Positions 1-64,000 of a DNA stretch of 64,000 nt are shown in pieces. The translations under genes and the position numbers were made by a program. The stretch is from Mytilus galloprovincialis (taxonomy: Eukaryota; Mollusca; Bivalvia; Mytilida; Mytilidae), in NCBI RefSeq assembly GCF_965363235.1, contig NC_134850.1, positions 44,078,602 through 44,142,601 on the forward strand. The letters are read 5' to 3'. How positions within the stretch are numbered: position 1 is the stretch's first letter; the number at the start of each line of letters is the position of its first letter. Under the pieces are notes generated by a model, which worked only from the letters and a program-made list of their open reading frames with translations, was not told where the DNA came from and made no database searches.

Positions 1-1829
1 CAACAGCTAACCCCTCTATAGTCGTCATTGCCTGAATGAGCAACAGCTACACCCCTCTTTAGTCATCATTGCCTGAATGAGCAACAGCTACACCCCTCTA
101 TAGTCATCATTGCCTGAATGAGCAACAGCTACACCCCTCTATAGTCATCATTGCCTGAATGAGCAACAGCTACATCCCTCTAAAGTCATCATTGCCTGAA
201 TGAGCAACAGCTAAACACCTCTATAGTCGTCATTGCCTGAATGAGCAACAGCTACACCCCTCTATAGTCATCATTGCCTGAATAAGCAACAGCTACATCC
301 CTCTATAGTCGTCAATGCCTGAATGAGCAACAGCTACATCCCTCTATAGTCATCATTGCCTGAATGAGCAACATATAACCTTGTCCTTAGTCATCATTGC
401 CTGATTGATCAACAGCTACACCCCTCTATAGTCATCATTGCCTGAATGAGCAACAGCTACACCCCTCTATAGTCATCATTGCCTGAATGAGCAACAGCTA
501 CATCCCTCTATAGTCATCATTGCCTGAATAAGCAACAGCTACATCCCTCTATAGTCGTCATTGCCTGAATGAGCAACAGCTACACCCCTCTAGTCATCAT
601 TGCCTGAATAAGCAACAGCTACATCCCTCTATAGTCGTCATTGCCTGAATGAGCAACAGCTACATCCCTCTATAGTCATCATTGCCTGAATGAGCAACAG
701 CTATCCCCCTCTATAGTCATCATTGTCTGAATGAGCAACAGCTACACTCCTCTATAGTCATCATTGCCTGAATGAGCAACAGCTACACCCCTCTTTAGTC
801 ATCATTGCCTGAATGAGCAACAACTACACCCCTCTATAGTCATCATTGCCTGAATGAGCAACAGCTACACCTGTCTATAGTCATCATTGCCTGAATGAGC
901 AACAGCTACATCCCTCTTTAGTCATCATTGCCTGAATGAGCAACAGCTACACCCCTCTATAGTCATCATTGCCTGAATGAGCAACAGCTACACCTCTCTA
1001 TAGTCATCATTGCCTGAATGAGCAACAGCTACACCTCTCTTTAGTCATCATTGCCTGAATGAGCAATAGCTACACCCCTCTATAGTCATCATTGCCTGAA
1101 TGAGCAACAGCTACATCCCTCTATAGTCGTCATTGCCTGAATGAGCAATAGCTACACCCCTCTATAGTCATCATTGCCTGAATGACCAACAGCTACACCC
1201 CTCTATAGTCATTATTGCCTGAATAAGCAACAGCTACATCCCTCTATAGTCGTCATTGCCTGAATGAGCAACAGCTACACCCCTCTATAGTCATCATTGC
1301 CTGAATGAGCAACAGCTATCCCCCTCTATAGTCATCATTGCCTGAATGACCAACAGCTACACCCCTCTATAGTCATCATTGCCTGAATAAGCAACAGTTA
1401 CATCCCTCTATAGTCGTCATTGCCTGAATGAGCAACAGCTACACCCCTCTATAGTCATCATTGCCTGAATGAGCAACAGCTACACCCTCTATAGTCATCA
1501 TTGCCTGAATGAGCAACAGCTACATCCCTCTATAGTCATCATTGCCTGAATGAGCAACAGCTACACCTCTCTATAGTCATCATTGCGTGATTGATCAACA
1601 GCTACATCCCTCTATAGTCATCATTGCCTGAATGAGCAACAGCTACATCCCTCTATAGTCATCATTGCCTGAATGAGCAACAGCTACATCCCTCTATAGT
1701 CATCTGCCTGAATGAGCAACAGCTACTCCCCTCTATAGTCATTATTGCGTGATTGATCAACAGCTACATCCCTCTATAGTCATCATTGCCTGAATAAGCA
1801 ACAGATAACCTTGTCTTTGGTCATCATTC
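1..1829. repeat. 41-bp minisatellite array, about 44 copies
   Basis: A head-to-tail array of a 41-bp unit containing GCCTGAATGAGCAACAGCTA followed by a C-rich stretch and TATAGTCATCATT. Roughly 44 copies are visible and the left end lies outside the window. Copies differ by single substitutions (TCAT/TCGT, CACCCC/CATCCC, GAATGAG/GAATAAG) and one copy near 590 is 2 bp short. A divergent form with ATAACCTTGTC occurs inside the array near 370-392 and again at the right edge near 1804-1828, so it probably preserves the ancestral border unit. There are no unique spacers, and 41 is not a multiple of three, so it is neither a CRISPR array nor a coding repeat. Confidence 0.97.
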
Positions 1830-1975
1830 AACAATTCCGATAAAACATGGGCTGCACATAATTAAAATGCAATGCCAGATGTGTTTTAAGATCTTTTAAA
1901 CAACGCCGGAAACCAAAATAGACATTTGTTTTGGTGTTGCTCATTATAAAATTAAATAAAATCATTCTTAAAGTA

Positions 1976-2182
1976 CTGTGGATTCATTCATTTTTGTGGG
2001 TACCAATTTTTGTGGATGGAGGAAAACATGCAATTTTTTTGGATATTGGATTTTGTATATTTCCAAAAGTCTGCATTTTATCGAAGCAAATTTGCAATTC
2101 ATTGAACATTCAAATTTGTGTTTTCACTGTAACTAAGAAATCCAAAAAAATTGGTATCCAACCAATAATAATGAACCCACAG
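1976..2182. mobile_element. MITE with CTGTGGATTCATT termini
   Basis: A ~207-bp non-coding fold-back sequence. It starts CTGTGGATTCATTCATTTTT and ends with the inverse, AATGAACCCACAG; the adjacent inner parts (GGTACCAATTTTTGTGG and AAAATTGGTATCC) are also inverted. A second, left-truncated copy of the family lies at 40274-40457. No transposase is present, so it would depend on a transposase in trans. It is a diverged, probably inactive copy. Confidence 0.75.
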
Positions 2183-2527
2183 TTTTATATATTTGTTCAA
2201 TTGTTTTGTCGTGAAACAGTTCATTTTCTATAACTTGTCAACATTTACCACCACACTAACCCTCCGTATTAAGATATTGACAAATAAAATGTCGACCCAT
2301 GTTAAAACGACCATAGAGTATGGAATGAAAGAACTATTTCTAAAACTGAAATAAACATTATCAAAGATAGAAACCATCAAGACATGTAAGTCACAATAAA
2401 ATTATGATGACTCTAAAGAAAAGCCTCATTTCAGAATTTTTGTGAATTTAAGAGATTGTCTTAATCACTGATCAGTGTTAACTTGATTTATTGGAGAAAA
2501 ACAACTGAATGTGAAAATCTATTAGTT

Positions 2528-2800
2528 AAACTGCCCCATTCTGTATGTGCCTGTCCAAGTCCAGAGTGGGTAACTCAGTGTTTATTATTTCCTGATGTAT
2601 ATCATATTTGTCTTTCATTAATTGTATTGTACATAACCAGGCCATTAATTTTTTGTTTGATATTTTTTATGTTTGTTATTTCTAGGCCTTTAAAGCTTCC
2701 TGTGCATTATGGGTTTTGTTCATTGTCGAAGACAGCACAGTGACCTATACTTGCTAATTTCCTGGGCACTTGGTCTCAGGGGCAATGATACCCCATCTGC
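2528..2800 (+). repeat. Old copy of the dispersed retroelement tail
   Basis: Matches, with heavy divergence, the tail seen at 51240-51634: a TGTGCCTGTCCAAGTC segment, then CCAGGCCATTAATTTT, then a TTGTCGAAGAC..GTGACCTAT segment, and finally a form of GGCAATGATACCCCATCT. The order is that of the better preserved copies. Divergence makes it one of the oldest copies in the window. The open frame across it is not a gene. Confidence 0.6.
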
Positions 2801-2897
2801 TTCTCTCTATAAGACAAAAAAAACTTTTTCTGATGGCAAGTAAAAAATGCATTTCTGACCTGCTCCTAAAAGTACTCTGTAATATTATTATTTAATA

Positions 2898-4572
2898 AGG
2901 CCAATTAAAATTAGTTGCTAGATTTTCATCCCCGCCCGCCCCTCTGAAATCGTCCCGCCCCGATTTTTTTTATTTAACAAAAATACAATTTCCGGATTTT
3001 GGTCATGTCCGTTACCAGGAACCATCGATAATTTCTGTTTAAAATTTCTTTTTTGTATTTCTTCGCCCGAGTAATCCCATTGAAAATGATTAAGTCGAAA
3101 TATTCTGCTGCTCTATGATGACAACATCATCTACCAAGAATAGAGATTGATTTTGACAATGTATGGAATGTTTTTGAAAAACTGTTATTGAATACCAGCT
3201 AATGTCTTTTTTGTTGTTGTTACAATAAATTATGACTACTTAATTATAATCTTTTTTTTAAGAAAATATTATTGTCGTGTTATGTACTTGATCAGTGTTG
3301 ATGGCTGTTACGAAAGAAATATGTCTCGTAAATTTTCAATTTTTGTTCAACATAATTATTTGATATTTAAAATATAGATAGGGATGTAACTGGATAATCC
3401 TTTTGTGTTTTGTTTTTGTTTTTTGTGTTTTGTTTTCCTTCGTTATTTATTTATTTATTTATTTTTAATTTTTAATTTTTTAATTTTTTATTTCATTATC
3501 TTTTCAATAGAAAATGTAAAATATTTCCAATTAAAATTTATTTATAAAAATGACATTGTATTTATCTTATATGTATTATATTGTATGTATGTCATGTATA
3601 TGTTGTAATTGTTGGAAATAAAAAAATCAAAAGTTAAAAAAAAGTTAAAAAAAAAAAAAAAAGAATAGAGATTGATAACGAGAAGGGCATGAAATATTCG
3701 AGTTACGAGTAAAACGCCTTGTCCTTGAACGCAAATTGCGGAAGTCACCGGTAGTCACAAGTGAATGGAAAATCGTGTTTTTTTTCTTTATTTATACAAT
3801 GACTTTGTGTCAGGAAATTTGGACTGTGAATGATATCCAAAGCGCAAGAATTGTAGAACAAATTGGTACAAAAAACATGACTGGATTAAAGAAATTGACA
3901 CAAGCACGAACTTGTTTGAATTATGACCGTATATTGAGAAAAAAAATGTCGACAAACACGCATTTTAATTATAACAAGCCCTTCTATTCACCCATGGCTT
4001 TTGTTTTTGTTGACAAACAGTAAACACCCTCTGTTACTGTCCCTACCATCAATTTAGTCATTAAGCCACAACTAATTTTTTGGTTAAGTTCATGTTTTAC
4101 ATCATAATTTCTTTCAACACTGAGTTTACATTTTATTCTGTACTCGTAATACTTGTGTTGCATACAATTGTACCAAAACATTTAGATGATTTTATGACGA
4201 CTACAAACCATTGCTTAGAAAGTAAAATAAATGTGGTGTAGGTATACTAGTAGTCTAACTGAAGACTGAAGAGAGCATTTCTCTTCTTTTTGATGTCTAC
4301 TATAAATAGGTTTCTAAAGCGGCAATTGCATGTATATCAGTGGTTGCCAATCAGGGATTTTTATTTAAGAGTTTGAAAAATAGTGTAGGATTCCTTATAC
4401 AGCATGTATATACATTATACAAGCTTGTTTCCCACTAGCATATACCCCGCGGTATGAAAAACTCATGACGAGGGTTTCATATGAAATAAAATTTAAAAAA
4501 TAAAATCCTCCCACCCGCCCCATTTTTTTCAAAAATTTGGATGAAAATCTACTAATTAATTTTAGTTGGCCT
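2898..4572. mobile_element. 1.7-kb element with ~70-bp terminal inverted repeats
   Basis: The left end AGGCCAATTAAAATTAG continues into GATTTTCATCC and a C-rich block (to ~2966). The right end (~4500-4572) is the inverse, with a matching C-rich block and TTTTAGTTGGCCT. This is a non-autonomous DNA transposon layout. Inside are a short retrocopy (3136-3676) and a 95-codon open frame at 3736-4023 without recognised similarity. The right end stops 22 bp from the MRPL20 stop codon, so the element forms the gene's immediate 3' flank. No target-site duplication could be fixed with certainty. Confidence 0.7.
3136..3676 (+). mobile_element. 5'-truncated retrocopy with target-site duplication and poly(A)
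   Basis: The direct repeat AAGAATAGAGATTGAT stands at 3136-3151 and 3661-3676. Between them is ~509 bp that ends with an AATAAA signal (near 3617) followed by an A-rich tail reaching the second repeat. A 16-bp duplication next to a poly(A) tail is the known signature of LINE-type target-primed insertion of an mRNA. The body is AT-rich with no convincing reading frame, so only a 3' untranslated region seems to have been copied; the source transcript was not recognised. It lies inside the inverted-repeat element 2898-4572 and is therefore younger than it. Confidence 0.75.
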
Positions 4573-4594
4573 AAGGCAAATTGATTTTGATATT

Positions 4595-4708
4595 TTATTT
4601 TTTCTTGTCTCCATCATGTCCATGTGTCAATATTCCTGTAAATGTTGGTTTTAATGCATCTGATAATCCACTTTGTTCATTTCTCTGTTTGGCAAATGTG
4701 GCTAAGCT
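4595..4708 (-). CDS. MRPL20: MRPL20 exon 5 and stop
   Basis: Residues 125-161, from SLATFAKQRNEQSGLSDALK to DGDKKK and TAA at 4597-4595. The acceptor ATTTTCAG precedes it. The AATAAA formed at the stop codon is the nearest possible poly(A) signal. Confidence 0.9.
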   Translation of the reverse strand, partial: SLATFAKQRNEQSGLSDALKPTFTGILTHGHDGDKKK

Positions 4709-7700
4709 CTGAAAATATAAATGGAAATTTGTTCCATTGTTAGGGTGTATACAAATATAATGACTATAAATTAAATTGAGAAGGGAAATGTGTTATTTCA
4801 TGTTTGGCAGTCTTCTATTTGGACCAATTTGAAAATCATTCCATCACTGCCTTTGTATATTCAACATGCATTCAACTCTAGAATATAGTTTCATTTTTAT
4901 ACCCAAAAATAAGATTTCAGAGTGGATTCTGGAGTGGAGAGCATCTGCAATTTTAAGGATTTCTCTTGTCAAGCAAAAGAGAGTGTGTGATAAGGGCCAT
5001 TATCAGTCGTCCCACTGTCTATATCACTCTGTTCAGCTCTTAATAACATTGCATATCACAGCTTTTGACGTCAAATACGTTTGAAAACACTCCCAAAAGA
5101 CGCAAATACAGCCAGATAAATCAACTAACAGGTTATCTGCATATTGATATTGTAAAATATCAGCTGCTGGACACAATATCATATGAAGGATTAATCATGA
5201 TTCTTTGGCTACCAATTTTTCTAGTTGCAGTAGAACAATGAGTTTAAATGTTCTATAGGAAATTTGACAAAAACTGTCTATGAAAATGTAAGTTTTCAGC
5301 AAAGCAAGAACAGAAGATATTTGGATTTTTGTGTCATTGGGTTGCTGTTTGATTGATGTATATCCAACATACCTTTTTCAGAGGTTGATTTAGACAAGGT
5401 GTCAACTTATATTTTTTGTCACCTACAGAAGTTCCAGGAAAATTTGTATGAGGACAATTCTATACTAGCAAAGCTCCAAAATTAAATAGCATAAATAGAT
5501 GAAGACATGAATTCAAACTTGATATATATTTTGAATCATTGGATAGGTGAACAGACAGCCTCTTGGATAACAATTTAAAAACTCACCTGAAATGATCTTG
5601 GTTCATATATACTTAAATCTGTCAATACTTTTCTGTTTAATGGAATATTTGCCTGAAAAGAAAATTTCAAAAAATTGAAATACATTTTAGGTTATATGTA
5701 TATACAGTCAAAGCAAGTTAAAATTTGTATTTGCATTGTATCATAGATCAAATTTATTTGTTTAGTGTATGTCCATTTGTGTTACTACATGTTTTTATTG
5801 AGTTAGGGTAAGTCATACCAATTGATATTTTTAACTGTGTCTTTCTATGTTATGATGTTACACTATTGTTTCAGATAAGGGAGAAGGTTTGGTACCATTT
5901 TATCCCGCTGCAATTGTTAGTACCTGTCCTAAGTCAGAAATCTAATGTTCAGTAGTTGTCGTTTGTTGATGTGATTCATTAGTGTTTCTGTAACATTGAA
6001 CAGTATATTTGTTTTTCGAATTCTATTGCATCCAAAGTTTCTCACTTCTTAATTGAAACCTCTTGCAATGATAGGTATAGATCTACGTCAAGATTTGTAT
6101 ACTATATTTCATTCATAATGTCTTGCATTAAAATGAAACAGATTACCGGTACATAGTTAAATCGCTGGTACGAAGGCTCATGTTATATTAACATCGTTTA
6201 CCTTTTCAATTAAGAATTATATAAGTATTTAATTCATATTGTAAGAAGTGGTGTATATCTTTCAATCTTAGTGCAGCTAGGTTAGAATGCTAATATATTA
6301 CGATGAAAACTGTCGTGCAGATATATTGACTTATAGTGTGTCTTTCTATGTTGTGATGTTAAACTATTGTTACAGATATAAAGGATGAAGGGTTTGGTAC
6401 CATTAAAATGTTTAAACCCGCTGCAAATATTTGCACCTGCCTTAAGTCAGGAATCTGATGTTCAGTAGTTGTCATTTGTTGACGTGGTTCATAAGTGTTT
6501 CTCATTTTTTATATAGATTAGACTGTTGGTTTTCCTGTTTGAATGGTTTTACACTAGTAATTCTTTGGGACCCTTTATAGCTTGCTGTTAGGTGTGAGCC
6601 AAGGCTCCGTGTTGAATACTTAAACCTCGACCTATAATGGTTTACTTTTATAAATTGTGACTTGAATGGAGAGTTGTCTCATTGGCACTCATACCACATC
6701 TTTCTATATCTATATATATGAAAAGGAGGTCACGGTAGATGAAACCTGTTAGTCAAACATGTAGACCTTACAATCAATCCATTTATATTTGAATTAAGAC
6801 ACACAGGGTGCTATTGTTGTACTTCTTTTTCATCAACTGTAGCATTTCATACAAATTTTTTCAACTAAATTTAGACAATTTACAGTACCTAAAATCATAA
6901 GATTTTTCCTGACAAGACTGGTATTTTTCCTGAAAACTTTAATATTTCTGGTCTCAGATTAAGCAATAACAAGAATGTGTCCAAAGTACATGGATGCCCC
7001 ACTCGCATTATCATTTTCCATGTTCAATGGACCGTGAAATTGGGTAAAAAAAGATCTTATTTGGAATGAAAATAAGAAAGATCATACAATAGGGAACATG
7101 TGTACTAAGTTTCAAGTTGACTGGACTTTAACTTCATCAAAAACTACCTTGACCAAAAACTTTAACCTGAAACTCCCACTTTCATTTTCTATGTTCAGTG
7201 GACTGTGAACTTGGGGTCAAAAGTCTAAATTTGGCTTCAAAATTAGAAAGATCATATCATAAGGAACATGTGTACTAAGTTTCAAGTTGATTGGACTTCA
7301 GCTTCATCAAAAACTACCTTGACCAAAAACTTTAACCTAAAGCGGGATGAACGGACGGACGGACAGACAGATGCACAGACAGATGCACAGACCAGAAAAC
7401 ATAATGCCCCTCTACTATCGTAGGTAGGGCATAAAAAAGAAGTGTCTTGGGGAAAAAGTTTAGTATTCTCAGGTGGTAGAAATACATGTAGTAGGGATCA
7501 GCTGGAAAAATATTTCTTGAAGAGGTGATTTCTAAGCAGAAAGTTATCATCTTCTACTAAAACAAATGTGATTTTTACATAAAGTGACACTAATGATAGA
7601 GGATTTTACTTGCTCAGTTTAGACATATTATATGTTAATCTCTGTTATATTCTGTAACAGCACTAATATACTACATGTACTATGAATCTTTGAGATAAGG

Positions 7701-10700
7701 TCACAAAATTCTAAATCGCTTATTTTAGTACAATAAATGTACTACCGTACTACTTTTAGTGATTTCTAACTTAAAATTAAGGTAGATAGTTTTGGGCATA
7801 ATTAACTTAAACCAAGTGATTTTTAATTCACTTGTTCCCTTGACTGAAAACACTACACATATGAAAGAAAGACAAAAAGGCTTTACAATTACTTATGCTG
7901 TAGCCACTATTGCTAATGGCAAAATACTACCTATGTTTCAGAAAGGTAACTTTTCATGCTTTTATTTCAGATAGATGTATTTGAAAATTGTGAAAAAAGA
8001 GTACACTGTAGTTTACCAGAAAGGTAACTTTTTTCAGGTAGATTGTCCAAGAAAGTTTATCATATACATACATACCTCTGTAAGTGATGATAGGAACTCA
8101 TCCTCTTCTATTCCATGCTGGTTACATGCTGCACCTAACCTCAGAGTCCACATCTAAAAAAAATACTATATCAATATGACAATAATAAAAATGATTATTT
8201 ACATAGAAATTATCAATGTCTTTCATAATAATGATATATTCTTAAGTTAAAAGGACAACAATACATGAAAAGCTTTTAAATGACACTCACTGCTTGTTGT
8301 AGTATGGAAAACAAAACAAGAAATTTTACCACATCGTTTGTATCTATATACATTGTTTATATGAAAATAAGAAGATTCGGTTTGATTTCCAATGTGAAAC
8401 TTTCCACCTGAGACCAAATGACGTAAACGTTAGCAACTATACATTTAATTCACATAGTCTTTGCAAATGAACAAAACTCATTCAGCACTTATTTATATGT
8501 GTTTACATCAATTACCTCTCGCATATATTTTTTCTTTAATTGTGTACTCTTTGTGGAATAACGAAGTGCTCTGTGTACCATAGGAGCACCAATTGAATAT
8601 ATGTGCTGTCTTCTACCATAATATTTCTGAAAATAGAAAATAGAATCATTGAAGTGACAAAACTGTTTTCATCTGTAACAATTTACTGAAACTAAGATCA
8701 GTTAGTCATATTGATGACATGATACATTGTATCTTTGAGAAGATAAAAGAACATTATTCATGTTATTGTCATTAATAAAATTGAACATATTTATATTTGT
8801 AATGATAAGAATTAAATTCAGATATGTAGTGACTGAACCTAATACATTGTAATAGGGATCTTTCTCTTATTATATACGACCATATAATCAAGGATGGTTG
8901 CAATCCCTAATGTAGTATTTTATTTAGCATACAGAACCCATGTTTCTGTTTATTTTTTGCAACTTTGACAATGACCTTCCTCAAATTTATATATTTGCGA
9001 CAGGGTTATAATCGCAATAATTCAAACTCGCATTCTAAAATTTTATATATGAATTAAACAGGATTTTTCTCAATATCACAAAAGTTAAAATCGCAATAAT
9101 ATATGTACGCAATACATGCAATTAATTCTGAATTTACAGTACCACTTTCCTGTACAAATTCCAGACCATTTTGAAAACCTATGACCTTGACCCTAAACAG
9201 TATTTAAACCACAAAATCTTCCTCTTACATAACATAAAATGTATATCTATGACCATATAACCAAATATAACTCATGACCAAACAACACTGATAATTAACT
9301 CATGCGCTACAACAATTTTGAATTAATGTGTTCTTTGGTCACTTGTTGAATATTTTTCTCAATTTTGAATGCTTCAATTAATTATTCTATAATAATGGAG
9401 GTCTTGCATACACAAAATGACTGACAGACTGACTAAAAAACAGGTAAAAGATGTATATACATAAACCCTTTGATACTTGATCATAGTGCGGGATATAAAT
9501 CTTCTTCTTTAGGTACAGAAAACATACAGCAATTTGAAGATTACTTTCCAGTGCCTGAGTGAGTTTGCTTCAAAGTTAATTACAATTTTTATGTAACTTT
9601 TAATCTTTACAATGTCTAAATTTCATTCATATTAAAATAAAAAAACAGTAGGCACATTTAGTTTAGGTGAGAGGATGTTTTAGGGAGGACTTCATGAGAA
9701 ATTGCATCCTTAAATATGTCTGTAGAGGTTTGATTTGAAATCACAGTTGGAAATTTATTTCTACATTGATTGTTTATCTGAAGAAAGAAAATCTAAAACT
9801 GTCAATATTTAATACATTAAAGGTTGTCTGAATGTTTGTTGATGTGTAAATCTTGTTTTGGACTGACTTTTGCCACCGCCAGAGTAGATGGAGCATTTTA
9901 AAGTTTTACCCTTGTCCGCCTGTACCGTTGAATCTTCTTCCGTCCTTCAGGTACAAAATGTACATGCTCAACTTAGTTTCTGTTCCCTAACTTTCTCAAA
10001 AACGTTGTCAAAATTTCAATTAACATTGAAACAATGAAAAAAAAAATTTATAGCGATACACTTAAAACCACTAAATAGGGTGTGAACTAACTTCATGAAC
10101 TTAGGGTGCAAATGTGAAAGACACGAACATGAGTGGGTGCATACAAGAATGGGTGCATACTATAAGTTATATGATTCGCTACTGACCCCGTACGGATCCA
10201 TAGAGGGTTAGTAAAATTCATAGGGGTGAGGCCGGAGGTCGAATCCCCTATGGATTTTATTCACCCTCTATGGTCCGTAGGGGGTCAGTAGCTAACTGTA
10301 TAACAAATTTATCGCACGCTGGACTTTTTCTGCTGGGTTATGTTGAAAAATAAACAATGAAACACAACAACATCGATAGATGACGTCACCATTAACACGT
10401 CATGAACCCCCTATGAAATCTACTAACCCCATACGGTCTCATAGGGGGTCACCACGTGACGGTGTTAAACCAATCACAACGTGATATTTTACCAGCGGTG
10501 CGATAAATGTTTTTGGGCAATAGGACCCTGATTCATATTCTTGGACTCATATCTTCTCAATTAATAAAAATAAGAGGATCCCTCTTTTAGAAAAGTTGAT
10601 CCAAATTAGTGCTGGACTATGCTTTAGCTTACACAAAAGCATTTATCAATGTCATAATATTGAACAGAAATACCTATGATAGGGAAATATATGTGATAAT

Positions 10701-11559
10701 TAGAAATGAGAATTGTAACTGTGTAGATAAAGTGCTGGTGGGATATGTACAGTGTACAAAGTATTGGTTCAATATGTTTTTATCAAACCGATTTTATTAG
10801 TACAACGTTGTTATTGTGACCGTGTATGTATATAGTGACAATTCATAGGATTTTAAAGAGTTTAATTCACACTGACAAAAGACAACAGTGCCAATGGTGC
10901 CAGTGGTTCATCTGACAGAGGTGGCAAATACAGGATAGGTAAGGCAGCAACCATTTGATTTTCTGGGGGGGGGGGGGGGGCTATGGTTTTTTTTTGGAAA
11001 AAAAAGTTTGTTTCCAGTTTTTGGAGAAAAAAATAATTTGTTTTTGATTCTGAGAAAAAAAAATTGTTTGTTTCACCCTCAGCTGCCACTATATGTTATG
11101 CTAAAATTGAAAGAAAAAAATTGTTTTCGACTTGTCGCGAAAAAAATAGATTGTTTTTCGCCACAGGCGAAATAAAAAGTTTGTACAGAAAAAAAAACCA
11201 TAGCCCCCCCCAGAAAATCAAATGGTTGCTGCCTAATATAAAGGTAAAAGTCTAAAATATATTATAAATGAATTTTCAGCTAAAAAAGCTAAGTTTTTCT
11301 GCATTCCTTTCTGAAACAGTAAACTGACCCATTGTCTGAATAAGTTATAACAGTCCCTCATTTGGAGGGGTGTTGGAAACCGGGTAAACACTAAAGTAAA
11401 GCACCCCCCTTTTTTGTTAACACCTCTTGAAAAATAACTTACCCACATCATTCTGAAATACATGCTTCTCTTCCAGTACTTGTCTGGCTTTGGGCATCTC
11501 CCAACTGTTTTTCGTGTGTACATAGTGCTTGCATTTCTAAATATTGATAGAAAAACCAT
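4595..11559 (-). CDS. MRPL20: Mitochondrial ribosomal protein L20 (bL20m), five exons
   Basis: Structural protein of the large mitochondrial ribosomal subunit, binding large-subunit rRNA in the matrix. Exons in coding order: 11559-11443, 8626-8516, 8153-8076, 5652-5587, 4708-4595. All introns are phase 0 with GT..AG ends. The product is 161 residues (human about 149). Recognisable stretches: the start MVFLSIFRN, PDKYWKRSMYFRMMWKYYGR (residues 25-44, basic N-terminal RNA-binding part), LKKKYMREMWTLRL (70-83, matching LKKKNMRTLW of vertebrates), PLNRKVLTDLSIYEPRSFQS (106-125, the best conserved block) and a variable, lysine-ended C-terminus. The start is the only ATG giving the family N-terminus. 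An AATAAA hexamer (4599-4594 on this strand) overlaps the stop, so the 3' UTR may be very short. Introns contain MITEs and fold-backs but no rival exons. It is divergent from PGD. Identification is by remembered family sequence; no search was run. Confidence 0.93.
4709..5586. other. MRPL20 intron 4
   Basis: An AT-rich intron of 878 bp. No repeat family or second gene was recognised in it; the 72-codon open frame at 4866-5084 has no family resemblance. Confidence 0.6.
5587..5652 (-). CDS. MRPL20: MRPL20 exon 4
   Basis: Residues 103-124, ANIPLNRKVLTDLSIYEPRS followed by FQ. This is the most conserved block (LNRKVLADLAIYEP in human). Acceptor CTTTTCAG, donor GTGAGT. Confidence 0.95.
5836..6716 (+). 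repeat. Retroelement tail, half-duplicated around a 340-bp repeat
   Basis: The first half of the tail (TGTGTCTTTCTATGTT..AAGTCAG..GTTTGTTGATGTG) occurs at 5836-5993 and again at 6335-6500. The second copy runs on to the full 3' end with GTTGTCTCATTGGCACTC at ~6676-6693. The 5994-6334 segment between them is another dispersed repeat, found also at 59281-59613. The layout is a tandem duplication of tail half plus insert. It lies in MRPL20 intron 3. Confidence 0.65.
5994..6334 (+). repeat. Dispersed repeat shared with 59281-59613
   Basis: Nearly collinear with 59281-59613 over about 330 bp. Shared blocks include TTTCTCACTTCTTAATTGAA, ATCTACGTCAAGATTT, ATAGTTAAATCGCTGGTACG and AGAATTATATAAGTATTTAA. 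There is no coding capacity and the ends are not inverted, so the class is unknown. Confidence 0.7.
6975..7433. repeat. Dispersed repeat with two ~170-bp internal units
   Basis: Two related units lie in tandem (about 7005-7170 and 7180-7345). Each contains TTTCAAGTTGA.TGGACTT and the shared CATCAAAAACTACCTTGACC. A simple GGACGGACGGACAGACAG stretch follows, then a short palindromic end around TGCCCCTCTACTATCG. It is located in MRPL20 intron 3. This layout (tandem core plus hairpin end) is common among non-autonomous elements of bivalves. The 72-codon minus-strand open frame here is incidental. Confidence 0.65.
8076..8153 (-). CDS. MRPL20: MRPL20 exon 3
   Basis: Residues 77-102, MWTLRLGAACNQHGIEEDEF onward. 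The acceptor is TTTTTTTAG, the donor GTATGT. It matches the RTLWINRITAASQEHGL region of vertebrate MRPL20. Confidence 0.92.
8516..8626 (-). CDS. MRPL20: MRPL20 exon 2
   Basis: Residues 40-76, from KYYGRRQHIYS to KKKYMRE. The acceptor TTTTCAG precedes it and the donor GTAATT follows. It carries the basic, rRNA-contacting part of the family. Confidence 0.93.
8993..9141. mobile_element. Left-truncated MITE of the TACTGTAAATTCAG family
   Basis: Its 3' half matches the element at 26780-26997: TTATAATCGCAATAATTCAA, GAATTAAACAGGA, AATCGCAATAATA, and a terminal CTGAATTTACAGTA. The left inverted end is missing. It lies in MRPL20 intron 1. Confidence 0.65.
10178..10508. repeat. Two adjacent fold-back sequences
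   Basis: The first hairpin (10178-10293) has imperfect arms: GCTACTGACCCC..TACGG at the left and CCGTAGGGGGTCAGTAGC at the right. The second (10309-10508) begins TTTATCGCACGCTGG and ends CCAGCGGTGCGATAAA. A third related block, CATAGGGGGTCAC near 10440, lies inside the second. This is probably a compound fold-back MITE. It lies in MRPL20 intron 1, 0.9 kb from exon 1. Confidence 0.6.
10942..11234. mobile_element. 293-bp MITE with ~40-bp inverted ends
   Basis: The left end AGGCAGCAACCATTTGATTT continues into TTCTG, a G run and CTATGG. The right end CCATAG, a C run and AGAAAATCAAATGGTTGCTG mirrors it, closing with CCT. The core is alternating A and T runs. The open frames on both strands are by-products of these runs. 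It sits in MRPL20 intron 1, 209 bp downstream of exon 1. Confidence 0.85.
11443..11559 (-). CDS. MRPL20: MRPL20 exon 1
   Basis: Encodes residues 1-39 from the start ATG at 11559-11557 to MMW. The donor GTAAGT follows directly at 11442. The frame stays open past the donor, but the downstream residues do not resemble bL20, whereas splicing to 8626 restores the family sequence. Confidence 0.9.
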
Positions 11560-11836
11560 TTTGTCCTTGCAGAATTATTTATGTTCTGGATCTTTCAATT
11601 AATAATAATTTCGTAAACCAGTCTCAAACACTGGTTCCATCCTGTAATCTATATTTCGTGTACTCATATAAATTTTTAACCGGCTCATGGGACCAGTTAA
11701 AAGGGGAGCTAAATCCACAAATATCGCAGGAAAAGTCCTAAATATTGACAAGAGAGCAGTCATTCCTCATCCGGCTTGTAGATTGTCTGTTATTGCAAGT
11801 CATTTTTGTGGAAATAAGAAGTCTTTGAACCAAAAG
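11560..11836. promoter_or_regulatory. Divergent MRPL20/PGD promoter interval
   Basis: Only 277 bp separate the two start codons, so both 5' UTRs and core promoters must lie here unless an upstream untranslated exon exists. A CATATAAAT box-like sequence is at 11665-11673, in plus orientation about 170 bp before the PGD ATG. An ETS-like site (GCCGGAT read on the minus strand, near 11768-11774) lies close to the PGD 5' UTR. Paired housekeeping genes with short ETS-rich divergent promoters are well known in animals; use here is inferred. Transcription starts cannot be placed from sequence alone. Confidence 0.6.
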
Positions 11837-11847
11837 ATGTCTGAAAA
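11837..11847 (+). CDS. PGD: PGD exon 1 (start codon)
   Basis: ATG TCT GAA AA, followed at once by the donor GTAAGT. Joined to exon 2 it gives [19 protein letters not shown], the expected PGD start. Vertebrate PGD also has a very short first coding exon. It is too small to be seen as an open frame. The main doubt is whether another far-upstream ATG exon is used. Confidence 0.85.
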
Positions 11848-14800
11848 GTAAGTATTTTTCTATTATAAAGTTAGTAGATAAACATAAGAACTTGACATTT
11901 GTTTATTCATCCTATTTTCATAATTTGACTTTTTTAAAATTTTACTTCCATGTTGAAATCAAATATTGCTAAATTTGACAAATAAGACTTTATGTAGATG
12001 GTATTAATGAATTTTATAGCTTATTTGAAAATTAGGAACAACATGACATCATCCAAAAGAAATCAAATTCATTTTCATTTTGAAGTAAATATTTTTAATA
12101 CTTTTGTCATGTTGGTATGAGGGCCTCGGTGGCCAAGTGGTCTAAGTAGTTACTACTGTAATCACTAACCAATCAACACTGAGGTTGTGAATTCGAACCC
12201 TGCTTGTGCGGGTGCACTTGACTCTAATCTCAATTGACTTGGATTGTCAGTTTTCCTATTGAAGGTCAGTGGTTTTCTCTGGGCCCACTCTGGCTTCCTC
12301 CACCAATAAAAACTGGCCGCCAAGAAATAGCCTAAATGCAGTGCTTAAAAGTGGTGTTTAAACACTAAAATCAATTCAAATCATGTTTGTCTACAGTAGA
12401 AGATAACTCAAGTCATTTTATTGATGATATCCTACATTTTCCTACCAAAAATTGAATGCTAAAACATTCTAAGTAATAGTTTACAGCAAAACAGCAGTCT
12501 ATTTTTATTCATTGTTGAAGGCTGTACACTGATGATGCCTTTGTTAGTAGGCAGTAGGAGGGTTTTTAAAATCTTGAAGGTGAATAAGCAATTTCTAACA
12601 TTTTTATTCTTACTTAAAAGTCTTAAGCATGTTAAGGATTTCTTACCAAAGTTAACATTGCTAAAAAGTAAATTTAATATTTTCAGACAAAGGTCTCTTA
12701 ACATGCATAAAAGGGACAGTTAGGCCATAACAAAGAATATGATTGTTTGCCTTAATTCTACCTACCCAGATAATAGCTGCCTCCTCAAACATGTCAGAAT
12801 ATTTTATTGTCCTGATGTGGAAAGTTTTTTTTTTAATCAGATAAGCATGAAGACTTAATAACATCTGATACTTCAATTTTTCTTTGTGGAAAAAAAGAAG
12901 AAAACCTAGCTACCTACACACTGTCTCCACCTCTGGGAAGGTTAGGGCAAACAAAAATATTTTTAAGTGTGTCATTACATGTACATTTACAAGTGTTCCT
13001 GATATTCAATCTTTTTTCAGTACATCAATGTACATTGTCATGATTGTATTATTCAAGGATCTCACTATGGCAGGTCCATGTCTCCATGAGTCTTAGTCTC
13101 ATAAAATTCTGTCTGTACTTATCATTTTTAAAACAGTTGAGTCCTCAAAGATGTATCAAGATTTTTAAAAATTGTGTACCAACTGAGCACAAATACAATG
13201 TACCATCAATTTATGACAAAAAAAAAATTTTTGAAATACAATGTAGTATAAAATTTATGTCATTTTCAATATTCTGTTTTGTTTTGGGGGATTGAAAAAA
13301 AAAATAACCAATAAAACTTCTTCTTCTCATAGTTTGAATGTTTGACTTGCCATGGTGGACATGATGGACCAAATGAAGAGTTCAGGACTAAACTTTAAAA
13401 ATCCTTAGTGAAAATCCTGTTATTGATTTTCATTTAAAATCTGTACAATTTAGGTTTATATTTTTACACATCAATATCGCACTTGTTTTTTTATAAATGA
13501 TTTATTGTTTTAAACAGGAAGTAAAAAATGTATAAAAAAGTGATTCACTAAATGACATTTGAGAGAGGGTTATCATTGATATTTACTCAGAAAAGAATGC
13601 ATTGGTCTTTAATTTGCATTCAATGGAAATTAACACATGTATTCTCATGATTTTAAACCCAGTTGTTGGCATGAAAAGGGTTGTGATCTTCTTGTATGAA
13701 TAATGATGGCATGAAACTGAACCCTTACAAGAGGGATTGTCATGTGTTTTCTTATGATGGAGACATTATCTTTTGATGGAGATATTATCAGTTTGATTTA
13801 CAAAATGTAGGTCTGGAAGTGGCATGTTGGTAACCATGGTAACTGCTAGTAGTGCTTTGTTGATTTATGTTAATCATTGTTATTTTGCTTAGTTTCTCAG
13901 ATCTGTTACCATGGTTACTTATTCTTATATCAGACTTAGGCTTCTTTTTACTTATTCTAACATCAGACTTAGGCTTCTTTTTACTTATTCTAACATCAGA
14001 CTTAGGCTTTTTTTTTACTTATTCTAACATCAGACTTAGGCTTCTTTTTACTTATTATAACATCAGACTTAGGCTTCTTTTTACTTATTCTAACATCAGA
14101 CTTCGGCTTCTTTTTACTTATTATTATATCAGACTTAGGCTTCTTTTTACTTATTCTTATATCAGACTCAGGCTTCTTTTTACTGTGCGATTGTTTATCA
14201 ATTTTTTCCCCATTGTCTAGAGGTACAGGGGAATGGTTTACATGTAGATCTTACAAAACATGTTAAAAAGACAAGAGTTAAAAAAAAAGGGCACATCCTT
14301 AAAGTATTGAAGAGAGAATTATACCCCCCCCCCTTTTTAACATGAGGAAAAAAGTACATGTACAAAAAAAAATTATATGATCGAAAAAGTTTTTAGAAAT
14401 GGTGAAAATTTTAGTTGACCTCAAAATGATTATGATGTACAGATTAATGGACCAATTTCATTGAATACATTTTGAAGATATTTGATCTGTCATCAAAACC
14501 CTCATAATTGAAACCTGGTTTACCTGTTTTTGGTACTTTTTGCTCAGATACAGAAATATTTTAAAAGAATATAATATAAAAGCTTATGTTTGTAAATGTC
14601 TGTATTTTGTCCTGAAGAAAAACTTTGATCATGTAAAACATTTTATTAACTAATTCAAATTATGAACTCTAATTTTGATAAATCAATGAAATTGATATGA
14701 ATTTAGTTGTATTTTAGTTGTATTTGATTATTAATTAGTCATTTTACAATACCTTATTGACATAAAAATTGATGTATTTTTGACAGTAGTTTTATTTATG

Positions 14801-17800
14801 GATTTAACAATTTTTTGGTGAGTCACATACACTCCAAAATCTCCTTGTTACTTAAAATTTTACATGTAGCTTGATAAAACTGTTATATAATATGACATAC
14901 TCATTTTGTTTTAACCCTTTCGCATCCATCAAAAGTTTTGAACATAAGAACTTCTCTGAAATCAATAGTAAAAATATGGAATCAACTTGACTGCTCAAAC
15001 TATTGTCAATTGAAATATTCTGATAAAATGAAGAAGAAAAAAAAACCCACAATAGAGTGTTCTCCCCAGGCTGTTTTAGCGTCGCGGTACCGCGACGCTA
15101 TATTTCTTCCCGTGACGCTATAATAATTACCGCGACGCTATAATTATTACCGCGACGCTATAATTATTTTCAGGATGTTTTTTTTCTCGTTCCTAAATTT
15201 TGAACTTTCATCTAATTACCACTTATGATCATAAAAAAAATATATCACTTTTAATTGTAATCCCTTCAAGTCGGACAATATAGGCAATTTAGAGTGGTTA
15301 AATAGGTGTTAATTGCCCTTTGGTTGATAACTGTTTGGATACGAATACCCCAAGCTGTCACTTTGACATGATTAATACAACGTGGTTTGCAATCGGCAAA
15401 TTTCGACAAGGAGAAAACGAAATCAGAAAATCATAAAAAAATCGAAATATATGTTTGCTAAATGAAATTTCAAAGAAACAAACAATTTTTCTCTTTTAAA
15501 ATGAGGTTGAGTCTTATCTTTTTACGACTTTTAATATATTAGTATTACTTTCTTTCTCTTCCTATTACTTTTTTGTAAATCGAGAGTGAAAATTTTGATT
15601 TTGGGCGAAATAAGTTTTGTACTTTCTTTAGAAAGTGATCAAAATTGGCTTGTGTATATGTTTCATCCATTTAATGCATTCAAAACGCCATATTCATTCC
15701 CAATCTCTTGTCAAACTATGTTTATTTTCGTATTTTTCATTGCTTTCGGCGGCCATTTAATATTTTAGCGTAAACTACTGTTTTCGGAACCGGACCAGAT
15801 ATGACAAAAATCCGCATTTTACAATAATAGCTACATATGCACAAATGGCACAGTATACAGAAAACAATGATACATAAAGAGAAAACTAAGCATTAACAGA
15901 CTACTTGTAGATAACTTTGTTAAAAATATATCATTTTGTAAAAAGAAACAACTGGGACCATGAACCAATATGTTTCAAAGACATGATAAAGAATTTTTTC
16001 TATTCAAATTTTTTATTAAGAACCCGTGTTTTTTCCTACATATTTAGTGCAATTGTATCTATACAGGTTGCACTATAATAAACCATTCATTCATTTAGCT
16101 GGGTATAGGTAGGATAACTGGAACCACACATATATTTTTATTTAGACTAAGGGGGAAAAAATAATTCTGGAACTATAAATGAATATAGAAAACATAAACT
16201 GAAAATACTGTTATCATGGTTATAGTTTAATTGTATTCTCAGTTATGAATTCAACAATATAAAAACAAAGAATAGGGTGGAATAGAATATTTTATTAACC
16301 AAATAAGGGCCTATAGCATACAAACATTATAATACATTTTGTAATAAACAATAATGTATATATAACATAAAGGAAATAAAGTGTTTCCACGACACGATAA
16401 ATTACATTGTAAAAAATACAATTTAATTTTTTACGCCAAATGTGATGCTATCCAAAATTTCTGGGGAGAACACTGACAATATTTTATTTTTAATTTGAAT
16501 CAAATTGGTTTTTATTCATGCCCGGATACACATGTAATACTGACATTGACAGTTCAATTTTGGAGACTTAAAAATTTGTACAAGTCAGATGTTACTGTGT
16601 CACTGATAATGTAGCCATAAAAATTAATGAACCCTCATTTACATCTTATCTCAACATTTTTAAAAGATATTGAATTCGTGTTAAACATATGAATATGATA
16701 TTAAGACATGAATATTTAAACTTTTAATCATGCAATGTTTATGAAAAAGTCCATGGGTTAAACTTCAAGCTAAAATACTGTTTTCAAAATTATCACGTTT
16801 TCTTTAAATTAGTAATGTAATCTGATATACATTTAGGAATTATCAAACTGTCCATTTTTTCACGTTTCTTTACACATACATGTAAGTAAAAAATGCCTTG
16901 TGTAAATATGTCACCTGAGTAGTGTGAGACTTTTAAAGTGAAAATCTAGAATTGTTTCTCATTTAAAAGGATTTTTCTCAGGAACAACACTATTATTATT
17001 AATAATGACTTGTCATGCAAAAAGAAAAGATATTTTAAAATCATTACAAAATTAATTTGACATACATGTACTTTTTTCCAGTTTCGAGCAAGTTTTTTCT
17101 TTTTTCTTCTTATTGTTGAAGTTTTATCAGAGAAAAGGTGTGTTGTGTGTGTGTTTGTCCCAATCCTACATTCAACCACATAATTATGAAGAAAAAGATT
17201 TTGAGCAGAGGCATATATATTTTTTCAGAAAATATTTTGTAATTTGTAGATTTTTTTCCTGTCATGATGATGGTTAATTAATTTCATTGTTATGTTTAAT
17301 AAGATAAAAAAATGTTCTTTTCTTTTCTCTTTACAATGAAATAAGAGAGTACAATTTTTCTTCTTCCATCGTGAATTGTTATGAGGACCAATTCACAAAA
17401 AGTCACTATCATCTACAACTCTGTTGTTATGAGTTTGATCCACTAATGTGGGCATTTTCGACTCTGATTATGATTGCCAAGGATTGCAAATTTTATTACA
17501 GAAAGTAAATGGTTCTCTCTGGGTTCTCTTGCTTCTTCCATAGATAAAAACTTGCCACAATGATATAGCAAAAGGAGCTGAATGGGGTTCTAAACACCAA
17601 TAAACAACAAAATCTTAGTGTGGTTCTTTTAATGTCATCTCATTTTGTAGAATGGAGACTTATAACTAGTTAATTGATGTAGGAAGATGTGGTATGAGTG
17701 CCAATGAGACAACTCTCCATCCAAATAACAATTTATAAAAGTAAACCAGGGATCCCGCTAACATGTTTAACCCCGCCACATTATATATGTATGTGCCTGT

Positions 17801-20800
17801 CCCAAGTCAGGAGCCTGTAATTCAGTGGTTGTCGTTTGTTTATGTGTTACATATTTGTTTTTCATTCATTTTTATACGACTGCAAAAATTTTAATTTTTT
17901 GGTCGTATATTGCTATCATGTTGGCGTCGTCGTCCTGCGTCGTCGTCGTCGTCCGAATACTTTTAATTTTCGCACTCTAACTTTAGTAAAAGTGAATAGA
18001 AATCAATGAAATTTTAACACAAGGTTTATGACCACAAAAGGAAGGTTGGGATTGATTTTGGGAGTTTTGGTCCCAACATTTTAGGAATTAGGGGCCAAAA
18101 AGGGCCCAAATAAGCATTTTCTTGGTTTTTGCACTATAACTTTAGTTTAAGTGAATAGAAATCTATGAAATTTTGACACAAGGTTTATGACCACAAAAGG
18201 AAGGTTGGGATTGATTTTGGGAGTTTTGGTTCCAACAGTTTAGGAATTAAGGGCCAAAAAAGGGCCCAAATAAGCATTATTCTTGGTTTTCGCACAATAA
18301 CTTTAGTATAAGTAAATAAAAATCAATGAAATTTTAACACAAGGTTTATGACCACAAAAGGAAGGTTGGGATTGATTTTTGGAGTTGAGGTCACAACAGT
18401 TTATGAATTAGGGGCTAAAAAGGGGCCCAAATAAGCATTATTTTTGGTTTTTGCACTATAACTTTAGTATAAGTAAATAGAAATCTATGAAATTTAAACA
18501 CAAGGTTTATGACCATAAAAGGAAGGTTGGGTTTGATTTTGGGAGTTTTGGTCCTAACAGTTTAGGAATAAGGGGCCCAAAGGGTCCAAAATTGAACTTT
18601 GTGTGATTTCATCAAAAATTGAATAATTGGGGTTCTTTGATATGCCGAATCTAACTATGTATGTAGATTCTTAATTTTTGGTCCCGTTTTCAAATTGGTC
18701 TACATTAAGGTCCAAAGGGTCCAAAATTAAACTTAGTTTGATTTTAACAAAAATTGAATCCTTGGGGTTCTTTGATATGCTGAATTTAAAAATGTACTTA
18801 GATTTTTAATTATTGGCCTAGTTTTCAAGTTGGTCCAAATGGGGGTCCAAAATTAAACTTTGTTTGATTTCATCAAAAATTGAATAAATGGGTTCTTTGA
18901 TATGCCAAATCTAACTGTGTATGTAGATTCTTAATTTTTGGTCCAGTTTTCAAATTGGTCTACATTAAGGTCCAAAGGGTCCAAAATTAAACTAAGTTTG
19001 ATTTTAACAAAAATTAAATTCTTGGGCTTATTTGATATGCTTTATCTAAATATGTACTTTGATTTTTGATTATGGGCCCAGTTTTCAAGTTGGTCCAAAT
19101 CAGGATTCCATATCAAGTATTGTGCAATAGCAAGAAATTTTCAATTGCACAGTATTGCACAATAGCAAGAAATATCTAATTGCACAATATTGTGCAATAG
19201 CAATTAATTTTCAATTGGAGTTATCTTTCTTTGTATAGAATAGTAGTTGATAATATATGTTGGAAATTTGCCAGACATGACTATGATGTCATTTTCTATT
19301 TTTATTTGCCAATAACTTTATGTAAATAACTTCATTGGAAATTTGCCAATATAAAATGTTGCTGATAAAGCTTTTTTTCCTTATCTTATCTAAAATGTTT
19401 TTAGATAATGTATGTTGGACATTTGCCAGACATGACTATGATGTCATTTTCTATTTTTTTTTGCCAATAACTTTATGTAAATAACTTCATTGGAAATTTG
19501 CCAATATAAAATGTTGCTGATGAAGTTTTTTTTATTGTTTTATACAATAAACAATGTATATTCACTTTTACTACCAACCAATCTTTACCATTCAGTGATA
19601 ACAAGCACTTTATTTTACATTTTAATATTTAATGATGTATTTAAAAGAGTAGTTATTGTTGCAAACTCCATTAGAAATTTGAATTGATATCAGTTTTGGA
19701 AAAAGGGAAACGGGGATGTGAAAAAAAAGGGGTGGGTGGGGGGGGGGGGGGGGGGGTTAAATTTTTCTCATTTCAGATTTCATAAATAAAAAGAAAATTT
19801 CTTCAAACATTTTTTTGAGAGGATTAATATTCAACAGCATAGTGAATTGCTCAAAGGCAAAAAAAAACTTTTAAGTTCATTAGACCACATTCATTCTGTG
19901 TCAGAAACCTATGCTGTGTCAACTATTTAATTTTAGATTTAAAAAGTTTGAAGAAGAAATCTTTAATTGATTTGTAAAATCTTGACATTTGTTTTGTGTA
20001 AAAAAAACCCATGTAATGTCAAAAATTTGATCACAATCCAAATTCAGAGCTGTATCACGCTTGAATGTTTTGTCCATACTTGCCCCAACTGTTCAGGGTT
20101 CAACCTCTGCGGTCGTATAAAGCTGCGCCCTGCGGAGCACCTGGTTTGTACATAAATAAGGCCGTTAGTTTTCTTGTTTGAATTGTTTTACATTGTCTTA
20201 TCAGGGCCTTTTATAGCTGACTATGCGGTATGGGCTTTGCTCATTGTTGAAGGCTGTACAGTGACCTATTGTTGTTAATGTCTGTGTCATTTTGGTCTTT
20301 TGTGGATAGTTGTCTCATTGGCAATCATACCACATCTTCTTTTTTATACATTATGGGTCAAAGTACAGCCCTCAACACGTTTGTTTTGTTATAAATTTTA
20401 AATCTATAAATGAAAGGTTTGGAAAGTATGGGTATTGACTCATTTATTAGCCACATTAGGACATTAAATTTTACCAACAAATTACAACTAACAATAACAT
20501 TGGTATGGGTAGTAATTTTTTTCATCAAGCATGCTTTTTTTCACCCAACTGGCCCAACATATTGGAACATCAAAGAGGCAAAACCATCAATAATCAACTT
20601 TGTTTGAAGGACTTTGTTGTAAACTTAAAAGATCACTATTTTTCTAACAAAATCATAAACAAAAGAGAATGAACAAAATTATTTCTGAAAAATAAATAAC
20701 ATTTTGGAAAAAAAAGTCACAAGTTACAGTGACTAGTTTTGTTGTGTAGACATCTTTTTGTACTTTGATAGATATTTAAAGATGTACATGAACATCAAGT

Positions 20801-23800
20801 AACTCAAGTATAACAGGATATAAAGTGCAATAAGGATGTACATTATGTTTATATATTCAAAAACTAGTTAGTTTACTTAATTCCACCTTATGTAATAATG
20901 CTGTATTTTGATTGGATGAGAAACGGTAGAAACATGGTATTTTTCACCAATTTCTATATATTGAGATTTTCTTTTCTCTGCCGGGGTATTTGCCATTTGG
21001 GAATTCCATGTGCCGGGGTATTTGCTAGCAAATACCATGGCAGATGGGGAATACCATGTCTAAAAATAACTTAATGAATTATTTCTATTCTAATATGACA
21101 AATTCATGGTCATTCTAAATATATGGTTCCAGATGAAATATTTAGGATAAAAAGCATCATTATTGAATTTGAACCGAATGACATAAAAATTCCGGGAATG
21201 ACGTCATAAATTAAACTCAACGGAAACGAATTGTCAACCGGTCACATAAAACTGGAATCCACTTGTATTATGCTTCACTGAAACTGATGAACAAAGTGTA
21301 GTAGTCAGCTTATTTTCATAAAAAGGGAGATATATATAAAGTCAGTGACTGTACATAAAAACAAATGATAAGAAATGATTATACGGTCAATGCAATTTGA
21401 CTGCACAAATAGCACAGCTGCAGTGTATACAAAAATTATACATTCAAGTCGAAATTTCATATGATACCTGATTATAATAAACTTTCTGAGGTGGAACTTT
21501 CGGTGGAATTAAACAATTATATCATGCTTACAAGGGGTATTTGCCTAAAATACCGGTTTCTCAACCAGTATTTTTGGCAAATACCCCTTGTAAGCATGAT
21601 ATATAAATTTTGAACAGATATATCATGTTATGGAGGGGTATTTGCGAAAAATACCAGTCAAGGGACTGTGAAATTTCCCGAGCCGCTAGGCGAGGGAAAT
21701 TCTGTCCCAAGACTGGTATTTTTCGCAAATACCCCTCCATAACATGATATATCTGTTTAATTACACCGAATAGATTTGGATTGAAACTCTCTGTACATGT
21801 GCAGACAAATACTATCAAGCTGCAATTCATAAACATGTCTATGCATAATTTAGGGTATAAGTGGATATTATCATAGAACCGCGGGAATTATACATGTTCT
21901 AATACGCGTTAGCTCGCTTTCATTATGTAACGTCATATCCGAAATCTTTTGGCGGGAAGCTGCTCGCGAGGGTAAAAAAGGAATATCCAAAATGGCAAAT
22001 ACCATGGTATTTGAGGCAAATTCACCGGCAGTGTTGAAAAACAGGCAAATTCGTTTGAAATGAGGAAAACATATTAGAATATGCGAAAAATACACTGGCT
22101 ATCAACCAATCAAAATCTTGCTTTCTTATATAAGGTGTAATTATGTATAAAATCACATAATGTGAAGTATTTTTTATGTACTTTGATTAACCATTTTTTT
22201 TCATTTTTAAATGTGTGCCTATATTTTAGCCTGTAACACAGAATTGTTTGAGGTTTAAAAGTTTAATTTTTCCAGCCCTTAAACTAGTCAAATAATATAT
22301 CCAGTAATTGTAATTATCCTTAGCTCATGAACTCATAAAATGCATTCCATTCAACATAAAAACAATTGCTTAATAGAACCAACAATGTTTAAAACAATTA
22401 AGATCAATGGCATATTAATTTAAACAATATTTATTTTTCAGAGGAGATATTGCCCTGATTGGGCTTGCAGTGATGGGACAGAATCTCATTCTAAATATGA
22501 ATGACCATGGATTTACTGTAAGTCAATACTGTAGGTCAAGATCATTATTTCACTGTAAATTTCAATTCTGTACTGTTACTTTATAGAGCATTTTTATCTA
22601 TCAATCTACCTGTCTTAGCTTTCGATTAATTCGTTTTTGTTGGTACTGAGGACAAATTGTATTTTTCCAGATATTTGATTTCCCGGTTTTGCTTAAGGTT
22701 CGATATAACCAATGTTATTACAACTGATCAGGCGGAGCTTATGTTTTAATTTGCATAAGGACAGTATATTTGAAGATATGATAAGGATGATTGCCGTTAT
22801 AATTATTATTGAATTCTAATAACCAATCAGTGTCACCAAACGCATATACAAAAGAACTGAGTGTATGATATGGGACGAATAACTGGACACCTCATTGATG
22901 AGTTTATCCCAAAACTCCTGTCTGTAGATGGACTGGTCTTAAATAACAAACTTCTTAAACCCTGTCCAGTCAAGTGAAATAAATCTAGTTCTACTAGCCT
23001 TTTAAAAATTTGTACGTTGATGAATATTGTAATTCATGGTTCACCTAGACTGGGCTATACTTACAAAATCCACAAAAATTAGAATTAGTATATGTAGTAC
23101 ATGTTCATGTGAGCAGAAAAACTAATTTCACTTTTTTTCTATTTTACATTTTGTATACATTACTTTTTGGAAGCCAATGCAAACACTTTGTGAAATTTCA
23201 AAAATTACAAAATATGCTTTTGTAAAAACCTTTCTCACTATATTTCTCCTAAAACTACATTGAAAATGGTTCTATATGAAATACCAATATACTTTTTATA
23301 ACTATACCTGTATGTTGAAAGAATGTTTTTTTGTGTTTTTCAGGTTGTAGCCTTCAACAGAACAGTGTCTAAAGTAGAAGAATTTATGAAAAATGAAGCC
23401 AAAGGAACTAAAGTTATTGGCGCTACATCAATGGAAAACATGGTGTCTCTGTTAAAGAAGCCAAGAAGAGTTATGTTACTTGTCAAAGCAGGACAAGCTG
23501 TTGATGACTTTATTGCCAAATTGGTAAATTTATTACCATGATTACAGACATAATTTAGAATATCTTGTACTTCTTTTGAATTAAATACAACATTTCTTTG
23601 TTAAAATCAATTTCACTAGTAAAGTTTATTCATTGTGTGTTTTCTGTTATACTGCTTCAAATTAACTGAGTTTAGGAGTAGAAACCTACAATGCTACCTC
23701 CAATAAACGTATTTACACTTTTGGTATTTAGCTGAATTTTGTCTCCAAATGACCTTAGATCGTCTCCGAATAACCTTTTGATGTCAAGCAACAATCTCTT

Positions 23801-26800
23801 TTTTGTTGTCAGAGATGTCAAATTTTTGAATTGTTATGTCAAAGTTTAAGGGAACCTGTGTGATTCTACGTATTGGGGGCATATTTACATACAAGTGTAA
23901 ATACGTCTATATAACACATATGAAAAATGTGTCATAAAAGGGTAATGATTAAAGATATTTTTCATGAACAGGAGTAATTTTTTGCAGAAAAATGCTTCAA
24001 AATTTGAAGTAATTGATTCAAATAAAAGCATCTTTAAAAACTATTTTAACTGATAAATGTTTTATTAAAAAATGTTATTGCAAATAAGAAAACTGTCATT
24101 TGTTTCTTGATAGTGGATATCTTGATTACATGTATAAAATAAATATTTTTTAGGTACCTCTTTTAGAGAAAGGTGACATCATCATTGATGGAGGAAACTC
24201 AGAGTATGGAGATACAAATGTAAGTAATGAATCTCCTATAGATGAAGATTTGGAATATTTTTATCATTGTATTTTTATACCCCACTCAACGAAGTTGAGG
24301 AGGGTATAATGTTTTTGACCAGTCAGTCTGTCCGTCTGTCCGTCAGTCCTGTTTCTTGTCATCGCAACTCCTCTCAAACCACACAACAGAATTTCACGAA
24401 ACCTTCTTAGATAATAAAGACATAATATGTAGATGTGAATATCCACAGGAAATTACATTCAAAATTTTTTCTAGGAGTTACAACCCTTTTAACTTATTTG
24501 CTTTAATGTACTACTGCAACAGTTCGTCATCGCAACTTCTCTGAAACCATACAACAGAATTTCATGAAACTTAGTAGATAATAAGGACATACTATGTAGA
24601 TGTGCATATCGACAGGAAATTACAATTTTTCTTTCTTTCTAGGAGTTATGCTCCTCTGAACTTATTTGCTTCAATGTACTTCTGCAACAGTTTTTACCCC
24701 ACGTATAAAGTTGCAGAGGGTTTAATGATTTTGACCCTTCCGTCCATCAGTCCGTTCGTCCGTCAGTTCGTCCTGTTTCTTGTAATCGCAACTCCTCTCA
24801 AACCACACAACAGAATTTCACGAAACCTTCTTAGATAATAAGGACATAATATGTAGACGTACTCACTAAGGTTCTTTAATATTTCCATCACTCAGTTGAA
24901 GTTTCTTGAGACTTCATTTACTAGAAAAGACCATCTCTGGGAAACCCACACACATCCTCCTGTAATGTTGCTAATTTCAACACAAAAATTTATGATTGGT
25001 GATGCAAGTTAATCAAAAGTTGATTTTGAATTAATTATTTATGGTTTGTTTATCACTTTACATTTGAAACCTCATACATGTTACAATTTAGTGCTGTATT
25101 TTCAGAGTTTTTGTGAAAATTACCACAGGGCTCAATTTTTCATGTTGTCTTTTTAACATGTTTAGAATGTATTGATTTAATGAATAATTTTCATTTTCTT
25201 TTTCAGAGAAGATGCAAGGAATTAGCAGCTAAGGGTATGCTATATGTAGGAAGTGGTGTAAGTGGGGGAGAAGATGGAGCTAGATATGGTCCATCTTTGA
25301 TGCCTGGAGGTTCTCCAGAGGCATGGTAAGTAGGAAGTAGTGTAAGTGGCAGGAAAGATGATGATTGAAAATGGTCCATCTATGTGCTTTTGTATCTTTA
25401 CTTTAAAGTGGACGAGAACTAATGTTCTTGATGTTTTATTTAATTCTCAAAATTTCGTGGAAAATTCCACATGAAAAAAATACAAACATATAAGAAATCA
25501 AACAATGAAAACAAATATTAAATTATTGAAAATTTTAGATTAAATCTTTCAATGCATAATTAAAGGGTTTTCTAACATCGAGATTGTAAACTTATAGCAT
25601 GATAATTGGGAGATCAGGTGCGCTGAAAAAATAAATAAATAGGCCTCAATCCACTAATTAAACTTAAAGGGTATATTGAAAATAAATTAGTTGACATAGA
25701 TCGTCCATTTTCATTTCAAAGGATGGTTGTCTTCTCTTCTTGGTACGCAGACTTTCTTTACTTATGAAGAATGGCTGTTAAACACAGCCAAGAGTGCTTA
25801 AAGTGACATTTAAAAAAAAAAACACCAACAATCAATCAGTCAATATAGCATGTACTGCAAACCAACTTATTTTCACATATACTATATTTCGCGTTAAGCC
25901 CTTTCATCCTAATTTCGTGATTTTCAAATTTACTGGGTGTAATTCAATAAGCATGATAAGGAAAGATCCAAGTTTTACAAGTTCGCGACAAATGATATTC
26001 ACGTTATTTTTCTACTCGCGAAAGTCGCAAAAATTAATGGCTCTAAAAAATTAGTTGGTTTACAGTATTGCATGACAAGTCACTACACATAGATACTTTT
26101 GTAGAGATTTGAAAATAATTGTACTGTCTTCTGAACATGAATTTTAAACTACAATTTTAAGTTTTTAAAATGAGAATTTGACATTTTGTCTTTTATTTTA
26201 GGCCTCATGTAAAAGATATTTTCCAGTCTATATCTGCTAAAGTTGGAAAAGAACCATGCTGTGATTGGGTAAGACCTAAAAGGAACTATATATTTTAAAA
26301 CTATTGCTTTATACAGAATATACAGAATCTTATAAGTAATATACATAGTACCAGATAAACAGATATTTTACCTCACTTGACCAAAATGGAGCATGAACTT
26401 TATTGAAGGAGACCTTTCTGAAAACTTTCCAATTTTGTCCTAACTGGATAACATAGTGGTTGTTACGGTTACATGGAATTTACTTAGTAAACAATTTCAC
26501 AGATTGAATGTTTTTTATTTAAAAGTAATAATGTAATCAAGTGTGGAGGCATAATTCAGACCATATTTTACTATTATTATTCAAGGTTGGACCAGAAGGA
26601 GCAGGCCATTTTGTGAAGATGGTCCACAATGGTATTGAGTATGGAGATATGCAGTTGATATGTGAAGCCTACCATTTGATGAAGGATGTTTTAGGAATGA
26701 CACAAGATGAGATGGCTGATGTAGGTTTCTTTGTAAACTTTTATATAGTATTACTGTTTGAAACATGATAAATTCTTTATACTGTAAATTCAGAAATTAT

Positions 26801-29800
26801 TGCGACATTTTAATAATTGTAATTTTTAAATTATTGTGAGAAATGCGACATGGTTTTAATCGCAATAATTTAAACTTCCATTTTTAAAAAAATATTATAT
26901 AAATTAAACAGGACTTTTCACTTCATAGCAAAAATTTTAGTCCAAAATGACAAAATCGCAATAATAAATGCACTCAATAATTTCTGAATGTACAGTAATC
27001 AAACACTGTAAAATAGAAAATAGAGAAACAAAAGAAGGCAGTGTTAACAAGAATTTAAAAAAATATAATTTTTAAATTTATTAAAACATCAATCATTTAA
27101 CATTATTTTTCCAATTTTCCAATTTTGCCAAAGAAGGGAGATAACCATGACTGAAAACATAAATTGTAGCAATTTGATAATTTAAGTTTAAAGAGTAAGT
27201 AAATTAATATAATAATTATTTGTTATTTGACTGTGAAGAGCTAGAGTACATTTCATAGCTTAAATGTTGAGAGTGGATAAATATCGTATTGCACAAGATT
27301 TGTTGGCTGAATCTGTTTCTCTAATGATTTTCAAATAATAAGGAGGCAAAATTTGTCCTTCTTTTGAGTGATCTGCAAAATACTGTGTTCTTTCTATTTG
27401 ACGTCATAAGGCATGGTCACCTTTTTTCATGCCGACACAATAGGAAATTCATAGAAAAGCAAGAAAATTTGACGTCATAATTGGATTTTAACCAATGAAG
27501 AACTGAGATCAAATGAACCACACATTCATTAAATATTTTTTATACAATGGGTGCAGAAAGGGATGAATTGACGAAGAATTAGAGAAAAACTTTTCTCTAT
27601 TTTTTGTGCTATTTTCACATTTCCTGACCGGTGTGAGAAAAATATTTCTCCTCACTAGTGAAAAATCTGTTCTCGGCAAATGATTAGTCGAAATTTGATT
27701 ATGACGTCTAAATGTTTTGTTTTCTTCTGAATTTTCCTATTGTGACGTCATGAAAAAAGGTGACCATGCCTGATGACGTCGCATATAAAGAACACAAGTT
27801 TCTGAAAATCTTTAAAAAGGAGGATAAAAATCAGAGAAACAGATTCCTACACTATAACTCGTGTATTACGATATTTCTCCACTCTCGACAGTTAAATTTT
27901 AGTTATTTAAAGAGCTCGGCAAGCCTCACGCTTTAAATAATAAAATTTAACTGTCTCGAGTGGAGAAACATCGTAATACACTTGTTGCAGTGTAGGAATC
28001 TATATTTACAAAACCACATTAACAAATTTCCTCTATATACATACAAATTTGGTACCCATGAAAAAACATGAATCAACTTAATTTTTAGGGAATATTGCTT
28101 ATTGTATATTTATCATGTTTTTTGACAGGTATTTGATGATTGGAACAAAGGAGAACTGGAATCATTCCTGATAGAGATCTCAAGAGATATCCTTAGATTT
28201 AAAGATTCTGATGGCAAATATCTCCTGGACAAAATCAGAGACACAGCTGGACAGGTATACAGTTAAAAGCATGATGCTCATTCATTTAAATTTGTCTTTC
28301 TGTGCCATAATATTTTGCAATACTTTAAAGTTGTTTATGTTTTCAGAAATTTATTTTCCAGATTTCATTGAACAAAACTACACAAGTTTTACTTAAGATA
28401 GATGCTTCTTATATAAAAGATAATTACAGCCAAAATTACAACATAGAACCAATTTATAATTTCAGAAAGGAACAGGAAAGTGGACGGCAATCTCAGCATT
28501 AGAATATGGTGTACCTGTATCTTTAATAGGTTTGTCTAAAACTTTATTAAACATTAATAGAAAGAACTTACAGGACATCTTATTGGTTTAAAAACCAAAC
28601 TAATGGACAATTGTTTATGTTTGGTGAAAAAAAGCAACAAAATGCAACATTGATTCTAGTCCTTTTCACTGGCATAAATACAATGATTAAAAAGATTTAT
28701 CTTTTTGTTACAGCTTTAAAGTTCAATTTCATGTTGAAACAAATAAAAAGAAACAATTTCTGAATCAGTCCCTTTAGTTTTGATTGGATTTGATGACCTA
28801 ATGTTTGCTCAAAACCTCCTTCCAAATTAAAGAGTTAAAAACAGTACCAACAATCAAATTACCAGATTATCTAAAATTGATGATACTGCACAAACAAATA
28901 AAATATACAAGTATGAGAATGAATAGATAGTGTCTGATTATTATTGCACACAATAAATGCTTTAAACCATGTTTTTGTACCATTAATGCTTAATATACTG
29001 GTATGATGATATTTAGTCAAATAAAAACATTTCAAGATGAAGACCAGTAATCTAATTTATGTACTGAACCTTAAAAATGAAATGTATTTTATTATCTTTT
29101 TCTAATTTTTCAGCTGAAGCTGTATTTGCCAGATGTCTTTCAGCCATGCAAGGGGAGAGAATTGAAGCTAGTAAACAAATCAAAGGACCAGCAACTACCA
29201 AATATACTGGGGATAAAAAAGAATTTATTAATGATATCAAATATGTAAGTTACTGTGTTGTTAAAACAATTTTTAATAGGGGCCATTATGATTTCTGATG
29301 TGTGGATTGGAATATCAGTTGGGTTAAAGATTTTGTTGAAGGTAGAGTTTACCATGACCTTGAGGTCACATTTACAATACAATAGATCTGGCATTCATTT
29401 TGATTTAAACTTTTTACAACTATGGTTTTGATTTCTTGGTTCACTGAGTGTGAAAGATGGATAGCGTGAGGAAGAAATTTTTCTAAGAATAAGCTATTGT
29501 AGACTCCCTTCTTTTCTGGCTTCTTATAATTTTAACCTATTCATTTAAATTTGACTGACATGTATTTTGGTAACAATTCACACTGATTGCTGTGTACGCA
29601 TTATTCTATTTTACCACTTTTTACAAACAAAACTTAATTATTGTGGGTAATTTTTACCTAGTTTATTGTATATCCATAACAATTTTGTCAGCTGTGAATA
29701 AGATTCCATATCATAGCTTTCTGATGTATATGACTTGGTGATATAAAAAAACATCAAAGTAAACTTATTTTTTTTTTTAGAAAAAACTGTCTTACACTTG

Positions 29801-32290
29801 AATCAATACCTCAAATGGATAAAAATTCCAGGATATAATGTATTGTAAAATACTTGTTGCTCAATGCAGTATGCACTTTTTTTTTTAGAATAGATCAATA
29901 CAAAGTATAAATACCCATCGCAGAAATTTTATCTATATGCTGAAAACCTGATAATATCTATGCATGAACATTTCTAACATTAATTATTGCATTTTTAATT
30001 CACTAAAATTTGAATGAAAATTTTTATTTTTTATTTTTTAGGCATTATATGCTTCCAAGATAGTATCATATGCCCAGGGTTTTATGTTATTGAGGGAGGC
30101 TGCTAAGGAATTGAATTGGAAACTTAACATGGGAGGTATAGCCTTGATGTGGAGAGGAGGTTGTATTATCAGAAGGTAGGTTATCTTCTATCTTATTTAT
30201 TGATTTTTATTGTGGAATTTTAGACTGTTTAGAATTTTAGATTAAAAAACAAAAAAGTTAAGTAAGGGAGATAATTAACAAAATTTCATGTTTGGTTTAG
30301 AAAAGGATCTCTATTACCTCCCCTTTGCAACTTAATAAATTCTGATTATCTTTGTTATTTTCATAGCCTAATCTCTTAGTCTCTTACAATATCCCAATTC
30401 ACGATTTTCTTAATCTTAAAACATTTTACTATTCCCAATTACATTAATGAAAGAACGTAATAGGGACAATATTCATTTGTGCATTAATAATTTTTATTTA
30501 TGACTTTGAAGAAACTTTATAAATGAAAACAGTATTTATTTGTAGTGTGTTCTTAGGGAATATTAAACAAGCATTTGACAAGAAGCCAGATCTAAGTAAC
30601 TTATTGCTGGATGATTTCTTTAAAGGAGAAATACAGAAATGTCAGGTAAGGCCATGCAATAAAATATTCTGTTTGAGATTGAGGCCATGCAAGAAAAAGA
30701 TCTGTTTGTTTAGTCTGTGTTTAGAGCTAAATCGAGCTCAACCAAGATTTTTGTTTAAATCAGATAATAATATGAATTGTTGTTATTATTTAATTTTATG
30801 ACAAAATATGCAATACAATATGGCATATCTCTAAAAAGATGTATAGAAAAAAATGGAAAAAAATCATTTATTGAAAAAATCATTTACTCATTGCAATAAA
30901 CAATATGGACATGGAAGAAATATTTTACAAACATTCTGCTTGTAAAGTTTTTTAATGGTTAATTGATGCAAATAATATATTTATAATCTAACTCTATGTT
31001 GGAATTTTCAGGTAAGAAAATTAAATGAGAGACAATTCATTTGATTTCATTTGAATATCTTTAAAAAGGTCAAAATGAATGAATGAATGGATGTTGGGGG
31101 AATGAATGGCTCATTATGATTTATCCCACCTTTCAGAAAATTTAATTGATTATTGTTTTTCCCTTGAGCTTAAAATTCAGGGCCAAGCAACAATCATCAG
31201 AAATTATAAGAAGTGTTTTCTGACCCCAATTAAAAGTAGTTTTAGAAAACTCTCATTTGCAAAATGATTTTGGACCTTTTTTTTTATAATTTTCATTGAT
31301 ATTAATATTTTAGACTTCATGGCGTAAAGTAGTAGCAACAGCTGTTACATTAGGTGTTCCTACTCCTGCTTTCAGTACAGCATTAGGTTTCTTTAATTTA
31401 TATTTTAGACATCATGGCGTAAAGTTGTAGCAACAGCTGTTACATAAGGTGTACCTACACCTGCCTTCAGTACAGCATTAGCTTTCTTTAATTTATATTT
31501 TAGACATCATGGCGTAAAGTTGTAGCAACAGCTGTTACATTAGGTGTACCTACTCCTGCCTTCAGTACAGCATTAGCTTTCTTTGATGGGTATAGATCTG
31601 CAAGACTACCAGCCAATATGTTACAGGTATTTTTTAAATTATAAAGAGATGTTATTGAAACACTTATTTCATTGGCTACTTGCTACCTTTATATTCACAA
31701 TCAAATATGTTTTTACTAAGGAATATTTCAATCACAAATTTAAAGATAATATTGAGAACGAATGTCACAAATGAAACAAATATGAATAATAAATAGAAAT
31801 ACACAGACGTGTCACACATGCTAAGAATAACTTTGGTAACTGTAAAGGTGGTAGATGCCATTACAGGGAGATAACTCTGTAAAAATCAGCTAAACGTTTT
31901 AACCATGTTCTATTGTTAAGAGAATATTAAGCTTCTCAATGATCAAAATTAGTGTATGTCAAACTGCTATATATCGGATACAAATTTTCAGTTAAGTTAG
32001 TTTGTGAGTTTGTGGTTCAATTTTTTTTAAATTTTGATATTTTAGACGAAGGTTTATGGTTAATATTTTGTCAAAATTTTACGAAAATTAAATGAGCTAA
32101 ATTAATTTTAGTTGGGGTGTTTGGAACCAACTGATATTAAAATTAATATGTAATGTATTCACATTTTTAGGCACAAAGAGATTATTTTGGTGCCCACACT
32201 TACGAGTTACTAGACAACCCAGGGAAGTTCATACACACCAACTGGACCGGACATGGAGGGAATGTGTCTTCAACTACATACCAAGTTTGA
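11837..32290 (+). CDS. PGD: 6-phosphogluconate dehydrogenase (decarboxylating), fourteen exons
   Basis: Oxidatively decarboxylates 6-phosphogluconate to ribulose 5-phosphate with reduction of NADP, in the cytosolic pentose phosphate pathway. Exons: 11837-11847, 22442-22517, 23344-23523, 24154-24219, 25207-25325, 26202-26268, 26586-26720, 28129-28254, 28466-28529, 29114-29244, 30042-30175, 30546-30645, 31504-31626, 32171-32290. The spliced frame is 483 codons, as in human PGD. Visible motifs: the NADP-binding GLAVMG (11-16) and NRT (34-36), the [20 protein letters not shown] substrate loop, [20 protein letters not shown] with catalytic K184 and E191, KGTGKWT, and the C-terminal R447 and H453 that reach the neighbouring subunit in the homodimer. 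Nothing essential is missing. Intron 1 is 10.6 kb and repeat-filled. Exon 13 is preceded by two partial tandem copies. Identification is very secure; the short exon 1 is deduced from ATG, phase and a consensus donor. Confidence 0.97.
12119..12385 (+). mobile_element. tRNA-derived SINE
   Basis: The head resembles a tRNA gene: an A box within TGGCCAAGTGGTCTAAG and a B box in GTGAATTCGAACCC about 60 bp later. A body follows with the conserved-looking block GGTTTTCTCTGGGCCCACTC and TTCCTCCACCAATAAAAAC. There is no cloverleaf 3' half, so it is not a working tRNA. It is the better preserved of two copies in PGD intron 1. Confidence 0.8.
13912..14186. repeat. 33-bp tandem repeat, eight copies
   Basis: The unit TCAGACTTAGGCTTCTTTTT plus ACTTATTCTAACA repeats with starts at 13930, 13963, 13996, 14030, 14063, 14096, 14129 and 14162. 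One unit carries an extra T. Because 33 is a multiple of three it creates a long false reading frame of 11-residue repeats. It lies in PGD intron 1. Confidence 0.92.
15056..16474. mobile_element. 1.4-kb element bounded by a 14-bp inverted repeat
   Basis: AGTGTTCTCCCCAG at 15056-15069 is matched perfectly in inverse at 16461-16474. Just inside the left end is a perfect 24-bp palindrome (15077-15100) centred on GCGGTACCGC, followed by three ~20-bp units of the form CGCGACGCTATAATTATTAC. The rest is AT-rich with no recognised protein. It is probably a non-autonomous element; no target-site duplication is clear. It lies in PGD intron 1. Confidence 0.6.
17395..17605 (+). mobile_element. Degraded tRNA-headed SINE copy
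   Basis: A diverged relative of 12119-12385. It keeps a B-box-like GAGTTTGATCC and the body block GGTTCTCTCTGGGTTCTCTT with TAGATAAAAACTTGCCAC, and a tail TTCTAAACACC. The A-box part is largely lost. Confidence 0.55.
17680..20345 (+). mobile_element. Retroelement tail split by a 2.3-kb mosaic insertion
   Basis: The tail begins inverted at 17680-17751 (GATGTGGTATGAGTGCCAAT). It continues forward at 17752-17875 (GGATCCCGCTAACATGTTTA to TTTGTTTTTC) and resumes at ~20148-20345 (ACATAAATAAGGCCGTTAGT to ATCATACCACATCTTC). Alignment with the uninterrupted copy at 51300-51634 shows that ~2.27 kb (17876-20147) was inserted. The insert starts TACGACTGCAAAAATTTTAA and carries GGTCGTATA near both ends. 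It is non-coding and built of four tandem families. Confidence 0.75.
17965..19540. repeat. Four stacked tandem repeat families inside one insertion
   Basis: (a) About four units of ~157 bp (17965-18590) containing ACAAGGTTTATGACCACAAA. (b) Four units of ~125-130 bp (18590-19100) containing CTTTGATATGC, alternating as ABAB. (c) Three units of ~35 bp (19116-19220) around GCACAATAGCAAGAAAT. (d) Two units of ~167 bp (from about 19255 and 19420) containing TTTGCCAGACATGACTATGA. Confidence 0.85.
20878..22143. mobile_element. 1.27-kb fold-back element with nested perfect palindromes
   Basis: Outer inverted ends: TAATTCCACCTTATGTAATA with ATTTTGATTGGATGA at the left, and the inverse CAACCAATCAAAATC with TATAAGGTGTAATTA at the right. 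Inside are a hairpin at 21519-21602 and a second at 21613-21757 whose two 46-bp arms (21613-21658 and 21712-21757) are perfectly complementary. Many copies of GGTATTTGCC-like sequence recur. There is no protein. It ends 298 bp before PGD exon 2. Confidence 0.8.
22442..22517 (+). CDS. PGD: PGD exon 2
   Basis: Residues 4-29, with the dinucleotide-binding GLAVMG. The acceptor is TATTTTTCAG, the donor GTAAGT; the first base completes lysine 4. Confidence 0.95.
23344..23523 (+). CDS. PGD: PGD exon 3
   Basis: Residues 30-89, [14 protein letters not shown] to DDFIAKL. It includes the NRT residues that select NADP through the 2'-phosphate, and KKPRR. Acceptor TTTTTCAG, donor GTAAAT. Confidence 0.97.
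24154..24219 (+). CDS. PGD: PGD exon 4
   Basis: Residues 90-111, [20 protein letters not shown] followed by TN. Acceptor ATTTTTTAG, donor GTAAGT. Confidence 0.96.
24271..24870 (+). repeat. Three partial copies of a dispersed repeat
   Basis: The block CATCGCAACTCCTCTCAAAC, CAGAATTTCACGAAACCTTC and TAGATAATAAGGACATA occurs in full at 24277-24450 and 24695-24860, and partly at 24520-24625. The two fuller copies each begin with ATACCCCAC-type sequence and a CGTCCGTC-rich stretch. It lies in PGD intron 4. Confidence 0.7.
25207..25325 (+). CDS. PGD: PGD exon 5
   Basis: Residues 112-151, including [20 protein letters not shown], the substrate-binding loop. It ends after two bases of tryptophan 151. 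Donor GTAAGT. Confidence 0.97.
25853..26067. mobile_element. 215-bp MITE, TACTGCAAACCAACTTA ends
   Basis: The left end TACTGCAAACCAACTTA and the right end AATTAGTTGGTTTACAGTA are inverted copies with few mismatches. The core contains GCG-rich islands (TTCGCG, CTCGCGAAAGTCGC). It lies in PGD intron 5. Confidence 0.75.
26202..26268 (+). CDS. PGD: PGD exon 6
   Basis: Completes W151 and continues to residue 173: [20 protein letters not shown] then DW. Acceptor TTTTATTTTAG, donor GTAAGA. Confidence 0.96.
26586..26720 (+). CDS. PGD: PGD exon 7 (catalytic)
   Basis: Residues 174-218, with [20 protein letters not shown], holding the catalytic lysine 184 and glutamate 191. Acceptor TTATTCAAG, donor GTAGGT. 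Confidence 0.97.
26780..26997. mobile_element. 218-bp MITE, TACTGTAAATTCAGAAATT ends
   Basis: The left TACTGTAAATTCAGAAATT is mirrored by AATTTCTGAATGTACAGTA at the right. Inner blocks with CGCAATAAT are also inverted. It is the fuller relative of 8993-9141. It lies in PGD intron 7. Confidence 0.85.
27246..28005. mobile_element. 0.76-kb fold-back element carrying CRE-like sites
   Basis: Long imperfect arms: left ~27257-27490 (GAGAGTGGATAAATATCGTA, GGCATGGTCACCTTTTTTCA), right ~27711-27905 as the inverse. A further terminal hairpin lies at 27848-27999 (CGTGTATTACGATATTTCTC and its inverse). Perfect TGACGTCA sites occur at 27399-27406, 27470-27477 and 27743-27750. A fragment of the same family in opposite orientation is at 44372-44580. 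It lies in PGD intron 7. Confidence 0.75.
28129..28254 (+). CDS. PGD: PGD exon 8
   Basis: Residues 219-260, [20 protein letters not shown] onward to DTAGQ. Acceptor TTTGACAG, donor GTATAC. Confidence 0.96.
28466..28529 (+). CDS. PGD: PGD exon 9
   Basis: Residues 261-281 plus one base: [20 protein letters not shown] then I. It holds the substrate-binding KGTGKW. Donor GTTTGT. Confidence 0.96.
29114..29244 (+). CDS. PGD: PGD exon 10
   Basis: Completes alanine 282 and runs to residue 325: [20 protein letters not shown] to FINDIKY. Acceptor TTTTTCAG, donor GTAAGT. Confidence 0.96.
30042..30175 (+). CDS. PGD: PGD exon 11
   Basis: Residues 326-369 plus two bases: [20 protein letters not shown] and later [14 protein letters not shown]. 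Acceptor ATTTTTTAG, donor GTAGGT. Confidence 0.97.
30546..30645 (+). CDS. PGD: PGD exon 12
   Basis: Completes serine 370 and runs to 403: [20 protein letters not shown], then [12 protein letters not shown]. Acceptor TTATTTGTAG, donor GTAAGG. Confidence 0.96.
31314..31503 (+). repeat. PGD: Two decoy copies of the PGD exon 13 start, 95-bp period
   Basis: The acceptor plus the first ~80 bp of exon 13 is repeated at 31314, 31409 and 31504, exactly 95 bp apart. Copies 1 and 2 end in TTTCTTTAATTTATATTTTAG, fusing exon sequence to the intron end. Ninety-five is not a multiple of three. Copy 2 has an in-frame TAA at 31445-31447, and copy 1 read on into copy 2 also stops, so using either acceptor would truncate the protein. 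Copies 2 and 3 differ at two sites in the shared exon part; copy 1 differs from copy 3 at five, four of them synonymous. Confidence 0.95.
31504..31626 (+). CDS. PGD: PGD exon 13, the complete copy
   Basis: Residues 404-444: [20 protein letters not shown] through [14 protein letters not shown]. Acceptor TATATTTTAG, donor GTATTT. Two partial tandem copies with their own acceptors lie directly upstream (31314 and 31409); only this one continues into the FFDGY part and keeps the frame into exon 14. Confidence 0.95.
32171..32290 (+). CDS. PGD: PGD exon 14 and stop
   Basis: Residues 445-483 and [17 protein letters not shown] with R447 and H453, then [18 protein letters not shown]. Acceptor CATTTTTAG. 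Confidence 0.97.
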   Translation, partial: AQRDYFGAHTYELLDNPGKFIHTNWTGHGGNVSSTTYQV

Positions 32291-33400
32291 TAAACATCAT
32301 TCCATATACCAAATTTTATTTAGACTTGTGATAGTATTAGACTAATTTTATTAAGTTTTTCTCTATCTGTTACTGCATAATTTATGATTGGTATTTCAAA
32401 GTGCTATTTCTACAAGAACTTTATTGTATTATATTGATCATGTTGAAATTGGTTGATTGTGGTAGACTATTGGAAATTAACCAAAATATTGATTTAGATA
32501 TTTAAAAATTTAATAATTTATTCAAATCATTAATGTGTAATTCTAGCATGTATACAATTATATTTTCTGAATTTACAGTCAAGTAGTAATCTTTAATTTT
32601 TACATTCAGTGCATTTCATTGACTTACTGTTTCAGACACAGGCTTATTGCATGTATAAACAAGTCAGCATTTTGTATCATTTATCTTGTTGTACCATGGT
32701 TATCATGATGAAGTTTCATATAATAAGATTCATTTAGTTTTTATAAAGAGAAAATAATAAATGAGATAAAAAAAAAACATTGTTACATAGTATATAATTG
32801 TTATGTATGAATATCACAATGAAAATAATATAAAAAATAAATATCTTACATGAGAATTACAATATTATTGTTATATATATCTTAATGTTTATTAATTAAA
32901 ATGGATAAATTTTGATATAGCCATTTTATGTCATGCTTATTTGTTCCAGAGCCTTCAAACAGTCCTAACTTTTAATGTCACTAATGAGATTTATGTATAC
33001 AAAATGCATGTCTGGCATACTAAATTATATGGCTGCTGTCTTTGACAAGTTTTTACTTCACATGTAAATTTCCATAAGTTTTTATTACAGAAATATAAGT
33101 ATAATTATATTGAAATGGTCTAATGATGACATAAATAAAATATATAGAAAACTTCAAATTTTAGAAAACAAGTAGGTCAAACGTTAAACTACTATTGTTG
33201 TAAGTACTGGTTTGCTTATTTTCAGCAGAACTTGAAACTTGCATAAAAAGAAACAATATTTTACAAAATCATTTCTAAAAGCTATCATTTCATAGAAATG
33301 ATAATCAATTTACAATATAAAGTTCATTAGTGTGCAATCATGTGCCATCTATTTTTTTACAATAAAAAGTTTATATATGTATCATCACAAATGAAGGAGG
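32291..33400 (+). other. PGD: Probable PGD 3' UTR and flank
   Basis: AT-rich, no coding exon seen. Plus-strand AATAAA hexamers occur at 32756-32761, 32836-32841 and 33361-33366, any of which could end the message. A solo MITE end (CTGAATTTACAGT) lies at ~32568-32579. The true 3' end cannot be chosen from sequence. Confidence 0.5.
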
Positions 33401-35918
33401 AATATCTAGTGGTTTTTTTTTTTTATTTCTTTATCTTAAAATATCTTGCAAAGCTATGAAGATGCTTCTTTCAAGCTTTTTTTAGTCATTAGCAAGGTTT
33501 AAATTTTAATTTCTGTACTAGATTTTTGGTGTGATCACTTATATTGAATTTACAATGTCGCTAACAAATGTGATCCATTTCAGAGTATAATTTGTGGTTT
33601 TTTCACATAACCATATAATGAATTAATGTCAAATTTGTGTCAAATCTATATGAACAAACTGAAAATAAATGATCTCAATTTACATATGATATGCTCCACA
33701 TATATGCTCTGCTTTGTTGTTTTCACTGTATTTTTACATAGTCTGTTATGAGAGGTGGATCAAACACTCTACAAAATGTTTTAACATCAAGCGTTTGGAC
33801 ATCTTATATGTAACACAATTGTTAATGTCATTTTGTTTGCCATCAAGGCAAAAAGCATTTCCCTATAATTTCAAAGACACATACAACATTATTTAAGCAT
33901 TTGACATCTCAGACAAAAAGAGATTTTTTACTTGAGTATCATAAGGTTAACTGAAACTTGAGATTCGCATATTCTCATTAATTCCATGAGTTAAAATGAA
34001 TCTGCAGAAACACACATCAATGATATATCTGTTGCTTATGTTGTTTTTTTTTTTTTAGATATTCGTTATAAGAATAATGTTAACCAGAAAATATTTGTTT
34101 TAGTTTCATGTTTGATATTTTAGTGTAAGCTTTTATCTAAATAATTAAAATATTACGAGACAAACAAAATTGTTATAGGCAACTAAAAACATACAAAAGG
34201 GGGAAAGGCAATACTGAAGACAATCAAGTAATGTATTTCCATTTTCAGGAAAATAAGAATGCATGAAAATTTCCTGGTGTGCAGTATATTTGTAACAAAT
34301 ATCTAATGAATCTAACATCTATATGATATATTTCTAGCCATAATTTGCAATAAAATATACATTTGAATGTATTCCGGAATTGAATTTTGTTGGACTAAGA
34401 AACGCCAAAGGATACTTATGAGGCCATCATGCTTTCCTTAACTGGTTGTTATTGAATAGACTTTTTTATACATTTGTTTTACTGCTGAGCCAGATTTAAA
34501 AGTGAAAGGTGGCCTTGAAAAATGAGTCCAACCTCACCATGTGTTCCTATGCCTGTCCAATTTCAGGAACCTCTTTTGTTATATTTTAATGTGCTTTATC
34601 ATTGAGGGTGGGTTGTAGATATGGCAGATGTATGATAGTATGTTTAAAAAATCACAGTGTTTTCTATAATTTGGAGATTTAAAGAATGACATGTTGTTAG
34701 GACACTCATTTATTTTCCAGATTCATTGGGGATGAAGAACTCCTTTGATTTTGAGGTAACTAGGTCAAAGGTAAATGTCTCAGTAGCAATAGACAGATTA
34801 AGTTGATGCAAAATTGTGTGACTTTAAACCATATCAACTTTGCTGACGGTTGCAATTCTATAAGTAGAGTGCAATTTTGGGAACTTTTTGGTTTGCAGGC
34901 AAATTCTATTGAGGTGTGAACCAGATCTTTATCAATATTTGGTTGGGAAAGGGTGACTGCGCAGTTGATGTTGAGGTAACTAGGCCATATGTCAAGATCA
35001 CAGGCACTTGTCTCTCTATATATATCTTTAATATATCATAAAGAAAAAAATCTAAGATAAGTGCCTGTGGTCAAGATCAACAATTAATAGACATGTAAAT
35101 ATTGACAAGTTTTTTTAAGTGTAAATCAAACCATGCATCCAATCATTATCAATATCACCTTCACATATCCTGACTTTAAAATGTATATCGGTCGTAATAA
35201 GTGCATTTTATGTCAGTAGGTCAAGGTAACAGTATCTATGTAGACTAAAATTTATGAAAACTTTTGTTTTCCCATCAATAACGAAAGAGATGAGATCTTT
35301 TGTTGATTATGTGTCTAAAAAAAAGAATCCTATTGATTTTGACCACACTGTGTCAGAGAACAAGGTCATTGCAAATATTAAAAGACTAAAATTTGAGCAT
35401 TTTATGATTTTCAGATTATATACTTAAAATCATTCAGCACATTATTATTTATGTTTTTAGGTTCATGCAATCAAAACCTTATGGGACTGACTTGATATCT
35501 TAACCTCCCAAGGCTTATCACTACCTTTTTGATACACATAATATAGTGCATTGATCATAACAGTCTATACATCCTATCCATGAACATTTCAAGAAATTTA
35601 TGGATGTAATATATGCTCAGATATTCAAGGTACAAAATGATGTTACAAGAAAAGTACATAACTTTTGCAAGGTGCAGGAATCTAATAACTCTTGTAAAAA
35701 TATAAATAATGTCATTGTTGAAATCATCTTTATAATGGGAAATGTAGTATTTTCTGTCCTGCACATTGTCATGTTCAAGTCTTAAAAGATTAGTCCACCT
35801 CATGTCACTCAGTGGTAAATTAATTGCATTAGCGTCTAAGGGAAACCTCACAACCTGTTGAAATCATAATCTTGTGATTATTGTGACAGATTTAAGGATT
35901 TTATACACATGATAATGA
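33401..35918. other. Intergenic stretch with old repeat traces
   Basis: No exon recognised on either strand. Between about 34730 and 35400, short blocks such as GAGGTAACTAGGTCAAAGGT and AGTAGGTCAAGGTAAC recur at roughly 200-bp spacing, suggesting a decayed tandem or dispersed repeat. A small hairpin (34999-35075) has arms CACAGGCACTTGTC and GATAAGTGCCTGTG around an AT-rich loop. Confidence 0.5.
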
Positions 35919-36131
35919 TTACCTTAGCTGTATTTGGCCAAGCCTTCATGAATCATCAATGCTCTTCAACTTCGTTTTATATTGAGTTTTTATAAAAAGA
36001 AAACGTATTCCAGCGTCACAGAGGAGTCTTTTGTAGATGAAACGCGAGTCTGGTGAGGAAAGTTATAAACCTGTTGTCTTTGATGAGTTGTTTTTTACAA
36101 CCTCTGGGTCGATGCTTCTGCTGGTGATGGT
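35919..36131 (-). repeat. ACGCG-family repeat, diverged copy
   Basis: Contains ACCTTAGCTGTATTTGGCCA, AATGCTCTTCAACTT, GTAGATGAAACGCGAGTCTG and GGGTCGATGCTTCTGCTGG, in the same order as the copy at 37130-37472. The family is described at 42604-43036. Confidence 0.7.
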
Positions 36132-36289
36132 TTCTTTTGAAATATCAGTAATACAGTCATATTCATATTTTAACGTTCTTCAAAACTTTTAAAAATTGTT
36201 AGAAATGCTGTGGATGTTCTGTCCTAGAAGATTACATGAGCTGTATATGGTAAAATCTTTTCTCAATGGTCTATAACTTTGTTTTTCAT

Positions 36290-36385
36290 TTGGCCTTTTG
36301 ATATGTTTTATTTGAGGGTCATTGATGAGTCTGTTGAAGAAGAAACGCGCACTTGGCTTACAAAATTATAAACCTGTCATGTCAG
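36290..36385 (-). repeat. ACGCG-family repeat, fragment
   Basis: Keeps TTTGAGGGTCATTGATGAGT and GAAACGCGCACTTGGC followed by AAATTATAAACCTG. Confidence 0.65.
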
Positions 36386-37129
36386 TTACCTCTGTGTTTA
36401 ATATCAATTTCTTCCCATAATCATGCATCATGGCAACCTTTCAGTCAGTAATGAAAGCTAGGAATGTGTTCACTACATATGTATGGTACACATTTCTTCC
36501 TTCATGCGAACATTTGACCATCTATTTGATAAGGGACTTTCCGTTTTGATTTTTTTCTCGGAGTTCAGTATTTTTGTGATTTTAGTAGTAAATGAAAGTC
36601 GTGTGAAAGTTTCTTATGTGAGAGGTAGAAATATCGTCCTATGTTTAGTTTTCATGCCCCCTGACCCCTGACAACCTGTCGGTCAGTAGTAATTCCAAGA
36701 AATGTGTCGTTTACTCTAGACGGGTAAATACTTAATCTGTTCGGCAGTAGTGAATGTAGGGACAATTGCAGTAAAATATGGAAAGAGTTGGTGAAATTTC
36801 TTTATATCATATTTTCAGCTTTCAGGCGAACCATGACAATCTATTAGTCAGTAATAAATGCAAGGCTATACCAGTTTCCTGTGTTTTCATTGTAAAAATC
36901 TCTTCCTGCGTTCAATTTTCATTCTAGACCTGATATATGTTAGCCAGTAGTTAATGAAGAACTTTTTAGGTTACCTGTGTATGATAGAAATTTACCCTTC
37001 ACATATGAACCATACACATACCATAAACACAGATTAAATCAAAACACAATGATTCGCATGTAAACTGTACTAAGGCGTTGATTTTTGTCCATACACTATG
37101 TTACTGAAAATGTTATTCCCATCTACCCT

Positions 37130-37472
37130 ACAGATTGTAAGGGTGGACGTTTCGTCCCCGAGGGTATCACCAGCCCAGTAGTCAACACTTCGGTGTTGAC
37201 ATGAATATCAATAATGTGGTCATTTTTATAAATTTCCTGTTCACAAAACTATGAATTTTTCGAAAAACTAAGGATTTTCTTATCCCAGGCATAGATTACC
37301 TTAGCTGTATTTGGCACAACTTTTTGGAATTTTGGATCCTCAATGCTCTTCAACTTTTTACTTGTTTGGCTTTATACATATTTGGATTTGAGCGTCACTG
37401 ATGAGTCTTATGTAGACGAAACGCGCGTCTGGCGTACTAAATTATAATCCTGGTACCTTTGATAACTATTAA
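37130..37472 (-). repeat. ACGCG-family repeat, near full length
   Basis: Runs from GTGGACGTTTCGTCCCCGAG and GTATCACCAGCCCAGTAGTC through TTAGCTGTATTTGGCACAAC and CAATGCTCTTCAACTTTTTA to AACGCGCGTCTGGCGTAC. It pairs as an inverted repeat with 37945-38185. Confidence 0.85.
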
Positions 37473-37944
37473 CATGAAACTGAATATGAGCAGATACGTC
37501 GATTATACTAACAACTAACCGTCAAAGCCATGGGGTTTTCTTCTAAATGTCTGATCGTCGCAGTTCGTATGAAAACTGAACATACGTACACATGTCTATA
37601 CCTATACCATACACACAGGTAGCTTAGATAGTATTATTATATTTACCACTGACTGACAGCAAGTGTATTAGAGTTCCATGAACACTGAACATATGAATAA
37701 TGTTTATGTGAAACTAATGAACATACAGGAGGTAGTAATGATAAGACTATTTCAATAATCATGTTTACCGTGCTTTGTATAGCATTAAAAATTATAAACC
37801 TTGCAAAATTAATTCTTTGTTATTATGATTTAATATACAATTTTGTATATTAAGGCTTACATGTTGAATTAGACTGACTGATTTCAGAAATTATTTCAAC
37901 GTCATTTTTAGATATTATTTCTTTGCTCAATGATTGCTCAATAG

Positions 37945-38185
37945 ATACCAGGATTATAATTTAGTACGCTAGACGCGTTTCGTCTACATACATGTAAAAC
38001 TCATCAGTGACGCTCATATTAAAAAAGTTAAGCCAAACAAGTACAAAGTTGAAGAGCTTTTAGGATCCAAAATTCCAAAAGGTTGTGCCAAATACGGCTA
38101 AGGTAATCTATGCTTGGGATAAGAAAATTCTAAGTTTTTCGAAAAATTCAAAATTTTGTAAACAGGAAATTTAAAACAAATGACC
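37945..38185 (+). repeat. ACGCG-family repeat, partner of the inverted pair
   Basis: Starts GATACCAGGATTATAATTTA and continues through TTCGTCTACA, TCATCAGTGACGCTC, AAGTTGAAGAGC and AAATTCCAAAAGGTTGTGCC to AAACAGGAAATTTA. Together with 37130-37472 it could form a long stem with a loop of about 470 bp. Confidence 0.85.
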
Positions 38186-38689
38186 ATTTTTTTTTTCTTT
38201 TTATAAATTCTTAATAATTACCTACATTTTGACTGATAAATGTTTTTAAACGATTACATGTGTCTTAAAAAGTGTTAGCTATTTTCTTATTTAACTACTG
38301 CATTGTACTGGTGTGTCGGTTATTATTTGTTTCTTTAATGTTGACAGTGCACATTTTCAAAGTAATTTTCAGAAGTAAATATTAAATTTCACTCTTTAGA
38401 AAGAACCGGCAAAATAACAAATTCACTATATTGCTGGTGCTAGTAAAATAACCATTTCTGTAGAAATAGGCTGTTTTACCGGCTTGAATTAAGTTATCTT
38501 AATTCAGAGCAGTCTGGTGCCGGCAAAATATTTACTGCCAAAAGCCAACATCTGGTTTTAAACAATATCCATCTACTTAGTTGTTTAATATTTATCATAA
38601 CTCCGTATGAAATTAAAGTTTAGAAAAGAAAACTAACGAAAAGAAAGAAAAGATATATATTTATAAAAAAGTTAAATAAAAAAAAAAAA

Positions 38690-39270
38690 AACTGAACTCC
38701 GAGAAAAATTCAAAACGGAAAGTCCCTAATCAAATGACAAAATCAAAAGCTCAAACACATCAAACAGATGGGTAACAACTTTTATACTCCAGACCTGGTA
38801 GAGGCATTTTCTTATGTAGAACATGGTGGATTGAGCCTGGTTTTATAGCTAGCTCAACCTCTTACTTGTATGACAGTCGCATCAAATTCCATGATATTGA
38901 CAACGATGCGTGAACAAAACAAACAGACATGATAGGTAAAAATGTCAGCAGCAGTCAACATTGTGTTATAATCTTAATCATTAAAAAAACATACAAAATT
39001 GTAGCAAAGAAGCACAAAACGGCATATAGACTAAGCATAATAGCAAAAATTAAAGACAAGAATACACAAATGTATCAAAGTACAATAACACAACAACGGG
39101 ATGTATATTAACAGAGACACGTCATATATATGTAACAAGAGACGTAAAAAGGCATATAGAAAAAGCCTATAGCACAAATGAAAGACAAGCAACAAACAAG
39201 TTTTCGAAGTAACACCAAAAGGCATATAGACATAGTACATTAGCAAAAATGAAAGACAAGAATATGAGCT
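38690..39270. repeat. Dispersed repeat with GGCATATAGA sub-repeats
   Basis: Begins ACTGAACTCCGAGAAAAATT and CAAAACGGAAAGTCCCTAAT. A shorter copy is at 59965-60035 and an inverted trace at ~36522-36570. Three sub-repeats (near 39021, 39150 and 39219) each contain GGCATATAGA and AAAGACAAG. Open frames here are short and unrelated between copies. Class unknown. Confidence 0.65.
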
Positions 39271-39520
39271 TTAAGTGAAATTTGCTGTTATAAAATAGCG
39301 GAAATGATTTAAATTAAGGAATGTAACTCCATAATGCATAGTTTCTATACTGGTTTCGGCTCTTACACACCTGTCGATTGAGACTGTAATAGAAGTCTCA
39401 GTTTTCTGTTAATGTACGCTCTGCTACGATAATATCAGCCATTGAATTTCAAATATTTTGGCCTGAGTATCACTGAAGAGACATTGATTGGTGTAGTAAA
39501 ATTGTAAACGTTAATGTTAT

Positions 39521-39797
39521 TATTGTATAGCAATATAATATTTCCCACAGAAAGTAATCAAAAGTTAGAGTGCAATAAATTCCAATATTGCACTAGTGCA
39601 ATAAATCTTCAAATTCATGACGTCATGAACGTCAAAATCTTTACTTGGATATATCATATTGCTATACAATAAAAGGGTTATTGCATGAATATTGGGGTAT
39701 ATTGTCCCTCGTAGAACATATATTGCACTCGCATGCTCGTGCAATATAAAATTCTACTCGGGACAATATTCCCCAATATTCAGGTAATAACCCTATA
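39521..39797. mobile_element. Nested palindromic MITE
   Basis: The outer hairpin 39521-39675 has arms TTGTATAGCAATATAATATT and ATATCATATTGCTATACAAT. The adjoining hairpin 39671-39797 has arms GGGTTATTGCATGAATATTG and CAATATTCAGGTAATAACCC. CATGACGTCATGAACGTC lies in the first loop. No coding capacity. Confidence 0.7.
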
Positions 39798-40019
39798 TTA
39801 CTATATTATATGTCTCTGTTATTACAAACGCTGTGTCGATCTCTGAGGGTATAACACGCCCAAAATCTTAGATCTTAGAAAGATCATGCGGGTATTGTTT
39901 AGTTCAAATTTGCTATTTATTAATAAATGTATCTTTGCCATGCATAGCTCTTTTTACTTGTGCATATTTGGGTATATTGTTTGGTGATTTGGTGTCAATT
40001 TCCTCTCTGCAACACTTGC

Positions 40020-40175
40020 ATTAGGATTTCAAATATTTGGGCCTTGAGCAACACCAAAGACATATAATAAAATTAACGGTACCAATTTTCTAACACCAGA
40101 TGCGCATTTCGACAATACATGTCTCTTCAGTGATGCTCGTGGCCAAAATATTTGAAATCCAAAGCTTATATAAAA
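40020..40175. repeat. Fold-back of a related repeat
   Basis: GGATTTCAAATATTTGGGCC (from ~40025) is mirrored by GGCCAAAATATTTGAAATCC (to ~40160). CACCAGATGCGCATTTCGAC lies between. Related pieces: 39440-39500 and 56045-56125. Confidence 0.6.
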
Positions 40176-40273
40176 GATGAAGAGCTATAATCCAAAAGGT
40201 CCAAAAACTATAGCAAAATCCGTGAAAGGAATCATAGCTTTGAAATTGTCGAAATGTAAGTCTTGTGATGACA

Positions 40274-40457
40274 AATACCAATTTTGGTTGATTGAGGAAA
40301 CTTTGTATTTTCGTGGATATTTAATTTCGTAGTTTTGGCAAAGTCTGCATATATTTCTTTAGGAATATTCAAATTCGTTGAATATTTATATTCGAGATTC
40401 CCTATTCCCACGAAATCCACGAAAATTGGTATCCAACGAATATTAATGAATCCACAG
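40274..40457. mobile_element. Left-truncated MITE, relative of 1976-2182
   Basis: Ends CCACGAAAATTGGTATCCAA then AATGAATCCACAG. The left part retains only the inner ATACCAATTTTGGTTGATTG of the inverted end. Confidence 0.7.
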
Positions 40458-41539
40458 CCGTAAACAATTTTCTTGGTTCCAAAACACAGTAAATCTTTTA
40501 TATCCTTGACACAAAATATAATTCAGAAAAAAGCTAGAAAATTGTATTTCCGTGAAGTTGAAGATGTCACTATTACATCCCATCATTGTCCGCGCGCGGT
40601 TGGAGGCGGTGATTCCGTCAGTTTCTGGGTTTTTTTTTTTTATCTTAGTTTGAACATTGGAAAATTACAATTGCCTCTAATGTAATCAATAGGTTAGTCA
40701 AATTATTATTGTAGTAAAACAAACTAGTGTTATAAACATTCATAAACCTCGTCCATCTTTCATTATGCAAAAGGAAGCTGTTCATGATTTAAAACAAAAT
40801 AGTATCTCCTTTCTGTTTAACGAACAAGAAAAGTCTATTTCGAAGAGAGATGTGCATTACAATTATCTACAGCGTCAAGAAAATATCATTTTCTCGCTTT
40901 TTTCAAAATTAACGAGATACTAAAAATGTTTTTCTTGTAAAAGTCATAAAAGATGAACATTCAACGAAATTTTTAAATATTTTACCTGACCAATTGATAT
41001 TTTTATCTATTTAGATTACTGTGGAATGTTATTGTGAAAAACAATTACAAGTCAATAAATACTTTCTTCACTTTAAAGATTTGTTAACTTGTTTTTCTTT
41101 ACGCATTAAAAATAACTTCTCACATACTTATCAAAAGTTTGACTTTTCATATTCGACAGTGTTACATACTAACTTCTATTGAAATCTTAATATGACATTG
41201 CACAAAAATGGATAGTGGTTTAGTACAATGTAGAGTATTTACATCCATGTATTTGATGGGTTTGTTGAAGTACCGTGAAGATTCTTTGCATGAGTCCAAC
41301 CGTGAGAACTTGTCGTCTGCTAATGTATTGTCATTTCGCGGTTATTTTTGTAGAAGCAACGTGTTGGTCCTGCAGTGTCCTCTTGAAGTTATAGATATGA
41401 CAAATTATGTTTACTTATGACATAATACCAACACCCCCACTTTAACTGGCGTATTTTGATCTATTTTGTTGGTCGTAATAAGTTCTTTTTAAAAAAAGAT
41501 AAATAGTAGATACATTGTGCATTTCAAAAATTCAAAAGG

Positions 41540-41645
41540 ACCAGGTATATAATTTTGTACACCAGACGCGCGTTTCGTCTACAAAGTACTGATTAGTGAC
41601 TCACGAATAAAGTACGAGGCTTAAGAGCATTGAGAACTTACACGT
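41540..41645 (+). repeat. ACGCG-family repeat, fragment
   Basis: ACCAGACGCGCGTTTCGTCT, then a TAGTGAC..CGAATAAAG form and AAGAGCATTGAG. The remaining sequence 41646-42603 shows nothing recognisable. Confidence 0.7.
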
Positions 41646-42603
41646 TTTTTTACAGCTAAATTACTCTATTCAGAACTAAATTTTCATAAAAGAGCCTTGG
41701 TAATGTATTTATCTTTGGTTATTATATAATATTAACCTATGTGTTACTGATCAGCAATAATATAATTACGACCGGCGTTTATAAATTGTGATTTGTCGTT
41801 TTTTTCTCTGACAAGACGTAAATGATTCAGGCCACTACAAAAACAATACGAACTTTCCAAGAAATGTAGCTATAAAAGTGTTTTTTTTGGGTAAAAATAT
41901 ATGGTAGAGAATGTATTTTTGATTATTGCAAATATATTAAAAGGAGGTATACTGAGTACTGCGTATATCATATATCATATAAAATTATTTTTTGATCGGC
42001 AACTACTTTAAAAAATCGGGACTGTCATCAATCTCAAACACAACACACAAATGAAACAACAACATATCCGATTACCGAATGTATCCCCTCAGTACTTTGG
42101 CATTTGCATGGACATACTGATATTGTTTTATAGGATTTCAATAAATCAACACTGGATATCATTTGATGTTTATGAATACGGTTATACCTCTATGATTCCT
42201 TGTCGGGTTTGGTTAACGGTTGGATCTTTGGCAGCTATACAAGTTCCTTAATGTTTATCAGGTGTTGATTTTCGAATGTTTTTTTTTTACCTTAAATAAC
42301 ATAATTTCTAAAAGGGCAGCTGATGTAAAGAATTGATACCTTTTAACGATAATATTTATACTGTTTATATTGGTTTAGAAGAGAGGCGAGAAATACCATA
42401 AGATACTCGACGGGTGCCAAATGTGGAGCAGGATCTGCATACCCTTCTAGAGCATTTGAGATAACCCCCAGATTTTGTAAGGTTCGTGTTGCTCAGTTTT
42501 TAGTTATCTACGTTGTGTTTTATGATTTATTGTTTGTCTGTTGGTAATTTTTCTTTTTTAGTCATGGTGTTGTTAATTTATTTTCGATTCATGCGTCTAA
42601 ATA

Positions 42604-43036
42604 AACTCATCATAGATACCAGGATTTAATTTTTTACTAACGTCAGGCGCGTGTTTTGTCCATCAGTGACGCTCGAATCCATAAAGTTAAAAATGACAAA
42701 TAAAGTTGAAGAGCATTGATGACTAAATTTCCCAAAGGTTTTGCCAAGTACAGCTAAGGTAATCTATTCATGAGGTAAAAAACACCTTAGTATTTCAAAA
42801 TCTCAAACTTTTTGTAAACAGTTAATTTAAATATTACCATATCACTGATAATTCATGTCAGCACAGAAAAGCTGACTACTGGGCTGGTGATACCCTCGGG
42901 GAATTAAAACTCCACCAGCAGTGGCATCGACCCATTGGTTGTAAATAAACTCATCATAGATACCAGGATTTAAATTTGTATTTACGCCAGACGCGCTTTC
43001 GTCTACTAAAAACTCATCAGTGACGCTCGAATCCAA
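42604..43036 (+). repeat. ACGCG-family repeat, one unit plus the start of the next
   Basis: CTCATCATAGATACCAGGAT begins at about 42607 and again at about 42948, 341 bp later, each followed by a CAGGCGCG/CAGACGCG motif and CATCAGTGACGCTCGAATCC. Between them lie AAGTTGAAGAGCATTGATGA, ACAGCTAAGGTAATCTATTC, TGGTGATACCCTCGGGG and CACCAGCAGTGGCATCGACC. This shows the family's unit is about 340 bp and can lie head to tail. Confidence 0.85.
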
Positions 43037-43074
43037 ATGTCCCTTTGGTATCTTTCACATCTCTTTTACAAAAG

Positions 43075-43330
43075 GGACATTTAAACTACTGAAGTCGAAA
43101 ATAAACTGACAACCCCATTGCAAAAACAAAATAGAAGAAAAGACCAGCAGACACCCCCAACAGCACATAAAACACTAGACTGAGCAACTCGAACCTCATC
43201 GAAAACTTGGGGGGGGGGGGGGGGTGGGGGCGGGGGGAATCTCTCTCAGGTGCTCCGGAATGGTAAACAAATTATGCTTCACAAGTGCCCATTTTAGTAC
43301 AAACCTAGTGATAAGTCTTATTCGGCAGGT
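43075..43330. repeat. Dispersed repeat (AGCAACNCGAAC family) with long G run
   Basis: Shares its layout with 48120-48345 and 48757-48965: an A-rich start, AGACTGAGCAACTCGAACCT, a G-rich stretch, CTCCGGAATGGTAAACA and a GCTTCACA..TGCCCAT end. The 29-bp G-rich run at 43209-43237 could form a quadruplex. Confidence 0.6.
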
Positions 43331-44206
43331 CACTTTCGACGAAAATGGAACGGAAGTGTAGTAAAGGCTATTTGGGATTTATCTGTTGACATCTGTGGAA
43401 GGGACATTAAATAACGGTTAACAAACTCGTGAAGGCGCCCGTAAAATTTACGAAAGAACTTTTTCATTTTCAACAGTTACAACTCTTGGTTTAATAATTT
43501 CCTTATGAGCAGCAACTCTTTATGAAAGAAATCATTATAGAAAATATAAACCTTGTTATATCGTTAAGTGTGAGAAATATAATTCGTATGCAGGCGCTGT
43601 TTGAATGCAACTACACAGAAATGAAAAGTTCACAATTGGGAAGCTGAAATCATCTTTTCCAGAGTTTGTATTAGCAAAAAACATAGTCATCAAGTCAGGC
43701 ACAATAGATTAATTTTATTCGAACATTATCATAACTATGCCATAAGGTCAAGTAAACCGCGATATGTGTTTTCTTGGCATCTTAAACTGGTATAATATAT
43801 ATATATATGTCTAGCTTATGATGCATTTTATAACAGAAATAAATGCACAACATAAAATATTATTTACATTGCATACAGAAGGTAAAAGGAAGGAGATATA
43901 TATATATTTTTAAATTTTGATTGAAGGAGTTACTGAAACCATTTTGCAGATAACGGATTGGTATTTCGAGAATTAACAAATCAACAAACAGAGATAATGG
44001 ATTGAAATATCGAGATCACGGATTAGGAAACCGAAATAACGGGTTATTAATCCGTGATCATGGATTAATTTTATTTTTGTCGTGTGTGCTTTTAAAGCTT
44101 GTGTACCATAGCATGTGTGTTATGATGTATAGAACATGAAATAACAACATACATACATATTTATCCAATAGAAAAAAATGTATGGAGCTTCAAATTACTG
44201 GTACAG

Positions 44207-44371
44207 ATAAACTCATCATAGATACCAGGATTAAAATTTTATATTTACGTCAGACGCGCGTTTCGTCTTCAAAAGACTCATCAGTGACGCTCGAATTAAA
44301 AAAAATGTTTAAAAGGCCAAATAAGAGTATGAGTCGAAGAGCATTGAGGACCAAAAAATCCTAAAAGGGTT
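44207..44371 (+). repeat. ACGCG-family repeat, copy
   Basis: ATAGATACCAGGATTAAAAT, CGTCAGACGCGCGTTTCGTC, CATCAGTGACGCTCGAATTA and GAGTCGAAGAGCATTGAGGA. It abuts the fold-back fragment starting at 44372. Confidence 0.85.
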
Positions 44372-44580
44372 GCCACGTCATCAGGCAAGGTCACCTTTTT
44401 TCATGACGTCACAATAGGAAAATTCAGAAGAAAACAAAACATTTTGACGTCACAGTAAAATTTCGACTAATTATTTGCCGAGAACAGATTTTTCACTAGT
44501 GAGGAGAAATATTTTTCTCACACCGGTCAGGAAATATGAAAATAGCACAAAAATTAGAGAAACAGAAATATTAAATTTGA
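44372..44580. mobile_element. Fragment of the CRE-bearing fold-back family
   Basis: Inverse match to 27590-27780 with blocks GGTCACCTTTTTTCATGACG, GCCGAGAACAGATTTTTCAC and GTGAGGAGAAATATTTTTCT. It keeps TGACGTCA at 44404-44411 and 44445-44452. Confidence 0.75.
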
Positions 44581-44820
44581 TTAATTGATAACAACGCAAA
44601 GAAAATTGAAAAAATAAATCGAACACTGAGATTTATATCTGATGATCACTGATTTATTTTTGATATAAACTACTTACTAGTAAATACATTATTTGCTATT
44701 ATCTAAAATTCGAAGACGTTGGGCTTTGGCAGTATTATTTTTTAAAACTATTAATGATAAGATTCCTCTACATGTACATTCCTTTTAAGTATTGAAATAT
44801 TTTTTATGACATAATCCTTT

Positions 44821-45069
44821 TTGTTAGGGAAACCACTTCAAGTACCTCAGGTAAGAACATACTGCCTTGGCTTTCGTTCCTTCAGGTATGAAAATGTAAC
44901 GATCTGGAATGAGTTATCTGTCAGCTATCAGTTTCAACCATTTCAAAAGTTTAATTACCAACTGGAATGGTCAGCCATGCAGATGTGGTGCCTGCAGATC
45001 ATGAAGAATAAAGATTCACGTATATGTACCTTTTGTTCATGTGCAGTACACAATTATTTTCATTGTTAA
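44821..45069 (+). pseudogene. Possible C-terminal scrap of a non-LTR reverse transcriptase
   Basis: The frame reads VPQVRTYCLGFRSFRYENVT, then IWNELS and FQKFNYQLEW. The pattern of a basic residue plus T, G..SF.Y, WN.L and F..F is what the tail of LINE-type ORF2 proteins usually shows. It is short and no upstream polymerase motif is nearby, so the match is suggestive only. Confidence 0.4.
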
Positions 45070-45654
45070 GTTTTTAGAAGTCAATAATGCTGATTTCTTT
45101 ATAGAAATCCAATTTTCGCCAATAAAGCCAATTTCTTCAAATAGTTTAAATTTTTACATAAATGTGTGCAGTGACATTATATCTACCTCTTATTCATTAG
45201 TTAGACAGAACGTATAATTTACTAATATTAGAAAGCTATCATTCATCATACTAATAACAACACATTGTAGGTAAAGTATATATATAGGATTGACTTTTCA
45301 ATTCTGGTTTTAATTAGGTATATTAATCATGGAAAATTTTTAATTTATTTCCTCGCACCAAAAAAATATCGATTTCAAAGCATCTAGACTCATCATTAAA
45401 TCAAATGGTTAAAGCCAGTCAAATAAACAGACAGTTTGTTTGTCTATGGTGTAATCAATTGACGCGTCTGCGCCTCTGACAAATTTGATTTAGAAACATT
45501 GGCAACTTGTTTACCATGTGATCTGTTAGAATACACATTGAACTGATCCTAGGTGATCACGTTATATTTTCTTAACTGCCAAATCGGCACCATTCAGGCG
45601 GCGCGGCGGTACTAATTAACACTGGAAATGTCGGACGGATTTCCACGATGACCG
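45070..45654. other. Intergenic, nothing recognised
   Basis: AT-rich sequence without recognised repeat, exon or RNA gene; it ends at the first copy of the ~1-kb tandem unit. Confidence 0.5.
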
Positions 45655-47511
45655 ACACCACTATGTTAAGGTGATATGAATGTTTCCTATTTCAGAAAAG
45701 AGTTCATCTAGTGCAAGATGATCATGCCAATCTCTAGATTAATGAATAGTACATGAATGGGACAAGCAGTCTTTTATTGATATATTATATCGATATCTTT
45801 CCATAATCCATCTTACAAAATAAGTGACATTCTCGTAAAGTATACGCCAAATGGTTACAATATTGAATGGAAATATTACAGGACATGATAATTCAAGATA
45901 AAATATATCATCAACATCACCCACTGATACAAAAAGATACGCATACATGTATTTATAAAGGGTCATCCTTCTTTCGTTTGAAATATGATTAATTACTCAC
46001 AATACGGGGGGAAATGCACGTAGGAGGAAAGAGGTAAATTAGTAAAATGCAACTTATTAAATTTAAAATAAATAAAAGTACTTTCTGAAGAATATGAAAT
46101 CAAAATACTATGTTTTTAATCTAGGATATCTATAGTAATCAATTATAGTAAAAAAATCACAGATAAAGTGAGGTTAAAAAGCAAGGGCATCTTAATTCCA
46201 AACAACTCATAACTCATTTTAATAATTTAAAATTCCCGTTACAATATGTATGGAAAAGACTCGTCACTTTTGTAAAGTGTGCACAGTATGCTCTTTTTGT
46301 AAATCTATAATATGATAAATGTGACAGTCGACGATAAGTAAAAGTGAACATATCTATTATTTTCTTTCAGTTACTCTCTCCACTACAGGGGAACCAACTT
46401 TTTATTTTGTCAATGTTTGTGAGTGTTTTACAGTCTTTGAATGGAATATAGACTTATTTGTCGAAATCATGACAAAAGAAAGGAAAACGATTAAAAGACA
46501 GTCTAAAAAACACTTCATAAAGAACTAAAGACTGACCAACATCAAGACTGCCAATAACCAAGGACCTCTATGTTAAGGTGATTTGACAGTTTCCTAGATA
46601 AGGAAAAGCAAGATGAGCATGCAAATCCGTAGATAAATGTATAGTACATGAATAGCAGTCTTTTCTTGATATCGACAGCTTTCCATAATTAAATTTACAT
46701 CCTCGTATACTATATGTATTCTGTATAAATAAGACAAATGGTTAAAATATTCAATAGTTATATTACAAGACACGGAAATTCATGATCAAGATAAAATATA
46801 TCAGCAACATCACCCTTAAAAAGGGTCATCCTTCTTTCGTGTGAAATATGCAATATGTCTTGCAATACGGAGAGATATGCACGTACATGGAAAGGGGTAT
46901 ATTAGTAAAATATGAATATTGATAACAAATTCAGAATGAATAAGAGTAATTCTTAAAGAAAATTAAATCCAAATACTTTATAATAAATCTAGAATTAACT
47001 TATTTGCTATAGTAAAAAGTATAAAATTCAGATGAGTTATACAGCAAGAGGCACAATACTTGAAAACGACTCATACTCAGAATAATTTAAAATGCTGCTG
47101 TTGCAATATAAATGGAAAAAGACTCGACACTGTAAAGGATGCACAGTATGCTCTCTGTGTTAATCTTTGATGGGTAAATGCAAACATATCTAGTAAATTG
47201 TTGTATTCAAATGTAAAAATGTGTCATATTGAGTAGATAAATTTATAAAGAAACTATCAATAAATAAAAACTGTGGACTGGTTGGAAAACACAAACGAAA
47301 GATAACAGTTTTTGCCATTTACTATCTTTAGGCATCTGTTTACGTTACAAGAGAACTAACAGTTTATTCAGTAAATGTTTGTGAGAGCTTTACAGTATTA
47401 TTTGAATCAAATAAAGACTTGTTTGTCGAAATCATGTCAAAAGAAAGGAAAAACGATAAAAAGACAGTATACTAAACACTTCACAAAGAAGAAATGACTG
47501 AGCAACATCAA

Positions 47512-47666
47512 GACTGTCAAATACCATGGACCTCTATATTAGGATTGTCAAATACCGTAGACCTCTTTATTAGGATTGTCAAATACCGTGGACCTCTTTA
47601 TTAGGACTGTCAAATACCGTGGACCTCTTTATTAGGATTGTCAAATACCGTGGACATCTTTATTAG
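47512..47666. repeat. 31-bp minisatellite, five units
   Basis: The unit ATTGTCAAATACCGTGGACC plus TCTTTATTAGG repeats at the boundary between the second and third ~1-kb copies. Its single-copy version is seen at the boundary of copies 1 and 2 (CAATAACCAAGGACCTCTAT near 46551). Confidence 0.9.
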
Positions 47667-48119
47667 AATGATTCAATGTTTCCTACTTTAAAAAATGCAA
47701 GATGATCATGGCAATCCGTAGATAAATGTAGAGTGCACGAAGGAGACAAGCAGTCTTGTCTTGATATGTTATATAGATATCGATATCTATCCATACTTAA
47801 TCTTACATCCTCGTAAAGTATAGGACTACTGGTTATATTAGTCAAATGGTTACAATATTGAATAGCAATACTACAAGACTCGAGAATTCAAGATAAAAGA
47901 TATCAGCAACATCAGCAAATGACACCAAAAGATATACACACTTAAAAGGGTCATCCTTTTTTCGTGTGAGATATGCATTTAGTACTTTCGAGACGGGGAG
48001 AAATGCACGTACGATGAAAGTGGTTTATCGGTAATATATGAATATTCAAAATTCATTATGAATTACAGTAAAACCTGAGAAATGTAATATCCGCATTCTA
48101 TGTACTTAAAAAGAGGAGC

Positions 48120-48345
48120 AAAAGATACCAGAGGGATTTCAAATTCAAAAATAAAAAATAAACTGATTTCGACATGGCTGAAAAAAGACAAACAGACAAA
48201 TAATAGTACACAAGACACAACATAGATAGACTAAGCAACACCAACCACACCAAAAACAGGGGGTGAAATCAGGGGCTCCAGAAGAGTAAGCAGATCCTGC
48301 TACACATGTGGCTCCCGTCGTGTTGCTCATGTTTTACAAACCATG
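48120..48345. repeat. Dispersed repeat (AGCAACNCGAAC family)
   Basis: AAGACACAACATAGATAGAC, TAAGCAACACCAACCACACC, GGGGCTCCAGAAGAGTAAGC and GCTCCCGTCGTGTTGCTCAT. The minus-strand open frame here is incidental. Confidence 0.65.
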
Positions 48346-48756
48346 TAAATAGTCTAATTAATCTACAATTGATTAACATGATGAAGTGAAAATTTTACAT
48401 ATGAAAAACTAGTCAAATAGCAAGAGCGATGCAATAATTCCAATTCACTCATACTTAAAACTACCAAAATAGTTTTAAATGCCCGGTTAAGTATGGAAAA
48501 AACTCGTTTTGATGTTTTTTTTTGTAAATGGTACACACCACGCTCTCTTCTCTAATTTAAATTACAATAAATGTGACTGTTGTGGATATGTTGCTGGTAG
48601 TTTTAAGTAATTGTCGAAACAGCTTTATCGTTTTGCTTTCTGTACCTCAAGAACAAGGTCTCTTAACATATCCAGTAATTTGTTTTATTGAATGTTAAAA
48701 CAAGTCATTATGGATAAACAAAAATAAACAGAGAATATGATTCATAAAAAAGGTGA

Positions 48757-48965
48757 ATTATACCAGAGAGCGAAAATAAAAACTCCATTGTCTAAGAGAG
48801 ACCTCAAAATTATAGCAAAAAAGAAAATGACGAAAATACCAACAAAAAGCACAAAAGAATCAAAGACTTAGCAACACGAACAGCAGTGAGAGCCGATGTC
48901 ACGCGTCGGAAGAGTTAGCATTATTTGCTTCACATAAAGCACCCGTCGTGTTGTTCGTGGTAAAT
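48757..48965. repeat. Dispersed repeat (AGCAACNCGAAC family)
   Basis: TTATACCAGAGAGCGAAAAT, CTTAGCAACACGAACAGCAG, GTCGGAAGAGTTAGCA and GCACCCGTCGTGTTGTTCGT, collinear with 48120-48345. Confidence 0.65.
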
Positions 48966-49849
48966 ACTAATTCAGAATCCATTCTCACTTTGTTATGCAA
49001 CCATGCATCGAGAGTTTAGCTACAAGTTGAACATAGACGTGGTTATATGTAGCACTGTTTATATGATGAGTATTGGGGGTCTCACATTACCAAACACAGA
49101 AGTTAAACGTTACGTACTTACCTGCTGGTATGGAGGGGGAATTAGCGACAGTTAAAAGGTTTAAACTCGTTTTCGCGACATGGCTTCATACATTTTTTTT
49201 AGTCTAGCCACCCTTTGTAACAGGGACTTGAAGAAAGGAGGAGACATGCGTGTCAGAAACTATTTTGTTGCTGTTGCTGACTAAAACAATTATTATAGAC
49301 TTTTTATAACAACATATATTAATCTACAGCTATTCTAACATTGATAAACCAGCGAATACAAACTATAAATTTTAAAACACTTTAAAACATTCCTCCAATT
49401 CCCATTTTTTTTAAATCTGGTAAAAAAAGTTAAAATTTCATATGGGAATAGAAGGAAAACTTGTGCAAACAAAGGATTATAATGTATAACATTGTTTTAT
49501 CAACTCAAAGTTAACAGTACTAACACAAATTTCAGTAACCCATTGTAGCACACACATCATAACTTCACTGTATAACAGTCTATAAAAGTTTATTAATATA
49601 TTCAACATGAATAGGGTGGGAGGCTGCATCACCAACTTGTACTGTTGTGGTTGAGGTATATATCCATAAGCTCTTCTAATCTTTTGTTCCGGCATATTTT
49701 CTTTTTTGGGGCCACTTTCTTCCCACTGGTGTCATACTGGAACATGGTCAGGGCGTAGCTTCCTCATACTTCAGTATTTTTAAAGAGTTTAAAGTTGTTT
49801 GGATGTGGGTGCAGGAATGTTTCTTAAGCTTGCTTTTTACTTTTGATTA
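48966..49849. other. Intergenic, nothing recognised
   Basis: AT-rich; no repeat family or exon recognised. A 72-codon minus-strand frame at 49477-49695 has no supporting feature. Confidence 0.5.
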
Positions 49850-50030
49850 GGGCCAGCCTTCTGGTGTGGGATTTTCTCGATGTGTTGAAGACCAATTGGT
49901 GGCTGTGCCCTGTTTTCTTCTCTTTGGTCGGGTTGTTGTCTCTTTGACGAAACGCGTGTCTAGCGCAAATACAAAATTTCAATCCTGGTATCTATGATGA
50001 GTTTATTTATTTCCCCAATTCCATTTTCAA
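49850..50030 (+). repeat. Second retroelement tail type, interrupted by an ACGCG fragment
   Basis: TTAGGGCCAGCCTTCTGGTG, GTGTTGAAGACC, GGTCGGGTTGTTGTCTCTTT, then an insertion of about 60 bp (GAAACGCGTGTCTAGCGCAA to ATGATGAGTTTATTT), then TTTCCCCAATTCCATTTTCA. The intact order is visible at 56450-56600. Confidence 0.7.
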
Positions 50031-50039
50031 TTGAACAAA

Positions 50040-51634
50040 CTATGCTAGATATACTTACTGGAGGTGTGATGAGATGATTGAAGCTATTAATTTTCTCCTT
50101 GATAACATTTATGTACGTTTCGGCAACAAAGTTTATCGACAGGTTGTAGGTATCCCCATGGGCACTAATTGTGCCCCTTTAATAGCATACTTGTTTTTGT
50201 ACTGTTACGAATCACAGTTCATGACTAAACTCAGTAAAGACCCGTCGAAATTGCATTTAATTGATAAATTCAACAAGAACTTACCGTTATCTTGATGATA
50301 TATTTTCGTTAAATAATCAAGAATTTTCTCAATATACTGCGGAAATTTACCCCTAGGAACTTACTTTAAATAAATCAAATTTATTCGGTAATAACTGTCC
50401 TTTCCTGGATTTAGATATTTCGGTTTTAAACGGGAAACTCCACACTAAAATTTACGACAAAAGAGACGATTTTTCGTTCCCTATTGTTAATTTTCCATTT
50501 CTAGATGGTGATGTTCATTTGGCACCATCTTACGGTGTTTATATTTCACAACTTGTTCGCTATGCCCGTGTCTGTTGTGACGTTTTTGATTTTAACGAAC
50601 GCAACCTGTGTATTACTGATAAATTGTTAAACCAGGGATATCGTTACCATAAATTACTTAAAACCTTTAATAAATTTTTCCATAGATATAAAGATTTGGT
50701 TTTGAAGTTTGGTTGTACCTGTAGAAAACTTATTTCAAAGGATAGCACATCCTTACTTTTACGGAAATGTTGTTAACCGTGCCCGGAAATTTAGAAATGA
50801 TCCATGTAAACTTGTCGCTCCTTTAAATAAACTTATTCTAAAAGGTTACCTATTCAACACTGTAATAAGATCATTGAATATTGTTTTTATTGGTATAAAT
50901 ATTGATTTTGTTATCAGTAAATTAAAAGCTAACTAAATATACATATTCATGGAACTACAATCTGTCGATACCCGTAACTTGGCATTGCACAAGGTCATGT
51001 TTTTCTCTGGCTGTTTATGACGTCTTTACACTAAATCCATTGGATGTTGGATGTGTACGGATTGATAGTTTAGTCTTAGTTGCATGATTTTTTTTTATTA
51101 GTTGTTAGTGGCTTTGAACTAGCTGTCAGATAACTGCGAGTTCTCTCAGATCTGTTCATTGTGTCTTTTTGTGTCGGGATGTATAAGTACCGGGCCACGT
51201 CCACTGTATTTTTGTCCATCTGATGAGTTAAGCCTTTTTCAACTGATTTTTATAGTTCGTTCTTATGTTGTACTGTTATACCACTGTCCCAGGTAAGGGG
51301 GAGGGTTGGGATCCCGCTAACATGTTTAACCCCGCCACATTATTTATGTATGTGCCTGTCCCAAGTCAGGAGCCTGTAATTCAGTGGTTGTCGTTTGTTT
51401 ATGTGTTACACATTTGTTTTTCGTTTATTTTTTTACATAAATAAGGCCGTTAGTTTTCTCGTTTGAATTGTTTTACATTGTCTTATCGGGGCCTTTTATA
51501 GCTCACTATGCGGTATGGGCTCTGCTCATTGTTGAAGGCCGTATGGTGACCTATAGTTGTTAATGTCTGTGTTATTTTGGTCTTTTGTGGATTGTTGTCT
51601 CATTGGCAATCATACCACATCTTCTTTTTTATGA
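50040..51634 (+). mobile_element. Broken retroelement with reverse transcriptase and 3' tail
   Basis: Conceptual frames between 50074 and 50940 show reverse-transcriptase hallmarks: RFGNKVYRQVVGIPMGTNCA (the active-site palm entry), a YLDD catalytic box, PFLDLDISVLNGKLHTKIYD, and further on FNERNLCITDKLL, GYRYHKLLKTFNKFFHRYKD and HPYFYGNVVNRARKFRNDP. This resembles a reverse-transcriptase type common in marine invertebrates, of non-LTR or Penelope-like kind; I cannot settle which. No 5' domains are present, so it is 5'-truncated, and the coding part has a few breaks. A ~700-bp non-coding 3' region follows, ending in the tail that is dispersed throughout the window (51240-51634). It is a fossil copy. 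Confidence 0.75.
51240..51634 (+). repeat. Reference copy of the dispersed 3' tail
   Basis: The best preserved copy in the window: CCCGCTAACATGTTTAACCC, CTGTCCCAAGTCAGGAGCCT, CAGTGGTTGTCGTTTGTTTA, AAATAAGGCCGTTAGTTTTC, TGGGCTCTGCTCATTGTTGA, then GTTGTCTCATTGGCAATCAT and ACCACATCTTC. It directly follows the reverse-transcriptase remnant, which suggests it is that element's 3' end. Confidence 0.8.
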
Positions 51635-52661
51635 CACTATATATCAGAAATACCATGTTTTCGGGAACTACTTGTTCGAAGACCAATATTAAAAAAGACA
51701 GAAGCATAGTATTATAAAACCTAATCAGTAATTCCAAAACTAGTCAAGGTGCCCCTTGCTTAGAATTTGTCGTACCTCTACTTTCTTTAGAGGTAAGGAA
51801 GGAAAGATGCACTTCCATGCTTATTCACAATAATGTTAAAAAGAACTATATGTCTATCATTTCAATATAATTGTGTTGAGCTTAATCTATTCTCTTTAAA
51901 CGAAAACGGTTCAACGTGTCAGCTTTATACCTCACGTGTTGAGTTCGCGCAACATGCATTTCTCTCAATTGATATGCGATATTCTTGTACAAATGGTACG
52001 CCCAAATTTTGTTGCGCGGACAATACCCAAAATAAATGTTTGTAGTCATCAATTGGACGATTGAAGTCTGAAGAAAACCAACATGAAAGTAGAATAAAAT
52101 CAATAAACGATATATCTTTTGATATCAAATTATTACCCCTCATTAATGAACCCTCTGACCCCATTTTGATGTTGAAAATATCCAATTAATTTAGGAAAAA
52201 GTAAAATAATATGAGATCTGTATCATACAAGATAGTATGCATCGTTTACAAGAATTTAGATGAGGCAGGTGTCAAATTCTGAAATTTAACAGATTGAAAA
52301 TGTAATAAATTTTCATATCTGATAAATACGAAAAATTTTGAGAAATGTGAAATCATTTTCATTAGGTGTCATATGGTTCGAATGTGCTTTTATATTTTCT
52401 TTTAGTTATCATTACAAAAATATATTTACTAATGACGTATGCATTCTAGTTATATATAATAAACTATAGATACTATGTGTTCTTAGTCAAGGCTATATTT
52501 AATTTATACTTGATGTTTTAAAAACAAACGACACACAGAAAACAAAAATTAAGAAAACCAGTGCAAATTATTTTCCAATGACAAAATTAACAAGCAATAA
52601 CTAGTAGGAATAACTCTCGTTGGGAATTGAGTGGTCCAATACAATTCTCTCTGTATAAAAA
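51635..52661. other. Intergenic, nothing recognised
   Basis: AT-rich. Short open frames on both strands (51833-52185) overlap each other and lack any recognised motif. Confidence 0.45.
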
Positions 52662-52836
52662 AGAAGATGTGGTATGATTGCCAATGAGACAACTATCCAC
52701 AAAAGACCAAAATGACACAGACATTAACAACTATAGGTCACCGTACGGCCTTCAACAATGAGCAAAGCCCATACCGTATAATCAGCTATAATAGGCCCCG
52801 ATAAGAAAATGTAAAACAATTCAAACGAGAAAACTG
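52662..52836 (-). repeat. 3' tail copy, reversed
   Basis: GATGTGGTATGATTGCCAAT, AGACAACTATCCACAAAAGA, GTCACCGTACGGCCTTCAAC and AAAACAATTCAAACGAGAAA: the inverse of 51450-51634. It is followed by a forward, strongly diverged tail piece (52837-53045). Confidence 0.85.
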
Positions 52837-53339
52837 TGCCTGGTCTAAGACAGAAACCTGTAGTTTAGTGGTTGTCATTTTTGTTTTTTGTTATAAAATA
52901 TGCCGTTAGTTTTGCTCAAACAAACCTGTTTAATAGTTTTCATGTCGGGGTTTATATAGCCAACTTTTATATTAGGAATGGGGTTGTCCCATCGTTGAAG
53001 GCCGTGCGGTTGCCTATAATGATTTCATTGGCATCATATCACAGCTCCTCAGTTTCATATTTACAATCAAATATGCATAAACCAATTCGTTTTTGAATTT
53101 AGATATAGAAATAAAGAGATGAGACAATGATCGTCAATGAAAAATCTATTCATTAAAACCGTAGGACAAATTTGTGAACAAAAAAAAACATTGGTCACCG
53201 TACGGCCTTTAACAATCAGCAAACTTAAAGAGGAACATACATATGGCTTAATAATTTTACAATGTTTGTTTACCGTAAGATGCTCTTCATCAAATTAGTG
53301 ATTAGTCTGTTGCTTTAGCATCAACATGGCATGCACGCA

Positions 53340-53540
53340 TAATCAGAAAATATCCAGCTCACTATGTGGTGTGGATTTTGCTCATTGTTGGAGGCCATAC
53401 GGTGACCTTCATTTGAAACTTCTACGTCATTTGGTCTCCGGTGGATTGTAGTCTAATTGGTAATCATACCATATCTTCTTATTTTCAGCTAAAGATAAGA
53501 AAGATAGTGACTGTTGGAGGGGGTGGGGGTGGGTGGGATT
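53340..53540 (+). repeat. 3' tail copy followed by a G-rich run
   Basis: CTCACTATGTGGTGTGGATT, TTGCTCATTGTTGGAGGCCA and TAATTGGTAATCATACCATA match the tail. The G-rich run at 53517-53537 has four or more G tracts. Confidence 0.65.
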
Positions 53541-55479
53541 GTCAAATAAGGGTATGTTGTTGCTTTAAAACAGGTTATTTGCTATCCCATCATATAATTG
53601 CTACAATGATTCCTTTGTGTTAAAGGAGCGTGGCATTCTCTTTACTGTCGTAGTATTTAATGTTCCTCGCATTAGTTCATCATTTTGTTAACACGAGGCA
53701 GATGAAGAAAGTTTGAAGCGTTGTGATAGGATGTTTGTGTAAACTGTATGTTTTAGATTTGATAATGAGTAACTTCAGTGTGGATATCAACCATATAAAG
53801 TTCATAACCTTTTCTTGAGAGGAATTCGAGAAAAATACGGTTGGTATGGGTATTATAAACAAGCTCTCAATTTCCAAAACAGAATAATGAAGTATTGATA
53901 TCAAGCATAAAACTATTTTGTCTAGATTTTTTATAAGTAGATAATTTGTTAAATATTAGATTTATGGAAGAAATTATCGTTTTTCCCGACCGTGATATCA
54001 GATTTAATGTCCTCCCATTTTGAGCGGATGTTGCTGACGTTATTTGTACTTCCTACTCAGTCGAAAACAAGAAATCAAACAGCAAAACCGAGAAATCGCC
54101 AGAAACTAACAAATCTCAAGAAATATGCCATGATTGGTCAATAATTTATAGTCTTTTCATATGTTGTGCTATTTTTACTTTCAAAATGTGTAACTTCATT
54201 CTTGTATTTTGTTTGTTTGTCGTAAATGCAGACATATTTATAGATCGCATTTAAGTGTATCCAATATAAGTTAAACAATAATTGTACGTTAACGGGCGAA
54301 ATCCTTTTAAAATTAGCAGATTTAAATATAAAACTTTAGCATTAATTGCAAAATATGTAACTGTACCTTTAATTAATGAGGTATTTGTTTAGAAATAGAA
54401 ATGACAGTCTTAATTTGGAATTATTAAATGTCAAACAATACGCAATGTACATGTTTTGATTCCGTCTAGTCAGCATCAAGTTACCTTTTTAATTGGCATA
54501 ATTATCTACACAATATTCTGAAATAAAATTGTTATGCCAACTCAAATATAGCTGATTATTAACGAGAATTTAAATTTATTGTGCCGATTTTTTGTCCAAT
54601 ACTTCCTGTTTGTTCTTCCTCCTTAAATGAATGTTGGGATGGTCACACATTTAATTGTCCTATTTTTACCACATATGTTTTAGGCGTTTATAATTCACAA
54701 CAATAACGTAATAAAAAAGAAATAAATCCTTTCTTGAAAATATTGTACATTCCAAATATGTGTGAATATCTAATTGATTGATGTATAGGTTAATTGATGT
54801 TTTTGTTACGTCCAGTGGCAAATGTTTCATGCTTGTTCAGAACGAGAAAAAAACCGCAATACAATAGGTAGTTCATGCAAGGTTCGGAGTCGAACGGGAT
54901 AAAAAGTGTCAAATTTGAACGGTCATTGTCCGGAGAATGAAGGTATGTTGGAAAGGGACAGAGATGATTGTTTGCTTGCAACCGGCCACTGTTCTACAAT
55001 CCCGAAAGATGAGTTGAAGTTTATACAATATTTCCTTAAAATACAGATGATACGCACTCGTTTTCACAGCATGCGGCATCCTGAGATTCAGTGAACGTCA
55101 CATTCTAACCGGCCGTGAATGCGTATATTGATACATACCGCACATTTAGAGGTCAACGAATGAGCTTCAAATATAAAGATGATTTTAACTGAATACGTCA
55201 GTCTCGAAATAGCCAACTGACTAGACAATTTGGGTATTAACTAAAAGACAAGGTCAAATATCTTAGAAAAACCAATTCATATAGATCAAAATTAAAAGGT
55301 GCGAGTTAGAAGCAATCTTATTTCTCATTCTAAAAGTTTCTGACCAAATTAAGAAGTAGAGTCAACTTCCCATTTCTTTGTTGCACTCACTGCATCAAAA
55401 TCAGGAAGTTTTTTTTAACTAGTTTGAATTATTTTAAATGTCAGTTTTTAGACTTTTATATATATATATATATAACTGC
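53541..55479. other. Intergenic, nothing recognised
   Basis: AT-rich; a (TA)n stretch lies at about 55459-55474. The open frames at 54790-55094 overlap on opposite strands and have no recognisable motif. Confidence 0.45.
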
Positions 55480-55585
55480 TTTGTTGTATTGATTTTGCTC
55501 ATTGTTGAAAGCAGTCCGTTTTAATTTATACTGGGTCTCTGGTTGCGAGTTGTCCGGTTGCAATTCATACCACATCTAAGGGGAA
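55480..55585 (+). repeat. 3' tail fragment
   Basis: TGATTTTGCTCATTGTTGAA, GGGTCTCTGGTTGCGAGTTG and CAATTCATACCACATCT, a diverged tail end. Confidence 0.6.
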
Positions 55586-56224
55586 ATTGACCCATCTTCT
55601 TTGTTAAACGGACGCATATTCTTTTGCATAGTAGTATATTTTCTTGTACTCATTCTGTTCATGCTATACCGGTTCATAATATCCGTAGTATTAATAACTG
55701 AACAAGAAGCCGGCAATGCCCTGTACCGCCAACCGTCTAATGACACTTTGCATGGGTGTCACTGACATTTAACGGTTAAATTAATCGTTATCCGGTTACG
55801 ATTTGATTGATGCTGAAAGCAATGATGAGTAACCACTGGAAATGTTTACCCCATTGCCCAAGGATGATTATGGCCATATGGTTAAAAAGGAGAGGATTTT
55901 GTTAATTGGCTAACGATGTGTCCACTTTTTGTTTTTAAGGATCTAAAAACACTCTGTTCTCCATTCTATTCTGGTTCACACCTGATAGATGTCTACAAAA
56001 TAAGAAAAGGTCTCAATCTTCCGCAGTCCTCAAAGTGTCTTTTATATAAGCTTTGGATTTCAAATATGTTGGCCGAAATGCGCATCTGGTGCAGGAAAAT
56101 TGGTACCGTTCATGTTATTGTGAATAAGTTTATCAAAAAGCTATGGCAATTATGCCATGAACACGAATATATATGAGACGGTATAAACAAGGTTTTTTTT
56201 TATCATTAAACTTGCAATTATTTC

Positions 56225-56605
56225 ACAAATGCATGTTGATATCTCACAAACATGTTTAACCCCGCCGCATTTTTGCGCCTGTCCCGTTGAGATCTCACAA
56301 ACATGTTTAACCCCGCCGCATTTTTGCGCCTGTCCCAAGTCAGGAGCCTCTGGCCTTTGTTAGTCTTGTATTATTTTAATTTTAGTTTCTTGTGTACAAT
56401 TTGGATATTAGTATGGCGTTCATTATCACTGAAATAGTATATTTGTTTAGGGGCCAGTTGAAGGACGCCTCCGGGTGCGGGAATATCTCGCTACATTGAA
56501 GACCTGTTGGTGACCTTCTGCTGTTGTTTTTTTTCTATGGTCGGGTTGTTGTCTCTTTGGCACATTCCCCATTTCCATTCTCAATTTTATGGAATGCATA
56601 AATAT
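56225..56605 (+). repeat. Tail start with a 52-bp duplication, then the second tail type
   Basis: GATCTCACAAACATGTTTAA with CCCCGCCGCATTTTTGCGCC is present twice in tandem (about 56237-56288 and 56289-56340). CCAAGTCAGGAGCC follows. GGGGCCAGTTGAAGGACGCC to CCCATTTCCATTCTCAATTT (56450-56600) is the uninterrupted relative of 49850-50030. Confidence 0.75.
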
Positions 56606-57267
56606 ACAGATTCAACATTGTTGGGCTAAATTTGTGACGTAATATAAGTTAGTATTTAATGTGTTGTAGTTGCCCAGAGGCTTTATATTCCTAGTTTATC
56701 CGAAAGAAAACCTCTGTGGTGTAAAATTGTCCATATGTAGACCTATATTTAAGAACTTAATGCTTCATTTTGTAACTTCATTGGGATGTAAAAACGTTGA
56801 CTGAAGTACATTTTGTATGAGGCTTGGAAGCGCTTCATTCTAAACTGAATGTGCGCACGGTCAACGCTTTTACAACCCTATGAAGTTACAAAAAGAAGCA
56901 TTCAATACTTATAATCACATTTTTTTTGCTAGGGTCATGAAAACACGATTTTTATCAAGTTTTTAGTTAATTTATACCTTTGCACTTTATTGTAGGACCT
57001 CGTGTCCTCGTTAATGATACATTTTATTGTGGAATGAAGTTGATTAAGGAATAACGTGAGATTGCAGTGTAGCCAATCAGAATTACGTATTATTATGAAA
57101 CATACATCTAATGTAATTATAATACAATGATAGTGCTATGATTATTATCCTTTGCGACAGACAAAATATCGAATCTTTTAATTATACAATGCCTGAATAC
57201 ATCATGTAATGTGTTACTACCCTAAATGAAGCTGACGAGGCTTTAAAGGCAAATACTCCACTTAAGA

Positions 57268-57337
57268 AACCCTATTTGGCCGAGTGGTCTACAGCTCTTG
57301 ACACAGAAAGGGTGTTGCCGTGATGTCACAGAATATA
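57268..57337 (+). mobile_element. Truncated tRNA-like SINE head
   Basis: CCCTATTTGGCCGAGTGGTC followed by TACAGCTCTTGACACAG is a tRNA 5' half with an A box. It is cut off before the B box where a reversed tail copy (57338 on) was inserted. It is not a working tRNA gene. Confidence 0.6.
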
Positions 57338-57540
57338 TAAAAAAGAAGATGCGGTATGATTGTCAGGCAATGAGACAACTGTCCACAAGAGACCAAAATG
57401 ACCGTGACAGAAATTAACAACTATAGGTCACCGTACGGCCTTCAACAATGAGAAAAGCCCATACCGCAGTCAGCTATAAAAGGCCCCGAAATGACAGACA
57501 ATGGAAAACAATTCAAACAAGAAAACTAAGGCCTTATTTA
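57338..57540 (-). repeat. 3' tail copy, reversed, inserted in a SINE
   Basis: AAGAAGATGCGGTATGATTG, GACAACTGTCCACAAGAGAC, GGTCACCGTACGGCCTTCAA and CAATTCAAACAAGAAAACTA, the inverse of the tail end. Confidence 0.8.
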
Positions 57541-58830
57541 TGTAGAAGCATGCGTTCAAATCCAACTGAGGGATGCAAAAAAAAAAAAAAAAAATGCCAC
57601 TGCAAATTTGCAAATGTAACTTTCATTCATGTGTTGGGTTTTTTGTGTTTAATTTGTGACGAATTATGTGTGTTTATAGTGTTAGCCATGTAAAGCCGAA
57701 TAATTACTTATTATGGAGATCGTCTGTCATACAGTTGTCACTTGTTTAGATGTATATTTCTCTGAAATAATAGCAATACATGTAAAGAATCTTAAATAAA
57801 ATTGGAAGGGATGAGAGAGTAATATCTCTTTATCATAATTCTCATGTGATTAAATAAGATTGTGTTCATTTTAATAAACGTATAAACATACAATACATTC
57901 CAGTGTGAATTGATTGAGTTAATAAGAATATTGTTTATTCTTAACTGTCATATCGGCCCCCACTTAGTCTTCGCTAATCTTCAAATACTAACATACAAAC
58001 AACTAGAAAATATCATTTCTTTTGAATTTTCTCCTATTATAATCCACCTTTACAAATCAATTGCAACCGTATATAAAACTCCGATAAATAACACAATCTG
58101 AAAGTTTATATTGAAATATTTTGACAAACAATTTTCACCAATTTTTGATTAAATACCTACTATTAATATTGATGAGTGATCAAGGCTTTGAAGAATTTTT
58201 CTTTTACATCAACTGCTCAATAAATAAAACTCAAATTTCTCTAAATAGATACTGTTTGTATGGGTTAGTTTACTTTAAATGTGAAAAAGGCGTAAATGAC
58301 TTTTTGTTTGTATGTGAAATTGATTCCTTTTGTAATTGTATTTCATTCTGTCTTCAAAACGTTTATTTGCATCATTCGTTAATCTTATAGGTACACAACA
58401 ATACAACTCCTATGTAAACAGGCGAGCAGAATAAAGAGTTGATTGACTACAAAGAAAGGCAGTTGTTATAATTGGACAAGGGCAAGAGAGGTGCGATTTT
58501 TCTGATTGGCGAATTGACGATTGAAAACAGAGATTTCAAGAGATTCATGTGCATTGAACGTATACGTCTTAACAGAATAATCACTCTAGTTATTTTTAAA
58601 GTGTGTCGCTGTGGTAGTACTACTATATAGTCAAGTATCAATTATTTTGATTTAAATATTTAATTCGGGATGATATCAGTTAAATACGTGGTGTGAAGAT
58701 TCTGAAATAGAAACAAAATTGGACAAAATGGATAATTATAAATTACCAATACAAACAATTGATTTTGGATGATAATAAAACACAGAAAAAATACCAATTA
58801 ATTTATTATAAAGTTGATTTTTATTCTGTA
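57541..58830. other. Intergenic, little recognised
   Basis: AT-rich with an A run near 57577-57594. A TATA-like ACTATATAG at about 58621 lies 200 bp before the candidate secreted-peptide exon. Confidence 0.45.
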
Positions 58831-58968
58831 GTTATGGTGTCGATAAGTAATGTTACTTTTGTGATTTTTGTGACATTTTTGACAATTGGATGTATTGCAA
58901 AAAATAAAAACAACGATTACCAGGAGCAGGCGGCAGATAGTTTCTCTAATTTAAGCGCCAATGATGAG
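58831..58968 (+). CDS. Candidate coding exon with signal peptide
   Basis: ATG at 58834 opens 45 codons: MVSISNVTFVIFVTFLTIGC, IAKNKNNDYQEQAADSF, SNLSANDE, then the donor GTAAGA at 58969. Residues 1-22 look like a classical signal peptide (hydrophobic core FVIFVTFLTIGC, small residue before a basic cluster). The ATG is preceded by TTATTCTGTAG, a good acceptor, so an untranslated first exon may lie upstream. The phase-0 donor after a signal peptide fits a small secreted peptide or protein. A possible second exon is TACTTTAATCTCTATCAG and TAG after TCTCTTTTCCAG at 60084, giving 51 residues; this is a guess. No family was recognised. Confidence 0.4.
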
Positions 58969-59280
58969 GTAAGATTGTCTATACCTTAATTAAAGTAGTG
59001 TCATTAACTTATTGTTAAATTGGCGATAATAAATATCTAACTCAAGACATAATTGACCCTTTGTTCATTCTTGCGAATTTAAAATTTGAGCTTTTGGAAA
59101 AAAAACTAATAGTATTTAATATTGTTTTCTATTATAGTAGGCTTTTTTGTATATAATGAATTTAAAGATAGATTCTTTTTTGTCTATTTCTCAACTGTTG
59201 ATTTAAATGCTAAATGATACTTACATCTTCTTTGATGTTTGTGTGGTATCATAATTAATTACATAGTTGCACATTTTTTA

Positions 59281-59886
59281 TTTCTGTAATGTTGAACCGA
59301 ATATTTGTATTCGAATTCTATTGCATCTTAAGTTTCTCACTTCTTAATTGAAACCTCTTGCAATGATACTTCTACATCTACGTCAAGATTTATATACTAT
59401 ATTCCATTCATAATGTCTTGTCTGTTAATGAAACAGATCACATAGTTAAATCGCTGGTACGAAAGCTCATGTTATATTAACATCGTTTATCTTTCCAATC
59501 AAGAATTATATAAGTATTTAATTCATATTGTAACAAGTGGTGTATATCTTTCATATGGCACTGAATCTTAGTGCAACTAGGTTAGTAAGCTTATATATCA
59601 TGCAAACGGTCTTGCAGATCAGTGATGGATTCAGGGGAGGGTTCCGGGGGTTGGAATTCACCTTTTGTGCTTATCAATGCATTTGAATGGAGATATATAG
59701 TTTGAACCCCCCCCCTTTTTTTGCTGATCAATGCATTTGAATGGAGATATATAGTTGGAACCCTCTTTTTGTGCTGATCAATGCATTTGAATGGGGACAT
59801 TTAGAGGGAACCCCTCTTTATCCTTGGTTGGGACCTCCCTTTTTGAAAATGACTAGAACCACCCCTGCAGATATATACATCGACTG
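59281..59886 (+). repeat. Dispersed repeat (second copy of 5994-6334), interrupted
   Basis: Collinear with 5994-6334 up to GGTCTTGCAGAT (59619) and again after 59872 (ATATACATCGACTGA). The intervening 59620-59867 is a separate insertion. Confidence 0.75.
59615..59872. mobile_element. 248-bp insertion with CAG..CTG ends and 5-bp duplication
   Basis: The body (59620-59867) begins CAGTGATGGATTCAGGGG and ends AGAACCACCCCTG, an imperfect inverted end pair. CAGAT flanks both sides (59615-59619 and 59868-59872) as a target-site duplication. Inside, a ~45-bp unit with TCAATGCATTTGAATGG is repeated three times. It is non-coding; a minus-strand open frame simply follows the repeat. Confidence 0.75.
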
Positions 59887-59964
59887 AACTCCTGTTGGGT
59901 CTTCTATCAACACTAATTCTTTGAAGAACTTGTAAGTTTAAAGACAGTACCTCTACAAAGTAAA

Positions 59965-60035
59965 ATCACAAAAATACCGAACTCCAAGGAAAATTCAAAA
60001 CGGAAAGTCCCTAATCAAATTGCAAACTCAAAAGC
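59965..60035. repeat. Short copy of the 38690-39270 repeat
   Basis: ACCGAACTCCAAGGAAAATT, CAAAACGGAAAGTCCCTAAT and TCAAAAGCTCAA are shared. Confidence 0.75.
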
Positions 60036-60467
60036 TCAATATATAACGTTTTGTTGTGTCAACTACAATTTATTCTCTTTTCCAGTACTTTAATCTCTAT
60101 CAGTAGTGTTATATATTAGGTGTTTTAGAATTCCTTCTCTATTTATATCAATGTTGTAAGTTTGCTTTGGTTTTTTAATCTGGTGTTTTAAATTGTTTTC
60201 AGTGTTTTAAGTATTCTGTTCGTGATTTAGTCTTTTGCATTTTTCTTACAATAATCCTGAAGAAATGAAACGACGTGATGTTTATGACGTGATGTGAATG
60301 ACATTTTTGTTAATGTCAATATTCTTTATTTTTATGCATTTATTATTGAAAATGCATTGCCTTGGTATTTGACAGTAAGACGCCGCAATTCTTTGGTTAT
60401 CGTATGTTACTTATATCATATTTGTTTTTCGTTTATTATTTTCTTTAACATAAATTCGTTTACTTAG

Positions 60468-60700
60468 ATATAGGAAGATGTGGTGCGAGTGCCAATGAGA
60501 CAATTAATGAATTTCGTTTACTTGTTTGAATTAATTTGCATTTGTCAAGTCGGACCCTTTTAATCATTTCTATGCAGTATTGATTTTGCTCATTATAGAA
60601 GGCCTATGGTGACATAAAATTTCTAACTCCCATATCATTAAGTATCTGATGGAAAGAGAGTTGTCTTATTGGCGTTCAAACCACATCTTCTTATCACAAA
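60468..60700. repeat. Tail-family copy with inverted ends
   Basis: Starts AGGAAGATGTGGTGCGAGTG and CCAATGAGACAAT; ends GAGAGTTGTCTTATTGGCGT and CAAACCACATCTTC, the inverse of the start. The middle keeps TTGATTTTGCTCATTATAGA. Like 17680-20345, the tail end is present in both orientations at the two borders. Confidence 0.7.
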
Positions 60701-61379
60701 CTTGTTTACCATTGGTACCGTCAAGGATTAGAAATCTTTGGTACTGATGATAACATGATCAGACACCAAAGAATACAAACAAGAAAGGTTGCAAAATAAT
60801 GCAATACTGTTTTTTTTTTACTAAGTAAATCAGACTTCAAATTAAATAATTAAATAACACAGGTAAAATCTGGATTAAATTTCCATGGAGCATATTCCTA
60901 CGTATAGAAATCCGATTCAGATTTAACCTACACTATTTGTATTTTCGTGTTTTTACTTCGAAGGGTTAGTTTCTCGCCTCAGATTTCGGATCTTGATACC
61001 CAATGTGATGATATTAACCAGAATGGACTAGGTATGCTAAGCTAGGTCCCTATTCAATCTAGAAAATTAGCGCATATATTATTACAAAATTAATGATTCT
61101 GGTGTAAAAATAATTAAGAATTGGAAGTAACATTTCTGACATAGTATGAAATATCCACTGAAATTTTACGGTAGAAAGATAGCATAATTCAAATCATTTT
61201 CCAAAAATTTACAAAACCTGCATATTTTCAAAGTAGCCGCAATTGAGAGTGGAAATACTGAGCACATGCAAGCACCAAAACATATATATAAATATGAATA
61301 GTGTTGGTCATATTTTTTTTCAAGTATACAGTCATGTTCTCTATATTTGAGGTTAAATAAAGGCAACAGTAGTATACCG

Positions 61380-63330
61380 CATTCATCATCATTACCATTC
61401 GTCATGCTTGATTATATTGTTTCATTTTAAAACTGACCAAAAGCGTCGTGTTTTTGGCAAAATCGCATAGAATGGTATTTTCTGTCTGTTACAACTGCAA
61501 TTATTGTTACTTCCACGATCTAAATCTACCTGATTCAATTTTGAATAATTTTAACTTATAACAGACATCAATGGGAATCTTGAATCAAAAAGTTCAAATT
61601 CAAGTAATATCATTAGGCCAAAATAAGGCCCATAATTAATCGCACCTTGTCCACAAAGGGAAATTGAAATGTCGATAGTGACATCTGTATTTTAAGTTGA
61701 TGTTAACTTAATGCTTAAAGTGAAATAAAACTAGACTAAATTGGCATACTCACACACATATACATTAACCAGTATTCTTTCATCATCATAATAATTCATC
61801 ATACTTGATTATTGTTTCATTTTAAAATTGATACCCATTTTGTTGCATGTTACAGTTATATAACATTAGTGAGGAACGTAAATTATTTTAAGAAATTGAA
61901 AGAAGAAATGTCTGAATAATTTAAAATAATGATAACTTTTATTATTTTGGTCGATAATAGCCGGCAAAATGGACATAATTCATCCTTTGACTGACAATTT
62001 TAAATCGGTTAACCTTTTTCAAAGGATAATTAAATTTTCCTCTTACTTAACATTACAAAAGAAAAAATATAAGGTTGTCTATCAGTTGTATTTAATAATC
62101 ATCTCTATTTCAACAACTGGGATATTCATGTTGAAACTTTTCGCAACAGTGCAGCCACGAACTTTTTGGAATACCGGTTCTTCGTGCAGCGAGTTTAGTT
62201 ATCTAATTAACAAAGATTACTTTTTACCATTTTATCTTTTCACTCGGACAATTTAACTTACACAGTAATTATTTCGTTTGTAGTAATAAATAAAAAAGTC
62301 CTGAATACGAAGAAAAACTTGCTATCTTTTTTCAACACACGAATTAATGCTCCATATCGGAAATGATATCTCGTATATCACTACCCCACGCGCAATATGA
62401 CAGTATTTTATGTTCACGTGATAAAATTTGTAAAAACTAACGAGCTGTTATCTCATCTTATCTGCTTAATTTACTAAATACAACTTACTACAAATACACA
62501 ATCAATCTCTGGATCAGTGTGTTTGTCAATGGATATACGATTTGAGATTGCAAAGATTCTTTCCGGCTGCCTGTCGCCATCTTCTCTGTTGGCGCGTAGA
62601 TTTTGCCGCCATTTCTTGATCTGTTGCTCTTCGTTCTGGCATCCGAAAAGACATTCATTTATAAAGACTCGTTCTCATTGGATTGTTGTATCAAGATATG
62701 ATTTATCATTATCATTCTATTGTATCTTACCGACATTTTGAATACTCTGAAGAAAGGAAACATCAATAAAAATGTCACTATAGTATTATAATGCTATCAA
62801 ATCTCTGTGATGCTAATGAATGATGCATGTTTATCGTTACTTACATTCTTGTGATAACTCTTACATCACAAATAACAAAAATTATCAAACAACTTGTTGC
62901 TTACTAAAGATCTTCATCACTGTGGTATGATTTCCTCGACAAGGATGCCAACCATGTACTTTACATTCGACTTGTATAACTACTAAGGAATACACAGTTG
63001 GTTAAAAGTTACAGTAAGAGTAAATGAAGACGGTTTATATATATATATGCGTTATTGAGAAATGGAAATCTTCAACTCCGGGAAAAGTTCCGTCTTTTTC
63101 TGGTCACTCGGATATCAAAGTGGGAACAGGGTAAACGATGTAGAGCATATAACAGGAGTAACATTATCGTCCATTCAATTTATGAACGATTATAGGTGTC
63201 AGATCACCAATTCACTCCCTACAGTTTTTAAAAAACGTATATAACAGTAGGCCTACTTGATTATTATTTTAAAATTGATACCCAATTTGTTGCTTACAGT
63301 TATATAACTGAACAATTTAAAATAATGAAA
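61380..63330. repeat. Scattered direct repeat of ~70 bp, three copies
   Basis: TTGATTATATTGTTTCATTT with TAAAA near 61408-61430, TTGATTATTGTTTCATTTTA with AAATTGATACCCATTTTGTTG at 61806-61845, and TTGATTATTATTTTAAAATT with GATACCCAATTTGTTGC near 63256-63295. TTACAGTTATATAAC and AATTTAAAATAATGA follow in the last two. Intervening sequence shows no exon. Confidence 0.6.
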
Positions 63331-63334
63331 TCAT

Positions 63335-63445
63335 AATTAGTATAATAGGCCGTACGTTGACCTATTGTTATACACTTCTGTGTCATTTTGGTCTCTTGTG
63401 GAAAGTTGTCTCATTGGCAATCATACCCCATCTTTTTTTATATCT
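63335..63445 (+). repeat. 3' tail copy
   Basis: ATAGGCCGTACGTTGACCTA, TTTTGGTCTCTTGTGGAAAG and GTTGTCTCATTGGCAATCAT end the tail. The remaining 63446-64000 shows nothing recognised. Confidence 0.75.
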
Positions 63446-64000
63446 ACTTGTACAATTTAAAATATACCTACTTTCTATGAAGTTAAACTTAATATAACAT
63501 ACATTTTGTATTTAGAAAGCTGTGAAAATTGCCAAATTTGGTTAAATAGATTTGGATTTTGAGCTGGTGGTCTGACACTACGTACCAAGTCTTTCATGAA
63601 ATCAAATATTTCTAAACCTACATGAGTTAACAGAAATGGGGACATAAGTCACGTCTTACGTCTCAATCTTACGTATTTGATTGGACAATATCGAGGCACA
63701 ATCATATCTAATGTTGAATTAAAACTAATAATATGCAATATAATAATACAGGAATGTAATTTGCTAAACTTAAACAACTTACAGATTAAGCGAGTAGTTA
63801 GTACAGGGTTTATATGATTTCCTCATTCGTGTGTAATAAAGACAATTCTATATGTTTTTTTCTTCTTCATTTATTGAGTTGGGTTGCTGTCAATTTTATG
63901 CATTGCTACTAGCATTGTTCCTTTTTCAAGAGTGGTACTATAAAAAAAAAATGAATTATATAGACTCCTGTAGTTAGAGAAATTTAGCTATTAAGGGAAG

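Follow-up and report, generated by a model that had tools for sequence, protein, structure and literature searches.

A 95-bp stretch spanning an intron–exon border lies three times in tandem in the PGD gene of the mussel Mytilus galloprovincialis

Partial-exon duplication across an intron–exon border is an already known kind of mutation, and the closest precedents for the case described here, as reported in their sources, are an intron gain in potato and a partial duplication in human BRCA1. In the potato RdRp gene, an intron was gained via a tandem duplication over an intron–exon border, with a cryptic GTAAG donor activated in the upstream copy and the new intron confirmed by RNA reads (PMC4974935); the same source describes the Rogers type of intron gain, by AGGT duplication. 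The partial tandem duplication of human BRCA1 exon 10 comprises 395 nt of intron and 1617 nt of exon and leads to an early stop in cDNA (PMC11839443). The cDNA primers of that report were specific for the altered allele, and thereby do not give the share of such messages. Partial-exon duplications segregate in Drosophila (Emerson et al., cited in PMC2891723), and among 1901 duplications from 15 lines, 624 took in exonic sequence without covering an entire gene (PMC2891723).

The window is a 64,000-nucleotide stretch of M. galloprovincialis DNA (NC_134850.1, positions 44,078,602 to 44,142,601). A sequence-only reading of it had named the gene under study PGD, and profile and protein matches bear this out. 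The joined exon model gives an open frame of 479 residues, which matches PF03446 (163.5 bits), PF00393 (452.7 bits, covering profile positions 1–290 of 290) and the human PGD enzyme 4gwg (E 2.1e-259); the NAD-binding and 6PGD C-terminal domains thus extend across the entire protein. Thirteen exons were located:

22442–30175, plus strand: PGD exons '2' to '11', ten with their introns, from Pfam matches of the joined protein
30546–30645, plus strand: PGD 'exon 12', 5′ of the array, ending TGTCAG|gtaagg; joins into the 479-residue frame of the exon model
31504–31626, plus strand: functional form of PGD 'exon 13', 123 nt, phase 0, donor CAG|gtattt; aligns to human PGD
32171–32290, plus strand: terminal PGD exon including the TGA stop, from the exon model

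The label 'exon 13', also taken from that reading, holds if one exon precedes the 13 located; exon 1 has one weak candidate and no confident placement.

Immediately 5′ of the remaining part of this exon, a 95-bp unit made up of 13 nt of intron end and 82 nt of exon start occurs three times at 31301–31585:

31301–31395, plus strand: copy 1, acceptor 31314 (score 10.8)
31396–31490, plus strand: copy 2, acceptor 31409 (score 12.6), in-frame TAA at 31445–31447
31491–31585, plus strand: copy 3, acceptor 31504 (score 12.6), running on into the rest of the exon

The copies lie head to tail in exact register, each with intron end, AG and exon start, as expected of a tandem duplication across an intron–exon border. 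This agrees with the triplication at exact 95 bp spacing and the three acceptor positions first proposed, and the repeated part is indeed the start of the exon, but measures 82 nt rather than 80; the 82nd exon base is G in copy 3 (31585), the other two copies having A there. At lag 95, 179 of 190 positions are identical, whereas 200 two-base shuffles of the 1000 bases around the array gave at most 86 at any lag of 20–399, which excludes a chance origin of the array.

As in the potato gene, the unit joins the 3′ side of an intron to the 5′ side of the exon after it, and in both genes each copy thereby inherits a real acceptor. The mussel array differs in having three copies and a unit with only 13 nt of intron. 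BRCA1 likewise has an intron end and exon start repeated in tandem and out of frame, but in two copies of about 2 kb and in a disease allele, whereas the mussel copies are three, 95 bp long, and in an otherwise intact gene. The Drosophila duplications, as described, are also short, mostly tandem and include exon parts; they are population polymorphisms, whereas the mussel array is seen in one assembled haplotype. Close tandem acceptors, NAGNAG sites among them, resemble the PGD case in that acceptors compete before one exon, but their spacing in the abstracts listed is 3, 6 or 9 nt, against 95 nt with duplicated exon between in PGD.

Of the 95 positions, three distinguish copies 2 and 3, seven copies 1 and 3, and eight copies 1 and 2; six of the differences of copy 1 from the other two are private to it. 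Two rounds of tandem duplication suffice to explain the array, and it is probably a genuine short tandem triplication in which the downstream copy is coding and the upstream copies are drifting. The order of events we infer is as follows. A 95-bp stretch spanning the border would first have been duplicated; the downstream copy, attached to the rest of the exon, would have remained coding and accrued silent changes before being duplicated again to give copies 2 and 3. Copies 1 and 2, in effect intron, would then have drifted, a stop arising in copy 2. The closeness of copies 2 and 3, with copy 1 set apart, speaks for this history.

Several features argue against an assembly artefact, whether merged haplotypes or a false repeat: the copies number three rather than two, and the identical novel exon–intron junction is found at two places in one register, each copy having differences of its own. 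Haplotype merging had been put forward as the main rival, and fits poorly with three copies sharing one junction. In addition, the contig (C13, 74 Mb) is of chromosome size, and one PGD locus, with no second copy or haplotig, was found in 331 contigs when the best-scoring candidates for the DNA of 31200–31700 and for the C-terminal profile PF00393 were scored. An artefact is thus very unlikely.

Copies 1 and 3 show five differences within the first 81 exon bases, four of them synonymous, in agreement with the count in the sequence-only reading. That reading derived copy 1 from a diverged functional allele through unequal exchange. The four differences fall on about 22 synonymous sites (18%), which exceeds the mean silent diversity of 0.012–0.038 within M. 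edulis and M. galloprovincialis (divergence between them 0.015–0.057; PMC6071616, Table 2), so this origin is not favoured; the probability of at least four synonymous differences is 0.005 at a level of 3%, 0.026 at 5% and 0.10 at 8%. The locus-to-locus spread in that table is about as big as the mean, which leaves the proposal some room, and gene exchange is reported among European Mytilus species. The pattern of four in five has a probability of 0.02 if all changes were random, mildly favouring constraint on both sides. With copy 3 alone constrained it is 0.11, so that the pattern is somewhat unexpected, and counts against the two-round history, if copy 1 was unconstrained. On balance, an allelic origin of copy 1 is unlikely. 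The literature search returned no relevant paper on Mytilus PGD allozymes.

Splice sites were scored with a matrix of our own, on which the 12 PGD donors range from 3.0 to 9.7 and the PGD acceptors from 1.3 to 16.4, and donors a second time with a human matrix (PGD donors, 4.1–11.3). The acceptors of all three copies score within the range of real ones, in agreement with their earlier description as acceptors. Only 31504 opens a frame in phase through the donor at 31626, and joining the exon end at 30645 to it would yield the normal enzyme. Direct joining at 31314 or 31409 leads to the early stops foreseen for the first two acceptors: the frame opened in copy 1 ends at a TAG inside copy 2, and copy 2 contains its own TAA. 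Messages from these acceptors would carry a stop 179–196 nt 5′ of the exon junction at 31626 and should be cleared by nonsense-mediated decay.

Upstream of copy 1 lies the native context, free of AG for 68 nt and with three good branch-site candidates. For copies 2 and 3 there is no good candidate at 15–60 nt, and a single one at 12 nt is too close. If splicing simply took the first AG, the unproductive copy 1 would thus be preferred, which counts against the main explanation, with its productive use of 31504. The branch-site scan favours copy 1 but is not decisive; three of the 12 ordinary PGD acceptors likewise have no good candidate, and a library study reports no order preference among tandem acceptors 2–59 nt apart (PMC6783452).

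Were the copy 1 acceptor to win, most messages would decay and the animal would depend on the other haplotype, or on some leaky splicing at 31504, making this a weak or null allele. The branch-site context of copy 1, the best of the three, points that way, as does the BRCA1 duplication of like layout, for which the whole duplicated stretch, including its intron part, is reported in cDNA (PMC11839443). The remaining coding sequence is nevertheless intact, and the divergence between copies suggests that it did not arise very recently, making a weak allele quite unlikely.

The statement that only the third acceptor is functional holds for direct splicing, but two internal splices from copy 1 to copy 3 also give the same 41 residues. 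Among one-intron joins, 57 are open and in frame, eight of them degenerate because their end is 31627, and two keep the exact protein. The two sites lie in copy 1:

31350–31355, plus strand: TTAGGT with an AGGT motif; the cut after 31353 pairs with 31544 in copy 3, in frame, 41/41 residues; donor 1.1 (own matrix), 2.6 (human matrix)
31384–31392, plus strand: TAG|GTTTCT; pairs with 31577 in copy 3, 41/41 residues; donor 3.0 (own matrix), 0.0 (human matrix)

AGGT thus lies twice inside the duplicated exon with the frame kept, as in intron gain of the Rogers type. If the copy 1 acceptor were used and a 190-nt intron (31354–31543 or 31387–31576) removed, the exact normal protein would result; copy 1 would serve as the exon's actual 5′ part, and the intron, two duplication units long, would be in the course of being born. 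Either splice retains all 41 residues, although this match alone is no evidence, since an exact protein follows in this way from whatever AGGT a tandemly duplicated exon contains. The sole non-synonymous difference between copies 1 and 3, base 31387, creates the TAG|GTTTCT site, being the first base (the G of GT) of the new AG|GT donor; all four coding differences 5′ of it are synonymous. Of 246 random changes, 4 would create an AGGT that was not there before, and the chance of at least one among five is 0.08. Against such an intron, both donors are weak (1.1 and 3.0 against 3.0–9.7; 2.6 and 0.0 against 4.1–11.3 on the human matrix), that at 31386 equalling the weakest real PGD donor on our own matrix, and the acceptors are poor (−3.3 and −7.8, against 1.3–16.4). 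The prospects for this reading are accordingly slim.

Two related arrangements were considered and rejected. A potato-type intron gain would need a usable donor in the upstream exon copy, in frame with the downstream acceptor; among one-intron joins, the eight donors that give an open frame into 31504 score between −3.8 and 0.3, below the 3.0–9.7 of the 12 real PGD donors. Mutually exclusive tandem exons would need a usable donor in each copy, which is absent: donors of at least 3.0 within 31314–31626 are 31626 (7.6) and 31589 (4.2), both downstream of the three copies, and 31386 (3.0), in copy 1 only, while copy 2 has none in the real range (best 1.8, own matrix).

A natural tandem duplication that carries an acceptor and 82 nt of exon provides a ready test of splicing choice among near-identical acceptors, here in a metabolic gene for which one locus was found in the 331 contigs, and the array may represent an early stage of intron gain.

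Short tandem arrays (period at least 20) are common in this genome, occurring at 23 of 60 sampled loci and occupying 11,564 of 194,400 bases, which speaks for a genuine array in PGD. The loci were the best 30 of 49 PF00118 matches and the best 30 of 86 PF00153 matches rather than a random draw, and are not independent, because several overlap or share one gene. No array lay inside the matched coding stretch at any of the 60 loci; at one (L025), an array overlaps the edge of the coding stretch by 3 bases from the intron side. A decayed copy of exons 11–12 in the intron before copy 1, suggested by one tblastn extension, was rejected, the alignment score being reached by 175 of 500 DNA and 124 of 1000 protein shuffles. 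PGD itself carries a further, intronic array of two 168-bp copies at 24358–24692.

A 95 bp unit occurs three times in tandem ahead of one PGD exon, as the sequence-only reading had claimed, and each unit is made up of 13 nt of intron (with its AG end) and 82 nt of exon:

31301–31395, copy 1, acceptor at 31314
31396–31490, copy 2, acceptor at 31409
31491–31585, copy 3, acceptor at 31504

At a lag of 95 the array matches itself at 179 of 190 positions, and the best match in 200 shuffles was 86 for any lag from 20 to 399. Unique intron lies to the left of copy 1, and the remainder of the exon, with its donor at 31626, lies to the right of copy 3. Judged from the sequence, the tripled unit is real in the assembly and ordinary in kind. 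A near-match to the exon 11/12 junction (IIRSVF) at 31203–31220, in the intron ahead of copy 1, was within chance.

Joining thirteen PGD exons (22442–32290) gives an open 479-residue frame, which matches both 6PGD Pfam domains and aligns with human PGD (residues 2–478, E 2.1e-259). The start exon was not confidently found (one weak candidate, 20223–20227), so the label 'exon 13' for the exon with the array presupposes one further exon. Across the 1.38 Gb assembly of 331 contigs, the best-scoring candidates pointed to a single PGD locus: the DNA of 31200–31700 gave one match, and the C-terminal domain profile PF00393 gave five, each of them an exon of this gene. Elsewhere in the genome, a 770-residue open frame repeats the decapeptide AKPSYPPTYK many times over (17 query matches), which points to Mytilus as the genus; the repeat is a mark of Mytilus foot protein 1.

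An exon that begins at 31504 has 123 nt and stays open and in frame. As previously proposed, the other two acceptors lead to early stops, at 31428–31430 (after 38 residues from 31314) and at 31445–31447 (from 31409). The exon junction at 31626 comes 196 and 179 nt after these stops, so such messages would be expected to undergo nonsense-mediated decay.

The acceptors of copies 1, 2 and 3 scored 10.8, 12.6 and 12.6 with a matrix built on the 12 remaining acceptors of PGD, whose own leave-one-out scores ran from 1.3 to 16.4; every other AG listed in 31240–31640 scored below 0. Copy 1 is still preceded by native intron, in which three good branch-site candidates lie; copies 2 and 3 are preceded by exon sequence, with no good candidate at 15–60 nt. 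This context would favour copy 1 only weakly, since 3 of the 12 ordinary acceptors also lack a good candidate. A library study (PMC6783452) describes no order preference for tandem acceptors 2–59 nt apart, whereas in a BRCA1 duplication with the same layout as the PGD array the duplicated part was kept in cDNA (PMC11839443).

The third acceptor had been held to be the sole route to functional enzyme. This stands for direct splicing, but two predicted internal splices (31353 to 31544 and 31386 to 31577) would also give exactly the normal 41 residues. They come from 57 in-frame, open splices with a single intron of at least 30 nt starting in copies 1 and 2, eight of which are degenerate (ending at 31627). 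The donor at 31386 (AG|GT) is restricted to copy 1, because G for C at 31387, the sole non-synonymous difference from copy 3, creates it. Four of 246 random changes create a new AGGT, and the probability of at least one among five changes is 0.08. A newborn intron from copy 1 to copy 3, removed with the protein unchanged, is highly improbable, as the predicted donors are weak, the predicted acceptors poor, and any AGGT within an exon copied in tandem would leave the protein as it was.

Of the 95 positions, 3 distinguish copies 2 and 3, 7 distinguish copies 1 and 3, and 8 distinguish copies 1 and 2. Copy 1 has six differences of its own and the other two copies group together, so two rounds of duplication would be the simplest account. 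Of the five differences that separate copies 1 and 3 in coding sequence, four are synonymous, a count we reproduced (P 0.02 if all are random; 0.11 if only copy 3 is constrained). Derivation of copy 1 from a diverged functional allele seems unlikely: the synonymous difference, 4 of about 22 sites (18%), compares with a mean silent diversity of 0.012–0.038 in M. edulis and M. galloprovincialis and a mean divergence between them of 0.015–0.057, with wide variation among loci (Table 2 of PMC6071616). The evidence is conclusive on neither side.

Arrays of period at least 20 were present in 23 of 60 sampled loci (the 30 best of 49 PF00118 and of 86 PF00153 matches, neither random nor independent), covering 11,564 of 194,400 bases, and cover 4,783 of the 64,000 bases of the window. 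None of the 60 has an array inside the matched coding stretch, and one touches an edge. Tandem duplication is thus routine in this genome and the exon-hitting case looks uncommon. The kind is already known, since exon sequence lay within 624 of 1901 duplications in 15 Drosophila lines (Emerson et al., as cited in PMC2891723).

Other arrays were seen:

1–1804, 41 bp satellite beginning at the window edge, about 44 copies, 91% matches
17967–19533, array cluster upstream of the located PGD exons, periods 161, 260, 35 and 155 bp among others
24358–24692, 168 bp tandem duplication, 84% matches, in another PGD intron (between exons 24154–24219 and 25207–25325)
L025 (a sampled PF00118 locus) 1648–1695, 24 bp duplication bordering a chaperonin exon that is coded on the minus strand of the locus, doubling intron sequence beside an apparent acceptor
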